From Planctomycetota bacterium (GTDB lineage Bacteria; Planctomycetota; Planctomycetia; Pirellulales; Thermoguttaceae): 36,973 bases of DNA. Shown one piece after another: positions 1 to 36,973 of the stretch. The position numbers and the translations under genes were made by a program. A model generated the notes under the pieces. It saw nothing but the letters and a program-made list of their open reading frames with translations. It was not told the DNA's origin and did not search any database. Position 1 is the first letter of the stretch, and the number at the start of each line of letters is the position of its first letter. The DNA is taken from the NCBI GenBank assembly GCA_025353625.1, contig JANXOJ010000438.1, positions 1-36,973 on the forward strand. Reading direction: 5' to 3'.

Positions 1-1405
1 CGGCTTGCACCCGATAGCTGACGACCCAATGCGAATGGGCTTCGGCTACATACAGCAGCGACTGATCCGTGGAAAGAGCGATTCCACTGGCATAGTCCAG
101 CCCCGTATCGGCGATTTTCTTTTCCCCCTTTTGAAGGAACCAAACGCGACTTTGTTCGCCCTTGGCCGCGCCGGGATCGGTGATATAAATCGTGCCGTCG
201 CGGCGGACGACGAGGTGATTTCCCCGCACGGCCGAGGCGATTTCGGTGACTTCCGCACGTTCCTTGGTCTCGTGGTAGGCGACGCACTGCCGCTTGCCGC
301 CAACCGCGTAAATCTGGCCATCGCCACCGATGGCTATCCCGCGATTTTGCCGCGAGTCGGCCAGCACGAAGCGTACTTTGCCATCCAGCCCGAGGCAGTA
401 AATCTTGTCGTCTTGTCCATCGTTGAAATAGACCTCGCCTTTTTCGTTCGCAGCCAGTCCGTCGATGTGCCGATAACCTTCGGCGGCAATTTGCCACGTC
501 TGGTCGGGCACGAGTATCTCCTGGAGCTGCGAGGATCCAGCACCCGTATGGATCGGTGCCGGCCAGTCTTTCCAGAGCCAACGCATGGCATCGGGATAAA
601 TCTTGGCAGCGTCTTGGCCATCGTGGCCGCGCTCGCCCCAGAAATGATTCACTTCGTAGCCGGCAAAAACCAGTGCCCTTTCCATTTCCTGGTTGGCCAT
701 CCACCAATCGCCGCCGTAGATGTTCAGGTCGTGCGAGCCATCTTGCAGAAAGACTCGGAGCGATTTAGGCTCGGTCTTGCGAAGGAGCGTCGGATAGACG
801 TTCGCCCCACGCAGCCCGACGTACGTGCCGATGGAACTGAACACCCGCCGAAACGCATCGGGCCGCTCCCATGCGGCGGTAAAGGCGCAGACCGCGCCGC
901 TGCTAGAACCGCCGATGCCTCGGTCGTTGCCATCGCTTGAAAATTTAAGATTCTGCTCCATTGCCACGCGCGGCAGAAGCTCATCGAGCAGGAAGCGAAC
1001 GTAGCGGTCGCCGAGACCATCGTACTCGAAGGAGCGGTTGAAGCGATCCAAGGCGTTGGCCGACGATCCCCGCACGCGGCCCGGCGTCACGAAGATGCCG
1101 ATTGTGACCGGCATTTCCTTGGCGGCGATCAGCTTATCGAAAACGGCCGGGGCGTTGTTCTGGATGCCGTCCTGATTGACCCACAGGCAGGCAGGCTTGG
1201 AGCCATCGTACTGTTTAGGCACGTAGACCCAATAGTCGCGCGTCGTTCCGGGGAAGATTTTGCTTTCTTCAAAAACATGCTTCGTCACCGCACCTTTGAG
1301 AACATCGGCGGGCGGGGGAGCCGGATTGTCGGCCGCACCGGCTGAAACGGCGAAAAGTACGTTGACGAAAAGGAGGAGAAGCACGGGGTTTTTGCGGACT
1401 GCCAT
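1..1405 (-). CDS. Secreted esterase D-like / SMP-30 gluconolactonase-like fusion (3' end outside the window)
   Basis: The gene starts at ATG 1405 and stays open to the left edge, giving 468 visible residues with the C-terminus missing. Residues 1-25 form a Sec signal peptide (basic start, Leu-rich core, ending near SAGAA), so the protein is probably exported. Residues about 35-285 resemble the esterase D / enterochelin-esterase alpha/beta-hydrolase family: GGSSSGA places the nucleophile at Ser168, QDGSHD near 221-226 can supply the acid, and GERGHDG supplies His261. From about 291 the protein switches to a beta-propeller typical of SMP-30/gluconolactonase, with repeated blades such as HIDGLAANEKGEVYF and GIAIGGDGQIY. 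Family knowledge suggests hydrolysis of an ester or lactone, perhaps of a sugar or plant-derived substrate; the substrate is not visible. It lies 130 nt downstream of the kinase gene on the same strand. Its Shine-Dalgarno is weak. Confidence 0.82.
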   Translation of the reverse strand, partial: MAVRKNPVLLLLFVNVLFAVSAGAADNPAPPPADVLKGAVTKHVFEESKIFPGTTRDYWVYVPKQYDGSKPACLWVNQDGIQNNAPAVFDKLIAAKEMPVTIGIFVTPGRVRGSSANALDRFNRSFEYDGLGDRYVRFLLDELLPRVAMEQNLKFSSDGNDRGIGGSSSGAVCAFTAAWERPDAFRRVFSSIGTYVGLRGANVYPTLLRKTEPKSLRVFLQDGSHDLNIYGGDWWMANQEMERALVFAGYEVNHFWGERGHDGQDAAKIYPDAMRWLWKDWPAPIHTGAGSSQLQEILVPDQTWQIAAEGYRHIDGLAANEKGEVYFNDGQDDKIYCLGLDGKVRFVLADSRQNRGIAIGGDGQIYAVGGKRQCVAYHETKERAEVTEIASAVRGNHLVVRRDGTIYITDPGAAKGEQSRVWFLQKGEKKIADTGLDYASGIALSTDQSLLYVAEAHSHWVVSYRVQA

Positions 1406-1535
1406 GATGTTCTCGACGGTTTGAGGCCCAGAGCAAGAAAAGGGGATCGAAAAGATAATCCCCATTATGGTATGGCCAAATCCATTGCACAAGCTGCCAG
1501 GGACGGGATGCAATTTTTTAGACTTGCACCGGCCT

Positions 1536-4500
1536 TTACTTTTCCAGATCGGAAATAAGCTTCTGAAAATCGTCCCGCTTGCGGAGGGGGTCGAGGTCTA
1601 CGTCCTGCTTCAAATGCGCGACATTCCGATAGCCCTTGGCGACTGCCCGACGCAATAGGTCCACCGCACGCAGTAAGTCTTTCTCTCGCGACTCCTTTTC
1701 GCCGCTTGCACTCAAGCGGGCAAAGACGTCGGCCGCATCGCAAAAGGCGTCCGGCAGTGCCGCCGATTCGGCCAATAGTTCGGCCGCTCGTCTGGCGTTC
1801 GGCAAATCGTTCTTCGCCAGCAAGTTGGCCGCAACCGCTTTTAAGACGGGTGCTTGAAGATCGGCGGGCAGCTTGCTCACCGACAATACCTCGGCGAGAA
1901 CTTGCGGAAAGTGTTCGCAGAGGGCAATCCGAATCGTCAAGTTCTCGACATCTTGCTTGAAGACCTCCGGCTTATCGAAGCGTTGGGCCACTTCGAGGGC
2001 TTTTTTGAACCACTCGGCGGCCTTGGTGAAATCGTGCGTCGCCTGCGCGGTTGCGCCGATCGTTTGACAGATTGCCAGCATGTCGCGCTGGGCTTGGGCG
2101 TTCTTGGGGTCCGCCTCCGCCAAACGCTCATCGATAAGCCTCGCCTTTTGGTAGAATCCGATCGCCTCTTTGGACTGGCCCAATTGCCGGGTTACATCGC
2201 CGAGTTTCTCGTAGCTGAAACCAAGGTCGCGTTGGGTTTGGGCATTTTTGGGATCGGCCTCCGCCAAACGTTCGCGGATTACCAATGCCTTGTTGTAGAA
2301 AGTGATCGCATCGAGAGCCTTGCCCGACTGCTGCGATGCGCGGCCAAGCTTGTTGTAGCTGACGGTCAGGTTGCGTTGAAACTCGGCATTCTTGGGGTCG
2401 GCCTCCGCCAGATGCTCGCGTATCGCTCGCGACTCTTGGTAGAAGTCGAGGGCTTCTTTCGCCTCGCCCGATTTTCTCGAAACGTCGCCGAGTCGATCGT
2501 AGCCGATGCTCAGTTCATTTTGGATTTCGGCATTCTTAGGGTCGGCTTGGGCCAATCGAACGCGGATCGCCAATGCCTTGCGGTAATAGTCCAACGTCTC
2601 GACTGTCTTCCCCGACGATTGCGACATATCTCCGAGGTTGTTGTAGCCGGTGGCCACGTCGCGTTGGGCCTGGGCATTTTTGGGGTCGGCCTCTGCCAGA
2701 CTTTCGCGGATCGTGAGGGCCTTGCGGTAAAAATCGAGGGCCTCCGCCCTCTTCCCCAATCGATGCGACACCTCGCCGAGCCGCTCGTAGCTCACGCTCA
2801 GGTTGCGTTGGGCCTGGACGTTTTTGGGGTCGGATTGGGCAAGACTTTCGCGAATCGCCCGCGCCTTCTCGTTGAAGTCAAACGCCTCCTGCGACTGCCC
2901 TACTTGCATCGTCACCTCTCCGAGCCGCTCGTAGATCACACTCAAGTCGCTTTGGGCCTGAACGTTCTTGGCGTCGGCATCGGATAGACCCTGGCGGATT
3001 GCAGATGCCTTCCGATAGAAATCGAGTGCCTCGTGCGTCTGGCCCAACTGCCGCGCCACGTCGCCCAGTCGTTCGCAGTTGACGCTCAATCCGCGTTGGG
3101 CCTGTCCGTTTTTGGGTTCGGCCTCGGCGCGATGCTGCCGGATTGCCAACGCCTTGAGATAATAGTCCTGCGCATCCTGGGTCTTCCCCATTTGCTGCGC
3201 GATATTGCCGAGGCTGATGTAACCGACGCCCAGGTCGCTTTGAGCCTGCGAATTCCTCGGATCGGCATCGGCCAGCTTTCGCGCTAGTTCGTAGCCGTTG
3301 GCATATTCATTTTTTGCCGCCAACGTGTTGCCCATCACCTGCTCCACATCGCCCATGCGGAAATACGACCAAACGAGCGTTTGATCCGGGGTGCCCTGCT
3401 TCTCCGCCTCCTGAAGGAGCTTTTCCAAGCCTTTACGGGCGTTTTCCAGCAGATCCTTTCGCAGGTCCTGCGTGCCCGGTCGGGTTTCGAGCTTGGTCTG
3501 GATGCCGAACACCATGTCGTTCAACGCATCGAGCGCGAGTTGAAACCGCCGCACGGCCTGGTCTCGGGAGGTATCGGCTCGCAAGGCGTTCGCGTCGGCA
3601 CGATGGGCATTTTCCACGGCCTGCCGACGCGCCGCATCGGTCAACAACTGTTGTTGTTTGACGAGGACCGTCGTTACGGCCAGGACCACCACCGTCGCCG
3701 CGAGCAGGCCGACGGAGCCGACCACCTGGGTCTTGTGCTTGCGAGCCCACCGCGCTGCTCGGGCCGACCATCCCTCGCGAAAGGCGGAGACCGGCTCGTC
3801 CGCCATCCAGTGCTCCACATCGTCGGCGAGAGCTTTGCAGGTTATGTAGCGGTTGGCGGGCTTCATCGCCATCGCCTTCAAGCAAATCGCTTCCAAGGGC
3901 TTGGCAATCTGGTCGTTGACCGCACGGGGCGGCTGAAATTCCCCGCGCTGCACGTTGCTTAAAATCGTTTCCACATTTTCGCCTTCGATCGGCGGACGGT
4001 TCGTCAAGAGGCAGTACAGCGTCGCCCCGAGACTATAGACATCGCTGGCTGGGCCGAGCAGATCGAGTCGTCCGGCGGCCTGTTCGGGGCTCATGTACTG
4101 CGGCGTGCCGATGGCCGCACCCATCATCGTGGCTGCGGAACCGCTGATCGATGTCGGCTTGAGCGGCCCTTCCACGGATTCCGCAATCGACTCCGGCCGA
4201 TCGACCGATTTGGCCAGCCCCCAGTCGACGACCAGCGTTTCACCGTACTGCCCGAGCATGATGTTGCCCGGCTTGAGATCGCGGTGCAGCACGCCGCGAC
4301 TGTGGGCATAATCGATGGCATTGCAAACATCGAGAAACCGCCCGAGAAGCTTTCGCAATTCGACCGCGCGCTCGCCCGAGTCGAGCCGCTTTCCCCCGCG
4401 ACCGTGGAATCGCTTCACGGCCTCCTGAAGACTGTCGCCGCGAATGAATCGCATGGCATAGTAGGGCCGGCCATCGGCATACTGCCCGAGGCCATAGACC

Positions 4501-5087
4501 GGCACGATGCCCGGATGCTCCAGACCGCCGGTGATTTCAGCCTCCAAGAGGAAGCGCGCGCGACTTTCGGCGTTGTCGGCATGCCGTTCCTGAATTTCCT
4601 TGAGGGCCACTTCTCGCTGTAGCTCTTCATCGCGGGCCACCGAGACTTGCCCCAGACCGCCCTTGGCATGTGGGCGGAGGATACAAAAGCGCGTGCCCAA
4701 CGAGGTGGAACCGCCGACCGAGCGCGCCTGCGACGCATAGGGATCGACGTGTCGCGGGGCGGCGGCGAGATGGATGAGCGATGCCTGCACTTGCGGGTCG
4801 GCGATCTGGCGAAGGTCTTCCCGCACCGCCCCCACGGAACTGACCGCCGCCAGACTCTTTTCGGGATCGTTGTTGTGCTGCTTGAGGTGTTCGAGAACCA
4901 GGGCTTCCAAGAGTGCGCGACGGTCGGCCGCCAGGGCCTTTTGCGCAACCAGAATTTCTCCGAGGGGCTTGTCCTTGGCCAGAACCCAGGCGTTCATAGC
5001 ACCGACTAAGGCGTCGCGGCTGATGAAGTCCATCTGCACGGCAAGGATGCCGAAAAGCAGATTGCGATCGTGACTGTTCGTGCCCAT
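1536..5087 (-). CDS. Membrane serine/threonine protein kinase with C-terminal TPR array
   Basis: This 1183-aa protein is a transmembrane Hanks-type kinase. The start is set at ATG 5087 (MGTNSHDRN), which has a good AGGGTGGG ribosome site; the frame is open further upstream, but no better start is seen. Residues 1-125 are a conserved-looking planctomycete N-terminal region. The kinase domain spans about 134-430: glycine loop AKGGLGQV (141-148), ATP-binding Lys163, catalytic HRDLKPGN with Asp270, a metal-binding loop reading DWG (288-290) instead of DFG, and activation-segment end MSPEQAAG. A single membrane helix lies at about 455-476. The region from about 600 to 1070 is a TPR array with an exact 48-residue period (ADPKNAQAQRDL, then YERLGDV, then EALDFYRKALAIRE), which probably binds protein partners on the far side of the membrane from the kinase. 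Its target is unknown. The gene is transcribed toward the esterase fusion. Confidence 0.92.
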   Translation of the reverse strand: MGTNSHDRNLLFGILAVQMDFISRDALVGAMNAWVLAKDKPLGEILVAQKALAADRRALLEALVLEHLKQHNNDPEKSLAAVSSVGAVREDLRQIADPQVQASLIHLAAAPRHVDPYASQARSVGGSTSLGTRFCILRPHAKGGLGQVSVARDEELQREVALKEIQERHADNAESRARFLLEAEITGGLEHPGIVPVYGLGQYADGRPYYAMRFIRGDSLQEAVKRFHGRGGKRLDSGERAVELRKLLGRFLDVCNAIDYAHSRGVLHRDLKPGNIMLGQYGETLVVDWGLAKSVDRPESIAESVEGPLKPTSISGSAATMMGAAIGTPQYMSPEQAAGRLDLLGPASDVYSLGATLYCLLTNRPPIEGENVETILSNVQRGEFQPPRAVNDQIAKPLEAICLKAMAMKPANRYITCKALADDVEHWMADEPVSAFREGWSARAARWARKHKTQVVGSVGLLAATVVVLAVTTVLVKQQQLLTDAARRQAVENAHRADANALRADTSRDQAVRRFQLALDALNDMVFGIQTKLETRPGTQDLRKDLLENARKGLEKLLQEAEKQGTPDQTLVWSYFRMGDVEQVMGNTLAAKNEYANGYELARKLADADPRNSQAQSDLGVGYISLGNIAQQMGKTQDAQDYYLKALAIRQHRAEAEPKNGQAQRGLSVNCERLGDVARQLGQTHEALDFYRKASAIRQGLSDADAKNVQAQSDLSVIYERLGEVTMQVGQSQEAFDFNEKARAIRESLAQSDPKNVQAQRNLSVSYERLGEVSHRLGKRAEALDFYRKALTIRESLAEADPKNAQAQRDVATGYNNLGDMSQSSGKTVETLDYYRKALAIRVRLAQADPKNAEIQNELSIGYDRLGDVSRKSGEAKEALDFYQESRAIREHLAEADPKNAEFQRNLTVSYNKLGRASQQSGKALDAITFYNKALVIRERLAEADPKNAQTQRDLGFSYEKLGDVTRQLGQSKEAIGFYQKARLIDERLAEADPKNAQAQRDMLAICQTIGATAQATHDFTKAAEWFKKALEVAQRFDKPEVFKQDVENLTIRIALCEHFPQVLAEVLSVSKLPADLQAPVLKAVAANLLAKNDLPNARRAAELLAESAALPDAFCDAADVFARLSASGEKESREKDLLRAVDLLRRAVAKGYRNVAHLKQDVDLDPLRKRDDFQKLISDLEK
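2104..3261 (-). repeat. In-frame 144-bp tandem repeats encoding 48-aa TPR units
   Basis: The plus-strand anchor resembling TTGGGGTCGGCCTCCGCC (complement of the codons for AEADPK) recurs at 2104, 2248, 2392, 2536, 2680, 2824, 2968, 3112 and 3256, exactly 144 nt apart each time. This gives eight complete periods between nine anchors, all inside the kinase gene. Because the period is a multiple of three, the copy number can change without breaking the frame. DNA similarity between the units is visible by eye, which fits recent duplication or gene conversion. Confidence 0.9.
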
Positions 5088-5276
5088 AAACCCACCCTTT
5101 TTTATCCCGGCAAACATCCCAGTAAAACGCACCGATATCGCGCAGTCGGTTGGGAATTTATTCCCGATGGCCATATATCGTGCAAACACCCATGAAGCAC
5201 TCCACGAGCGAGGATCGAGCATGCGTTTCAAGGCACATTCCTTGCTTGCGCTGCGGGCTTGGATGGTCGCCGCCGA

Positions 5277-6824
5277 TCAGAACTTTCGGTTCACAAAGAC
5301 GCGAAGTTCGCCGTCAAAGCCTCGGTCCTCGGTGGCCGGCGTGGCGTAGCCCACGGTCAAGGTCGTATTGCCGATGACCGCATGCGCTCCGACCGTTATA
5401 TCCACATCATTATACCGCGCCGTGCCATCTCCGATCAAGAAGTTTCCCGCCTGGAGGGCCGAGGGGGCATTTACGCCGCCGGTATAGTGCGCTTCGATGA
5501 CCGCCGCCAGGCCGGAAAGTCGCCGGGCCGGATTGCGGTAGAGCCAACGCCCAATCGAGGCGTCGACGAAAATTAGCGTCTGGTCGTAGAGGTCTCCGAC
5601 GGATACCAGGCCATTTCCGGCCACGTTGGCGGAGACGGGGTCGCCGCTGGCAGCAACGTCCACCTGCACGTAAACCTGACTGAACCATTCGTCGTTGGGC
5701 TTAACGAGCAAGCCGAAGAAAGGAAGCAGGTGCGTCGACTGGTTGACGATCTTTAGCAGCGGCGTACCGTCGGCAAGGCCCACGTTGACGCCGGGGGCCG
5801 TGGGAATCGAGATCCCCAACCCCATGCTCAGCGTCCAAGTCTCCTCTTGGGCAACGATCCCTTTAAGAATGACTTCCATGTCGCCGAACTGCCCGGTCGT
5901 GCCGAAGCCGGTCTGGTCGGCGACGATGTTGCTCGATGCCATGATACCCATGGGGAATCGCATCTCGACCGACATGCGACGATCGAAGAACGTCTTCTCG
6001 AAGCCGGGAACGAAGCGATTGGCGTCGGATGGCGTCGACAGCACGGCGTCGTGAAAGAAGCTGTAGTCGCAGAAGACGCGGTCGGTGGGAATGGGACTCT
6101 CGTTGTCCGAAATCCGCTGCCGCCCGAGAACGCCGCCGCTGGGACTGGGGATGTTGATAGCGATCGGCGACGGTGTTATGAGGTACTGGTACTGATAGTT
6201 TTGGGCTACAACAAAGGCATCGTTTGGCCGGATCGGGTTGGGGTGAGGTTTTAGCTCGGTGGCTTGGGCATCGGTTCCGCTCACGCTTACCGTGGAAAGG
6301 CTTTGATTGGCCGTATTTTGCGATGCGTAGAACTTGAACAGGGCCTGCGTTGCCGAATTTTGATACGCCGAATCGCTATTCGTTAGTGGTATCGGTTTTG
6401 AGGGATCCGTGGTGGTGGTGATGTTGGCGATAAAATCCGTGGGCTGCAAGATCGAACCAAAAAGTGGTGTCGCATTGGTGGAGAACACGAGCGATCCGGT
6501 TGGAAGAAACTTTGGTATTGCCGGGGATGGCAACAAAACGAACTGCCCGCTTTGTACTGGTCCCAAGTGACTTGGCGGCTGAAGTTTGCCTTGCAGCGTC
6601 CGCCCGCCCCCCATGTCGCCGATCATATTCGGCGCGGCAGTGCTGGCGGAACTGTTCGCCGATTCGTCGCGGCCTTCGTCGGACGAGCCATCGCCGCTGG
6701 GAGGAGTTGTTTGGGCCGCATCGGGTGCCGGTGCAACGGGCTGGCATCGGGCCGCATTGCTCAAGGCAAAGGCGAGTGCTAGTGCCCCCATCGCCATGAG
6801 CCGGCATTTCGACTTTTGTTTCAT
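5277..6824 (-). CDS. Putative outer-membrane beta-barrel (transporter/porin-like) protein
   Basis: A 515-aa exported protein. The start is placed at ATG 6824 because GGAGACC lies just upstream; the in-frame GTG at 6839 would sit 5' of that site. Residues 1-30 are a Sec signal peptide (MKQKSKCRL, then a hydrophobic core, ending near AARC). Residues 30-75 are low-complexity Pro/Ser/Asp-rich. The rest alternates short beta-strands with Gly/Asn turns: FFDRRMSVEMRFPMG, TWTLSMGLGISIPTAP, WFSQVYVQVDVA and TLTVGYATPA. It ends in FVNRKF with a terminal Phe, the usual signal for outer-membrane barrel insertion. The phrase SDNESPIPTDRVF resembles a recurring planctomycete envelope family. I infer an outer-membrane barrel; transport activity and substrate are unknown. 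It lies 189 nt upstream of the kinase start on the same strand. Confidence 0.7.
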   Translation of the reverse strand: MKQKSKCRLMAMGALALAFALSNAARCQPVAPAPDAAQTTPPSGDGSSDEGRDESANSSASTAAPNMIGDMGGGRTLQGKLQPPSHLGPVQSGQFVLLPSPAIPKFLPTGSLVFSTNATPLFGSILQPTDFIANITTTTDPSKPIPLTNSDSAYQNSATQALFKFYASQNTANQSLSTVSVSGTDAQATELKPHPNPIRPNDAFVVAQNYQYQYLITPSPIAINIPSPSGGVLGRQRISDNESPIPTDRVFCDYSFFHDAVLSTPSDANRFVPGFEKTFFDRRMSVEMRFPMGIMASSNIVADQTGFGTTGQFGDMEVILKGIVAQEETWTLSMGLGISIPTAPGVNVGLADGTPLLKIVNQSTHLLPFFGLLVKPNDEWFSQVYVQVDVAASGDPVSANVAGNGLVSVGDLYDQTLIFVDASIGRWLYRNPARRLSGLAAVIEAHYTGGVNAPSALQAGNFLIGDGTARYNDVDITVGAHAVIGNTTLTVGYATPATEDRGFDGELRVFVNRKF

Positions 6825-6915
6825 TGCGGTCTCCAACACCCCGAGGTAAACTCCAAGGTCGTTCGCAAAACTGGCATTAGCCGGAATCGGTGTGCGTTGT
6901 CCGGGTTAAAGCCGG

Positions 6916-6927
6916 AACTACGTAGTT
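6916..6927. promoter_or_regulatory. 12-bp perfect palindrome upstream of the beta-barrel gene
   Basis: AACTACGTAGTT is its own reverse complement and lies about 92 nt upstream of the barrel gene start. Size and position would suit a dimeric regulator site, but no regulator is known to bind it. A perfect 12-bp palindrome can also occur by chance. Confidence 0.3.
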
Positions 6928-7213
6928 TCTGTTTTAAGGATTCCGAGTAGGCGAAGACCCACCCAATTGCCTCCACGCCTTAAGCATCCGCGCAACTGCT
7001 TGCCGTGCAACGCCTTAAGCCACTCAGCGAAAATCATTGTCTCGCGGTTTTGCACCCCATCGGCACGCTCACAACGGATTCAAACTCCGGAAACGGAATC
7101 CTACAATCGCTATGATCGGCATAATCCCCCCGACCGATACAGTTGTAATAACCGGAATTATGGGCAGAACATCTGTAAAGTCCGAGACTTGCCGTTGCTG
7201 AAATTGGGTTGCC

Positions 7214-7251
7214 GGCGTCTCGCCCGCGTTTATTACGGCGGGCAAGACGCC
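7214..7251. repeat. REP-like 14-bp inverted repeat (GGCGTCTCGCCCGC hairpin)
   Basis: The arms are GGCGTCTCGCCCGC (7214-7227) and GCGGGCAAGACGCC (7238-7251). They pair over 14 bp with a single G-type mismatch around a 10-nt loop. No T-run follows, so it is not a typical Rho-independent terminator. GGGCGTCTTGCCC-type hairpins are, from general knowledge, a frequent dispersed intergenic element in planctomycete and verrucomicrobial genomes; that recurrence cannot be shown from this window alone. Confidence 0.6.
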
Positions 7252-7425
7252 CGAGCCACAAAAACCTGGACTTTGCAAGTCTCCTGGAATGAAGGGCTTT
7301 TTGATTGAAACCTTTTTGGTAGACTTAGACGTGGCATTTTCCCTTCGGTTCTGGGTTTCGGGTGTCAAAACGGATGTCAACGTTATGCAACCCAACATAT
7401 CCGAACCGCAAAAACGCAGATTGTT

Positions 7426-7498
<73 letters not shown>

Positions 7499-7522
7499 TT
7501 TATCACCGAGGGGGGTGGTGCG

Positions 7523-10500
7523 TTATGCCTGCGGGGTTGGTTGATTCGGATGACCCAACGGACTTTCTGGAAAACGATTCCAGGGCCAGAAGCGACACAA
7601 AAGCGTAGCGACCATTATCGCAAGCCCCGCAATGCTGGGTGAAAGCCAAAGCCACCACCCCAAGCCGAGTGCAATTCCGAAGAGATAGGGCCATTGGATA
7701 AAGGAATTCCAAGCGACATTTGATTGTGACACCAGGGCAGCCAGCGCGATCAGTGCAAGAAAACCGGCAATCTTCGTGAAGTCGGCGTACCACGCTCGCG
7801 CGGCAATGGGGCGATAGTAGAGCGTAATCGAATCCGACGGGCCTTGGACCGTGTACGTCGAGCCCGGCGGCCCGGCGTCGGCCATCCGTTGCCACTGCGA
7901 GCAAAGTTCACCGTTGGATGTCGCATCTTTTTTATCGGGTTGGCCAATTTGGAAAGCGTCGTCGCGGGCCGCGCCGGCCTCGAAATTCGGCGGCCCGGCA
8001 ATCGTCCAAAGTGTTCGTTCGACCGGCAGGTCGCCCAATCGCGGGGCATCAAAACGGCGATGCTGGGCCCAACCGTCGCGAGCCGGATTGGCGGCATTCG
8101 GCGCGTAGTAAAGCATCTCGACGCGGGCGTTGGGCCGGTCTCCGGAGAGCGGCACCAGCCACTTGCACGGGCCCGCCGAAACGGGATCAACCGGCACGCC
8201 GGCAACGGAAAGTTGCAACAGTTCGGCCCCTTTGGGCAGTTCGGTGGGGCAATCGAACGTTTGCGCCGTTTCGACATCGAAGATTGCGAGGCCCAGCGTG
8301 CGGCCATCGCCCTGCCAGACAATCCGCAGATCGGCTGCGCTGACGCGGGTCGAGTTGCCAGAGTGCCGTGATTCTTGCAGCGTCGCCTGCCAAGGTTCGC
8401 CGGTTACTTCGAGCATGGTTGACTCCGCGCCGCTGAAGAGATTGGGCAAGTCAACGTGCCGCAGATTTTGCGTCGTCCAGAAGATAGGCCGGTTATCGAC
8501 CTTGGCCGGCAAGACGAGGTACTTCTTGAGGGACGCGATCTGCCGCATGGAGATATCCGCGACGGCCACTTTGCGCGCAGTGCCGTTGAGCGGGCTGGTT
8601 ACCGTGAACGCGAAGTCCCCGGAAATCGCGATTGTTGGCCGAAGCAAGAGCCGAGTGCGCTGGTCGGAAACGTGACTTGCCGAAACCACCATGGGAGGGC
8701 TCGTTGTGAACGGCCCGGTCCAATACGCGGGCGCGTCGAGTTCGATCACGTCGACGAGACCGTTGGAAACGTGCATGCGGCAATCGACGACCGCTTGCCA
8801 ACGATCGCCTTCCCAGCTCAGGCGAGAAATCTGCTCGGCCTTTGTTTGTGTACGATTCGGCTTGACGCCGATCGTTACTTGGGATGCCTTATTCGGATCG
8901 ACATAGAACGACTGGACGAGGCGGCCGGTTTCGTTGCGCCCGGAATCGTCCTGAGCCGGTTTGACCTCGGCCAGCCCGGCAGTGCCGGCAATATCGACGA
9001 GTGCGCCCGATTGGCGGTAGATATATACGAGTGCGTTCTGCATTCGCACATCATCGAATTTCACGAAGGGCAAGGGGACGACGCGTTTCTTTGGCAAGGA
9101 TTGGATGCCGCGAAAGTGAAATGCCTGTCGCCCCGTCACCGGCGCGGAAAGAAAGACGGTAATGCGACCGGTTCGATCTTGCGACCAACGAGCCATGCGT
9201 TCAACGCCATCGGAAGTAATGGAGATCGATTCGATTCGCAAAGGGGTAGGGGCCATCAACTGGTATTGAAATACCGAGCCGCCCGATGTTTCAAACTGAG
9301 CATCGACACGCAGCCGGCACGAATCGGCATCGAAGATGAGGGTCTGATTCTGGTCGCCGACGGTTTCCGCCAACTTTGGGTGCGTTGAGAGACCGAATTC
9401 CGCCTCGTCGTCGCTCAACTGGGCGGCGACTTGCGGTGCCGCATTGCTCGTTCCCCAGCGGGCAAGGAAATCAGGCACGCTCAACGAATCCTGGTTCCGT
9501 GCCGACGGAAGTCGATAATCCAGGCTCGAATCGATCGAGACGGCGACGCTTCGACGCAAGAGTCTGCCATTGGCGAGTTCCAACTTCGGCAGCCGCAATG
9601 TGCCCACACTTGCCGCATCGCTGCAAAGAAAGTGCAGGTCGACCGTGGCGGAGTCGACGACCGACCGCAGCCATTGAATTTCGATGGCATCGGTTGGACC
9701 ATTTCCGCGACTGGATTGGATGGAAACGCCGTCCGCAGGCTCCGAGGGAAGCAAACTCAAGGAAGGATCGGCCAGCAATCGCAGCCGACGGAGTTGGCCT
9801 TCGGAAACCTTTACCTTAAGTCGGACGTCGAGGAGTACTGCTTGCGGCAGAACTTTCATCCAAAGCAACTGTTCGATTTCCGCAACCGGACTTCCGCTGT
9901 TGGAAGGCTGCGGATCCTGCCAGCGAACCGAGAGCTTATCGCCAGATCCCAACTCGGCATTCCAACGCGATTCGATCTCTTCCCAGCGGACCTCGCCGCT
10001 AGCGGCGGGAAATGTCACGGCAGGCAGGGCAGCGGGAACCGCGAACTCGAGTCGCGAGCCTGGCAACCGAGGGATGGAAAGATCGAATCCCGTACCGTTG
10101 ACTTTCTCAACGGTTGAACGATCGCCGTGCAGTAAGTTAGGCCGCAAAGAAATTTCCAGGCGGTGCTCGCCCGCCTCGGCGATATCGACCAAGAGTGCGC
10201 TTCCATCGGGCTCCCATTCCGGTTGAACGAGGCGACCGTCGAGCGTTGCTTCGCCCGGCAAGAGCTTTCCTTCGTCGCGACGAAATGGGATGCGGACTTG
10301 AGTGGGGGCGTTGAACGTGCGGATGGAGAGATCCGCCGTAAGTCGATCGACGGCATACTGCCGCGCAATCGCATCTTCCGACAACGCGCCGCGGTAGACG
10401 GCCGACGCGATGAGCCAACCTTGCGGCTTGTCTGCCTCACGGGATGCTGCACGGTAAAGCTCATCGAAAAATGCGCCCGGAACGAAGTACTTGCCCTTCG

Positions 10501-13500
10501 TGGGCTTTTGCTTCTCGTCCACGGGGATGAAGACGGAGTAGCTGGCGGCCGCAACCTTCGTCGGCGATGCGGCCGCCGGTGCGGGTCGGTCCTTCTCGGC
10601 GGCATCGCTCCACGAGCCGCCCCAGAACAGGACACCGGCCAGCAGGGGCGCGCCGAACGGCACGTCGGATGGACAACGTTTAAGCGGAATCCCGAACATC
10701 GGAACATTCGTGCGAGTGCTGGGCAACTCGCCATGAGGCGGTCGAGTTGGCACGATGGCGGCCCACTTTCGCAGCACAACCAAAGCAACACAGAAGAGCG
10801 TTGCCAAAAATAAACGTGAAAAAATCCCCGCCAACACCGGCGGCACCACGATCGCGGCGATGCCCGCGACGGCGGCAATGCCCAAAAGCACGGCCGGTCG
10901 AGGAACCATTCGCAAGAATCCAAAACTGACCAATAAAAGAAACAGCAGCCAACCGATTCCTTCCATCGTCGCTTGGTGGACGGCGGTTACGCTAGCCTCG
11001 GTATCGAGCAAGTCAAAGCAATACTCGGACTCGCCGGACGGCCCGACTTCCTGCGCGGCATCGGTCGGGCTTCCGGTGTTCCAAAGCCGAATCGACGATC
11101 GCCAATCTTCGCTCCTAAGAGGGTTGAACATCGCCTGACCGCTACGGCGTCCCAGAGGGCCGAACAGGTTTTGCATTACGCACGGGGGATCGATCGGCGG
11201 GCCTTGAGAAATCCCGGTGGAACTACAAACGACGTAGCCCGGCGGCAACCGAAGGTGCCAACGGCGCGTAAGCACCGGTAGATCGATCTGCGGGATCGAT
11301 TCCTGTAGGCGATGGAAGGATTGCAAGGGAGATGCCGATGTGGAAAAACGAACGGCCAGCATCACCATTTCCTCACCTGGGGGCAAGTCAACGATTAGTT
11401 TAACGGATTCGGCATTTGGCGAGTCGGCATCGCTGAAGGATGCGGCCACGGGCCGATCGTTGATCGAGACTCCGTGGATACTCTTTTTCGATTGAGGTGC
11501 TCCGAACGAAAGGCACGCCTGTCGCCGACCCGCACATTGCAAGCGATAGGTCACCAAGTGATCGGCCGCACCGTTGCTTGCAAATTGTGAGTCGAGCGTG
11601 CAATCCCATGCCCACGTCCGCGAAGCAACCGCAGCCGCCGCAGTCGGCGAGTCGCCGGAACGAGCCAGCACCAAGGCCGGCTCATCCTGAGCGGCCGATT
11701 CGCCCAACGGATCGTACTGGTAGGTAGCGCGAATGGTTTGATACTGCCCCCGTGCGACCGGTTCGGTTGCCAGCAGTTTGAGACGGCAGTTCTTAATCGC
11801 GACGGGCTGCGTTCCCACGCTTCTTATGACGAGCGTGCCCTCTTGGCGTGCCGCGTCGGGCAAAGATGCAAGGCTAACGGGAACGTCGCCGGAGAAATTC
11901 ATCGCGCGCGAGGCACGAATCTCGATGGGGCTGTTGCGTGGACTCCGAAATGCAATTTCCCACGATTCCTCTTCGGTCGATTGGCCGCCGTCCGAGTCCT
12001 GATGTTCCATCCACGGCGTGGCGGTGAAGCGACTTTCGTCGAGGCCCGCAACCGACCAACGAAAGGGGACGTCCCGTCGCTGCGTAAAGTGGACGAGGAC
12101 GCGGTCGATGCGGGCCGATTTCGATGGCGTGCAGACGAATGCGTAGCTTTCCTGAAGAACCTTGTCGGTTACGGTTGCTTCGCCGCGAACGGTTGCCAAG
12201 TAGCTGGGCTTGCGGCTCTCCATGGAAACGAGCAAGTTGGTCGCGTCTCGGTCATCTCGAAACAGCAGTTCGTCCGGCGACTCGCCAAGCAAATCAATTT
12301 CAGCCGCGCCAAGTTGCTTGGGAGTTATGCGCTGCAATCGCTCGTCGTTTGTCAGCCGCAGTTCGTAGGCACCGGTCGTTCGCAGGTCGATAAGCCTCAC
12401 CGACTCCGCAAGGGAGATAAATCGCAGGGGTACAATGTCGCCCAAAGCCAGGTTTCGCCCTGGGAAGGCAAAGAGCCTGCGTGCCACAATCACGAGCCGC
12501 ACGGGACGAGCCGCCGTCAATGACCGCGCCAATCGAACCGACAGGCGATGTCCTTTGCCGCGCGCTTCCAACGTCCAGTCATCCAGCGCGTCGGCGGGCT
12601 GCGATTCGACCGTATCGATGATCCAGTTCGGAGAAACGTCGGCATTGAGTGTGAAGTCCGATCCCGCCATCGCTTGGAACTCCGTGGCTACGCGGCTACT
12701 CATCTTGCCTTGGCCCAACACCGTCGATGTGACGGACACGGCTTTGACCTTGGTAGGCCGTTGAACGAGCGAGAGTTCCAGGCCAGCGTCCGGTTTGAAC
12801 GCTTCAAATGTCAATTGTTCGCCGCTTTCCGGAGCCGGAAGTGGGGCCGCGTCCGTTTGCCGACAGCCGTTGGGTGTAATCTGGTCGATGCAAAACGGCA
12901 GCGGCAAGCGCAGTTTCATCGCGTGCGATTGCCGCACGAGGTTATCGGGAAGGATGCGAGGCAACTTCCAGGATGGTCCGGCAACGAGCGGCGCGATGGC
13001 TCGCACGCGCAACTTTAGACTTCCCTTGCCAAGAAGTTTTGGAAGCTCTACTTCCAGGCAAGAACTTTTGCCATCGCCTTTCGCGACAACATCCCAGGCG
13101 AGCGACTTGCCGCCACACGACACTTCGATCGGTTCCAACGGCGAATCCATCGACAGAACCACGCGTTGCAAAGAAACATCGTGCGCCGGCACGCTCAGTT
13201 CGGTGATAACTTCCAAGCCGTGCGGCGAAAAGTCGTAGCTGCTCGATTGGCTAGCCAAGATGAGGTTCGCCGCTTGGCTCTGGGGCTCAACTCGGGTGAG
13301 TTGAAGGCGAATGCGGCTTTGTCCCCCCATTTCGATCTGCCAGCGACGGGCACCGGCATCGGTTGCCGCGGTCCCGGCGTCGGTCGCATCGCGGACGATG
13401 ATTCCAATATCAACGCTGGGCTTCCATTCCGCTGGAAGTTCGAGGGACAGGCGATGCACCGGACAGGGCGGAAAAACTATCTCAAAAACGACGCTATTCG

Positions 13501-14044
13501 CCGCATCGTGCCGGCCGATCAGGGACCAAGGCAGCGTCAACTGCCCCGATCGGTCGGCCAACAAATGCAGCTTGCCATCGGCCGCGACACCCACTTCCGC
13601 AACGAGGCCGCGCGTTGCCGGTTTGCCCTCGGCGGAAATCCATTTCGGTTTGCCGATAGCCAGATTGCAGACACCCAAGGGGACGAGCGTGGCGGAAGCG
13701 GCGGACTGCGAGACGACGAGCGTGCCGCTGCCTAACAGAAGCGCATCGCCCTTGAGCCGCGCTTCGTAGTACGACACAACCAGCCCGGCTCCATCGCGCT
13801 CAGGCATATCGGGAGAATTGCGTTGGCTCAAACCGAGCAGCCGCTCGAATTCGGCTCCCTCCATCGGCAGGTACTTCGTTTGGCCGCTGGGCCAGTTGCT
13901 CATGCCGTCGGGAATGTAGACTCGTCGAAAGCGACTTGTGCCGTTGCCGTCGTCGGGTGGCATCGACTTTTCCGGCGGTGCCGCGAACGTCGGCAGCGAT
14001 ACGGCAATCAAGCAAAACGTTAGTAACGTAATTGGAAGTCTCAT
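7523..14044 (-). CDS. Giant 2173-aa membrane-anchored protein, apparent fusion of two ectodomain/3-TM units
   Basis: I do not recognise a named family. Residues 1-22 are a Sec signal peptide. Unit 1 runs from VYIPDG (about 43) through a beta-rich ectodomain to three hydrophobic helices at about 1029-1092 (GIGWLLFLLLVSFGF onward). A cytoplasmic linker follows, then a signal-peptide-like segment (APLLAGVLFWGGSWSDAA, about 1129-1147). Unit 2 starts again with VFIPVD (about 1167) and ends with three helices at about 2085-2155. Both units open with the pattern (V)-(Y/F)-I-P, then KYLP or KYFVP, then FERLL or FFDELY, and the upstream protein opens similarly. The predicted topology puts both ectodomains outside and the linker and C-terminus inside. 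The ATG overlaps the upstream stop codon as ATGA, so the two genes are probably translationally coupled. No catalytic motif is apparent; an adhesive, structural or sensing envelope role is only a guess. Confidence 0.85.
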   Translation of the reverse strand: MRLPITLLTFCLIAVSLPTFAAPPEKSMPPDDGNGTSRFRRVYIPDGMSNWPSGQTKYLPMEGAEFERLLGLSQRNSPDMPERDGAGLVVSYYEARLKGDALLLGSGTLVVSQSAASATLVPLGVCNLAIGKPKWISAEGKPATRGLVAEVGVAADGKLHLLADRSGQLTLPWSLIGRHDAANSVVFEIVFPPCPVHRLSLELPAEWKPSVDIGIIVRDATDAGTAATDAGARRWQIEMGGQSRIRLQLTRVEPQSQAANLILASQSSSYDFSPHGLEVITELSVPAHDVSLQRVVLSMDSPLEPIEVSCGGKSLAWDVVAKGDGKSSCLEVELPKLLGKGSLKLRVRAIAPLVAGPSWKLPRILPDNLVRQSHAMKLRLPLPFCIDQITPNGCRQTDAAPLPAPESGEQLTFEAFKPDAGLELSLVQRPTKVKAVSVTSTVLGQGKMSSRVATEFQAMAGSDFTLNADVSPNWIIDTVESQPADALDDWTLEARGKGHRLSVRLARSLTAARPVRLVIVARRLFAFPGRNLALGDIVPLRFISLAESVRLIDLRTTGAYELRLTNDERLQRITPKQLGAAEIDLLGESPDELLFRDDRDATNLLVSMESRKPSYLATVRGEATVTDKVLQESYAFVCTPSKSARIDRVLVHFTQRRDVPFRWSVAGLDESRFTATPWMEHQDSDGGQSTEEESWEIAFRSPRNSPIEIRASRAMNFSGDVPVSLASLPDAARQEGTLVIRSVGTQPVAIKNCRLKLLATEPVARGQYQTIRATYQYDPLGESAAQDEPALVLARSGDSPTAAAAVASRTWAWDCTLDSQFASNGAADHLVTYRLQCAGRRQACLSFGAPQSKKSIHGVSINDRPVAASFSDADSPNAESVKLIVDLPPGEEMVMLAVRFSTSASPLQSFHRLQESIPQIDLPVLTRRWHLRLPPGYVVCSSTGISQGPPIDPPCVMQNLFGPLGRRSGQAMFNPLRSEDWRSSIRLWNTGSPTDAAQEVGPSGESEYCFDLLDTEASVTAVHQATMEGIGWLLFLLLVSFGFLRMVPRPAVLLGIAAVAGIAAIVVPPVLAGIFSRLFLATLFCVALVVLRKWAAIVPTRPPHGELPSTRTNVPMFGIPLKRCPSDVPFGAPLLAGVLFWGGSWSDAAEKDRPAPAAASPTKVAAASYSVFIPVDEKQKPTKGKYFVPGAFFDELYRAASREADKPQGWLIASAVYRGALSEDAIARQYAVDRLTADLSIRTFNAPTQVRIPFRRDEGKLLPGEATLDGRLVQPEWEPDGSALLVDIAEAGEHRLEISLRPNLLHGDRSTVEKVNGTGFDLSIPRLPGSRLEFAVPAALPAVTFPAASGEVRWEEIESRWNAELGSGDKLSVRWQDPQPSNSGSPVAEIEQLLWMKVLPQAVLLDVRLKVKVSEGQLRRLRLLADPSLSLLPSEPADGVSIQSSRGNGPTDAIEIQWLRSVVDSATVDLHFLCSDAASVGTLRLPKLELANGRLLRRSVAVSIDSSLDYRLPSARNQDSLSVPDFLARWGTSNAAPQVAAQLSDDEAEFGLSTHPKLAETVGDQNQTLIFDADSCRLRVDAQFETSGGSVFQYQLMAPTPLRIESISITSDGVERMARWSQDRTGRITVFLSAPVTGRQAFHFRGIQSLPKKRVVPLPFVKFDDVRMQNALVYIYRQSGALVDIAGTAGLAEVKPAQDDSGRNETGRLVQSFYVDPNKASQVTIGVKPNRTQTKAEQISRLSWEGDRWQAVVDCRMHVSNGLVDVIELDAPAYWTGPFTTSPPMVVSASHVSDQRTRLLLRPTIAISGDFAFTVTSPLNGTARKVAVADISMRQIASLKKYLVLPAKVDNRPIFWTTQNLRHVDLPNLFSGAESTMLEVTGEPWQATLQESRHSGNSTRVSAADLRIVWQGDGRTLGLAIFDVETAQTFDCPTELPKGAELLQLSVAGVPVDPVSAGPCKWLVPLSGDRPNARVEMLYYAPNAANPARDGWAQHRRFDAPRLGDLPVERTLWTIAGPPNFEAGAARDDAFQIGQPDKKDATSNGELCSQWQRMADAGPPGSTYTVQGPSDSITLYYRPIAARAWYADFTKIAGFLALIALAALVSQSNVAWNSFIQWPYLFGIALGLGWWLWLSPSIAGLAIMVATLLCRFWPWNRFPESPLGHPNQPTPQA

Positions 14045-17000
14045 GGTGCCGCTTTCGGGTGCAGCAGGGAGAGCGTTGCCGTCGACGAAGAGGCCGATGC
14101 GACCGCGCCGTGGCCGAACTCAACGTTTGCGGTCGATTCAACGGCCGGTGCCGGCTGCACGACGATGGCAGCGAGTGTGCTTGCCGACTCGGCTTGAAAT
14201 CGCGGTGGACGCGCGGCGGTCAATTGCCGCAACAAAGCTGCCAACAACGAAAGCCCCACGCCCACGGCGGACGCTTCGGCTGCGATCGCGGCAAGGTCCG
14301 GCCAATTGACCGCTAGCCCGCCTAAGACCACGACGAAGATCAGCAGGCTTGCTGGGCTTCGTGCCGCTCGAAAGTAAATCAACGCGAGCCCGATCAGGAG
14401 AGTCGCCCCGGAGGCGCACAACACGATCATGGAGCGACTCGCCGTGCGGATTTCGCACGGAGGCAGCTTGCCGATCGAACTGTAGAGGTAGCAGTTCTCG
14501 CCGACCGGTGCCGGCGATGCGCCCGGATGGCGAAGACCGGCCCACGCTTCCAACTCCTCCTGGGTCAAAACCGGTTGGCGTCCATAGTAAAATGTATTCC
14601 AGGCCCAGGTGAACTCGGACGTCATATCGCGCGGTGTGGCAATCACATGTTCGTCGGGCGGAAGGAGAAGCTGCCAGTAGATTCGCCGCACCCAAACGTC
14701 TTCACCGAGGCTTGGAAAGTCGAAAGCAATCTTCCCGCGCGGCGGTCGATCGCCCGAGAACGCATATCGCAGTTCGATCACATAGCGGGGCGATGCCGCG
14801 TCGGAACTCAACGGCACCAACAGCGAGCGTTCGTTGCGCGGCTGGGCTGCAATGGGAACGCCGTTAAGTTGCACGCTTGCTTGATCGCGGATTGCGCCCT
14901 CCGGCAGGGTAATTTCCAACTCGCGGCGGTGGCTTGCGACTTGAAATACGGCTCGGTCCAGTCGAATACCGCCGGAAGTCTTGCTGATCCAGGTCTGGAC
15001 CCAGGCACGCTCGACGACGAACGCCGATTCGCTGCTCGCCTCGCCCTGGACCGTGAGGATGGCCTCGGTAACTCGCTGGGTTGCTGTAAATTGCAGCGGT
15101 GCCGATGTTGTCAATTGCGGGAGGTTATTTGCTTCCTTGACCCAGGGTTCCGATTGGATGGCAACGTGCTGCCCGGCGGCAGGCGCGACGGATAGTTTAT
15201 TGCTTACCAGGTCGGCCTCGATCGGCATAATCAGCGGCACGCTCCACGGTTGGGCCGGATCGCTTGCCGAGAGAGGCTTTGCAATCGAGTAAAGGGCGGT
15301 TATCCGGCACGAACCGATGCGGGACTTTGGCAGCGCGATCCGCATGCGTAGCGATTTTTCGCCGTTGTCGGCCTTTTCGCTGAGGGGGATTGAAGAGAGC
15401 GTCTGATCCTCATACTTTAAGATCAGCCGCCCCTTCTCCGTCAACTCCCTGGGAACTTCAATCACAAAATAATCGGTCGGCTCGTGTTGGATCGTATAGT
15501 CGAGTTGTTCCTCGACCCGACAATCCTGCGGATCGAGTACGATGCGATTCGAGACATCGACGGAGATCGACTGTGCTTGCGGGCGGAGGTCGGCAGCGAA
15601 AACGGCCTTGGCGGCGTCGCTGCGATAGAAGAGCGGCTCCTGCTGCCGCGTCGGAAGTTCCGCCGTTGCTTCGCGGACGAACGGCACGGCCGTTTGTTGT
15701 CGGAGCAGCCCCGCCATCCTTTTCTCGTCCGGAACGACCTCGACGTTGTCGGCTGCCACAACGACCACGATGGCCGCCGACGGAGTGCTCGCTTGCGGTT
15801 GCGGAAGCATCACGGAAATGGACTTCGTATCGCCGGCTATTGGTTTGTGGGCCTTCAGACGGATTTCAAACTGCCCAATAGTTGGCTGTGCTAGCGGAAT
15901 GGTTACGGTCGGTGCCTCCGTTTCTGCGGGATCGCGGTCGATCGATGCGACGCTGTCTGGCCCCACTTCGTCAATTTGCCAGTCGCGCATGGCCACTTCA
16001 ACGGCAAAAATCTTAGCACCGCGAACCGTGTAGCGCAGCCGGGCCTCAAGTCGAGTCTGGTCTCGGTCGACGAACAAGACGTACTCCGGCTCGACGCTAA
16101 TGCGCGTCTTGCGGGGAACCAATCGCGCGGTCAACGATGAGGATTGCGTGGAGTACTCGAATCCTGCCACAATATCCTTGCGACGCACGGTTTCAGGAAT
16201 CTGGTCGAGCTGCTGGGTATCGCGGTTTGGACCCCAAAGCACCTGCCAATTGCCGGCTGCACCTACGGCAATCGTGCCCCATTGGCGGCTGGCACCGACT
16301 ACTTCAATGCCGGCAAGTTCCGTCCATGCGTCCCGTCGCGTTGGATCGCAGGTCCGCTTTGTTGTCAAATGAATCTCAACCGGGCCGGTCGTTCGTTTCG
16401 CGAATTCCACTTCAACTTGCCGACGAATGTTCGAGCTTCCGTTAAGTCGTTGTACGTCCGAAGGTTTCGCACCCTTGGGAGGTGCGGAAGGTCCGTCAAT
16501 CGCGGACAAGGTGAAGCCGTTGGTGTTGCCGGGCACCAAATCCGTATCTGGCGGAAGAGCGATTCGAAAGTGGTCGAACGCATCGCCGTAGCTGCGCACC
16601 GAAAAGGTTGCGTCGGTTTCAATGCCGCCGCGGTCGAGGTTCACCAACAGTGTGCCAAAGGCTTCGAGAATGACCGGCGACCCACCGGGGCGACTGCTCG
16701 GCGGACGCCAGGATAGCTCGAAAGCGCCGCTCAATCCGACGACGGCCAATTCCGTCGCGTTGGCTTCTATCGCCGTCGTTTGCAACGTTGCCCCTTCCGA
16801 AACTTTGGCCACGGCCTTTGACTGTGGCACTTTGAGTTTCAACTCAGAGGTAGTTGCCCGAGGGACCACGAGTCGCAGTCGAGTCTCTTGACCGGCAGGC
16901 ACGAGCGGCACGAGCATCTTCAAGGTAATCTGGTGCTGTTGCCCGGCGGGGCTGCGTATCCAGGCAACGTAGCCGTCGCCGTCTCCTTCAAAACTGAGGA

Positions 17001-17505
17001 AGTGTTCGCCCGGCCCTTGAAACTGGGCCGATTCGCGGAGCATGGCCCGATCGAGCCGCAACGGGATGCGCGTCCACTGCTCCTCGCGAACGAGGATTCC
17101 TATTTTCAAATTCAATTCGACGTAACCGGTTGCGGAAACTTCGCCGCTGGCAGAAAACTGTTGTACGCTGTAACGCGGTCGTCGATCGCCATCCACGAGT
17201 TGATGCTTGAGCTTGTAGAGCTCCTCAAAGTCCTCCAGCGTAAAGTTAGGGACCGCCTGAAGATTGCCCTGCTTATCCTTTAGATAATAGATCGCCGGAC
17301 GGCTCTCTTCAATCGACTGCGTCCGCATCGCGGACGATGGCATCGGACCGCGCGGCTCGGCGGAGGGAGGCTTTTCGGGTTTATCGAGATCGGTTGCGCC
17401 GGCCGTACCGGAGGAACTCGCCTCCTGTGCCGCCAACGGCGTCCCCGCGCAAAGGATCGGGCATAGCAATAAACTCATCACCGTTTGTATCGCAAGGCAT
17501 CGCAA
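14041..17505 (-). CDS. Giant 1154-aa membrane-anchored protein, first gene of the operon
   Basis: I do not recognise a named family. The longest reading starts at TTG 17505; an in-frame ATG at 17478 is the alternative, and neither has a clear Shine-Dalgarno. The N-terminus is a signal peptide ending near GTPLAAQ. After a Pro/Ser-rich linker, the region from AIYYLKDKQG (about 71) onward is a long beta-rich ectodomain. It shares its opening pattern (IYYL, then VPNF, then FEELYKL) with both halves of the downstream 2173-aa protein. The C-terminus carries about three hydrophobic helices (about 1026-1044, 1049-1066 and 1074-1092) and a Ser/Ala/Thr-rich tail. The stop TGA at 14041-14043 overlaps the next ATG. 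The matching architecture and coupling suggest the two products form one envelope complex in similar amounts. No enzymatic motif is visible. Confidence 0.83.
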   Translation of the reverse strand: MRCLAIQTVMSLLLCPILCAGTPLAAQEASSSGTAGATDLDKPEKPPSAEPRGPMPSSAMRTQSIEESRPAIYYLKDKQGNLQAVPNFTLEDFEELYKLKHQLVDGDRRPRYSVQQFSASGEVSATGYVELNLKIGILVREEQWTRIPLRLDRAMLRESAQFQGPGEHFLSFEGDGDGYVAWIRSPAGQQHQITLKMLVPLVPAGQETRLRLVVPRATTSELKLKVPQSKAVAKVSEGATLQTTAIEANATELAVVGLSGAFELSWRPPSSRPGGSPVILEAFGTLLVNLDRGGIETDATFSVRSYGDAFDHFRIALPPDTDLVPGNTNGFTLSAIDGPSAPPKGAKPSDVQRLNGSSNIRRQVEVEFAKRTTGPVEIHLTTKRTCDPTRRDAWTELAGIEVVGASRQWGTIAVGAAGNWQVLWGPNRDTQQLDQIPETVRRKDIVAGFEYSTQSSSLTARLVPRKTRISVEPEYVLFVDRDQTRLEARLRYTVRGAKIFAVEVAMRDWQIDEVGPDSVASIDRDPAETEAPTVTIPLAQPTIGQFEIRLKAHKPIAGDTKSISVMLPQPQASTPSAAIVVVVAADNVEVVPDEKRMAGLLRQQTAVPFVREATAELPTRQQEPLFYRSDAAKAVFAADLRPQAQSISVDVSNRIVLDPQDCRVEEQLDYTIQHEPTDYFVIEVPRELTEKGRLILKYEDQTLSSIPLSEKADNGEKSLRMRIALPKSRIGSCRITALYSIAKPLSASDPAQPWSVPLIMPIEADLVSNKLSVAPAAGQHVAIQSEPWVKEANNLPQLTTSAPLQFTATQRVTEAILTVQGEASSESAFVVERAWVQTWISKTSGGIRLDRAVFQVASHRRELEITLPEGAIRDQASVQLNGVPIAAQPRNERSLLVPLSSDAASPRYVIELRYAFSGDRPPRGKIAFDFPSLGEDVWVRRIYWQLLLPPDEHVIATPRDMTSEFTWAWNTFYYGRQPVLTQEELEAWAGLRHPGASPAPVGENCYLYSSIGKLPPCEIRTASRSMIVLCASGATLLIGLALIYFRAARSPASLLIFVVVLGGLAVNWPDLAAIAAEASAVGVGLSLLAALLRQLTAARPPRFQAESASTLAAIVVQPAPAVESTANVEFGHGAVASASSSTATLSLLHPKAAP

Positions 17506-17847
17506 GGCTACTTTTCCACTTTCCGGGAATGTCGAATTCGGCCGGAACGATCGTCCTGGCAGCGGTGCAAATTACGAGGAGGAATTGGGAAGAGTCAAAC
17601 GTGAAGGCCGGACATCCGGCCCACTCCAGTTTAATCGAGTTGACACGAGAAAAAAAGGAATATCCACAAGCAAGCGTTGCACGGCTTCGTAGCGCAGTCG
17701 CGATAAAGTCGGATTTTTGGAATAGTCCGTCGTGGGGGGCTTGGTTTTTAGCCCTAGAAGGCACAGACAGCACACAGATGAGGCAGAAAGACGGGGCAAT
17801 TTGTTCGATGGTAACGTTCAGATGTTGCTCTTACGGAATTTTCCTCT
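17506..17847. other. Intergenic region upstream of the giant-protein operon
   Basis: 342 nt without a gene, lying between the methyltransferase stop and the 1154-aa gene start on the same strand. It must hold the operon promoter unless the glycan operon reads through. Its clearest structure is the inverted repeat at 17606-17621. A stretch near 17760-17795 (CACAGACAGCACACAGATGAGG) looks like degenerate dispersed repeat sequence. I could not pick a confident promoter. Confidence 0.55.
17606..17621. repeat. Inverted repeat GGCCGGA-CA-TCCGGCC
   Basis: Two 7-bp arms pair perfectly around a 2-bp centre, about 100 nt upstream of the 1154-aa gene start. It could be an operator for the operon or a dispersed intergenic hairpin. 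Its GC content and tight centre are also compatible with a stable cruciform or hairpin in the leader RNA. Confidence 0.45.
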
Positions 17848-18711
17848 TCATCCCTGGGGGTTCTCCGTGTCCTCTGTGGATAAAACAATTTTGTTCCGAG
17901 AGCTGGTGTCGATTCCAATCGCTTTCAAATAGGCTTCCGAAACTTTCTGCGTCCAAGGGTGATGAAAGAGGATATCGAGCAACTCAGCCCGCAGTCTTCG
18001 GCGGTTCGCGGGGATTACGATTGCACCGATATTCGGAATCTCTTTATCGTCGGGGTCGTTGGAAAGCCGTTTCTCAAGATGAACGCCATCGAAAAGAAAC
18101 TTGGCCCCCCACCCGGGAAACTCTGGATGAATGATTGGAAGATTGATGTCGTGCAGGACGACGACCGCCCCGTTGGCAAGGGAATCGAGCGTGGCAAGTA
18201 GATCGAGGACCGGCCACGGATGTTCGTGGCAGGCGTCGATAAACATGAAACCAATCCCACCGCGACCAAAATCCCGCGCCGCATCGTAAGCCACTGCCGG
18301 CGAGCGAAACGTTACCCGCTTGAGAAGTGCCGCCGGCAATTGTTCGCGGGCCGCGTCGCCCGACCGCTTCGTCTTATTTGCAAAAAAGTCGACGTCGATG
18401 TCGTAGGTCACGATATCGTAATCCGGTTCGACGCGGCCAGACTTGGCGGCGAAATGCATTGCATGGCATAGAAGTCCGGTCGAAAAACCGGACGCCGTTC
18501 CGATCTCGACAATCGGACTGCGTGCGTGCTGAAACGCTTCGCGAAAGAGAAACCTCGCATCGTGGTACGAAACCGACGTTCCATTGAGCCATTTAGGTTG
18601 GTTGTGCCAATAGGAATCGCTGAAGTTCTCCGGCGGCGTCCGTTTAACGGATCGAGTTGTTTTCGCCGATAACTTGCTTGCATTCGTCGATCTTGCTGCT
18701 TTGGTTGCCAT
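17848..18711 (-). CDS. Class I SAM-dependent methyltransferase (Methyltransf_24-like)
   Basis: A 287-aa protein with a basic, Ser/Thr/Lys-rich N-terminal tail of about 30 residues. The SAM-binding motif I is IVEIGTASGFSTGL (about 67-80), an acidic strand follows in DIVTYDIDVDF, and FIDACHEHPWPVLDL (about 157-171) matches the D-x-x-H metal/substrate loop of the Methyltransf_24 group. HDINLPI follows the next strand. Members of this group often methylate sugars or lipids in polysaccharide clusters. The ATG follows the sulfotransferase stop codon with no gap, so it is the third gene of the glycan operon and probably adds a methyl group to the glycan. The last residues (STEDTENPQG) come from a sequence resembling a dispersed ACAGAGGACACGGAG repeat, so the natural C-terminus may have been replaced. 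Confidence 0.85.
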   Translation of the reverse strand: MATKAARSTNASKLSAKTTRSVKRTPPENFSDSYWHNQPKWLNGTSVSYHDARFLFREAFQHARSPIVEIGTASGFSTGLLCHAMHFAAKSGRVEPDYDIVTYDIDVDFFANKTKRSGDAAREQLPAALLKRVTFRSPAVAYDAARDFGRGGIGFMFIDACHEHPWPVLDLLATLDSLANGAVVVLHDINLPIIHPEFPGWGAKFLFDGVHLEKRLSNDPDDKEIPNIGAIVIPANRRRLRAELLDILFHHPWTQKVSEAYLKAIGIDTSSRNKIVLSTEDTENPQG

Positions 18712-19560
18712 CTACTGTGCCTGCGCCTCTCGATACATTTGTTCGTCCGCAAGACAATACTCGAATTTTGTCCCTTGCAACGCGGCGACAACTTCGCTGA
18801 AGTTCTCGATAGTCTCTTCCAGCGGAAGGTAGGACTGCTTCTTATAGGTCGGCTGACGTTGAAAGTCGGGCTGGATTCCCAGGTGATTCGCGATTGTTTT
18901 TCGGCAGTCGGTTGCCACCGCGCCGCTAGGCTCCGGGAATACTGCGTCGTAGTCGAGGGCCAAATAGTTCTCGTAAACGGAATAGTAATTGTCGATCATG
19001 GTACTTTCGGCGTCGCAATAGCTCAGTTGCCGCATGAGGTATCCAATGTCAACGTGGACCTTACGGTCTCGATAGTCTTTTTCCGAACGGTCCAGCACCC
19101 AGACGCCGGACTGCTCGGCCTTGACCGTCGATACGACGAAGCGCAAATAGTTGCCGCGGCGAAGATTGAATACCCGCAGGCCGAACTGTTTGGTGAGATA
19201 GAAAAGATACGGCGCGAGGTTCCAGCGATACGATTCGGTGAGGAAGTGCGCATTGTTGTACTTGACGTCGATGAGCATGAACCGCTTCATCGAAAAACAG
19301 CGCAGGTAGTCGAGGAAGTTCAGGAACAGCTTCTCGTGGTTTTCGGGATTCAGTCGATTCCAATCGCGGCCGGCATCGTCGCGGATGAAATTGAAGTAAT
19401 TGATGTGGCGAAGTTCGGGCTCTTCAAGGGAGTCGCGGTCGGCAACCGAAAAGACTTCGTTGTGGCAATAAATGTCCGGATGCGTTTCCAGCACCGAGCG
19501 CAGGGCGTTCGTTCCGCTCCGCTGCCGCGCCAGTAAGATGATGATATTGGAGTAATCCAT
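18712..19560 (-). CDS. Sulfotransferase family protein
   Basis: A 282-aa protein with the fold markers of PAPS-dependent sulfotransferases. ARQRSGTNALRSVL at residues 11-24 is the 5'-phosphosulfate loop near the N-terminus, followed by LETHPDIYCHNEVF, the usual continuation in this family. LRRGNYLRFVVST (about 133-145) fits the 3'-phosphate-binding segment containing Arg and Ser. No signal peptide or membrane helix is seen, so it is probably cytoplasmic. It starts 22 nt after the glycosyltransferase stop and abuts the methyltransferase start, which argues for a shared pathway. By family it would transfer sulfate from PAPS to a hydroxyl, here probably on a sugar of the glycan built by the upstream glycosyltransferase. 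The acceptor is inferred. Carbohydrate sulfation is of interest because planctomycetes are better known for sulfatases. Confidence 0.84.
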   Translation of the reverse strand: MDYSNIIILLARQRSGTNALRSVLETHPDIYCHNEVFSVADRDSLEEPELRHINYFNFIRDDAGRDWNRLNPENHEKLFLNFLDYLRCFSMKRFMLIDVKYNNAHFLTESYRWNLAPYLFYLTKQFGLRVFNLRRGNYLRFVVSTVKAEQSGVWVLDRSEKDYRDRKVHVDIGYLMRQLSYCDAESTMIDNYYSVYENYLALDYDAVFPEPSGAVATDCRKTIANHLGIQPDFQRQPTYKKQSYLPLEETIENFSEVVAALQGTKFEYCLADEQMYREAQAQ

Positions 19561-19582
19561 AGGTGCTTATCCCAGGAGCCGA

Positions 19583-22500
19583 CTACTGCCGACTCCGCAG
19601 TCCGGGCAATTGAACGAGGTGGGAATACATGGACGGCGGCAGAAGAACGTCGCCGATCGAGGCCCGATGCCGGCCCCAATTCAAACAGGCGGGCCGCACG
19701 TACTTACCGGAACAAATCTCCGCTGCAATCCGCGACAATAGCTCGCTGAACTGCCCGCCGACGTGTTCGACGGTGAATTGCGCGCGGACGGTTTCCTGAG
19801 CGTCTTGCGACATTTGTGCCAGGCACTTGGGATCGCGCCACCATTGCACGAGCTTGCGTGCCCAATCGTCGTAATCTCGCCCCTCGACCAGGAATCCCGT
19901 CTTGCCGTGCTGCACCAATTCCGGGATACCGCTGTCCATCTCCGCGACCACCGGCACGCATCCGTGGGCCATGGCCTCGACCACCGACAGAGGAAGCCCC
20001 TCGAACTCCGAAAGCAGCACGAAGAAATCGCTCTTACTCAACTCGTCGAAAACTTCCGCCTGCTTCATGCGGCCGCAAAGCTTGATGCGGCCGTCGCGGA
20101 GGTGAGCGTGGGCCTTGGCCAGAAAAACCTCTTCCGTCTTCTCGTGGGGAACGAACCGGCCGATCAACGAGATCGTGTAGTGTACGCCCGTCTTGTCCAA
20201 TCCGGCGGCCAGATCGAGTACGTCGAGAATCCGCTTTTGATATTGCACGAGCCGACCGGTATAAATCAATCGCAGACGCCGCGACCGCGAGGGCTTCCTG
20301 GGGACGATCTGCCGCTCCAAGATGCTCGAATTGTGGATGACTTCGGCACGTGCGCCGACCGCGGGATTAAGCCCGGCAACAACACTTTTGATGTGCCCCG
20401 AGACGCAGACGACCGCATTGCAGTAGGGGCCTAGCCGATACGTTTGCTCGTAGTAGTCGTTGTCGTCCGATTGCGACCAGGCGACGACGCCGACCTTGTC
20501 CGACAGTGCCGGCGCGACGCTGTTCGCGGCGAAGTCGTAAGCCATCAGCATGATGCACGGGCCATTGTTTTCCAAATGGGCGACCAACGACTGCCATAGG
20601 CCCTCCGTGCCCGGAAGCCGCCGGTCCAGGTAGGAATACGGAATCTCCGGGAGGTGTCCCCCGCCGACCGTGGTTTTGGCAATGGTCTCGCGGTCCCGCG
20701 TGAAGAGAATTTCCGCGTTCCAACCTCGGCGAATGAGCTCCTTGCCGATCGCCTCCAAGGCCGAGTTGACTCCGCTAACCCACCAGTCGCAGCAGGGAAT
20801 GAATACCTTGCGCGTGGATGTCGCCTTGCGGGTTTCGGGAACGGTGCAAATCCTTTCCGGTACGCAGCCATCGCGGACCCCCAATTCAAGCAACGAATAG
20901 GCGTAGCCATGTACGTTTTCTTCCGCATAGGGAAGCAAGGACGAATTGGTCGGATACTTGCCCAGCGTTCGCGCGGCTGCATGAAAGGAGTCGCTCGAAT
21001 TAAATACCACGCGCGCCGAGCGGGGCAACGATGCTTCCAAGACCGCCTTCGGGCTTGCGGCCAGCCGTTCGTCGCAGAGAAGCATGCTCGGTACGCCGAT
21101 AACGTTCAGCGATTCCACGACGCGCGGTGTCGATGAAATCGCCGTGAACGGCCATCGCCCCGCCAGCGTCTTAATGAGCAGGCGCTGCGCCGAATCGCGG
21201 AGCACATCGCAGCGCAACTGATGGTCTTCAAGGACGACATACTTGGCGTTTTGAAGTTCCGCCGATGCGACGTTGCGCAATCTTAGGAAAACGATGGGGC
21301 AGCTTACGTGGTAGGTTGACGACAGAGCCTCGGAAATCCGCACGGCTCGCATCGCTTCCTCGCGACGCTCCCCATCGGCAAAGAAAATCGTCGTCCCGCT
21401 TTGCCATTGGCCTCGCTCAATTCTTGGAAACGGCCCACCCGCTAGACTCTCGACGAGCTCCTTGTGCAAATGGGAAACGAAGCGACCTTCCACGAACCCG
21501 AACGCAAGGTAGTGGGCCAGTGGATTGAGCGCCCCACGTTCGATGTCGGGATAGGTGTCGAAGTAATACTCGCTTCTGAACAAAGGATTGGGCTGGCAGG
21601 CGAGTCGTTGTCCCACATTGGTAATATAATGTACCAGGGCGTTGATGCCAGCCGCACGAAGTCCGGGCGACTGGTTGTAGTAATACTCGGTATCGAAAAG
21701 CGGGTTCGGATCCTGCTGGCCGCGAACACCGTGTACGACAAAGTGCAGCAACGGATTGATCCCGGCCACTTCCACCCCCAAATACCGTCGCGAATAATAG
21801 GCCGGATCGAAAAGCGGGTGCGGGTAATAACCCTGCCGGTAGCCGGCTTGCAGATAGTGGATCAGGGCCTCATTGACCGAGGGGAACTCGCCCGCTTGCT
21901 GCGCGTAGTGCCAGCCGTCGAAAAGCGTGAAGAGGTCGGAAACGTACTGCGGCTCAACCAGTTCTTCGATGCCGCGCACCGGACGTGCCGATCCGTTGAG
22001 CAAGTGGCCGCTTATCGGCTGCCGCGGTGTTTCCGCCTCGACTTCATCCGAACGGATCAATCCCCGCAACGAAAGCGGCTTGGCATTTTGCTTACGCGGT
22101 TCGCCGGATAGGGCGTAAATCAGACAGCTATCGTCGTCGCGTGCAATCAGAGCATAGTTGCTCTCTAAGTGCGCTCGAAACTTACTGTAGTGATCGAGCC
22201 ACCAAAACGAGTGCTGCGGAAAGACGAGGTATTCGGCTCCCTGCCGCCGCAACGATTCAAGGTGTCCAATGGCGGCGTCGCAGTCACCCGGATAATAGCC
22301 GGTATAGGAACCATCTTCGCTTCTGGGGAAATGCCAAGTGGTTCGTCCTTCCAACTCCAGAATTGTCGGATCGCCCTTGCTAACGATCGCCACCACCGCC
22401 CCCGAGGCGATCGACTTACCAACGACGCGCTGGAAACGGCGTGCGAATTCCAAGTAGGCGACTTCCGGGTCGATCGGCGGAGGTTCGTCGGCGATGCCAT

Positions 22501-22642
22501 CGTCCGCGTAGCAACCGCCGTCCATTGCCAAAAGACTAACGCCGGTAAGGGGTTTGAGTTGCAATCTCCTACGCTTGGTAGGCGGCTTGGCATGGCTTCC
22601 CCGAACCCGGCGAGCGGGTGTGGATTTGCGACTCACAACCAT
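19583..22642 (-). CDS. Multidomain glycosyltransferase (C-terminal GT4-type domain)
   Basis: A 1019-aa protein. The start is placed at ATG 22642 (MVVSRKS) because AAGGA lies 7 nt upstream; an in-frame start at 22681 lacks this. After a basic tail, residues about 55-190 form a domain with EYLVFPQHSFWWLDHY, seen in large polysaccharide-assembly proteins. Residues about 255-390 hold roughly four repeats of the form NPLFDxxYY, then GINPLLHY, then G(F)xEGR, typical of some rhamnan and surface-glycan glycosyltransferases. The C-terminal catalytic domain (about 780-990) shows the GT-B pattern: LRLIYTGRLVQYQKR, DFFVLLSEFEGLPLSVVEA (the E-x7-E nucleotide-sugar site) and GCVPVVAEMDSGIPELV. It should transfer a sugar from a nucleotide donor to a growing surface polysaccharide. 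It is the first gene of the operon with the sulfotransferase and methyltransferase. Confidence 0.9.
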   Translation of the reverse strand: MVVSRKSTPARRVRGSHAKPPTKRRRLQLKPLTGVSLLAMDGGCYADDGIADEPPPIDPEVAYLEFARRFQRVVGKSIASGAVVAIVSKGDPTILELEGRTTWHFPRSEDGSYTGYYPGDCDAAIGHLESLRRQGAEYLVFPQHSFWWLDHYSKFRAHLESNYALIARDDDSCLIYALSGEPRKQNAKPLSLRGLIRSDEVEAETPRQPISGHLLNGSARPVRGIEELVEPQYVSDLFTLFDGWHYAQQAGEFPSVNEALIHYLQAGYRQGYYPHPLFDPAYYSRRYLGVEVAGINPLLHFVVHGVRGQQDPNPLFDTEYYYNQSPGLRAAGINALVHYITNVGQRLACQPNPLFRSEYYFDTYPDIERGALNPLAHYLAFGFVEGRFVSHLHKELVESLAGGPFPRIERGQWQSGTTIFFADGERREEAMRAVRISEALSSTYHVSCPIVFLRLRNVASAELQNAKYVVLEDHQLRCDVLRDSAQRLLIKTLAGRWPFTAISSTPRVVESLNVIGVPSMLLCDERLAASPKAVLEASLPRSARVVFNSSDSFHAAARTLGKYPTNSSLLPYAEENVHGYAYSLLELGVRDGCVPERICTVPETRKATSTRKVFIPCCDWWVSGVNSALEAIGKELIRRGWNAEILFTRDRETIAKTTVGGGHLPEIPYSYLDRRLPGTEGLWQSLVAHLENNGPCIMLMAYDFAANSVAPALSDKVGVVAWSQSDDNDYYEQTYRLGPYCNAVVCVSGHIKSVVAGLNPAVGARAEVIHNSSILERQIVPRKPSRSRRLRLIYTGRLVQYQKRILDVLDLAAGLDKTGVHYTISLIGRFVPHEKTEEVFLAKAHAHLRDGRIKLCGRMKQAEVFDELSKSDFFVLLSEFEGLPLSVVEAMAHGCVPVVAEMDSGIPELVQHGKTGFLVEGRDYDDWARKLVQWWRDPKCLAQMSQDAQETVRAQFTVEHVGGQFSELLSRIAAEICSGKYVRPACLNWGRHRASIGDVLLPPSMYSHLVQLPGLRSRQ

Positions 22643-22895
22643 GCATAATTCCTTGAAATCCAGTCCGACCAGGAGCATCACTGCGGACGACTACCGATCG
22701 CGGTTTAGAAATGAGAAGTTCTAAACGAGTTCACCCAGTGCAAAGTATCATTTCCAACCGAGAAAAGTATAAATTGACGACCCCATCACCTTCCAGAGGC
22801 GTCGCGCAAACGGCGCGTTTGAGAATCTATCCTAACTCGCCTACATCGCGTTGTCTACTTTTCGATATGCCTTGCTCGATGCGCCGTGCTATCCG

Positions 22896-23696
22896 TTAAA
22901 CGTCAACCAGAGCGTGTGAAACCAACGCGGCGAGCTCTTCGTGCAATTCTTTTCCGGCGGAGGCGAGAAAACGCCCCGATCCGAAAACGACATCCCCACC
23001 TTCGGCTGACGTAACAACCCCCCCAGCCTCTTGAACGAGCAGAAGCCCCGCGGCGATATCCCAGATTTTGGTTGAAAAACCCCAGTTGACATCGAATCTC
23101 CCTGCCGCCAGATCGCACAGATTGAGCGCGGCTGATCCGGTTCTGCGTACGCCCTGACAGCGGAAGATTGCCTTGTTGAAAACGAGCAAATCGGGCGAGT
23201 CAGGTTGAACTTGGGCCGGGAAGCCACTTGCGGCCAGGGCGTCGGAAAGTCTTGCCACGCTGCTAGTTTGTATTGCGCGGCCGTTCAAGAAGGCCCCGCG
23301 ACCCTTTGCCGCAGTGAAGCACTCTTGAAGCGAAGGATCAAATACGGCCCCCACGATGACCTGGCCCCGATGTTCTAGGGCCAGCGAAACGGCATAATGC
23401 GGCACGCCATGCACGAAATTGGTCGTTCCGTCGAGCGGATCGACAATCCAGCGGTAGTCGGTTTTGCTCGGCGTACTACCGGCTTGAGGGTCTTCTTCAC
23501 CCAAGAGCGAATGGTCGGGAAAAGCTCCAAGAACGGTCGCACGCACAATTTCTTGCGCGGCAAAATCGGCCTCCGTCACGAGGTCGGCCGGGCCCTTGTG
23601 CTGAACGTGGATCCGTCCCAGCCAACTCTGGATCGTGGCCCCCGCCGCACGCACGGCCTTCTCACAAATCGACGAAAACTCAGGTAGTTGGTCCAT
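22896..23696 (-). CDS. suhB: Inositol monophosphatase family protein (SuhB-like)
   Basis: A 266-aa protein of normal length for the family. The metal-binding motifs are all present: LLGEED (Glu67, Glu68, Asp69), WIVDPLDGTTNF (Asp86, Asp89, Gly90, Thr91) and KIWDIAAG (about 211) near the C-terminus. These coordinate Mg2+ for hydrolysis of myo-inositol-1-phosphate or related sugar phosphates; the family also includes 3'-phosphoadenosine phosphatases. The latter would fit the nearby sulfotransferase, which makes 3'-phosphoadenosine-5'-phosphate as a by-product, but sequence alone does not decide the substrate. It lies about 250 nt upstream of the glycosyltransferase start on the same strand. A plus-strand frame overlaps it but is a shadow. 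Confidence 0.92.
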   Translation of the reverse strand: MDQLPEFSSICEKAVRAAGATIQSWLGRIHVQHKGPADLVTEADFAAQEIVRATVLGAFPDHSLLGEEDPQAGSTPSKTDYRWIVDPLDGTTNFVHGVPHYAVSLALEHRGQVIVGAVFDPSLQECFTAAKGRGAFLNGRAIQTSSVARLSDALAASGFPAQVQPDSPDLLVFNKAIFRCQGVRRTGSAALNLCDLAAGRFDVNWGFSTKIWDIAAGLLLVQEAGGVVTSAEGGDVVFGSGRFLASAGKELHEELAALVSHALVDV

Positions 23697-23833
23697 AGTT
23701 GCTAAATTATCGATGAAAGGATCTCGACGGCCAGGTCGGGCGCGAGGCTGCGACTTGAAGTTCAGCGATAGTAGCCGTGAGACCTTCTTTCCTCAAGGTA
23801 AAGGGAACTTCATTTCACTGCATTCTATTTGTT

Positions 23834-24859
23834 TCACGTCGGTCGATCAACTGGTATCGGTCCCCTCCCCGGCTTCCCTCCCCGCAACTTCACCAAGAGG
23901 TTTTCCATGTCCGGCGGCATGGGCGTTTTGAAGAGCAACTCTTGCCCGGTGATGGGATGCTTGAAGCCCAATTCGGCGGCGTGGAGGGCTTGTCGCTGGG
24001 CACCGCTGCGGTCGACGATCGGCTTTTTGAAGAGCGGCTGGTTGTAGACCTTTTCGCCGCACAGAGGATGGCCCGCCTCGGCAAGGTGAATGCGAATCTG
24101 ATGCGTGCGGCCGGTTTCCAAACGGCACTCAACGAGCGTGTAGCCGTCAAGGTTCTCTAATGGCCGCACGTGGGTGACGGCCCGTTGGCCGACATTGGGA
24201 AGCTTCGTACTGCCGCGACGGCGGTCGCCCCGGTCGCGAACGAGATGCGACTCAAACGTTCTTGCCTCCACGCGGCCTTGGGCAATTGCGTGATAGGCCC
24301 TGTGCATCGCATGTGCGCCAAACATCCGCACGAGTAAGCGTTCTGCTTCGACGCTGCATGCCAACACCATGACCCCGCTGGTATCGCGATCGAGCCGATG
24401 GACCAACCGCACGCGCGGCGGGCGATCCGACTTGCCCGCCTTTTTCTGTTTGCCGAAGCGCCGCAAAAGAATCTGCATCACGATCTCGTCGATCGTCGGC
24501 TGGCGTTGCTTGCGGCGCGAGGGCCACTGGCGTTCTTCGGCGTGTCGTTCGCTCGTCACCCCGGCCGGTTTCTCGACGATAATCAAGTGTGCATCTCGAT
24601 AGAGAATCTTGATATCGTCCGGTTGCGGCGGGGCGATACGCGGTTCGTCCCAAACCTTGACGACATCGCCCGCTAGCAGCTTGCGGCCATCGTCGAGAAC
24701 CAGATTGCCGTTGATCTGCACGCGGCGCGTTTCGACGAGACGCCGCACGGCCGACCACGCTTCACCGGGAAGCAACTTCCGCAGCGCGGTCACGAGCGTC
24801 AGCCCCGCCTGCTCGGGCGCGATATGATAGTTGCGAAAACCGGTCTCATGCTTGGTCAT
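23834..24859 (-). CDS. RluA-family 23S rRNA/tRNA pseudouridine synthase
   Basis: A 341-aa protein. Residues about 15-75 form an S4 RNA-binding domain (WSAVRRLVETRRVQIN, then LLAGDVVKVW). The catalytic domain starts near ILYRDAHLIIVEKPAG, and LVHRLDRDTSGVMVLA contains the catalytic Asp157 that attacks the target uridine. A basic insert (about 107-148, SRRKQRQ to KQKKAGKSDRPPR) separates the two conserved blocks and is longer than usual. GRTHQIRIHL and HPLCGEKVY complete the family pattern. It should convert specific uridines in rRNA (RluC/RluD-like, given the S4 domain) to pseudouridine; the exact positions cannot be assigned. The start is 26 nt after the stop of the ApgM-like gene. Confidence 0.93.
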   Translation of the reverse strand: MTKHETGFRNYHIAPEQAGLTLVTALRKLLPGEAWSAVRRLVETRRVQINGNLVLDDGRKLLAGDVVKVWDEPRIAPPQPDDIKILYRDAHLIIVEKPAGVTSERHAEERQWPSRRKQRQPTIDEIVMQILLRRFGKQKKAGKSDRPPRVRLVHRLDRDTSGVMVLACSVEAERLLVRMFGAHAMHRAYHAIAQGRVEARTFESHLVRDRGDRRRGSTKLPNVGQRAVTHVRPLENLDGYTLVECRLETGRTHQIRIHLAEAGHPLCGEKVYNQPLFKKPIVDRSGAQRQALHAAELGFKHPITGQELLFKTPMPPDMENLLVKLRGGKPGRGPIPVDRPT

Positions 24860-24885
24860 AAGTATTCACCGCGCTGAGCGAGAGC

Positions 24886-26079
24886 TCAACTTCTTCCCAC
24901 GAACCAGCCCATCGTCTGCCAGCCTGCCGGGAACTTCAGGCTCGATTTCGCCGCCGTCTCATCGTCGTAGCGATCGAAACCATCGGGTTGAATGCCCGTG
25001 CCGGCCATCGCCACGGGAACGTCGCCGTGGCTGTGCGTCTTCGTACGCAGCGGCGTGGGATGGTCGGGCGAGATCATGATTCGCCATTCACAATGGCACC
25101 GCAGGGCATCGAAGACTGGGCCGACGATATGCCGATCGATCTGTTCCAGGGCCTCGATCTTGGCCTCGACGCGGCCTTCGTGGGAGGCTTCGTCGGTCGC
25201 CTCCACGTGGACGCAAACCAAGTCGTTATCCTTCAATGCCTCAATCGCATAACGGCCCTTCGCGGCGTAGTCGGTATCGAGGTAGCCGGTTGCTCCGGGC
25301 ACGTCGATTCGCTTCCAACCGATCAGTTTCGCCAAGCCGCGCAGCAGATCGACCGCCGTAATCATCGCGCCGCGAATTCCATGCATCTCTTCAAAGGGCT
25401 TTAAGCTCGGCGCACTGCCCTGCCCCCAAAGCCAGACATTTGTGACGGGTTTTTTACCCGCTTTGCGACGAGCAACGTTCACCGGATGCTCCGCAAGCAG
25501 GAGGTGACTTTTGCCCATCAACTCGGTAAGCAGTTTGCTGCCGGGACCGCGCGGATAGCTTTCCAAAATATATTGGTCCGTCAGGTCGTGCGGGGGAATC
25601 GTGCGAGTATCGCGCGAAAAGACGCCCCCTTGGACGAGCAGTAAATTGCGGTAACTGACGCCGGCGTGGAATCGCAACTGTTCGTTGCCGAGTTTCTCTT
25701 GCAAGGTGGCCAGTACGGCCGCAGCTTCTTCCGTCGAGATATGGTCTGCCGTGAAGTCGCGCATGATCTGGTCTTCCACCGTGACCATGTTGCAGCGAAC
25801 GGCCCAGTCGCCAGCTCCCAGGGCGATCCCCTGCGCGGCCGCTTCCAGCGGCGCACGGCCCGTATAGTACAGCTTCGGATCGTAACCGAGGAGGCTCAAG
25901 TTGGCCGTATCGGATCCGGCTGGAAGCGAGATCGGCGTATGGTTGGCCGATGCGACAACACCGGCAGCGGCAATAGCATCCATCGACGGCACGTTGGCCG
26001 CCGCTAGAGGCGTCTTTCCGTGCAGAGAGACTTGGGGTTCGTCCGCACAACCGTCGGGAATGACAATGACGTATTTCAC
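24886..26079 (-). CDS. apgM: ApgM-like phosphotransferase: annotated phosphoglycerate mutase or candidate homoserine kinase
   Basis: A 397-aa protein of the alkaline-phosphatase superfamily, starting with GTG 26079. MKYVIVIPDGCADEP holds the first metal-binding Asp. The AGSDTANLSLLGYDP segment carries the Ser nucleophile, and HVEATDEASHEGR and ISPDHPTPLRTKTHSHGDVP supply the remaining metal-binding His and Asp residues. This is the archaeal-type cofactor-independent phosphoglycerate mutase family (ApgM). A subgroup of it has been proposed, from gene neighbourhood, to be an alternative homoserine kinase (the TIGR02535-type proposal). Here the next gene upstream on the same strand is homoserine dehydrogenase, 158 nt away, which favours the kinase role in threonine synthesis. 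The alternative is 2-/3-phosphoglycerate isomerisation in glycolysis. No good Shine-Dalgarno precedes the GTG. Confidence 0.88.
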   Translation of the reverse strand: MKYVIVIPDGCADEPQVSLHGKTPLAAANVPSMDAIAAAGVVASANHTPISLPAGSDTANLSLLGYDPKLYYTGRAPLEAAAQGIALGAGDWAVRCNMVTVEDQIMRDFTADHISTEEAAAVLATLQEKLGNEQLRFHAGVSYRNLLLVQGGVFSRDTRTIPPHDLTDQYILESYPRGPGSKLLTELMGKSHLLLAEHPVNVARRKAGKKPVTNVWLWGQGSAPSLKPFEEMHGIRGAMITAVDLLRGLAKLIGWKRIDVPGATGYLDTDYAAKGRYAIEALKDNDLVCVHVEATDEASHEGRVEAKIEALEQIDRHIVGPVFDALRCHCEWRIMISPDHPTPLRTKTHSHGDVPVAMAGTGIQPDGFDRYDDETAAKSSLKFPAGWQTMGWFVGRS

Positions 26080-26081
26080 GG

Positions 26082-26142
26082 GGTCGGATCAGAAGGGACA
26101 GGGTTCAAAAGGGACGGGGTTCAGATGGGAAGGGGTTCAGGT
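26082..26142. repeat. Short degenerate tandem repeat upstream of the ApgM-like gene
   Basis: Three adjacent units of about 16-18 nt follow one pattern: AGAAGGGACAGGGTTCAA, AAGGGACGGGGTTCAG and ATGGGAAGGGGTTCAG. They begin immediately 5' of the GTG start of the ApgM-like gene, between it and homoserine dehydrogenase. The rest of this 158-nt gap is G/C-rich with no clear hairpin. On the minus strand the repeats would lie in the leader RNA of the ApgM-like gene. Confidence 0.6.
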
Positions 26143-26237
26143 CATTTACACCCCTCTCCCGCGACTGCGAACGGCGACCATGCGAACGTGGCATTCGGTG
26201 CGTGGGGCAGGGGGGTGAGGGCATAGTGGGTCGGGAA

Positions 26238-27545
26238 TTAGTCCCTTACTCGCATTCGCACCGTTCCCGGATGCACGGCCGCAAGACGATTGATGGCGTC
26301 CGTTGCTTCGCGGATCGCGCCTTCCGAGGTTGTATGCGTCATGATGGCCAGTGGCACGGTGCCGCCGGCTTCCGCCGCCGACTCATGTTGAATCACCGAC
26401 GATATCGATATCTTTTGCTTGCCGAGGATGCCGGTGATCTCGGCCATCACGCCGGGCCGATCCGCCACATTGAATCGCAAGTAGAACCGCCCCGGCACGC
26501 TGCTTGGATCGCGCAAACTAACCGGTGCCTCGCGTGCGTCGGACCAAAGCTGCAAGGTGTTGAATGTAATTGCGGTGCGACCCAACAGCGTATCGATCAA
26601 ATCGGCCACGCAGGCGGAGGCGGTAGGCATCTGACCCGCTCCCAAACCGTGCAGAAAAACTCGGCCCACCGCGTCGCCGACAATCCGCATGGCATTGAAC
26701 GCTCCGTGGACTTGCGCCAACGTCGAACGCTGCCGCACCAAGGTTGGCGCAACGTGCAACTGCAAGCCTTCCGCAACCAATTCGGCCACCGCCAGAAGTT
26801 TAATGCAATAACCCAACTCGCGGGCAAATCGCATCTCCGCCACATCGACCGTATCGATGCCGATCCGAGGAATCTGTTTCCAATCGACTCGGGCACCAAA
26901 CGCCAAATGTGCCAAGATCGCCAACTTCTGGGCTGCATCGCTGCCGTTGACGTCCATCGCCGGATTGGCTTCCGCGTAGCCCAGTTTTTGGGCCTCGGCC
27001 AAAGCGTCGGCGTAGCTTTTGCCTTGCTCTTCCATCTGCGTGAGGATGAAATTGCTCGTACCGTTTAAGATTCCGTGAATCGACTGAATCTGATTCGCCA
27101 CCAACGATTGATTGATCGCCGCGATAATCGGAATCCCGCCGCCGACTGCCGCTTCAAAGGCAATCGTTCGCCCCATTTTGCGTGCGCAGTCGAAAAGCTC
27201 AGGCCCGTGTTCGGCGATTACGGCCTTGTTCGCGGTAATCACGTTCTTGCCGCTTTGCAACACGCGGAGCATGATCGACCGATCCGGCTCCAATCCGCCA
27301 ATCAACTGGACGACGGCTTCAATTTCCGGATCGTCGATCACGGCGGAAACGTCGGTCGTCAGAATTCCCGGCGGTACGGCCACATTGCGAGCTCTCTGAA
27401 TATCCGGATCGACGATTTTCACCAAGTCCACACGGCGGCCGGTCTGACGGGAAATGCGGTCTTTGTGCTCCAGTAGCAGACGTGCGACCCCGGAACCGAT
27501 GGTTCCGAAGCCGATAATGGCAACTTTAGCGGTAGACTTTGTCAT
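26238..27545 (-). CDS. hom: Homoserine dehydrogenase
   Basis: A 435-aa protein with the usual three-part layout. An NAD(P)-binding Rossmann domain at residues 1-130 has GFGTIGSG (12-19). A central catalytic domain contains VITANKAVIAEHG, with the conserved Lys, and NGTSNFILTQMEE followed by GYAEANPAMDVNGSDAAQKLAIL, the homoserine dehydrogenase signature. A C-terminal ACT domain (about 355-430, YLRFNVADRPGVMAEI) is the usual site of threonine feedback control. It reduces aspartate semialdehyde to homoserine on the path to threonine and methionine. It lacks an aspartokinase domain, so it is the monofunctional type. It is followed by the ApgM-like gene, giving a likely threonine-branch pair. The SD is weak (GGA about 12 nt upstream of ATG). 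Confidence 0.96.
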   Translation of the reverse strand: MTKSTAKVAIIGFGTIGSGVARLLLEHKDRISRQTGRRVDLVKIVDPDIQRARNVAVPPGILTTDVSAVIDDPEIEAVVQLIGGLEPDRSIMLRVLQSGKNVITANKAVIAEHGPELFDCARKMGRTIAFEAAVGGGIPIIAAINQSLVANQIQSIHGILNGTSNFILTQMEEQGKSYADALAEAQKLGYAEANPAMDVNGSDAAQKLAILAHLAFGARVDWKQIPRIGIDTVDVAEMRFARELGYCIKLLAVAELVAEGLQLHVAPTLVRQRSTLAQVHGAFNAMRIVGDAVGRVFLHGLGAGQMPTASACVADLIDTLLGRTAITFNTLQLWSDAREAPVSLRDPSSVPGRFYLRFNVADRPGVMAEITGILGKQKISISSVIQHESAAEAGGTVPLAIMTHTTSEGAIREATDAINRLAAVHPGTVRMRVRD

Positions 27546-27621
27546 AATAGGGTCCAGAGGGAAGGCACTGCTAAACCATATTAAATCGGCAATCGAGATG
27601 CGTCAACCGGTGGGGGGCTGC

Positions 27622-27663
27622 CCCCTCTTATTGGCTGGCACCCCTCTTATTGGCCGGTGCCAG
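27622..27663. repeat. 19-bp direct duplication with embedded inverted repeat
   Basis: CCCCTCTTATTGGC occurs at 27622-27635 and again at 27641-27654, a 19-nt period (the continuations TGGCA and CGGTG differ). CTGGCACC (27635-27642) is also inversely repeated as GGTGCCAG (27656-27663) with a 13-nt loop. The hairpin could end the transcript of the lipoprotein gene, but no T-run follows it on either strand. Confidence 0.6.
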
Positions 27664-27885
27664 TGCAGCTCTGCCGCTGGAAGCCGAGAATATTCAATTA
27701 GCCTTGGAGTGCTAGCGAGTGTTGGGGCCAAAATTTGATTTCGCGTAGCTGTTTAGCGGGATGAAGTAGCAAGTAAATTGAATTGCCAAAAAAAGTCCCC
27801 GCCGCGTTCATCGCGGTGGAGCGCAAGGTTGAATAGCTAAAAGACGGCCCTTTGTCCGAGAACGAGACCCCCACCTCGCTTGCCA

Positions 27886-27912
27886 AGGTTGTTGAGGATG
27901 GTGAGGTTGGTG
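27886..27912. repeat. Three 9-bp tandem units
   Basis: AGGTTGTTG, AGGATGGTG and AGGTTGGTG are adjacent, giving a 9-bp period with two or fewer changes per unit. They lie downstream of the lipoprotein gene in sequence without a gene. Confidence 0.6.
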
Positions 27913-28003
27913 AATCAGATTGACCGGCTTCCCTAGCCGAAAAGCCTGATTCAGCGTCCAGGGAATAGCCCGCAATCGAGTCATCGTGCGAGTCAAGATA
28001 CGG

Positions 28004-28405
28004 CTAATCCAAGGCAAAGTCGACCGCTTGCCCCGCCGCGACATCGCGGGTGAGCGTCGTGGCAGTGTTGTAGCGAGCCGGCAGCGTCTGCACTTCGTCG
28101 TCGACCATCGGGCTGCTGTCGTTGCCTATCTCGGCGCGGCGCTGGCCAACCTTGCGAAAACTGAGAATTTGGACCTTGTATTTGCCCGGCACGATCCGCA
28201 GCCGATACTGCCCACCCTTCACGATGGCACCCGCCGTGGGACCGTGGCCATCGGCCGGCAGGAAGCTCACCGACCCCTTTTCGACGGCCTTCCCCGCCAC
28301 GGTCACGTTGCCGGTAATCTCCGAAAGCTTCGATCCGCAGCCGGCCACAACCGCAAGCAGCAGCAGGCAGAGCGACGAATGCCGGAAAAAACGTTGGAAA
28401 TTCAT
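28004..28405 (-). CDS. Small lipoprotein with carboxypeptidase regulatory-like fold
   Basis: A 133-aa protein. The N-terminus is a lipoprotein signal: Arg/His-rich start, LLLLAVVAGC core, with Cys in the lipobox VAGC as the expected lipidated residue. The mature part reads as a single beta-sandwich (ITGNVTVAGKAVEKGSVSF, then GGQYRLRIVPGKYKVQI), like carboxypeptidase regulatory-like domains. Proteins of this size and type are commonly found directly downstream of DUF1559 genes in planctomycetes, and here the gap to the DUF1559 stop is only 11 nt, so the two are probably cotranscribed. The function of the pair is unknown; attachment of the pseudopilin-like protein to an envelope structure is a possibility. 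Confidence 0.82.
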   Translation of the reverse strand: MNFQRFFRHSSLCLLLLAVVAGCGSKLSEITGNVTVAGKAVEKGSVSFLPADGHGPTAGAIVKGGQYRLRIVPGKYKVQILSFRKVGQRRAEIGNDSSPMVDDEVQTLPARYNTATTLTRDVAAGQAVDFALD

Positions 28406-28416
28406 GTGGCGGTTCC

Positions 28417-29355
28417 CTAGTAGGCATTGGCATTGACGGTCGCGCCGTCATTTTTCGCGCTCAGCGATTTCCACACGTCGGCGTCAATTTCATTGCTGAT
28501 AAAGATCGTGCTGCCATCGCAGAAAACGGTGTTCACACCGGCCGGATGCTTGCTGCGGGATATCGCATAGACGTCGCTCCTGTTCGTCTGACACGTATCG
28601 AGCGCCCCCTGTGAAACGCACTCCAGCGTATCGAAGTTCGAGTTGGGGGTATAGCGGGACATGAATTGCGCGCAGCCGGGACCGGAATTGAAGAAGTCGC
28701 CGCGGAGATCGAACGCTGCGTCGCTGGGCGACTGAACCACCTCCGCCATCGCCAGGCAATGCGAGGTGCCCTTGGTGACTTCGCGCAGCTTCGTCTTGTG
28801 GTTCGGGCCGAAGGCCCCAATCATGAGATTGTTCGGCCTTGCCGCGCTCGGCAGCTTCTGCGTGAAATCGCAATATCCCCAACTCACCACGAAATTGCAC
28901 CGGCGACGCCCGGCGTACTGATCCCCCTTCCAGATGCCCCAGCGATCGCTCGGGCAATAGTAGATCGGATTCGAGTAGCCGGTCAGCGGGAGATTTTGCG
29001 GGGAATAAAACGTGTAGCCAAAGTCGTACTGCTTGGCGAGCGACCCCGACTCGAAGAACGGCCACAAGTTGACAACAAACGAGTATCGTTGGTACTGGGC
29101 GTTCGCGCCCACGGCACCACCGGATACCACCGAACTGTCCCCTTTCGTGCCGTAGGTGACTCCTTCGGGAAAGTACCCGTAACTCGACTCATGGTTCAAC
29201 AGCGACAACCCCCACTGCTTGAGGTTGTTGCTGCACGACATCCGCCGACCGGCTTCTCTGGCGGCGTTTATCGCCGGCAAAAGCAACCCAATCAAAATAC
29301 CGATGATGGCGATGACGACAAGAAGTTCCACCAGTGTAAAGCCTTTTCGCCGCAT
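28417..29355 (-). CDS. DUF1559 domain prepilin-like protein
   Basis: A 312-aa protein. The start is set at ATG 29355, preceded by GGGAG; longer in-frame readings lack this. The N-terminus MRRKGFTLVELLVVIAI is a type IV prepilin/pseudopilin signal: cleavage after Gly5, methylation at Phe6, then a hydrophobic helix. LLPAINAAREAGRRMSC continues as in the DUF1559 (SBP_bac_10) family, and the C-terminal ISRSKHPAGVNTVFCDGS matches the family's HxGGxN-like motif. DUF1559 proteins are greatly expanded in planctomycetes and their function is not settled; secretion-system or surface structures are suspected. The lipoprotein gene follows 11 nt downstream. Confidence 0.93.
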   Translation of the reverse strand: MRRKGFTLVELLVVIAIIGILIGLLLPAINAAREAGRRMSCSNNLKQWGLSLLNHESSYGYFPEGVTYGTKGDSSVVSGGAVGANAQYQRYSFVVNLWPFFESGSLAKQYDFGYTFYSPQNLPLTGYSNPIYYCPSDRWGIWKGDQYAGRRRCNFVVSWGYCDFTQKLPSAARPNNLMIGAFGPNHKTKLREVTKGTSHCLAMAEVVQSPSDAAFDLRGDFFNSGPGCAQFMSRYTPNSNFDTLECVSQGALDTCQTNRSDVYAISRSKHPAGVNTVFCDGSTIFISNEIDADVWKSLSAKNDGATVNANAY

Positions 29356-29460
29356 GTTGATGCTCCCATAATCGGAATAAGAACCCCCACTGTACGCCGC
29401 TTTCCATTCAATATCAATACCGTTGCGGGAAAAGAAAAGGAAAGACGGGGTAAGTCCAAT

Positions 29461-29487
29461 TTTATAACTAAACTCTCCCCAATTCAA
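29461..29487 (-). promoter_or_regulatory. Possible sigma70-type promoter for the DUF1559 operon
   Basis: On the minus strand TTGAAT (29482-29487) and TATAAA (29461-29466) are separated by 15 nt, shorter than the ideal 17. The position, about 105 nt upstream of the DUF1559 start, is sensible, and the stretch is AT-rich compared with its surroundings. Confidence 0.3.
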
Positions 29488-29628
29488 GGATGCGACAAAG
29501 TTTGCGGTTCGTGCCGATTGGGCGGAATTTTCGCGGGAACTTCTTGCCCGGCGAAAGCGTCGAACTGAGAAGCGGTGGTGTTCCGCGAGTTATAGATCAC
29601 GCTCCCCCTTTTTTTGAGGTCATTTTCC

Positions 29629-30165
29629 ATGAGAAACCTGGTAACGATGCTGTGCGTCCTAGCGGCGACGACGTTGGTGGTCCAAGCGGCGGAAACCGCG
29701 CCCCAAGCGAACCAAATCCCCAATCGGCTGATCGACTACAAAGGCTTTTTGACGACGGCCGCCGAGGTGGCGAATGTCCGCGAGAAGCATCGCGTTACGG
29801 AAGCCGAATTCGTGCGAATGGCGGCCGAAGCGAGCACCGTCATCCTCGACGCTCGTAGCGATTCCAAGTATGCCCTCCTACATATCCGAGGAGCCAAGCA
29901 TCTCTCCTTCCCCGATATTACGGCCAACGAGCTTGCCCTACGGATATCTAGCCGCGAAACTCGCATACTGATTTACTGCAATAACAACTTCGAGAACGAG
30001 CCTAAGGCATTTCCTAGCAAGGTGCCCTCGGCCTCGTTAAACATCCACACGTTCAATACGCTGTACAATTACGGTTATAAGAACGTCTACGAGCTCGGTC
30101 CCCTCGTCGATGTGAAGAAGTCGGCATTGCCCTTCGAGGGAACGCTCGTGCCGACAGGGAAATAG
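29629..30165 (+). CDS. Secreted rhodanese-like domain protein
   Basis: A 178-aa protein. The start is ATG 29629 with GAGG upstream; a TTG at 29614 would overlap that site. Residues 1-20 are a Sec signal peptide ending near VQAA. VILDARSDSKYALLHIRGAKHLSF is the first half of a rhodanese fold, and LIYCNNNFENEP (Cys117) is where the catalytic cysteine loop falls. The loop continues with many extra residues before SLNIHTFNTLYNYGYKNVYELGPLVD. Classical rhodaneses have a short six-residue loop; this one is longer and Asn-rich, so sulfur-transferase activity may be altered or lost. The gene is the first of a rightward set, divergent from DUF1559, and the next secreted protein starts 23 nt downstream. 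Confidence 0.85.
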   Translation: MRNLVTMLCVLAATTLVVQAAETAPQANQIPNRLIDYKGFLTTAAEVANVREKHRVTEAEFVRMAAEASTVILDARSDSKYALLHIRGAKHLSFPDITANELALRISSRETRILIYCNNNFENEPKAFPSKVPSASLNIHTFNTLYNYGYKNVYELGPLVDVKKSALPFEGTLVPTGK

Positions 30166-30188
30166 AGCGTGAAAAGGAAAGCATTGCA

Positions 30189-30728
30189 ATGTTCCGCACG
30201 ATTCTGCTTGCCGCTTATCTAGTTGTCGCCGGCCAAGTCCGAGCCAAGGAGCCGAAGTCCGGCCCTCCTGTCGGACAGCCGCCGGAGGGTGCCTTCAACA
30301 TCGAAACGAAGAAGCCCGAGGATCGCGTCAAGGTGCAGGTTGAAAGGGATTCCGCCACGTTTGAAATTTCGAGCAAGAGCGGAATTGGCGGGGCACAAAT
30401 CAGTTCGGCCAAGGATGCGTGGCCGACGACCGTCACGGTTCGCCTGCATCTCCGCGGCTTGGAGTGGGTTGCCATTTCCGGCGGAATGCACAAACTTACC
30501 GGATCGGTCTTGAGCCATAGCGACAACGCGGCGACTTTGCACCTCAGCGAGGAGGGGAAAAAGGGAGAGCGAGACGCAGGTACGAGTATCAAAACCTTCA
30601 ATTCGGCGGGCAAGCCGATCAAGGGCCTGCCCGGCGAGGGAGGATATTTTGAGATTAGCCTGCCGAAGGCTCTTTTGGAGGGCAAGGTAAAGAAATTGAA
30701 TGTGGACTGGATCGACTTTTATCGCTAG
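30189..30728 (+). CDS. Secreted protein of unknown function
   Basis: A 179-aa protein I do not recognise. Residues 1-20 are a signal peptide (MFRTILLAAYLVVAGQVRA) with likely cleavage near VRA-KEP. The mature part is predominantly beta, with basic and Gly-rich turns: VQVERDSATFEISSKSGIGGAQISS, HLRGLEWVAISGG and GEGGYFEISLPKALLEGK. It has no cysteine in the mature region and no membrane helix. It starts 23 nt after the rhodanese-like gene with an AAGGAAA ribosome site, so the two are probably an operon and may act together in the periplasm. It ends about 100 nt before the next secreted protein gene. Confidence 0.8.
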   Translation: MFRTILLAAYLVVAGQVRAKEPKSGPPVGQPPEGAFNIETKKPEDRVKVQVERDSATFEISSKSGIGGAQISSAKDAWPTTVTVRLHLRGLEWVAISGGMHKLTGSVLSHSDNAATLHLSEEGKKGERDAGTSIKTFNSAGKPIKGLPGEGGYFEISLPKALLEGKVKKLNVDWIDFYR

Positions 30729-30776
30729 CGGTAACTCAAAATTCTCCCGACCGTAATGCCTCCGTAACATTCGTCT

Positions 30777-30784
30777 GATAGAAT
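30777..30784 (+). promoter_or_regulatory. Possible extended -10 element upstream of the 220-aa exported protein gene
   Basis: TGATAGAAT matches an extended -10 (TGn plus TAGAAT, 5 of 6 to TATAAT) and would start transcription near 30791, about 38 nt upstream of the ATG at 30829. There is no recognisable -35 at the usual distance. Confidence 0.3.
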
Positions 30785-30828
30785 CGTTAGAAGTTGAGTG
30801 TTACCCCCTAAGTAAACGGAGAATCATA

Positions 30829-31491
30829 ATGCGTCGAGTTCGTGCATCTTTTTCGGTTTCTTTCTGCGCCTTGGCGGCGTTTGCCATGCTGCCGTCGGCA
30901 TTTTGCGCTGAGCCTACCAAAGCGGCAACACCGCCATCGATTGCCGAGGTCGGTGAGTTGGGTGAGAACGTCTACGATTTGGCAAAGGACAACGATTGGA
31001 CCAAGGCGGAGGCAAAACTGGCTTTGCTGGTGAAGGAGGCTGAATCGCTTCACGCCCAAGTCAAGGACGAAAAAGCCAAAGGAAAGCTCGACAAGTACCT
31101 TGCCGCGCTAAAGACGTCGGTCGCCGCGAAGGATCAACCGGTGACGATGCAGCAAGCCAACAAGGTCACGAAGTTTGCCGCCGATCTGAGCGCGCCGTTC
31201 CATCCGCAGATCCCCGTCGATGTCACGATGCTCGACTACTACGGTCGGGAATTGGAAGTCTGGTCGGCTGCCAAGAACGATAAGAAGCTGAAGAAGGCTG
31301 CCGATTCCTTGGAGACGACCTGGGCCAAGGTGCGTCCTTCCGTGAAGGAGCATGGCGGCGAGAAACAGGCAACCACCTTTGACGGCCTCGTCGCGAAGCT
31401 CAAAGCGGCGACCTCGGCAGAGCAATACAAGGGCGTCGCCACGCCGATCTTGGACGAGGTCGATAATCTGGAAAAGGTCTTTACCAAGTAG
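30829..31491 (+). CDS. Small exported helical protein of unknown function
   Basis: A 220-aa protein. Residues 1-25 are a signal peptide (MRRVRASFSVSFCALAAFAML, cleavage near FCA-EP). The mature part is rich in Lys, Ala and Glu and is predicted to be almost wholly helical (WTKAEAKLALLVKEAESL, KLKKAADSLETTWAKV, TSAEQYKGVATPILDEV), consistent with a four-helix bundle like periplasmic cytochrome b562-type or metal-binding helical proteins. No heme-binding CxxCH motif is present, so I do not call it a cytochrome. The ATG has GGAG about 8 nt upstream. The hairpin at 31520-31553 follows its stop. Confidence 0.78.
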   Translation: MRRVRASFSVSFCALAAFAMLPSAFCAEPTKAATPPSIAEVGELGENVYDLAKDNDWTKAEAKLALLVKEAESLHAQVKDEKAKGKLDKYLAALKTSVAAKDQPVTMQQANKVTKFAADLSAPFHPQIPVDVTMLDYYGRELEVWSAAKNDKKLKKAADSLETTWAKVRPSVKEHGGEKQATTFDGLVAKLKAATSAEQYKGVATPILDEVDNLEKVFTK

Positions 31492-31519
31492 ATCGGACGG
31501 ATCGCGGGCCGGAGCAAGA

Positions 31520-31553
31520 TTTGTAGGACGGACTCGGAGGTCCGTCCTACAAA
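31520..31553. repeat. Perfect 14-bp inverted repeat hairpin downstream of the exported protein gene
   Basis: TTTGTAGGACGGAC (31520-31533) pairs perfectly with GTCCGTCCTACAAA (31540-31553) around a 6-nt loop. It lies 29 nt after the stop codon and could act as a terminator or transcript stabiliser, although no T-run follows. Hairpins of this GTAGGACGGACxxxxGTCCGTCCTAC type resemble dispersed elements seen in planctomycete genomes. Confidence 0.65.
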
Positions 31554-31665
31554 ATGCCGCAAAACTCGCCAGGGAACAACCTCTTTCGTTTCTCGCCATC
31601 TTCGTAAATCTTGGCGTGGCGAATGCATTTCCCAAAACTTTCAACCTGCCCCCCGAATCAACTGG

Positions 31666-31694
31666 TTGTGGAAAAAGTATTTTAACCTTACAAT
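31666..31694 (+). promoter_or_regulatory. Candidate promoter for purF, placed for leaderless transcription
   Basis: TTGTGG at 31666-31671 and TACAAT at 31689-31694 are separated by exactly 17 nt, and TACAAT matches 5 of 6 positions of the -10 consensus. The ATG of purF begins at 31701, just 6 nt after the -10 box, and no Shine-Dalgarno lies between. If this promoter is real, the transcript would begin at or next to the start codon. Confidence 0.45.
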
Positions 31695-31700
31695 AACAAC

Positions 31701-33302
31701 ATGAGCGAACTACGCGACGAATGTGGTGTGGCCGCGATCTATCACCTCGCAGGCCGGGGGCCGAGTCCGTTGTGCGTCGATTGCACGCCGGATACGGTGT
31801 CTCGTTTCATGCCTCGGATGTTGCTGGACATCCAGAATCGCGGCCAGTTGGCAGCCGGCATATCGAGCTTTAATTCCCATCGAAAAACCCTGATCGACAC
31901 CTACAAAGACGTGGGAACCGTCTGCGAGGTGTTCAAAATGAACCATCGGGCCCCTTATCTGGCCCTGATGGAAGCCTACGATGGCCGTGCGGCAATCGGA
32001 CACGTCCGCTATGCAACTTGCGGGGCGGACGACCGAGGATATGCCCAGCCTTTCGAGCGACCGCACATTAAAAAGCACAAATGGTTCAGCTTCGCCTTCA
32101 ACGGACAGTTGGCCAACTACAAAGAGTTACAGGCGGAATTATTGGCGGATGGCAACAACCATCTGGCTCGCGAGACCGATACGGAGGTCTTCATGCACCA
32201 AATTTCGCAGGCGTTGTCGTCGGACAAGCAGCCGCCGTTGATTGACGTCATGCGGCGGATCGGCGAGAAGTTCGACGGTGCCTACAGTTTTGTCTTTCTC
32301 GATGCCTTGGGCGATATGATTGTCGCCCGCGACCCGCTGGGCATCAAGCCATTGTGCTACGCCGTCGAGGGCCCGCTATTTGCCGCCGCGAGCGAGAGTG
32401 TGGCGTTGATGAACTTGGGATTTACTCCGGAGAGTATCAAACCGGTTCCGCCCGGCCAGGCGATCGTCATCAGCAACGACCAACTGGATATTCTGCCCTT
32501 TGCCCCCAGCCCCCGCAAGGCGCATTGCTTCTTTGAATGGGTCTATTTTGCCAACGTGGCCAGCACGCTCGACAACCGCAGCGTCTATTTGACGCGCAAG
32601 GCCCTGGGTGAAGAACTGGCGCGATTGGAAACGGTCGAAATTGACGAAGACACGGTCGTAGTCCCGGTCCCCGATACGAGCAAAGCCGCAGCCGACGCGA
32701 TGGCCTACGCGCTAAAGATTCCATGCGTTGAAGGTCTGATCCGCAATCGCTACACCGGCCGGACCTTCATCGAGGCCAGCGGCGATCGCAAGCGCAAAGC
32801 TGAAACCAAATACACGCCGCTCCGCGAGGTGCTGGAGGGCAAGCGCGTGATCCTGGTCGAGGACTCGATCGTTCGCGCTACCACGCTCAAGGTGCTGCTG
32901 GAACGCATCCGTCAGACCGGTTTGCCGCGCGAAATCCATGTGCGCGTGGCGTGCCCTCCGATCGTTTCTCCGTGCTTCTACGGCATCGATATGTCGACCG
33001 TCGGCGAATTGTTTGCAGCTCAATTCATGCAGGACGGCCCGTTGACGGCGGAAATCGAAGCCAAGATGGCCAGCCGTTTGGGGGCCGATTCGTTGCGTTA
33101 TCTGCCCTTGGAGTCGGTCGAGCGGGCCATCGGCCTAACTCCCGGCAACCTCTGTCAGGCGTGCATCACCGGCACCTACCCAACTCCGTGCGGCCAACAG
33201 TTGGCCCACTTGGCTCTTGAAAATGATCGCAACAACATTGCCGGCCGGACCTACGAGGCGGTCGGCGGAGCACGACAGCTTTTATTGCGGCAGGGTAATT
33301 AA
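31701..33302 (+). CDS. purF: Amidophosphoribosyltransferase
   Basis: A 533-aa protein that makes phosphoribosylamine from PRPP and glutamine, the first step of purine synthesis. [15 protein letters not shown] shows a short propeptide before the catalytic Cys8, which becomes the N-terminal residue after processing. The glutaminase half has GHVRYATCG and [11 protein letters not shown] (the usual HNG is FNG here). The phosphoribosyltransferase half holds [13 protein letters not shown] and the PRPP loop [31 protein letters not shown] and [12 protein letters not shown] supply the cysteines that bind the [4Fe-4S] cluster in Bacillus-type enzymes. The gene stands alone with its own promoter, not in a pur operon. 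The N-terminal half has more divergent residues than usual; a paralogue elsewhere cannot be excluded. Confidence 0.93.
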
Positions 33303-33313
33303 GGTTGGCAGAC

Positions 33314-33616
33314 GTGCGGCGCAACGTGCTGGGAATCTTGGCCATCGGCTTCCTAGCTGCTGGAACCGCCTGTAGCTTCCATCCTTCACTAACGGACTAC
33401 GCTAACTTCGGCTTGCTCGCCATGCGTGCTGGGCTAATTTGCGGAATCGCTTGGTTGGCCTGGCCCGACCTCCGCCGATTGCCCGAGTGGCTCCTGTTCG
33501 CCGTCCCCATCGTGGTCTTGGTCCTTGTGGCCAGGCCGCGCTATTTGCTCTTGCTGCTGCCGGTGCTGGTGGTGTTGGCAATCCTCAAGCCGCGTTTCGG
33601 CCGCCGTAGCCGATAG
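33314..33616 (+). CDS. Small integral membrane protein
   Basis: A 100-aa protein with about three hydrophobic segments (NVLGILAIGFLAAGTA, FGLLAMRAGLICGIAWLAW, and WLLFAVPIVVLVLVA running into LLLLLPVLVVLAIL) and a basic C-terminus KPRFGRRSR. The start is chosen at GTG 33314 because AAGG lies 9 nt upstream; an in-frame TTG at 33305 overlaps that site and would add three residues. It starts 11 nt after the purF stop, so it is probably cotranscribed with it. No family is recognised and its function is unknown. Confidence 0.6.
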   Translation: MRRNVLGILAIGFLAAGTACSFHPSLTDYANFGLLAMRAGLICGIAWLAWPDLRRLPEWLLFAVPIVVLVLVARPRYLLLLLPVLVVLAILKPRFGRRSR

Positions 33617-33684
33617 AGCGTATGCCGGAACGAGCGGAGCGCGGTTCAAACTACCGGCTGCGGGAAAACTTGCCGGCCCGACTG

Positions 33685-33713
33685 TTGACACCCTATCGAG
33701 TTAATGCGAGAAT
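33685..33713 (+). promoter_or_regulatory. Strong sigma70-type promoter candidate for the 679-aa kinase
   Basis: A perfect -35 TTGACA (33685-33690) and GAGAAT (33708-33713) are separated by 17 nt. TG one base upstream of the -10 (TGCGAGAAT) forms an extended -10. Transcription would start near 33720, about 179 nt upstream of the kinase ATG. Confidence 0.55.
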
Positions 33714-33725
33714 GGGACCGGTTTG

Positions 33726-33818
33726 CCCCAAGGGTTGGGGTAGATTGCCCTACGTTGCCCGGCCAAGATTGGACCAATAGATCGTGCAACTGCGGTAGGT
33801 TTGCACGGTCTCGCACCG
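33726..33818 (+). promoter_or_regulatory. Structured 5' leader of the 679-aa kinase gene
   Basis: The leader downstream of the promoter holds consecutive inverted repeats: CCCCAA-GGG-TTGGGG (33726-33740), CGTGCAA/TTGCACG with an 11-nt loop (33783-33807), and CGGT/ACCG (33806-33818). None is followed by a T-run. The arrangement could affect translation or bind a regulator, but no known riboswitch is recognised. Confidence 0.4.
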
Positions 33819-33898
33819 TTGATGTTGTTCGTATTGGTGACCCGAGCGGTGACTAGGATATGTTATCTCGGATTTCCTGCCCCCAAGGGAATTGCCGG

Positions 33899-35938
33899 AT
33901 GAGCTATCACGATGACCAACTCGAAAGCGACGAAGCGACCGTTGCTAGTCCGTCGCGGCTGGCTGCCGTTTATACGGAATTCCAGCGCGAGTGGTCTAGC
34001 GGCAAGCGCGTGTCGATAGAAAGCTGGCTGTCGAAAACGCCTTCCGGCTCGCGCGATACTATTCTGCGTCAGTTGCTAACGCTCGAAATACGCACCCGCC
34101 ATAGCTGCGGTGAAAAGCCGTCTCCCGGCGATTACACCGCACGTTTTCCCGAGCAGGCCGATTGGATTCGATTACAGATCAATCAATTGGAATCGGAAAG
34201 CGGCATCAATGACGCAACTGAGAGTTGGGCTCGCCGCGTGCAGGGATCATCGGTTACGGAAACCGAGGTTCGTCCCACGACTACCGCCGTGCCGCAGCAG
34301 CTCGGCAGATATCGACTCGACGCGCTGATCGGTGCCGGCGGCTTTGGTGAAGTGTGGCGAGCTTGGGATCCCAACCTAGAGCGGGCGGTGGCCATCAAGA
34401 CGGCGCGGTCCGATAGCCACGAGCCTTGCAACCAGTTTTTAGCTGAGGCTCGCAGACTGGCTTTGCTGCGGCATCCGAATATAGTCTCCGTATTTGACGT
34501 CGGAGAGATCGACGGCCGATTTTACATCGTTGCCGATTTTATTGAGGGTCAGACGCTCGCCTCGCGGATGCGGGGGCAGCCGCTACCGCCGCAGAAAGCG
34601 GCCGACTTGATAGCGACCGTGGCCGTCGCGCTGCACCACGCACACCTGCAAAGCATTGTGCATCGCGACGTCAAGCCGGCGAACATCCTTCTCGATCGCC
34701 GCGAACGGCCCTTCGTGGCCGATTTTGGCCTTGCCGCTTCCGAATGGGAGCAGTTATCGGAATCGGCCGGCGTGATGGGAACCCGCGCCTACATGTCGCC
34801 GGAACAAGCCCGCGGCGAAGGACGCCACGCCGACGCACGCACCGACGTCTACAGTTTGGGGGTCATCCTCTTTGAACTTTTGACCGGGCGGAGACCGTTT
34901 GTGGGCAAGAGCCCTTCGGAATATATCGAACAGTTGCAAAACCGCAGTCCGCGTCCGCTGCGTACGATCGACGATACCATTCCGCGCGAACTGGAACGGA
35001 TATGTCTAAAGTGTCTTGAAAATTCGCCGTCGAATCGCTACACCACAGCCGCCGATCTGGCCGAAGACCTTCGCGCATGGATAACGACAGCGCGCCAGGG
35101 GCGGGGATGGTCGATCGGCAGAACGGGGGCTATCGGCATCGCCAGTGCCGCCGTTCTATCGATCGCCGTACCGGGATACTATATTATCTTTCGCGGTGGC
35201 CCGAGTACATTGCCGGCAAAGGCCGCTGCGACGAAAATGGCCGAAGACGATAGCGAACGCCGCAAAGCAAAGCCCCGCGAGTCTGCTCAGGCACCTGCCG
35301 CTCTTCCGGTCGCCGACGACCCGTTCGGCTGGCGCATTCGCTTGGGACAACTTCCCCACGAACTGATTTGGCCCGGCTATCGCGGCACGGGATCGCCCGG
35401 TTTCCGCAATGAACTTCGAGCGTACGAGATTACCTCGGACCACATCCGCCTCGTCGAATTAGGAAAGCTTACGGACAAGCCGTGCAGCCTCTCCATCGGC
35501 ATAAAGCAGCCGTTCTGGAACGGTGCGGCAGGCATTTTTTTCGGCTATCATATCGTCGACGACAAGGGGCATTCCCGCAGTCGATTTCAGATCGTCGCCC
35601 TAAATATGACGTCGGATCGCGAGAAACGTACCATGCAGATCACTCGTTCGATCTCGGAGATCGATCCGGAGGGTGGCCAAGTCGTACCCGTTTTTCATTT
35701 TGGAGCGGTAACCGTGACGCCGCCCTCCTCGACTTTCCCTCTTCAGCTCGAACTGCAGTTTGCCGCTCGTGGTACGCAGATCAAACTGAGCGAAATCCGT
35801 TGGCAAAACGTCGCTTTGTCGGCTTTGATCGATGCAGACGTGGAAGCAACTATTTCACCAACCGATTATTCCGGTCCCTGGGGCATTTGCGGCCAATTGG
35901 GTACTACTTGGTGGTATGACCCGCTCATCACTCCCTAA
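33899..35938 (+). CDS. Membrane serine/threonine protein kinase with C-terminal sensor-like domain
   Basis: A 679-aa protein. The start is ATG 33899 (MSYHDDQLESD) with AAGGGA 8 nt upstream; an in-frame ATG at 33860 has an AGG only 2 nt away. Residues 1-130 are an N-terminal region with SRLAAVYTEFQREW. The kinase domain begins at about 138 (RYRLDALIGAGGFGEVWRA) and has Lys166 in AVAIKTA, HRDVKPAN (about 255-262) with the catalytic Asp, DFG (about 274-276) and GTRAYMSPEQA. A single membrane helix lies near 411-432. The C-terminal 240 residues form a beta-rich region (WPGYRGTGSPGF, then AAGIFFGYHIVDDKGHSRSRF), likely an extracytoplasmic sensor or carbohydrate-binding fold. Its ligand is unknown. 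The next gene starts 26 nt downstream. Confidence 0.93.
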   Translation: MSYHDDQLESDEATVASPSRLAAVYTEFQREWSSGKRVSIESWLSKTPSGSRDTILRQLLTLEIRTRHSCGEKPSPGDYTARFPEQADWIRLQINQLESESGINDATESWARRVQGSSVTETEVRPTTTAVPQQLGRYRLDALIGAGGFGEVWRAWDPNLERAVAIKTARSDSHEPCNQFLAEARRLALLRHPNIVSVFDVGEIDGRFYIVADFIEGQTLASRMRGQPLPPQKAADLIATVAVALHHAHLQSIVHRDVKPANILLDRRERPFVADFGLAASEWEQLSESAGVMGTRAYMSPEQARGEGRHADARTDVYSLGVILFELLTGRRPFVGKSPSEYIEQLQNRSPRPLRTIDDTIPRELERICLKCLENSPSNRYTTAADLAEDLRAWITTARQGRGWSIGRTGAIGIASAAVLSIAVPGYYIIFRGGPSTLPAKAAATKMAEDDSERRKAKPRESAQAPAALPVADDPFGWRIRLGQLPHELIWPGYRGTGSPGFRNELRAYEITSDHIRLVELGKLTDKPCSLSIGIKQPFWNGAAGIFFGYHIVDDKGHSRSRFQIVALNMTSDREKRTMQITRSISEIDPEGGQVVPVFHFGAVTVTPPSSTFPLQLELQFAARGTQIKLSEIRWQNVALSALIDADVEATISPTDYSGPWGICGQLGTTWWYDPLITP

Positions 35939-35964
35939 AAACCTTGCTAAAACTAGGAGTTATC

Positions 35965-36759
35965 GTGACACAAATTGTCAAAGGAACATTCAACGATTGC
36001 GTTCGGATTGATGTCCCCGAGGGTACGAGCGACCCCAAGCCCCTTTGCGTGACGGTCGACAAAAACAATTGTATCACGGCTAGCGGCGGAACCGACGACG
36101 GAAACGTTAGCTCCATTGTTACGGTCGAGGGCGTGCTAGACGGTGGTGCGACCTTTCCCGGTGTCTCGACCGGGCTGCATTGGTCGATCCCCAATATCGG
36201 CCCCCTTAACATCGGGCAGAAATACAGGTTGGACGTCAATATCACCGTCATGCGATTCGGCAGCAGCCATCCGATGCCCTGCACGAACTTCAAACCGTTC
36301 ATCGCCGTGAACGACAGCTATTCGTGCCCTTCGGGGCACTCGCCTCCTATGGGATTGACCCGCGCCCGCACCATGCCGCGACGCTTCCTAGTGCGGCTGC
36401 CCGACGAATCTCCCGGCAGGCAAACGCAAGACGGAAGCCCGCCGCTCGATGAGATGCTGGGTACCAGCAGTATTTGTTTGGTGTACGATTTTGATTCTTC
36501 CACGCTTACAGAACCAGTATGGAAGAATGTAGATTCACCGGCGTCCTCCGGCTGCTGGACATTGCGAATTGACCAGTCTTGCTGCGTTTCGAATGCGGAA
36601 CTCGTGTATCTTAGTGCGGACCCGCGCTACGTACTCGTGCCAATAACGTATCGATGCAGTTCGTGGCGTTTTTCCGGGCAAAGTGTCTTCGTGCTAATTA
36701 ACTCGGCAAGCGCGGATTTGGAGGCAGCACCGCGTACGGTCGTGGTGGAGCCGGCTTGA
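35965..36759 (+). CDS. Cys-rich protein of unknown function next to the kinase
   Basis: A 264-aa protein I do not recognise. The start is GTG 35965 with a good AGGAG 5 nt upstream; a TTG at 35944 lies before that site. No signal peptide or membrane helix is seen. The first half looks like a beta-sandwich (GVSTGLHWSIPNIGPL, then KYRLDVNITVMRFG). At least nine cysteines are spread along it (FNDCVRID, PLCVTVDKNNC, PMPCTNF, YSCPSG, SSICLVY, SGCWTLRIDQSCC, YRCSSW), many of them near the C-terminus. That density could reflect disulfides, metal binding or cross-linking, but the absence of an export signal is puzzling for disulfides. It follows the kinase by 26 nt and precedes the Cys4 gene by 2 nt, so the three form a probable operon. 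Confidence 0.72.
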   Translation: MTQIVKGTFNDCVRIDVPEGTSDPKPLCVTVDKNNCITASGGTDDGNVSSIVTVEGVLDGGATFPGVSTGLHWSIPNIGPLNIGQKYRLDVNITVMRFGSSHPMPCTNFKPFIAVNDSYSCPSGHSPPMGLTRARTMPRRFLVRLPDESPGRQTQDGSPPLDEMLGTSSICLVYDFDSSTLTEPVWKNVDSPASSGCWTLRIDQSCCVSNAELVYLSADPRYVLVPITYRCSSWRFSGQSVFVLINSASADLEAAPRTVVVEPA

Positions 36760-36761
36760 GC

Positions 36762-36973
36762 ATGGAGCGAGAATTGCCTATTTGCCGCCATCGCGGCGAT
36801 GAAGTTCGGCGCGGACATTGGGCTTGCTCGTCGACGAAGCTGATCGTACTTCATGGCTCCGTCGTGGCCGAAGACTGCCGTGCCTGCCCGTACGTGGACC
36901 ATCCTAGCGAGCCGGTTCCGCCAATGTTTGCTCGCCTGAAGCCGCATTCCAACGGCAATCGAATCGGGGGATC
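36762..36973 (+). CDS. Partial protein with a zinc-ribbon-like Cys4 N-terminus (3' end outside the window)
   Basis: The ATG at 36762 starts 2 nt after the preceding stop; 70 codons are visible and the frame is open to the right edge. The sequence MERELPICRHRGDEV has Cys8, WACSSTKL has Cys22, and VAEDCRACPYVDH has Cys39 and Cys42. Four such cysteines are compatible with a zinc ribbon or knuckle, although only C39-C42 has CxxC spacing. The visible part is positively charged (ERE, CRHR, VRR). The GGAG upstream at 36747-36750 lies near the end of the previous gene. Its family and its real size cannot be told from the visible part. Confidence 0.7.
   Translation, partial: MERELPICRHRGDEVRRGHWACSSTKLIVLHGSVVAEDCRACPYVDHPSEPVPPMFARLKPHSNGNRIGG

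Follow-up and report, generated by a model that had tools for sequence, protein, structure and literature searches.

A predicted glycan-modification cassette encoding a glycosyltransferase, a sulfotransferase and a methyltransferase in a planctomycete genome

Results

Three adjacent genes on one strand

We analysed a stretch of 36,973 nucleotides from a planctomycete of the family Thermoguttaceae (assembly GCA_025353625.1, contig JANXOJ010000438.1), referred to here as the window. Three adjacent and co-linear genes occupy positions 17848-22642 of its minus strand, and encode a GT4-type glycosyltransferase (GT), a PAPS-type sulfotransferase (ST) and a Methyltransf_24 methyltransferase (MT) (Table 1). 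The gap between GT and ST is exactly 22 nt and that between ST and MT is 0 nt, with the ATG of the MT following directly on the stop codon of the ST; the coordinates and gaps given in the initial annotation were thus exact when checked against the open reading frames. The GT can be read from a GTG at 22681 (1032 aa) or from an in-frame ATG at 22642 (1019 aa), which is preceded by AAGGA and was the start chosen earlier. As a control for ORF length, the region was shuffled 300 times, and the longest open stretch had a median of 149 aa and a maximum of 361 aa. The GT frame was far above chance length. The ST and MT frames (282 and 287 aa) exceeded the shuffle median and lay below the maximum, and these two genes therefore rest on homology.

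Table 1. Features of the trio and of the junction that it occupies (window positions).
Feature	Positions	Strand	Basis
GT gene, GT4-type, GT-B fold by family	19583..22642	-	ORF; Pfam; EX7E motif
ST gene, PAPS-type, NodH/Stf0-like, 282 aa	18712-19560	-	Profile match, fold search, relatives by cysD/cysN(C)
MT gene, SAM-dependent, Methyltransf_24, 287 aa	17848-18711	-	50.8 bits against a cut-off of 26.3
GT N-terminal domain without Pfam match, residues ~67-206 of the 1032-aa reading	22064..22483	-	Copies on contig C256
GT-associated repeats FDxxYY...NPLxHY, ~38 aa each, mid-GT	21467..21925	-	DNA repeat family D1, spacing 114-117 nt
Catalytic GT4 region of GT	19724..20809	-	Relative in Verrucomicrobiales MAG L044
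Putative 5'-phosphosulfate-binding strand-loop-helix of ST, IIILLARQRSGTNALRSVL, RxG motif R14-G16	19489..19545	-	Alignments and model
Putative 3'-phosphate-binding strand-turn-helix of ST, RVFNLRRGNYLRFVVSTVKAEQS, with R135 and S144	19108..19176	-	Alignments and model
Inserted segment	17506..22895	.	Junction of 234-636 nt in 18 related genomes, 5390 nt here

Glycosyltransferase and methyltransferase

The GT is composed of an N-terminal domain that Pfam does not match, several repeats of ~38 aa and a C-terminal GT4 region. It matched Glycos_transf_1 with 81.7 bits (cut-off 26.4) and Glyco_trans_1_4 with 76.6 bits, and contains the EX7E motif of the GT4 family as EGLPLSVVE. In the Verrucomicrobiales MAG L044, a GT encoded two genes away from a relative of the ST shared 31% identity with the catalytic region over 362 aa (181 bits); the best match among the 391 other genomes of the phylum reached 84 bits, in a search by a different method from that which gave 181 bits. 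Repeats like those of the GT were also found in GTs of other genomes, and are carried on many plasmids, both by large GTs and by further glycan enzymes. Viral contigs searched with the GT and with its N-terminal domain gave no match. A further link between sulfotransferases and these repeats is provided by a protein at locus L031 (G040:C161, 2950-6030), in which an N-terminal Sulfotransfer_3 domain and FDxxYY repeats as in the GT form a single polypeptide.

The MT scored well above the Methyltransf_24 threshold and carries the SAM motif I IVEIGTASG at residue 67, together with IDACHEH at 158 and LHDIN at 186. On this sequence evidence it is a SAM methyltransferase of that family, with a sugar as its putative substrate.

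The sulfotransferase and its predicted PAPS-binding site

The ST scored below the Pfam gathering cut-offs for both Sulfotransfer_3 (21.2 bits; cut-off 27) and Stf0 (18.6 bits; cut-off 22), and we therefore describe it as NodH/Stf0-like and not as a member of either family. Its identity as a sulfotransferase follows from its relatives, from profile matches and from a structural model. Two Verrucomicrobiales homologues (L043 and L044) score at or above both cut-offs. A profile built from seven ST sequences matched, in the PDB, the LPS sulfotransferase NodH (9vki, E = 6.6e-10) and Stf0 (1tex, E = 1e-5), and nothing besides these two up to E = 0.1.

An AlphaFold model of the ST had a mean pLDDT of 73 and a pTM of 0.74, with weak regions at residues 39-46, 50-70 and 102-115. 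Fold matches in the PDB were headed by a tyrosylprotein sulfotransferase and included Stf0, which acts on trehalose, and heparan sulfotransferases, as well as some P-loop-type kinases; TM-scores were moderate (0.4-0.54). Both putative PAPS-binding elements are present in the model. In the first, residues R14, G16 and T17 are invariant in the ST alignments, and the model places a strand at 6-11 and a helix at 14-24. The RxG motif is a feature of NodH in the 5'-phosphosulfate loop (PMC11625862). In the second, R135 and S144 are invariant, and the model has a strand at 129-134 and a helix at 138-151. Residue E35 is invariant across all relatives, including NodH types, and by analogy with Stf0 it may be the catalytic base. 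The PAPS-binding geometry anticipated for this protein is thus seen in a model of moderate quality whose fold matches include sulfotransferases, and the ST is a NodH/Stf0-like, PAPS-type sulfotransferase of predicted activity. All three enzyme types of the initial annotation hold, GT and MT by Pfam scores and ST by the evidence just described.

As a tyrosylprotein sulfotransferase heads the fold matches, the ST might instead sulfate protein tyrosine, with the set working on a glycoprotein. The sequence profile, however, yields only NodH-type enzymes and Stf0, and the relatives of the ST lie in glycan loci, so that we consider protein sulfation very unlikely.

The trio fills a junction that is narrow in related genomes

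The trio is flanked by a gene of the inositol monophosphatase family (22896-23696) and by a gene for a protein of 1154 aa (14041-17505). We searched for this pair in 30 genomes, including that of the window. The two genes adjoin on one contig in 18 of them, with 234-636 nt (median 421) between the matched ends; in the window this distance is 5390 nt. In the remaining genomes the flanks are apart, mostly on different contigs, or one of them is missing. Neither a tRNA nor a clear flanking repeat was found at the insert. A 36-nt inverted match (81%; 17310-17345 and 22492-22527) lies within genes and was taken as chance.

A segment that fills a junction narrow in 18 relatives looks acquired rather than part of a native pathway. 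That the trio is a cassette acquired by this lineage is therefore moderately supported by these sequence comparisons, and the proposal of a native route to a sulfated glycan becomes doubtful. The GC content of ST and MT is 53-54%, against 58-62% in the neighbouring genes, and that of the GT is 59%. This difference, and the fragmentation of the genome (725 contigs, 91% complete), might also be expected if the trio were foreign to this organism and had been joined to it by an error of assembly or binning. We assign only a minimal probability to such an artefact, however, because genes typical of the lineage lie on both sides of the trio on one contig, and three more copies of the GT N-terminal domain are encoded in the same genome.

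The single genome available from the same genus (G001) carries isomerase, oxidoreductase and TPR protein genes after the monophosphatase gene in place of the 1154-aa gene, which indicates that the junction varies within the genus. The isomerase and oxidoreductase genes of this region (G001:C114, 4153-8912) encode a SIS-type isomerase and an FAD oxidoreductase that resembles UDP-galactopyranose mutase by eye. The 1154-aa protein is kept in 29 of the 30 related genomes. Together with a 2173-aa gene, which adjoins it in several of them, it makes up a pair of very large genes without Pfam matches at 7523-17505 of the window. A tRNA-Arg (CCT) gene lies just downstream of the 2173-aa gene on the plus strand (7425-7499), and DUF1559 and kinase-TPR genes are also present within the window, in keeping with Planctomycetota.

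Relatives of the ST and their gene company

Searches of contigs with the ST alone gave no match, and a three-sequence alignment was successful as the query. Among 147 related genomes, the ST had one weak match (E = 3e-4) and the MT had two matches. A profile search of 392 genomes of the phylum found relatives of the ST in 25, the window's own included; none was found in phages.

The neighbourhoods of several of these relatives are informative. In Chelatococcus, two large GTs are followed by a single protein that combines an ST with an FkbM methyltransferase, and then by cysD and cysC. In G476, which belongs to the same order as the genome of the window, the ST, CysD, CysNC and an APS kinase are preceded by a pair of GT2 genes and by genes of nucleotide-sugar type. 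The Verrucomicrobiales MAG L044 encodes the ST, then a GT4 and then a GT that matches that of the window in both repeats and catalytic domain. The neighbours of the ST in G497 are an FkbM methyltransferase and several GT2-like genes in a row. In rhizobia, the matching sulfotransferases belong to nod operons and are encoded beside cysD-cysN. These arrangements show that pairings of ST with GT, and of ST with a methyltransferase, recur independently. None of the other genomes searched contained the exact trio, and the methyltransferases linked to ST relatives belong to FkbM, a family other than that of the MT. The expectation that the gene set would be conserved together thus holds for the pairs and fails for the trio, ST and MT being nearly absent from the 147 relatives.

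These observations bear on whether the three enzymes share a substrate at all. No MT relative adjoining any ST was found, and the best plasmid relative of the MT comes from Alloyangia, where its locus contains dTDP-rhamnose genes and no ST; moreover, genomes of this phylum encode many GTs. The three genes could thus be mere neighbours, the MT especially acting on something else. Against this stand the gaps of 0 and 22 nt, the common strand, the shared insertion and the independent pairings in other genomes, and we consider the absence of a common substrate distinctly unlikely.

In a tree of 19 STs, the window sequence was nearest by path to sequences from Sphingomonadales, Chelatococcus and Verrucomicrobiales. 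This placement is without support, and a horizontal origin of the ST is therefore suggested and not more.

PAPS supply

The genome encodes an APS kinase on contig C486 and a Sat-type ATP sulfurylase on contig C100, both outside the window, and the genes for PAPS synthesis that had been looked for are thus present. A search of this genome for CysD found none, which is no evidence against PAPS synthesis given the Sat-type enzyme. It is plausible, then, that the genome makes PAPS from genes unlinked to the trio. PAPS genes together with an ST in a polysaccharide cluster are a hallmark of clusters for sulfated polysaccharide biosynthesis (PMC11641403), and this hallmark is lacking here.

A domain shared with a second contig

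The N-terminal domain of the GT (~130 aa) shows the pattern VVSKGD...HFPxxxDGxYxGxYPxD...GAxYLVFPxxxxWWLxHY. Four copies are present in the window's genome, one in the GT and three on contig C256 (9837-10262, 10660-11110 and 11083-11448; locus L029, G000:C256), which are 38-45% identical to the GT copy. One of these is fused after a GT2, and two form a stand-alone tandem protein, for which a Pfam scan gave no match. None of the other 391 genomes in the 392-genome sample of the phylum contained the domain, and this confinement ties the trio locus and C256 together within the genome. C256 also encodes an ABC transporter and several GTs, and this cluster is possibly a partner that supplies the rest of the glycan, the link being one shared domain. 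A single-sequence structure model of the domain was poor (pLDDT 50) and was not used for a fold search, and profile matches in the PDB, which were short and to designed barrels, were rejected.

Discussion

Our preferred reading, which we hold with slightly better than even confidence, is that the trio is an acquired, co-transcribed cassette for glycan modification, whose products act on one common and presumably extracellular glycan. The GT would add a sugar from a nucleotide sugar onto a growing oligosaccharide or polysaccharide; the ST would use PAPS, the product of Sat and CysC encoded elsewhere in the genome, to sulfate a hydroxyl or amine of the same glycan, and the MT would place on it a methyl group from SAM. 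Nucleotide sugars, backbone GTs and export would be provided by genes elsewhere, possibly by the C256 cluster. Among the window genes scanned, none was recognised for nucleotide-sugar synthesis, a flippase, an exporter or a polymerase, and the window therefore does not hold a whole polysaccharide pathway. Without such genes, a single GT is able to lengthen or decorate a glycan, but not to make a polymer by itself. Of the earlier proposal that the three enzymes build and decorate one glycan, decoration is supported by the enzyme types and by the linkage of ST relatives with GTs, methyltransferases and PAPS genes in other phyla, and building is not.

The same lack of recognised polymer export genes, with only one GT, would also be consistent with the decoration of a lipo-oligosaccharide or glycolipid rather than a polymer. 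The closest characterised STs by profile are NodH-type enzymes and Stf0, whose known substrates are lipo-chitooligosaccharide and trehalose (reviewed in PMC11625862). We nevertheless judge this alternative somewhat improbable, since the ST relatives in Chelatococcus and Verrucomicrobiales are accompanied by several large GTs, many plasmids encode the GT repeats both in large GTs and in further glycan enzymes, and the C256 cluster shares a domain with the GT. A more speculative and rather doubtful extension of the cassette reading is that the N-terminal domain may be a module for glycan or partner recognition, which would tie the GT to an assembly line on C256 and to an exchangeable cassette giving the lineage its own sulfated, methylated glycan.

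Discussion of planctomycetes has mostly concerned their consumption of sulfated polysaccharides. Some planctomycete MAGs are reported to hold sulfotransferase genes, and in MAGs from Shark Bay the one sulfotransferase family searched, PF13469, was reported as lacking in most orders of the phylum (PMC9723792). An ST that scores below the Pfam cut-off, as here, could be missed by a search of this type. Given that 25 of 392 genomes contained ST relatives, the phylum may make its own sulfated glycans more commonly than annotation suggests. Sulfated exopolymers have already been reported from Pontiella, a relative within the PVC group (PMC7356697).

The nearest known arrangements differ from the trio in instructive ways. 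The Chelatococcus plasmids pTAD1 (NZ_CP018096) and pCO-6 (NZ_CP012399) resemble the window in that an ST related to the one studied here (32-35% identity) is accompanied by large GTs and by a methyltransferase; unlike the window, their methyltransferase is a fused FkbM domain, the PAPS genes lie in the locus, and the GTs are not detectably related to that of the window. Rhizobial NodH-type STs encoded beside cysD-cysN (nodPQ-like) match the ST over nearly its full length (24-26% identity) and have the same PAPS-binding motifs. They belong to nod operons and sulfate lipo-chitooligosaccharide signals, whereas the window has no nod genes and PAPS synthesis is encoded on other contigs of the genome. 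Mycobacterial Stf0 (1tex) shares profile and fold similarity with the ST, and an Arg in the phosphosulfate loop, but the two are 14-15% identical in the fold alignment, Stf0 acts on trehalose, and the ST lies under the Pfam cut-off for Stf0. GTs and STs also occur together in the clusters of Vibrio sp. KMM 8419 (PMC11641403), synechan (PMC8205485) and the Pontiella exopolymer (PMC7356697). Such clusters for sulfated capsules or exopolysaccharides are larger than the three-gene cassette, and that of KMM 8419 includes export, nucleotide-sugar and PAPS genes. The enzyme types themselves are already known, and the trio is a further example of known glycan-decorating cassettes, with sulfation of the NodH/Stf0 type.
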